A DNA stretch of 12,841 bases from an uncultured Lachnospiraceae bacterium (lineage in GTDB: Bacteria > Bacillota > Clostridia > Lachnospirales > Lachnospiraceae). Both the position numbers and the translations under genes were made by a program. Positions within the stretch are counted from its first letter, which is position 1; each line of letters begins with the position of its first letter. Shown here piece by piece: positions 1 through 12,841 of this stretch. The stretch is taken from positions 1-12,841 of the forward strand of contig CANTGP010000040.1 of assembly GCA_947653315.1 (NCBI GenBank), read 5' to 3'. The notes below the pieces were generated by a model. The model saw only the letters and a program-made list of their open reading frames with translations, was not told the origin of the DNA and did no database searches.

Positions 1-2
1 AA

Positions 3-59
3 AATACCTATATTACGGGACAGCAGTTAGTAGTGGACGGAGGATTGACAATCGTATGA
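3..59 (+). CDS. Short-chain dehydrogenase/reductase, C-terminal end only (partial)
   Basis: The first bases encode the tail of a protein ending ITGQQLVVDGGLTIV and a TGA at 57-59. The ITGQ-x-L-x-VDGG pattern is the well-known C-terminal signature of classical short-chain dehydrogenases of the FabG type, which use NAD(P)H to interconvert a ketone and an alcohol. The catalytic Ser-Tyr-Lys and the cofactor loop lie upstream, outside the window, so substrate and exact length are unknown. The stop overlaps the start of the cyclase gene as ATGA (56-59), which indicates translational coupling. In this setting it probably reduces or oxidises a sugar or cyclitol precursor of the glycan, which is inference. 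A fatty-acid role is not supported by the neighbours. Confidence 0.8.
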   Translation, partial: NTYITGQQLVVDGGLTIV

Positions 60-1129
60 ACATCGCATCATATAAAGGGGCGTACCGGGCGGATTTTTAT
101 TCGGACTTTTCGTTTACCGCCGAAGTGGCGCAACAGAGCCATAAGTTTTTTATCATTGACAAGAAGGTGTTTGGAATATACAGGGAAACGTTGTCCAAAC
201 TGGTGGGCAGTGATTTGTATTATCTGTTGGATGCCGTGGAAGAAAATAAAAATGTGGATAAAGCCTTGGAAATCATGGATCAAATGGTAAATATGCCTTC
301 TAAGAGAAATACCGTTTTGGTCGCAATCGGCGGCGGTATCGTACAGGATGTGGCGGCTTTTATTGCAAACGTGCTTTACCGGGGGATTCCATGGATTTTG
401 GTTCCGACTACGCTGCTAGCGCAGACGGACAGTTGTATCGGAAGCAAATCTTCTTTAAATTTCAGGGGATATAAAAATTTGCTGGGATATTTTTACCCGC
501 CGGACCGGATTTATATTAATACGGAATTCCTCCATACGCTGGAGCGGAAAGACTATTTCAGCGGTTTGGGCGAAATCATGAAATGCGCGCTTATGGCCGG
601 TTACGGGAGTTTCCGTGAAACCGCCGGAAACATGGAGGATGTTTTGGCCCATAAGGAAGATGCCTTGTTAAAGGAAATCCATAAGGCATTGGAATTTAAG
701 AGAAACGTTATCGAACAGGATGAATTTGACAGGGATTACCGGAATATCATGAACTTCGGGCATACGTTCGGCCATGCCCTGGAAAGCGTTTCCGGTTATG
801 CGGTTCCCCACGGGCAGGCGGTTTCTTACGGAATGATGATTGCAAACAGGATTTCCTGCCAAAGAGGATATATTTCACGGGAAATGTTACAGGAAATCGA
901 TACGGCAATTTGGAACATTGTCATGCCGGAACTGGTGTGCCGTGATTTTTTTGCGGAAGCCCTTTATCTGAATGCGATGAAAAAGGATAAAAAATATACG
1001 GGAGGGCAGCATACCTGTATTTTGTTTGACGGGGACGGTGTGGGAAAATACACGGATATCCGGGATGGTGAAATCATGGATGCGGCAGGCCGGGTAATGG
1101 AGGAAGCAGGAAAAAGGCTGGGAAAGTAA
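56..1129 (+). CDS. 3-dehydroquinate synthase-family sugar-phosphate cyclase
   Basis: This 357-residue protein has the length and core motifs of the AroB-type cyclases, which use NAD+ and a metal to turn a sugar phosphate into a carbocycle. Visible are the NAD-binding GGGIVQD (92-98), PTT near 117-119, GE-x-x-K (E173, K176), H-T-F-G-H (236-240) and H252-G253. E173, H236 and H252 correspond to the metal ligands of dehydroquinate synthase, so it is probably active. The family also includes 2-deoxy-scyllo-inosose synthase and sedoheptulose 7-phosphate cyclases. No other shikimate gene is near, and the neighbours are glycan genes, so a dedicated cyclitol or unusual-sugar role seems likelier than aromatic amino-acid synthesis, but the substrate cannot be read from the sequence. 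The start overlaps the preceding stop as ATGA; a GGAGG at 39-43 lies rather far upstream (12 bases), consistent with coupled translation. Confidence 0.88.
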   Translation: MNIASYKGAYRADFYSDFSFTAEVAQQSHKFFIIDKKVFGIYRETLSKLVGSDLYYLLDAVEENKNVDKALEIMDQMVNMPSKRNTVLVAIGGGIVQDVAAFIANVLYRGIPWILVPTTLLAQTDSCIGSKSSLNFRGYKNLLGYFYPPDRIYINTEFLHTLERKDYFSGLGEIMKCALMAGYGSFRETAGNMEDVLAHKEDALLKEIHKALEFKRNVIEQDEFDRDYRNIMNFGHTFGHALESVSGYAVPHGQAVSYGMMIANRISCQRGYISREMLQEIDTAIWNIVMPELVCRDFFAEALYLNAMKKDKKYTGGQHTCILFDGDGVGKYTDIRDGEIMDAAGRVMEEAGKRLGK

Positions 1130-1158
1130 CAAGGAAAAAACAAGGCAGGGAATAAACA

Positions 1159-2142
1159 ATGTTAAAGTCGTACGAGTATACGGAGCAGTCCTATTCCGGG
1201 ATGCATTTGCAGGATTATCTGCTGAGGGATAAGGAAATCGATATTGCCAAAAGATTCAGCGAAAAATACGGGCACAGGGGGACATGGACGGAAAACTGCC
1301 CGGTTTGCGGCAGACATGCGGGAAAGTATTTCTTTACGAAATGGAAAGTGGATTATTTGTACTGTAAGGAATGCGCAAGCATATATGCATCCTGCGACCA
1401 CGGGTTGGTAAAGCGCTACCAAAAGGAAGAAGAACTGCTTGACTTAAGGAGAAGCAGCGTATTCCAGGAGGAAATTACCAAACGGAGGATGGAGCGGTGG
1501 AAGGAGTTTTTGGAGTGGATGCAGATACGTGCCTTCCGTTTCCTCGGACGAAACAAGGGGCTGGCAATTGCCGATATCGGAAACCGTTACCGTGATTACG
1601 TGAAACTCATACGGGAATCGGAACTTTGCGGCGCGTACCGGCTGGTGGATTCCATATTGGAGGGGATGGACGGTTTGGATACCGGAACGGAAAACATGGA
1701 AAAAGGGCAGGCGGATTTGGTTTTTTATTTTGACCGGATGCAGCAGGAAACGGCCCTTAAGGAAAGATTGTCCGGTATTTCCGAATGGCTGGGAAAGAGC
1801 GGGCTGCTGGTATTGGAGACGCGGGCAGGCAGCGGTTTTGACATATTGACGCTTAAGGAGCATAACCGGAAAATATATCCCTATGAACATGTCGTTCTGC
1901 CGTCCGTGCGCGGGTTGGTTCATCTGTTGGAAGAAAATAATTTCCGTGTCCTGGAAATCACGACACCCGGTGTCATGGATGTCCATTATGTGATGGAAGC
2001 AAAGAACCTGTTGGACGATTCCGGTTTGTTCGTGAAATTCCTGATGGAAGCGGATGATTCCGTATTACAGGAATTCCAGCGTTTTCTGCAAAAGAACGGT
2101 ATGAGTTCTTTTGTCAGGGTAATCGCGGCAAAGGAGAACTGA
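1159..2142 (+). CDS. Zinc-ribbon protein with a degenerate class I methyltransferase fold
   Basis: This 327-residue protein starts with about 45 residues of no clear identity, then a four-cysteine zinc ribbon (C47, C50, C69, C72), a charged linker, and a region resembling class I SAM-dependent methyltransferases of polysaccharide clusters. The late part, with SGFD near 225 and a TPG-x-x-D motif near 270, is the pattern remembered from that family. The expected SAM-binding loop D-x-G-x-G-x-G is replaced by DIGNRYRDY (139-147), so the glycine-rich turn is missing and catalysis is doubtful. It may have become a structural or regulatory partner, or it may be a divergent active enzyme. A CAGGGA ribosome site lies 7 bases before the ATG. 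It follows the cyclase by 29 bases and precedes the oxidoreductase by one base, so it belongs to the same operon. The family call is moderately sure; the function is unknown. Confidence 0.65.
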   Translation: MLKSYEYTEQSYSGMHLQDYLLRDKEIDIAKRFSEKYGHRGTWTENCPVCGRHAGKYFFTKWKVDYLYCKECASIYASCDHGLVKRYQKEEELLDLRRSSVFQEEITKRRMERWKEFLEWMQIRAFRFLGRNKGLAIADIGNRYRDYVKLIRESELCGAYRLVDSILEGMDGLDTGTENMEKGQADLVFYFDRMQQETALKERLSGISEWLGKSGLLVLETRAGSGFDILTLKEHNRKIYPYEHVVLPSVRGLVHLLEENNFRVLEITTPGVMDVHYVMEAKNLLDDSGLFVKFLMEADDSVLQEFQRFLQKNGMSSFVRVIAAKEN

Positions 2143-2143
2143 T

Positions 2144-3172
2144 ATGCAAAAAAAGATTCGTACGGTGATTATAGGAATGGGAAGGATGGGAAGGACGCGC
2201 TATGAGGCCATGCGCAGACATGGCGGATTTGAAATAACGGCGGTATGCGATTCCCGTATGTCCCTGTTGGAGCGCTACCCGGAACATGTATATACCGAAT
2301 GGAAAAGGTGTATTGACGGGGAACAGCCGCAGACAGTGGTGGTCTGCACCGTGAATGCGGTAATACCGGATATCGTGTGTTATGCGCTGGAAAGGGGATG
2401 CCATGTCTTTGCCGAAAAACCGCCGGGGAGATGTGCCGGGGATGCTTTGCGGATGAAAGCGTGCCTTGGGAAGAACGGGGGGCAGGTATTAAAATTCGGA
2501 TTTAACCACAGATACCACTATTCCATTATGGAGGCGAAATCATTAATCGATTCCGGTTTTTTGGGTGAAGTGGTGGCGGCAAGGGGAGTTTACGGAAAAG
2601 CGGCGGATTTAAACCGTCAGGAATGGCGCAACAATGTGGAACTTTCGGGCGGCGGAATCTTAATCGACCAGGGGATTCATATGCTGGACCTTTTAAGGTA
2701 CTTTGTGGGGGATTTTACGGATATCGACGGCTTTACCGATCATTTGGTCTGGAAAGAGAGCGTGGGGGAGGATACGGCTTTTGCGACGATGCGCACGGCG
2801 GACGGGAAAGTTGCGGTATTCCATTCCAGCGCAATCCAGTGGAAACACAAATTTGATTTGGACTTAATCTGCACCAATGGGTATATCGCGCTCAACGGCC
2901 TTTTGACATCCACGAAAAGTTATGGGGAGGAACGGATTACTTATTATAAAAAGGATTTGGAAAGAAAGAACGGAAAAATAGGAAACCCGAAAGAGTATAC
3001 GATGTGCTTTGACCAGGATGATTCCTGGAGTTATGAAATGGATGAATTTTACGGGGCGCTGACCGGGAAAGGCGGCATAAAAAACGGGACGGTGGACGAT
3101 GCGGTGGCGGTTATGAGGCTCATCGATACCATTTACGGAAAAAAGAACGGAATCGGGGCAGGAGTTGTATGA
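2144..3172 (+). CDS. Gfo/Idh/MocA-family NAD(P)-dependent oxidoreductase
   Basis: This 342-residue protein is of normal length for the family. The N-terminal Rossmann domain has GMGRMG at 11-16. The family's E-K-P motif is at 91-93, with K92 as the conserved lysine. GGGILIDQGIHMLDLL (from about 171) carries the D175 and H179 that usually sit at the substrate site. Such enzymes oxidise or reduce hydroxyl groups of sugars, nucleotide sugars or inositols, so an inositol- or amino-sugar-type substrate is possible but not shown. The ATG is set by AAGGAG at 2131-2136 with a 7-base spacer and lies one base after the upstream stop. The stop overlaps the next start as ATGA (3169-3172). It probably works with the cyclase and the upstream dehydrogenase in making a precursor, judging by position only. 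There is no sign of truncation. Confidence 0.9.
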   Translation: MQKKIRTVIIGMGRMGRTRYEAMRRHGGFEITAVCDSRMSLLERYPEHVYTEWKRCIDGEQPQTVVVCTVNAVIPDIVCYALERGCHVFAEKPPGRCAGDALRMKACLGKNGGQVLKFGFNHRYHYSIMEAKSLIDSGFLGEVVAARGVYGKAADLNRQEWRNNVELSGGGILIDQGIHMLDLLRYFVGDFTDIDGFTDHLVWKESVGEDTAFATMRTADGKVAVFHSSAIQWKHKFDLDLICTNGYIALNGLLTSTKSYGEERITYYKKDLERKNGKIGNPKEYTMCFDQDDSWSYEMDEFYGALTGKGGIKNGTVDDAVAVMRLIDTIYGKKNGIGAGVV

Positions 3173-5247
3173 AGGAGAAGCAGCATTCCATTGCGGTGTA
3201 CGGTTTGGGAAATTCCACAAAAGAAATCCTGAAGCGGGCAGGGAACCATGTGCATATCGTGGGGTTGCTGGACGGATACCGGACGGAGGGGGAGATGTAC
3301 GGAATGCCCATTCTGTCCATGGAAGAACTTCCGGCAAGGAACGTTACCGCTGTTTTGGTGGCGGCAAGACCCGCTTCCAAAAGGATTATTGTAAACCGTA
3401 TTGCGGGATTTTGTAAGGCGCACGGGATTAAAATCATTGATGCGGAGGGGAACGAATTGTCCGTCCGGGCGGCAGGAAGTCCCGTTTCTTTTACGGCAGG
3501 GACGGACCGGCGGGAGATCATGGATAAAATGGACGCCCATGAAGTGATTAGTTTTGATGTTTTTGAAACGCTTTTGATGCGCAGGACGCTGTATCCTTCC
3601 GATGTCTTTGAAATGGTAGAGAGGATGGGAATGACAAGGATGCCGTCTTTTGCGAAAGAAAGACAGGTCGCGGAATGGGAGCTTGGCAGGAAAGCGGCTC
3701 TTTTGGGACGGATTCCGGGATTGGATGAGATATACGGGTATTTGGCGGAAAAAAACGGCCTGACCGCTGCGGAAACGGAACGGTTAAAGAGGGCGGAACT
3801 GGAAGTGGAAAAACGGCTTGCGGAACCGAGGAGGGAAATATGCGGACTGCTGCGGTATGCCGTGGAACAGGGGAAAAAGGTGTACCTGGTATCCGATATG
3901 TACCTGTCCGCGGAACAAATCGGGGAACTGTTGAAAAAATGCGGGATTACGGGATATGAAAAAATATTGGTCTCCTGTGAATGCGGGACGGGAAAGGAAG
4001 GGGCGCTTTTTTCGTTTTTGCGCGAAGAAGTGGGAACGGCGTCCGTGCTGCATCTCGGCGACAGCAAAGAAGCGGATGCGGAAGCGCCCGCCCGGTACGG
4101 GATGGACGGAATCCTGCTCCCAAATGCGCTTGATTTATTTGAAAAGAGCGGGCTTTCAGGGAAACTGGACAGACAGGATACGCTGGAGGAGAGGGTAAAG
4201 CTGGGAATGTTTCTGGCAAGGTTTTTTAACAGTCCTTTTCTGTCGGATACGGGGCGCAGGGCGGTGCGGGAGCCGGAGGATTTGGGTTATCTGCTCTTTG
4301 CGTCGATGCTTACGGATTTTACGGTTTGGCTTTGGCAGAGGGTGAAGGAAAGCGGGGAGAAAACCGTTCTGTTCGGGGCGAGGGACGGCTTTCTCATCCG
4401 CCAGATGTTTGACGTGCTGCAGGAAAAGGCCGGACATGCGGCGGAGGGCCTTTATTTCTTAACGTCAAGAACCAGTGCGGTGTTTGCCGGAATCCGTAAG
4501 GAAGAAGATGTGGATGATGCAGTGGGCATGGGTTTTGGCGGTTCCCGTAAGGAAATGCTCCGGACGAGGTTTTTACTGACGGAGGAAGAAATGGAAAAGT
4601 GCGGGGGAGAAGCGGCAAAAGAGAAGTCACTGATTTTGGAAAAAGCGGATGAAAAAAGGATGAATTACCTGACTTATGTCAGGAAACTGGGATTGGAAAA
4701 GGGGAAAAAGGCATTTTTTGATTTCGTGTCCACGGGGACATGTCAGCTCGCATTGGAAAAGCTGTTTGGGGAGAAGATGCAGGGATATTATTTTATGCGG
4801 CTCATGGAAGCGGGAAGCGGAGGGGAAAAGAAGCAACTGCGGATTCACGGATTTTACCCTTCCCCGTCAAGGGAAAAGCCGGAAGGAATTTACGGGGACT
4901 ACTTAATCCTGGAAAACATCCTGACTTCCCCGGACCCGTCTTTGCAGGAATTTGACAGGGACGGCAGACCGGTATACCTGCCGGAGCACAGGTCAGAGGG
5001 GGAACTTTCTTTTTTGGGGAAAGTCCATGCGGGAATTCTGTCGTATTTCCGGGAGTATTTGGATTTGTGGGAAAGCGGGGCGGCAGGGAGGACGTTTGCC
5101 TGGGAAGGACTGACGGGGAGCAGGGAACTGTCGGAGATGATGCTTGGATTGGTGCATGGGATTCCGGTGGAAAATGAGGTTTTCCTTGGAATGGAATGGA
5201 CGGATTCTTTTTATGGGAGGAAAGCGGGTATCCGGGAGTTGCTTTGA
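3169..5247 (+). CDS. Rossmann-module/HAD-superfamily protein of glycan clusters
   Basis: This 692-residue protein has three parts. Residues 8-97 form a Rossmann-like module (G-L-G at 12-14, Asp35 turn, hydrophobic strand near 61-66). Residues about 125-315 are a HAD domain: motif I SFDVFETLL with D130, motif II VSDMYLS with S242, motif III K276, and motif IV GDS with D298 and D303. The two residues after D130 are V and F, so the acid/base Asp typical of HAD phosphatases is absent; haloacid dehalogenases and phosphonatases also lack it. Residues about 340-692 contain an ARDGFL motif and TSRTSA, as in the large HAD proteins (COG5610-like, from memory) found in polysaccharide loci, whose reaction is unknown to me. 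The start overlaps the previous stop (ATGA) behind AGGAG with a 4-base spacer. It is probably cytoplasmic; no signal peptide or membrane segment was seen. The HAD call is firm, the role uncertain. Confidence 0.85.
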   Translation: MKEKQHSIAVYGLGNSTKEILKRAGNHVHIVGLLDGYRTEGEMYGMPILSMEELPARNVTAVLVAARPASKRIIVNRIAGFCKAHGIKIIDAEGNELSVRAAGSPVSFTAGTDRREIMDKMDAHEVISFDVFETLLMRRTLYPSDVFEMVERMGMTRMPSFAKERQVAEWELGRKAALLGRIPGLDEIYGYLAEKNGLTAAETERLKRAELEVEKRLAEPRREICGLLRYAVEQGKKVYLVSDMYLSAEQIGELLKKCGITGYEKILVSCECGTGKEGALFSFLREEVGTASVLHLGDSKEADAEAPARYGMDGILLPNALDLFEKSGLSGKLDRQDTLEERVKLGMFLARFFNSPFLSDTGRRAVREPEDLGYLLFASMLTDFTVWLWQRVKESGEKTVLFGARDGFLIRQMFDVLQEKAGHAAEGLYFLTSRTSAVFAGIRKEEDVDDAVGMGFGGSRKEMLRTRFLLTEEEMEKCGGEAAKEKSLILEKADEKRMNYLTYVRKLGLEKGKKAFFDFVSTGTCQLALEKLFGEKMQGYYFMRLMEAGSGGEKKQLRIHGFYPSPSREKPEGIYGDYLILENILTSPDPSLQEFDRDGRPVYLPEHRSEGELSFLGKVHAGILSYFREYLDLWESGAAGRTFAWEGLTGSRELSEMMLGLVHGIPVENEVFLGMEWTDSFYGRKAGIRELL

Positions 5248-5259
5248 GCACGGCGGAAA

Positions 5260-5265
5260 GGAAGG
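5260..5265 (+). promoter_or_regulatory. Ribosome binding site that bears on the KPHP-gene start
   Basis: GGAAGG lies 14 bases before ATG 5280 and 8 bases before an in-frame GTG at 5274. The spacing fits the GTG better, whereas ATG is the commoner start codon. A TTG at 5244, behind GGGAG at 5234-5238 and overlapping the previous stop, is a third option. The three differ by at most 12 residues and do not change the domain content. Confidence 0.45.
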
Positions 5266-5279
5266 CGGTGATTGTGCGG

Positions 5280-6872
5280 ATGGAATGGACAGGAAAAGAA
5301 CTGGCGGTATGGGGAAGCGGGAACATCGGTATGCAGGTCATGAATGCCGGAAGGGAAATAAGTCCTGTGTATTTTATCGATAACGATGCGCAAAAATGCG
5401 GCAAGACGCTGTGCGGCAGGAAAATCATCCATCCGTCCCAAATATCCGACTGGCAGGGGATTTTTGTCCTTGTGGCCCTGGACCATTATGCACCGGTAAG
5501 GAAGCAGTTGATGCAGGCCGGTTTAAAGGAAGGCGAGGATTTTCTTTGGTACAGGGAGTGGCTCTTTGAAAAGAAAGAGGAGGAACTTTTGGAGGAAGAA
5601 GAACGGTTTCTGCAAAACGTAAGGGAAACGGAGCATTATATGGGAAGCAAACTGATTTTTTCGGATTTTCTTGCGTTTGATAAGGGTGTCTGTGATTTTG
5701 TAAACCGTTGGAAGGCGCGGGAACCGAATCTTGTCCTGTGTTCGGAAGCCGGGTGGCTTAGCGGAACTGCGGCAAGGGAAAAGCTGGAGATTCCCGTGGT
5801 GGAGCTGCCGGATCTTTTGTCGCATAACCAATACCTGAAAAAGAATGACGCCGGGACCGGAAATAGGGAAAAAGAGGAATACGTGCAATCCAAAACGTAT
5901 TTGTCGGAAGCGGCATTGAACCTGCGGCTTGGGTACCCGGATATGGCGGAAAAATATGAGTATACCGTATGCTTTTGTGCGGACCGGGTTATCAGGGAAA
6001 TCATCCGCTGTTGGAAGCCTTCCCAAATAATTTTATGGAATGCCTTTTATGCGTTCCATTTTATCATCCGGCATATCTGCATGGAAAAAGGCGTTTCCGT
6101 CAGGTATATGGAGTTTGGCAATATTCCGGGAACCATTGTGGTAGAGGGGACCGGGCAGATGGGGGAAAGTTACCCGGCAAGGTATCCGCAGGAATTTTTG
6201 GAACTGCCGGTATCGGAGGGGGAGTACGCGGGGGCGGAACGTCTGATCCGGGATTTAAGAATCCAAAGACTGAACCGGAACGTACAGCCCCGCAATGACT
6301 TGCAGGCAGCGGTAAGGGGAAAAATGGCGGAGGGAAAACCGGTTATTTTTTATGCGGGGCAGAATGATAATGCGTCCGGAATGCAGCCTTATACGGAAAA
6401 TACAAGGAAATTCCATTCGCCTGTTTTTACAAGCAGTGATGAAGCAGCCGTGTATTTGGCACGGTTATGCAGGGAGATGGGCTGGAACTTTATTTACAAA
6501 CCGCATCCCATGATGGCAGCGTGGTGCTGTATCGGTACACTGCCCGGAAATGCGGCCGTTGTGGACCAAGTGGATATTAATGATTTAATTGATTTTTCGG
6601 ATGTAGTGGTGACGGTTCTTTCTACGGTAAGCTATATTGCCCTGATCCGGGAAAAACCCGTGGTAATGCTGGGTTATACGCAGCTTAAGGGGAAAGGGTG
6701 TACGTATGAGGCGTTTCGGGAAGAAATCATTGGGGAGCAAATCCGGAATGCCTTGGAGAACGGAGCCAAAGACTTATGGAAACGGAAACACCATTTTGCC
6801 GTACATACCGCGCAGATGCAGAAATATTACGGGAATCCGTATAGGCAGGGGGAGAGCGCGGAGTTGGGATAA
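5280..6872 (+). CDS. Rossmann-module/GT-B capsule-polysaccharide-type transferase (KPHP)
   Basis: Taken from ATG 5280 the protein is 530 residues. Residues 6-97 are the Rossmann-like module: G12-S-G14, the DNDA turn at 34-37, and a second hydrophobic strand near 60-66. A glutamate-rich helix follows. The C-terminal half resembles capsule polysaccharide proteins of the KpsC/KpsS and CDP-glycerol transferase type. It has FIYKPHP (H409), a strand of V residues leading to LSTVSY (447-452) and EKPVVMLG (458-465), the usual nucleotide-sugar-side motifs of GT-B folds. It is probably a cytoplasmic glycosyl or glycerol-phosphate transferase; donor and acceptor are unknown. The start is uncertain. An ATG at 5196 lies 52 bases inside the upstream gene without a good ribosome site. 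TTG 5244 overlaps the upstream stop (TTGA) behind GGGAG, and GTG 5274 sits 8 bases after GGAAGG. I chose 5280 because ATG is favoured and the module begins there. Confidence 0.72.
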   Translation: MEWTGKELAVWGSGNIGMQVMNAGREISPVYFIDNDAQKCGKTLCGRKIIHPSQISDWQGIFVLVALDHYAPVRKQLMQAGLKEGEDFLWYREWLFEKKEEELLEEEERFLQNVRETEHYMGSKLIFSDFLAFDKGVCDFVNRWKAREPNLVLCSEAGWLSGTAAREKLEIPVVELPDLLSHNQYLKKNDAGTGNREKEEYVQSKTYLSEAALNLRLGYPDMAEKYEYTVCFCADRVIREIIRCWKPSQIILWNAFYAFHFIIRHICMEKGVSVRYMEFGNIPGTIVVEGTGQMGESYPARYPQEFLELPVSEGEYAGAERLIRDLRIQRLNRNVQPRNDLQAAVRGKMAEGKPVIFYAGQNDNASGMQPYTENTRKFHSPVFTSSDEAAVYLARLCREMGWNFIYKPHPMMAAWCCIGTLPGNAAVVDQVDINDLIDFSDVVVTVLSTVSYIALIREKPVVMLGYTQLKGKGCTYEAFREEIIGEQIRNALENGAKDLWKRKHHFAVHTAQMQKYYGNPYRQGESAELG

Positions 6873-6873
6873 G

Positions 6874-6878
6874 AGGAG
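6874..6878 (+). promoter_or_regulatory. Ribosome binding site deciding the GT4-gene start
   Basis: AGGAG is 8 bases before ATG 6887 and 5 bases before the adjacent in-frame GTG 6884, which favours the ATG. The site lies just after the upstream TAA (6870-6872), so the gene has its own ribosome entry. Confidence 0.6.
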
Positions 6879-6886
6879 CGGATGTG

Positions 6887-8557
6887 ATGGGGAAACTAAA
6901 GGTTGCAGTTTTGGGAAAAATGCCGAGGAAAGGGTATTCCGGAGGGCGGTATTGTGCGTGGATGATGGCGGAGGCGCTGGCGCACGAGGGAAATGAGGTC
7001 TATGTCGTTACGAATTTCCTTCCGGAATTCCATAAGGATTTTGAAATTTATCCGCGCCATAAAAACATACGGACGGTATTGGTCAGGGATTTTGTCCGTA
7101 TTCCGCTTGATGAGGAACGGTTGGATTATGTGATATGCATACCGGCGATTGACAGCAGGGAGGGTTTTTATTACGCATGCCGTGCCTTTGCCCTTGCGAA
7201 AAAGGCACGGTTTGCCTTTATTAATTTTGAAACGCCGAACTGGTATCGGGAATATACGGAAATGGACCGTCCGGTCCGGGACTATTATGCGCTTAGGAAG
7301 ATTTGCAGGTACGGTTGTTTGGTTTTAAGCATTTCCAAGGAGGGACAGCGGTATGCGGAAGCATTTTATGACGCTTTTGCGCAGTCCACGGTTCACGTTG
7401 CATGGTCTCCGCCGATGAATTCCATGGTTGCGGATTCCGTAAAAGAAGAAAAAAGAAACCAGGTTTTAGTGTTTTTGCGGATTCAGGACAAGCATAAGGG
7501 CGGGGATGATTTTTTGGAGCTTTTGGGGGAATATATGCGCGGCATGGAGTGCGTATGTGTCGTGGGAAACGGCACGGTGGATGAGGAATTCCAAAAAGAA
7601 GCGGAAGAAAGGGCGCAGCAGTATGGAATTTCCCTGCGGTTTGAAAAATGTATTAACGATTACCGGAAATTCCAGGAAATAAAACGTGCAAAGCTCCTGT
7701 TGTACCCTTCCCATTTTGAGGGATACGGTTATCCGCCGGTGGAGTCCCTGTACTGCGGTACACCTTGTATTGTTTATGATTTGCCGGTATTGCGGGAAGT
7801 ATCAGGGGATGCGCTGATCTATTGCGAAAACGGCGACATTGCCGGAATGAGGGAAAAAGCGGAGGGACTGCTGCGGTTAAAGGAAACCGCGTACCGTCCG
7901 GTTTGTGTGGATACCGCGGAGTTTGCGGGACAGTCGGAAAGGCTGCAGCGTCTTTTGGAGGAACATCTTTCCGACGAAAGGCTTATGGCGGATGTGGGCA
8001 TGATGGCACGCAGCCGTATTTTCGCAAAAAAATACGGGTATGCGGTTTATGGTTTGTGTATGAAAATACGCGGGTGGATTGTTACGGAAGTGATAAGGGT
8101 TCCTAAAATCATCCAATACTGCATTGACCATGAAACCGTGATTTCCAAACGGTTGGATATCCGCAGGGAGCGGTGGAGACTGGTTAAAAGACAGTTGGAG
8201 CATAAGAAAATATATATATGGGGATGCGGAAAAGCCTATTATGCTATTTTTCCCAAATACAAAAGGCGGATTATCCCAACCGGTATTTTGGATGGAAACC
8301 CGGAAAAAACCGGAACCGCCGACGGGATTATGGGAAATTTGACGGTACAGTCCCCAAATGTTTTGGAGCGGATGGAGCCGGAAGAAATTGCCGTATTGAT
8401 TTCCAACAAAGAGGGCGTGGATGAAATCATCGGGCAGTTGGAAAATATGGGGATTCGGAATTACCATTCGTTATGTATGGTGGAGTTAAATGCATGCAGC
8501 AGTAAAGGATACCGGATGATGAAATTTTTTCGTGAAATAGGGCGAAAGAAAAGCTGA
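6887..8557 (+). CDS. GT4-family glycosyltransferase with C-terminal Rossmann module
   Basis: This 556-residue protein has a GT-B glycosyltransferase body followed by an added domain. The early loop GYSGGRY (16-22) matches the N-terminal glycine loop of GT4 enzymes. The donor-binding EX7E motif is present as E278-GYGYPPV-E286, followed by GTPCIVYDLPVLREV, typical for retaining transferases of family GT4. Residues about 441-530 carry the Rossmann-like module (G446-C-G448, Asp469 turn in LDGNPEKTG), here at the C-terminus, linked by a basic helical stretch. It probably transfers a sugar from a nucleotide donor in the cytoplasm; the sugar is unknown. A GTG at 6884 in the same frame could also start it, but AGGAG at 6874-6878 lies 8 bases from ATG 6887 and 5 from the GTG, so ATG is preferred. 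It follows the KPHP gene by 14 bases. Confidence 0.88.
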   Translation: MGKLKVAVLGKMPRKGYSGGRYCAWMMAEALAHEGNEVYVVTNFLPEFHKDFEIYPRHKNIRTVLVRDFVRIPLDEERLDYVICIPAIDSREGFYYACRAFALAKKARFAFINFETPNWYREYTEMDRPVRDYYALRKICRYGCLVLSISKEGQRYAEAFYDAFAQSTVHVAWSPPMNSMVADSVKEEKRNQVLVFLRIQDKHKGGDDFLELLGEYMRGMECVCVVGNGTVDEEFQKEAEERAQQYGISLRFEKCINDYRKFQEIKRAKLLLYPSHFEGYGYPPVESLYCGTPCIVYDLPVLREVSGDALIYCENGDIAGMREKAEGLLRLKETAYRPVCVDTAEFAGQSERLQRLLEEHLSDERLMADVGMMARSRIFAKKYGYAVYGLCMKIRGWIVTEVIRVPKIIQYCIDHETVISKRLDIRRERWRLVKRQLEHKKIYIWGCGKAYYAIFPKYKRRIIPTGILDGNPEKTGTADGIMGNLTVQSPNVLERMEPEEIAVLISNKEGVDEIIGQLENMGIRNYHSLCMVELNACSSKGYRMMKFFREIGRKKS

Positions 8558-8579
8558 GGAAAGGCAGGAGGAAGCAGGG

Positions 8580-11075
8580 ATGAAACAGCCGTTAGTTACC
8601 ATTGTCATTCCCATATATAACGTGGAAAAATATCTTGGCGACTGCCTGGAAAGCGTAGTTGGGCAGACTTACGGGAATTTGGAAATCATCGGTATTGATG
8701 ACGGCTCTGCGGACGGCAGCCATGCCATATTGGAGCAGTATGCCAAAAGGGATGCGAGAATCCGGGCGGTAACGCAGGAAAACAGGGGATTGTCGGCAGC
8801 GAGGAACAGAGGGCTCGGAATGGCCTCCGGCGAGTATTGTTATTTTTTGGACAGCGATGACGAACTGTATGAAAATTCCGTGGAAACCATGGTGGAACAT
8901 ATGCGGAGGCATCGGTTGGACATTCTGTATTTTTCGGGGGATGTTAAATATCAGGAAGAAAAGTTTAAGAAGATTCTGCCGGGGGAAAACAGGATATGGG
9001 TCAGAAAGGATTTTTTGGATTGTGTGTATTCCGGCATGGAATATTTTGGAAAGGTATTCGGGAAGGAACTGTTTGCTTCACCGGTACAAATCCAGTGTTA
9101 CCGGACGGGGTATTTGCGTAAGAACCATATGTGGTTTACGGAAGAGTACATTCATGAAGACCTTTTTTTTACCTACCGGGCGGCATTGTATGCCGACAGG
9201 GTCATGGCAGTACGTGACGCATTGTATTTACGCAGAATACGGGAAGACTCCATTGTGACAAAGGCGGAAAGCGAAAAGAATTTTGAGGGAAGGTTTACCG
9301 CATTTTATGATATTTTGCTGTTAAACGGGACATATGAAAAGGAAATGGAGAAAGAAAGGGAAGGGAATGGAAAAAGGAAGAATCTTTTGCCGGATGCAGG
9401 GATGGAACGGTATTTGAAGGAAGCGTATGAAAATGCGGCAAGGGTTTACCGTCGGCTGGACAGCGGGATGAGGGAGAAAATAAAGTTTAAGGAGAGTACA
9501 AAAAATATGTTGTTTACGGAAATGAAGAAAAGGCTTGGAAACGGACCGGCGGTTCCGGGGTACGGAACACGGATGGAACAGAAGGAAAAAATCGTGCTGG
9601 TGGGGGCCGGAAAAACCGGACAGGCAGCGGCGGAGTATTTCGGGAAACACCGGGTGGCTTTTTTTGCGGATAACGATGCGGGCAAGTGGGGAAAGGAATT
9701 TTGCGGGACGGTGGTACGGCAGGTGGAAAGTCTGAAAGAGGCGGAGCGGGAATATGATTTTGTCATATGCTCCAACAGTGAGACGGAAATCGCAGAACAA
9801 TTATGGGATATGGGAATTTCCCGTTTTTACGGCTTTAAACGGGGGTCCGTTTATGAATTGGAGCAATTCCTGACGGCCCATCATGCAGGAAACTATAAAA
9901 GTATGGCGTTGTATGGAACGGGAAGGGATGCGGCAAGGATTTACAACGATTTGGCCTGCATGGATATAATCAGGCCGGATTATGTCGTGGACCGGGACGA
10001 CAGTCCGCTCATTGGACAGGAGTGGAACGGATATAGCGTAAAACGGTTGGAAGATATCATCGGAAAGGCGGATTGTATTCTTATTGCGTCAAACCGTTAC
10101 CATATGGCAATTGCCGCCCGTCTGATGCGGCAGGAGAATGCGGCATGGGATGTTTTGGATCCGTTCCTGCTGCAAAGCTATAACAAAAAGAACCGGCTTG
10201 TGGTGAATCCGTATGAAGAAGTAAAGGGAATTGAAGCCTTAACGGAAGAAATCTACAATATGCGCAGCAGCAACAGGGAGATGGATTTTGACGCAATCGC
10301 CAAATATGTGGATGAAGTGGAACAAATGGAAAAAATTCCTTTGTTCGGGCATGTGGAAATCGAAACCATTAACCGTTGCAACGGAACCTGTTCTTTCTGT
10401 CCGGTGAACAGAAACGATGATCCGAGAAAGCTGCACCGGATGACGGATGAACTGTTCCAAAAAATCATTTTGGAATTGGAAGATTTGGATTATCAGGGAC
10501 GGATAGCCCCTTTTTCCAATAACGAGCCGTTTTTGGATGCCAAGATCATTGAGCGGACACAGTATATGCGCAGGCATCTGCCGAAGGCAAGGATTCATCT
10601 CTTTACGAACGGCACCATGCTGACGTTGGAAAAATATTTGGGGATCATCGATTCGTTGGACGAATTGATTATTGACAATTATAACCAGGAATTGGAAGTC
10701 ATTGAACCGGTGAAGGAAATTATGGAATACTGCCTGTCCCATCCGGCGTTAATCCCGAAAACGGATATTGTTTTAAGGAAAAAGGAGGAAATCCTTTCCA
10801 CGCGGGGAGGGGATGCCCCGAACCGGAAAGTAAAACAGACTTATTCCAAGGTCAGGTGTGCGCTGCCTTACCGGCAGTTCATTATCCGGCCGACAGGGGA
10901 GGTTAGTCTTTGCTGTAACGATCCTTTGGGGAAATGTACCTTGGGAAATGTGCAGGAAGAAAAAATAGTGGATATTTGGTATGGGGAGAAGTTCCGGCAG
11001 GTCAGGAAAGCCTTGCTGGAAGGGAGGGAGAATTTTCCCCACTGCAAGTATTGCGATACGTTTTACCTGAACTAA
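8580..11075 (+). CDS. GT2 glycosyltransferase, two Rossmann modules and radical SAM/twitch domain fusion
   Basis: This is one uninterrupted 831-codon frame with three kinds of domain. Residues 1 to about 300 are a GT2 (GT-A) glycosyltransferase: VIPIYN at 9-14, DDGSADGS at 40-47, RGLSAARNRG, and DSD at 91-93 for metal-nucleotide binding. Residues about 336-425 and 440-530 are two Rossmann-like modules (GAGKTG with DND at 364-366; GTGRD with D471). Residues about 590-831 are a radical SAM domain with C600-x3-C604-x2-C607 for the 4Fe-4S cluster, then C760, C778 and the pair C822-x2-C825 as a twitch/SPASM auxiliary cluster, with C779 and C786 also present. The radical SAM part is about the size of the butirosin dehydrogenase BtrN (from memory), so oxidation of a sugar or cyclitol is possible. 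The start follows AGGAGG (8566-8571) with an 8-base spacer. The reading frame stays open across all junctions, with no frameshift sign. Confidence 0.88.
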   Translation: MKQPLVTIVIPIYNVEKYLGDCLESVVGQTYGNLEIIGIDDGSADGSHAILEQYAKRDARIRAVTQENRGLSAARNRGLGMASGEYCYFLDSDDELYENSVETMVEHMRRHRLDILYFSGDVKYQEEKFKKILPGENRIWVRKDFLDCVYSGMEYFGKVFGKELFASPVQIQCYRTGYLRKNHMWFTEEYIHEDLFFTYRAALYADRVMAVRDALYLRRIREDSIVTKAESEKNFEGRFTAFYDILLLNGTYEKEMEKEREGNGKRKNLLPDAGMERYLKEAYENAARVYRRLDSGMREKIKFKESTKNMLFTEMKKRLGNGPAVPGYGTRMEQKEKIVLVGAGKTGQAAAEYFGKHRVAFFADNDAGKWGKEFCGTVVRQVESLKEAEREYDFVICSNSETEIAEQLWDMGISRFYGFKRGSVYELEQFLTAHHAGNYKSMALYGTGRDAARIYNDLACMDIIRPDYVVDRDDSPLIGQEWNGYSVKRLEDIIGKADCILIASNRYHMAIAARLMRQENAAWDVLDPFLLQSYNKKNRLVVNPYEEVKGIEALTEEIYNMRSSNREMDFDAIAKYVDEVEQMEKIPLFGHVEIETINRCNGTCSFCPVNRNDDPRKLHRMTDELFQKIILELEDLDYQGRIAPFSNNEPFLDAKIIERTQYMRRHLPKARIHLFTNGTMLTLEKYLGIIDSLDELIIDNYNQELEVIEPVKEIMEYCLSHPALIPKTDIVLRKKEEILSTRGGDAPNRKVKQTYSKVRCALPYRQFIIRPTGEVSLCCNDPLGKCTLGNVQEEKIVDIWYGEKFRQVRKALLEGRENFPHCKYCDTFYLN

Positions 11076-11112
11076 ATATAAGAAAATAAGAAAACGGTGT
11101 GGAGGAGACAGG

Positions 11113-12495
11113 ATGAAATATGTAATATTCGGCGCAGGAAAAATAGGAAGTTACGCTTACGGTTCTTTGGGGGCATGGCAGGTGGCATATTTTGCCGATT
11201 CCTATCATTACGGATACGAGATGTACGGGAAACGTGTGCGGTCTTTTCAGGAGATGGCGGATGATTACCGCTCATCACAGGATATGGTTGTCGTTATTGC
11301 CACAAGCCGGTATCAGGAAACCATGGCGGAACAACTGCGGAAAGCGGGAATCGAAAGGTATTTTATTTATGACGTATATATGGAGAGGGATCCGCTTGGC
11401 GCATATGATAAGGGGCTTCCGGTTTATTATCTTTACAGACAGCGGGTACAGATGACGTATGCGCAGATTTTGAGCGGTTATGACATAGCGGGATACAGGA
11501 AGATTGCGATATACGGGACCAATTATTATATTCACCATTTAATCTGTGCCATTATGAAACAGGCTCCCGGTGCGGAGATATCCATTGTGGAGGAAGGAAT
11601 CAGGGAGGGGCGTTATTTTGACCTGGGCTGCCGGCATATGGCTTTCCGGGAGGCAGTGGATTCCTGTGACTGCATGGTATTGAATGTCAGGACAGTGGAA
11701 GACGATATCCGGCACACCATCGGGCAGTGTTACAGGGAAAAATTCCGGATTGTCGATATGTTTCAAATAGAACATTTGGAAAAACGTTTTTTTCATCCGG
11801 AACTGGAGCGGTATAAGGGAATTCATGAGGGAAAACGTATGTTTATTATCGGAAACGGACCGAGCCTGAATGTCAGGGATTTGGATACGTTACATAAGCA
11901 CCGTGAGCTGTGCATGGCGTTTAACAAAATATACCGGGTATATGATAAAACGGAGTGGAGGGCGGATTATATCGGAATGTCTGATCCCAATGTCATAGAA
12001 AACTACATGACGGATAATCCGGAGCTTCCGGGTGAGCTGTTTGTGTATGACAATTATCATAGGAAGGTGCAGAATCCATACCGGGAGGGAATCCCGTATA
12101 TCCATGGGATTATGGAAGCGTATTACCCGAATTACCCGCAGTTTTCCGATGATATTACCAAAGGATTTTTTTGGGGTTCCACGGTTACGTATGATATCGG
12201 GTTTCAGTTTGCGGCCTATATGGGGATAAAGGAAATCTATCTGATTGGCGTGGACCATAGTTATCAGGGACATCCGTCGGAAAAGGGGAATCATTTTATT
12301 GATGACTACATTACGGAGGAAGAAGCGTCCATGTATAAGAGTGCGGTTTTTGAGAAAGAGAAGCTGACAAAGGCTTATGAAAAAGCGGAGCTTTACTCCA
12401 GGCAGAACGGATTCCGGATTTATAACGCAACCAGGGGAGGAGAGCTGGAAGTCTTTGAACGGGTGGATTTTGACTGTTTGTTTCCGGAAACTTAG
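11113..12495 (+). CDS. Two-module DUF115/Maf-like protein (MptE-like glycan transferase)
   Basis: This 460-residue protein starts with a Rossmann-like module (G7-A-G9-K-I-G12). A second, degenerate one follows at about 129-225 (IYGTN at 133-137, third glycine lost). The C-terminal half (about 237-460) carries GNGPSL at 247-252, WGSTVTYD near 354-361 and IGVDHSYQG near 378-386, the pattern of the DUF115/MptE-like family. In flagellated bacteria relatives (Maf proteins) are needed to attach nonulosonic or other sugars to flagellin, and sialyltransferases of family GT42 share a similar early GNGPS loop. A role in putting a glycan on a protein or lipid acceptor is inference, and the acceptor is unknown. 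Translation starts after GGAGGAG (11101-11107) with a 5-base spacer, 37 bases past the upstream stop. Neither signal peptide nor membrane segment was seen. Confidence 0.82.
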   Translation: MKYVIFGAGKIGSYAYGSLGAWQVAYFADSYHYGYEMYGKRVRSFQEMADDYRSSQDMVVVIATSRYQETMAEQLRKAGIERYFIYDVYMERDPLGAYDKGLPVYYLYRQRVQMTYAQILSGYDIAGYRKIAIYGTNYYIHHLICAIMKQAPGAEISIVEEGIREGRYFDLGCRHMAFREAVDSCDCMVLNVRTVEDDIRHTIGQCYREKFRIVDMFQIEHLEKRFFHPELERYKGIHEGKRMFIIGNGPSLNVRDLDTLHKHRELCMAFNKIYRVYDKTEWRADYIGMSDPNVIENYMTDNPELPGELFVYDNYHRKVQNPYREGIPYIHGIMEAYYPNYPQFSDDITKGFFWGSTVTYDIGFQFAAYMGIKEIYLIGVDHSYQGHPSEKGNHFIDDYITEEEASMYKSAVFEKEKLTKAYEKAELYSRQNGFRIYNATRGGELEVFERVDFDCLFPET

Positions 12496-12508
12496 AATTT
12501 TCCGGAAA
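12481..12508 (+). repeat. Two TTTCCGGAAA palindromes forming a possible hairpin over the stop codon
   Basis: The 10-base palindrome TTTCCGGAAA occurs at 12481-12490 and again at 12499-12508. Because each copy is its own reverse complement, the two can pair as a perfect 10-base-pair stem with an 8-base loop, CTTAGAAT, that contains the TAG stop of the DUF115 gene (12493-12495). No run of T follows, so it does not look like a classical intrinsic terminator. It could act as an mRNA-stabilising or processing structure, or lower expression of the next gene; both are inference. Confidence 0.55.
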
Positions 12509-12566
12509 TCAGGGTTCAAAAAGGGAAACGGTGAAAAATAAATAGGAAAAAGAAGGGATACAGGGA

Positions 12567-12841
12567 ATGGGAAAATATGTAATATTCGGAGCGGCAAAAC
12601 AGGGAACGGAAGTTTATCATTTAGTGGAAAAATTGGAAGGAGTGGGTAACGTAGCGTTTTTTGTGGACAATGACGAAAACCGTTGGGGCACCAAAGAAGG
12701 CCTGGAGGTGATCGGGGCGGGGGAACTTGCAAAGCGGGATCCCGACAGGAAGTTTGCCGTGATTATTGCCAGCAGTTATTACGGGGAAATACAGAGGCAG
12801 TTGCTTGATTTGGGTTTTGCGGAGGAAAATATTTTATCGGG
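12567..12841 (+). CDS. Protein starting with the Rossmann module, 3' end outside window (partial)
   Basis: The first 91 codons of a gene that runs off the window. They encode MGKYVIFGAAKQGTEV, a DNDENRWG turn and an AVIIASSYY strand, which is a complete copy of the Rossmann-like module seen in the neighbours. The start resembles the DUF115 gene closely: 17 bases (AAATATGTAATATTCGG) are identical at 11116-11132 and 12573-12589. What follows the module is not visible; in this locus it could be a glycosyltransferase, radical SAM, DUF115 or methyltransferase domain. AAGGG at 12553-12557 lies 9 bases before the ATG. It is separated from the upstream stop by 71 bases, the longest gap in the window. 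Confidence 0.85.
   Translation, partial: MGKYVIFGAAKQGTEVYHLVEKLEGVGNVAFFVDNDENRWGTKEGLEVIGAGELAKRDPDRKFAVIIASSYYGEIQRQLLDLGFAEENILS

Follow-up and report, generated by a model that had tools for sequence, protein, structure and literature searches.

The best studied relative that we found of the module described here is the regulatory domain of WbaP, a domain of the CoA_binding_3 type that is carried by one membrane enzyme and has a β-hairpin dimer swap as a feature. According to the published account, this domain is stabilized by UMP, UDP, and UTP, and UMP inhibits WbaP with an apparent IC50 of 4.1 μM (PMC10942596). Other close relatives are Rex, in which an NAD(H) domain is combined with a DNA-binding domain, the PglD-type acetyltransferases, in which a hexapeptide domain is present, and CAC2185 (2g6t), of the C2185-like_N family (PF22674), for which we found no functional account in the open-access literature. 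The fold is already known. For its use as a domain common to numerous enzymes encoded in one glycan locus, frequently with flagellin genes nearby, our searches of the open-access literature listed no precedent.

The window (i.e., the whole stretch analyzed) is the entire contig C40, 12,841 bases, of a genome in 508 contigs. Its last six genes, p4–p9, are consecutive, lie on the + strand, and carry at least one module copy each. They follow p1–p3 (56..3172, + strand), which lack the module and encode an AroB-like cyclizing phospholyase that scores above the TIGR04425 cut-off, adjoined by a methyltransferase-like protein (a weak match) and a Gfo/Idh oxidoreductase; a supply of cyclitol or an unusual sugar is possible for this row. 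Gene p4 (3169..5247) encodes M1, a HAD-like region, and an unassigned C-terminal part. The preliminary description of this DNA named a HAD domain as the fusion partner, and this holds only as a HAD-like region, given that the HAD-IA score (21.7 bits) is slightly below the cut-off of 23.3. The other attachments to unrelated enzymes that it listed are borne out: p5 (5196..6872; the ORF overlaps p4, and its real start may be further inside) combines M2 with a Capsule_synth-type transferase and p6 (6884..8557) a GT4 domain with M3, with the Capsule_synth and Glycos_transf_1 matches both above their Pfam cut-offs. The module is doubled in p7 (8580..11075), in which GT2, M4, M5, and radical SAM/SPASM form one chain, and in p8 (11113..12495), which consists of M6, M7, and a DUF115/MptE-like domain. 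The ORF of p9 (12567..12841) starts with M8 and is open, truncated by the contig end.

Eight repeats of one Rossmann-like module had been proposed, and seven were recovered using a profile built from 118 modules that lie on this genome's other contigs or in genomes of the genus (E values are for a nominal 3000 proteins). Because these rows were originally gathered by a window-seeded profile, the independence of the test extends to the rows and not to their collection. The matches, all on the + strand, are to M1 (3190..3459; E = 2.4e-6 over 3190-3387) at the N terminus of p4, with G-x-G and Asp kept; M2 (5295..5570; E = 1.2e-13 over 5304-5522) at the N terminus of the GT-B-type p5; M3 (8207..8476; E = 1.3e-11 over 8207-8455) at the C terminus of p6; M4 (9585..9854; E = 1e-15 over 9588-9818) and M5 (9897..10169; E = 3.7e-8 over 9906-10130), the tandem pair of p7; M6 (11113..11388; E = 2.3e-13 over 11116-11352) at the N terminus of p8; and M8 (12567..12841, cut by the contig end; E = 2.3e-16 over 12573-12818) at the N terminus of p9. 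As background, the Gfo/Idh protein p3 reached 0.003 with this profile, and only one of 1800 shuffled window proteins had a domain at E ≤ 0.01 (0.0035). For these seven segments, chance resemblance of unrelated Rossmann folds is therefore ruled out.

The eighth copy, M7 (11497..11787, + strand), lies between M6 and DUF115 and is recognized by its predicted fold. It has no match to the external profile, and it was rightly called degenerate, as its second Gly is replaced by Asn and no Asp aligns. In the p8 model (pLDDT 93.0, pTM 0.90), M7 and M6 share eight strands and helices in identical order. In pairwise comparisons, the resemblance is clear among M2, M4, M6, and M8, weak for M1, M3, and M5, and absent for M7: 13 of the 28 module pairs were equaled by no more than three of 300 shuffles, including none of the seven pairs with M7. 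With sequence signal absent from both pairwise and profile tests, M7 is ruled out as a recent copy. All eight segments are Rossmann-like and ∼80–95 residues long. The repetition seen in the preliminary description is confirmed, and its interpretation finds partial support.

The described motif, G-x-G followed by Asp ∼25 residues on, is present in M1–M6; it fails in M7 and is altered in M8, which has G-x-A with the Asp present. Conservation was evaluated in p7 and p8 family rows (the window plus 69 and 65 sequences, respectively, hand-chosen from the best 120 homologs of each; for p8, homologs at E ≤ 0.001 number 2222). In the p7 family (70 rows), M4 shows no variation at either Gly or at the Asp (70/70), and M5 has its first Gly in 97% of rows and mostly Asp at the second position (73%). 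In the p8 family (66 rows), M6 has three Gly at 97, 98, and 95% and Asp at 80%, and M7 has one Gly at 98% and one Asn at 91%. In a set of 50 modules picked to be diverse, the first Gly never varies, and the second Gly and Asp are each at 90%; over about 335 rows, the values are 98, 84, and 82%. Both Gly occur in 271, Asp in 269, and all three in 218 of 329 modules from the genus and named loci, so that about a third of modules perhaps do not bind as proposed below.

Alignment and profile–profile searches, as suggested in the preliminary description, place the segments near one superfamily, with CoA_binding_3 (3nkl), the Rex NAD(H) domain, PglD-type N-domains, the WbaP regulatory domain, and CAC2185 as closest relatives. 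The top profile matches are 3nkl and the NAD(H) domain of Rex, and the best fold matches include PerB, VioB, WeeI, and KijD1. The module agrees with the CoA_binding_3 type (3nkl, WbaP) in both sequence profile and fold, and it also matches the folds of the Rex NAD(H) domain and the N-domains of PglD_N and CAC2185. None of the window's module segments reached a Pfam cut-off. The suggested resemblance to PglD-type N-domains thus stands for the fold and not for Pfam membership: M8 scored 13.9 bits against a PglD_N (PF17836) gathering score of 23.4, no other window protein matched at E ≤ 1, and there was no match in the window's own genome at E ≤ 0.001. Similarly, M8 scored 16.1 of the 27 bits required for C2185-like_N, and nothing in the genome was above that cut-off, although many p7 and p8 homologs carry C2185-like_N among their precomputed database domains. 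In contrast to PglD-type enzymes and Rex, p4–p8 have no Pfam match to a hexapeptide (left-handed β-helix) acetyltransferase or to a winged-helix DNA-binding domain, and the context of the module is glycan-related. Whereas WbaP is a single enzyme with such a domain, here many enzymes per locus have one. Judged by profiles and predicted structures, the repeats are copies of one small Rossmann-like module of nucleotide-binding type from the CoA_binding_3/PglD_N/Rex-NAD/C2185-like_N superfamily.

The p8 protein contains DUF115 (PF01973) above cut-off and has the Maf fold. M7 and DUF115 of p8 align with the Maf flagellin glycosyltransferase (5mu5), and the catalytic fold is CstII-like. The two differ in that M6 is extra at the N terminus of p8 and the alignment stops at residue 511 of the 632-residue Maf chain, where p8 ends. 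M7 probably corresponds to the N-domain found in Maf proteins, and p8 would be a candidate nonulosonate transferase. Separately, a Cas12f1-like_TNB (TnpB-type) gene (L080:1137-2468) adjoins a nonulosonate-type cluster of Schaedlerella.

Among p7 homologs, the common form consists of two modules plus radical SAM/SPASM without GT2. GT2 (PF00535) is also present in nine of the 120 best-listed homologs, the window's p7 included, and in one homolog (P0086) GT4 domains take its place. Genus stretches contain 123 module ORFs, of which 56 were scanned against Pfam and matched 53 families. The 25 listed include GT2, GT4, a xylose-isomerase-like TIM barrel, FkbM, WbsX, RgpF, Caps_synth, CTP_transf_like, Gly_transf_sug, radical SAM, methyltransferases, DUF4422, and GDPD. 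Partners in relatives thus span at least a dozen Pfam families of glycan enzymes, which have glycan loci and not chemistry in common. A count of partner families by single-linkage clustering of the non-module parts was dropped, as 174 proteins merged, probably via multidomain members. Some ORFs of 158–167 aa recur (L062:12350-12823, L064:18972-19445, L070:10828-11328, L076:2707-3180), with ∼70 residues and then the module in the second half; the two such short ORFs scanned (that of L062 and L059:11361-11855) had no catalytic domain above cut-off. An 835 aa ORF (L074:9519-12023), with a module near residues 250–320, had no Pfam match at E ≤ 0.01.

The position of the module was determined for ten enzyme families sought with seeds (p7 is counted in both GT2 and radical SAM). 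It follows the catalytic domain in GT2 (55/55), WbsX (8/8), and TIM barrel proteins (5/5), and precedes it in DUF115 (52/52), radical SAM (31/32), FkbM (13/13), Gly_transf_sug (9/9), CTP transferase (4/4), and HAD proteins (3/3). Outside GT4, in which four of nine modules come before and five after, the end is therefore fixed in 180 of 181 cases, which weakens the idea of a free-swinging tether. In 154 of 191 cases, the module nearest to a given one is attached to the same partner family (mean 37 and maximum 59 in shuffles); it is in the same locus in only 12 (mean 2.7, maximum 10), one of these on a different partner. Shuffling or homogenization within a locus is thus not supported, because the nearest module tracks the partner enzyme; the family consensus sequences of p7 and p8 already show the likeness of M4 and M6.

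Modules cluster in loci. With p8 as the query, 176 loci were found in named genomes, and the best 80 were compared: the DUF115 gene has a module in 46 and lacks it in 33, and one locus has no such ORF. Further module ORFs are present in 41 of the 46 loci with module-DUF115 and in three of the 33 without (in L079 and L086 DUF115 is apparently split, and in L096 it is at a contig end), and 145 of 714 neighboring ORFs carry a module near module-DUF115 versus 11 of 462 near module-free DUF115. This contrast is confounded by taxon, as 31 of the 46 but two of the 33 loci are of Lachnospiraceae type (labeled from record titles); in the remaining taxa, module neighbors occur in 11 of 15 versus three of 31 loci. 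Module counts over all loci are more uneven than binomial (χ2 240; largest simulated 127.8), but within the 33 Lachnospiraceae-type loci they are no more uneven than chance (χ2 50.1; largest simulated 69.6). When module-rich loci (at least two other module ORFs) were compared with loci having none, modules were carried by 53 of 79 versus zero of 31 GT2, eight of 10 versus one of 17 Gly_transf_sug, 40 of 43 versus five of 40 DUF115, and six of 30 versus one of 30 GT4 proteins. The module is not required, as even in the module-rich loci 26 of 79 GT2 and 24 of 30 GT4 proteins are without it. Elsewhere, a 7.8 kb record from an uncultured Treponema (L094; a spirochaete by title) has a module in all six called ORFs.

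A same-genome control is better than this between-locus contrast. In the near-complete genus genomes G001, G002, G003, and G012, a module lies within 1.2 kb of 11 of the 14 GT2 matches in the module locus versus none of the 86 elsewhere (the best 100 of 137 GT2 matches; one G009 row stands outside both groups). One locus per genome holds 36 of the 45 module matches; the other nine comprise two on another G003 contig, four frames of 221–249 aa taken as Rex, and three weak matches (E 1e-4 to 7e-4). The last seven were left out of the control based on length and score, and none is within 1.2 kb of a listed GT2. In the genus genome G014, there are several module loci within one cell (46 profile matches on C1, C12, C15, C19, C21, C26, and C95, mostly contigs without a flagellin match).

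Module loci in relatives are frequently linked to flagellin genes, as identified by Flagellin_N matches, which include hook-associated proteins. In six of nine tested genomes of the genus (of 16), no more than 50 kb separates the module clusters from a flagellin-type gene; in the other three, the window's included, there is no flagellin-type match on the module contig, and in the window's genome such genes are on contigs other than C40. Modules at E ≤ 1e-10 occur in 12 of 149 phylum-sample genomes. Excluding the window's genome, 10 of 11 have a module and a flagellin-type match on one contig, nine of them within 50 kb and seven within 20 kb (0.96 expected under a rough model); for G120, in which no contig is shared, and for G160, with a distance of 2.27 Mb, only one of two flagellin matches each was listed. 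Presence of flagellin alone is uninformative, as 126 of the 149 genomes have a match, as do all 12 with modules. Among the module matches listed for 13 named genomes, five of 16 table rows are within 50 kb and eight have a match on the contig (contigs of G172 are pooled, likewise those of G173). Beside the G012 locus (10 of 19 ORFs scanned) are transferases, LicD, FliD, FliW, a flagellin-type gene, and a FlgN-like protein slightly under cut-off. We did not keep flagellin as the sure target of the window's locus: of seven full-length DUF115 relatives at ≥41% identity, the four tested (L080, L082, L087, L106) are unlinked, one being 597 kb from the nearest match and three on contigs without any. 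Also, only two of the 16 genomes of the genus (G000 and G005) have a match to p8 at E ≤ 1e-10, so that p8 does not belong invariably to the loci linked to flagellin there.

The ligand effects on WbaP, the conservation of Gly and Asp, and the spread of the module within loci suggest a nucleotide-responsive accessory domain. Our tentative preference, with somewhat less than even confidence, is that it is a nucleotide-binding regulatory domain placing a glycan pathway under common control. In this view, ancient fusions, for the most part at a constant end, would have attached the module to numerous glycan enzymes that are unrelated but share loci. Most copies would bind a nucleotide, either a product (UMP, UDP, CMP), a nucleotide sugar, or NAD(H), via the Gly turn and the Asp that terminates strand 2, and the bound nucleotide would exert common feedback on all enzymes of a pathway, which many relatives encode near flagellin genes. 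Degenerate tandem partners (M5 in its family, M7) may be pairing or structural halves. The data show the fold (by model), the kinship of the copies, the conserved motif, the fusion partners, the grouping in loci, and the common flagellin linkage in relatives; we infer the nucleotide binding and the regulation, as well as anything said about the window's own substrate. The fixed end is what intramolecular regulation would need, but it is also expected from a single old fusion per family, and product feedback is a poorer fit for the TIM barrel, FkbM, and radical SAM enzymes, which have no obvious nucleotide products. Control specifically by NAD(H), with glycan assembly tracking the NADH/NAD+ ratio as in Rex redox sensing, is a serious but improbable rival: the strong Rex match is accompanied by matches of similar strength to PglD-type enzyme domains, succinyl-CoA synthetase, and WbaP, with different ligands.

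Alternatively, the modules could pair mutually, or with a common partner (a scaffold, flagellin, or its chaperone), and so hold cytoplasmic glycan enzymes together. Such docking would be consistent with the clustering of module enzymes, the tandem pairs of p7 and p8, the ORFs with little beyond the module (12 of 325, some possibly truncated by stretch ends), and the reported dimerization of WbaP partly via its domain (PMC10942596). Nevertheless, modules on different partners in the same locus are no closer than under shuffled labels (mean score 45.1 vs. 45.6 ± 1.1), and conservation, counted position by position, is highest at the nucleotide-binding turn and the Asp; we regard docking as a serious rival but rather unlikely. 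A grip on the nucleotide part of a nucleotide-sugar substrate, held in the enzyme's own active site, is a further serious rival, though less probable still. This role is known for PglD-type acetyltransferases and KijD1-type C-methyltransferases, and the fold matches to PerB, VioB, WeeI, and KijD1 and the end set by partner family (nine of ten families, one exception) agree with it. However, GT2, GT4, and DUF115-type domains normally bind their own nucleotide donor, GT4 modules vary in position, and the same data include module-free GT2 and DUF115 relatives. The least probable reading is that old fusions were simply retained by descent and clustered as moving islands without common function. 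The tracking of partner family by the nearest module would follow, but the Gly and Asp are kept across very divergent copies, and within a genome GT2 differs in having the module or not.

One may picture, as a rather doubtful proposition, a pathway tag: in scattered lineages of the phylum, a nucleotide-responsive Rossmann module on at least a dozen unrelated enzymes would mark the members of islands for cytoplasmic protein glycosylation, with flagellin as the foremost target, and would switch or assemble the set jointly, while untagged enzymes of the same families that work on other surface polymers in the same cell are spared. Shared accessory domains have so far been known for single glycan enzymes. 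If the proposition is true, a pathway would be run or built via one type of contact across transferases, methyltransferases, radical SAM and TIM-barrel enzymes, and cytidylyltransferases. This would offer a handle on how pathways that draw on the same sugars are kept separate, and the module may help to recognize which glycan enzymes form a set, in many relatives the set encoded close to flagellin genes.
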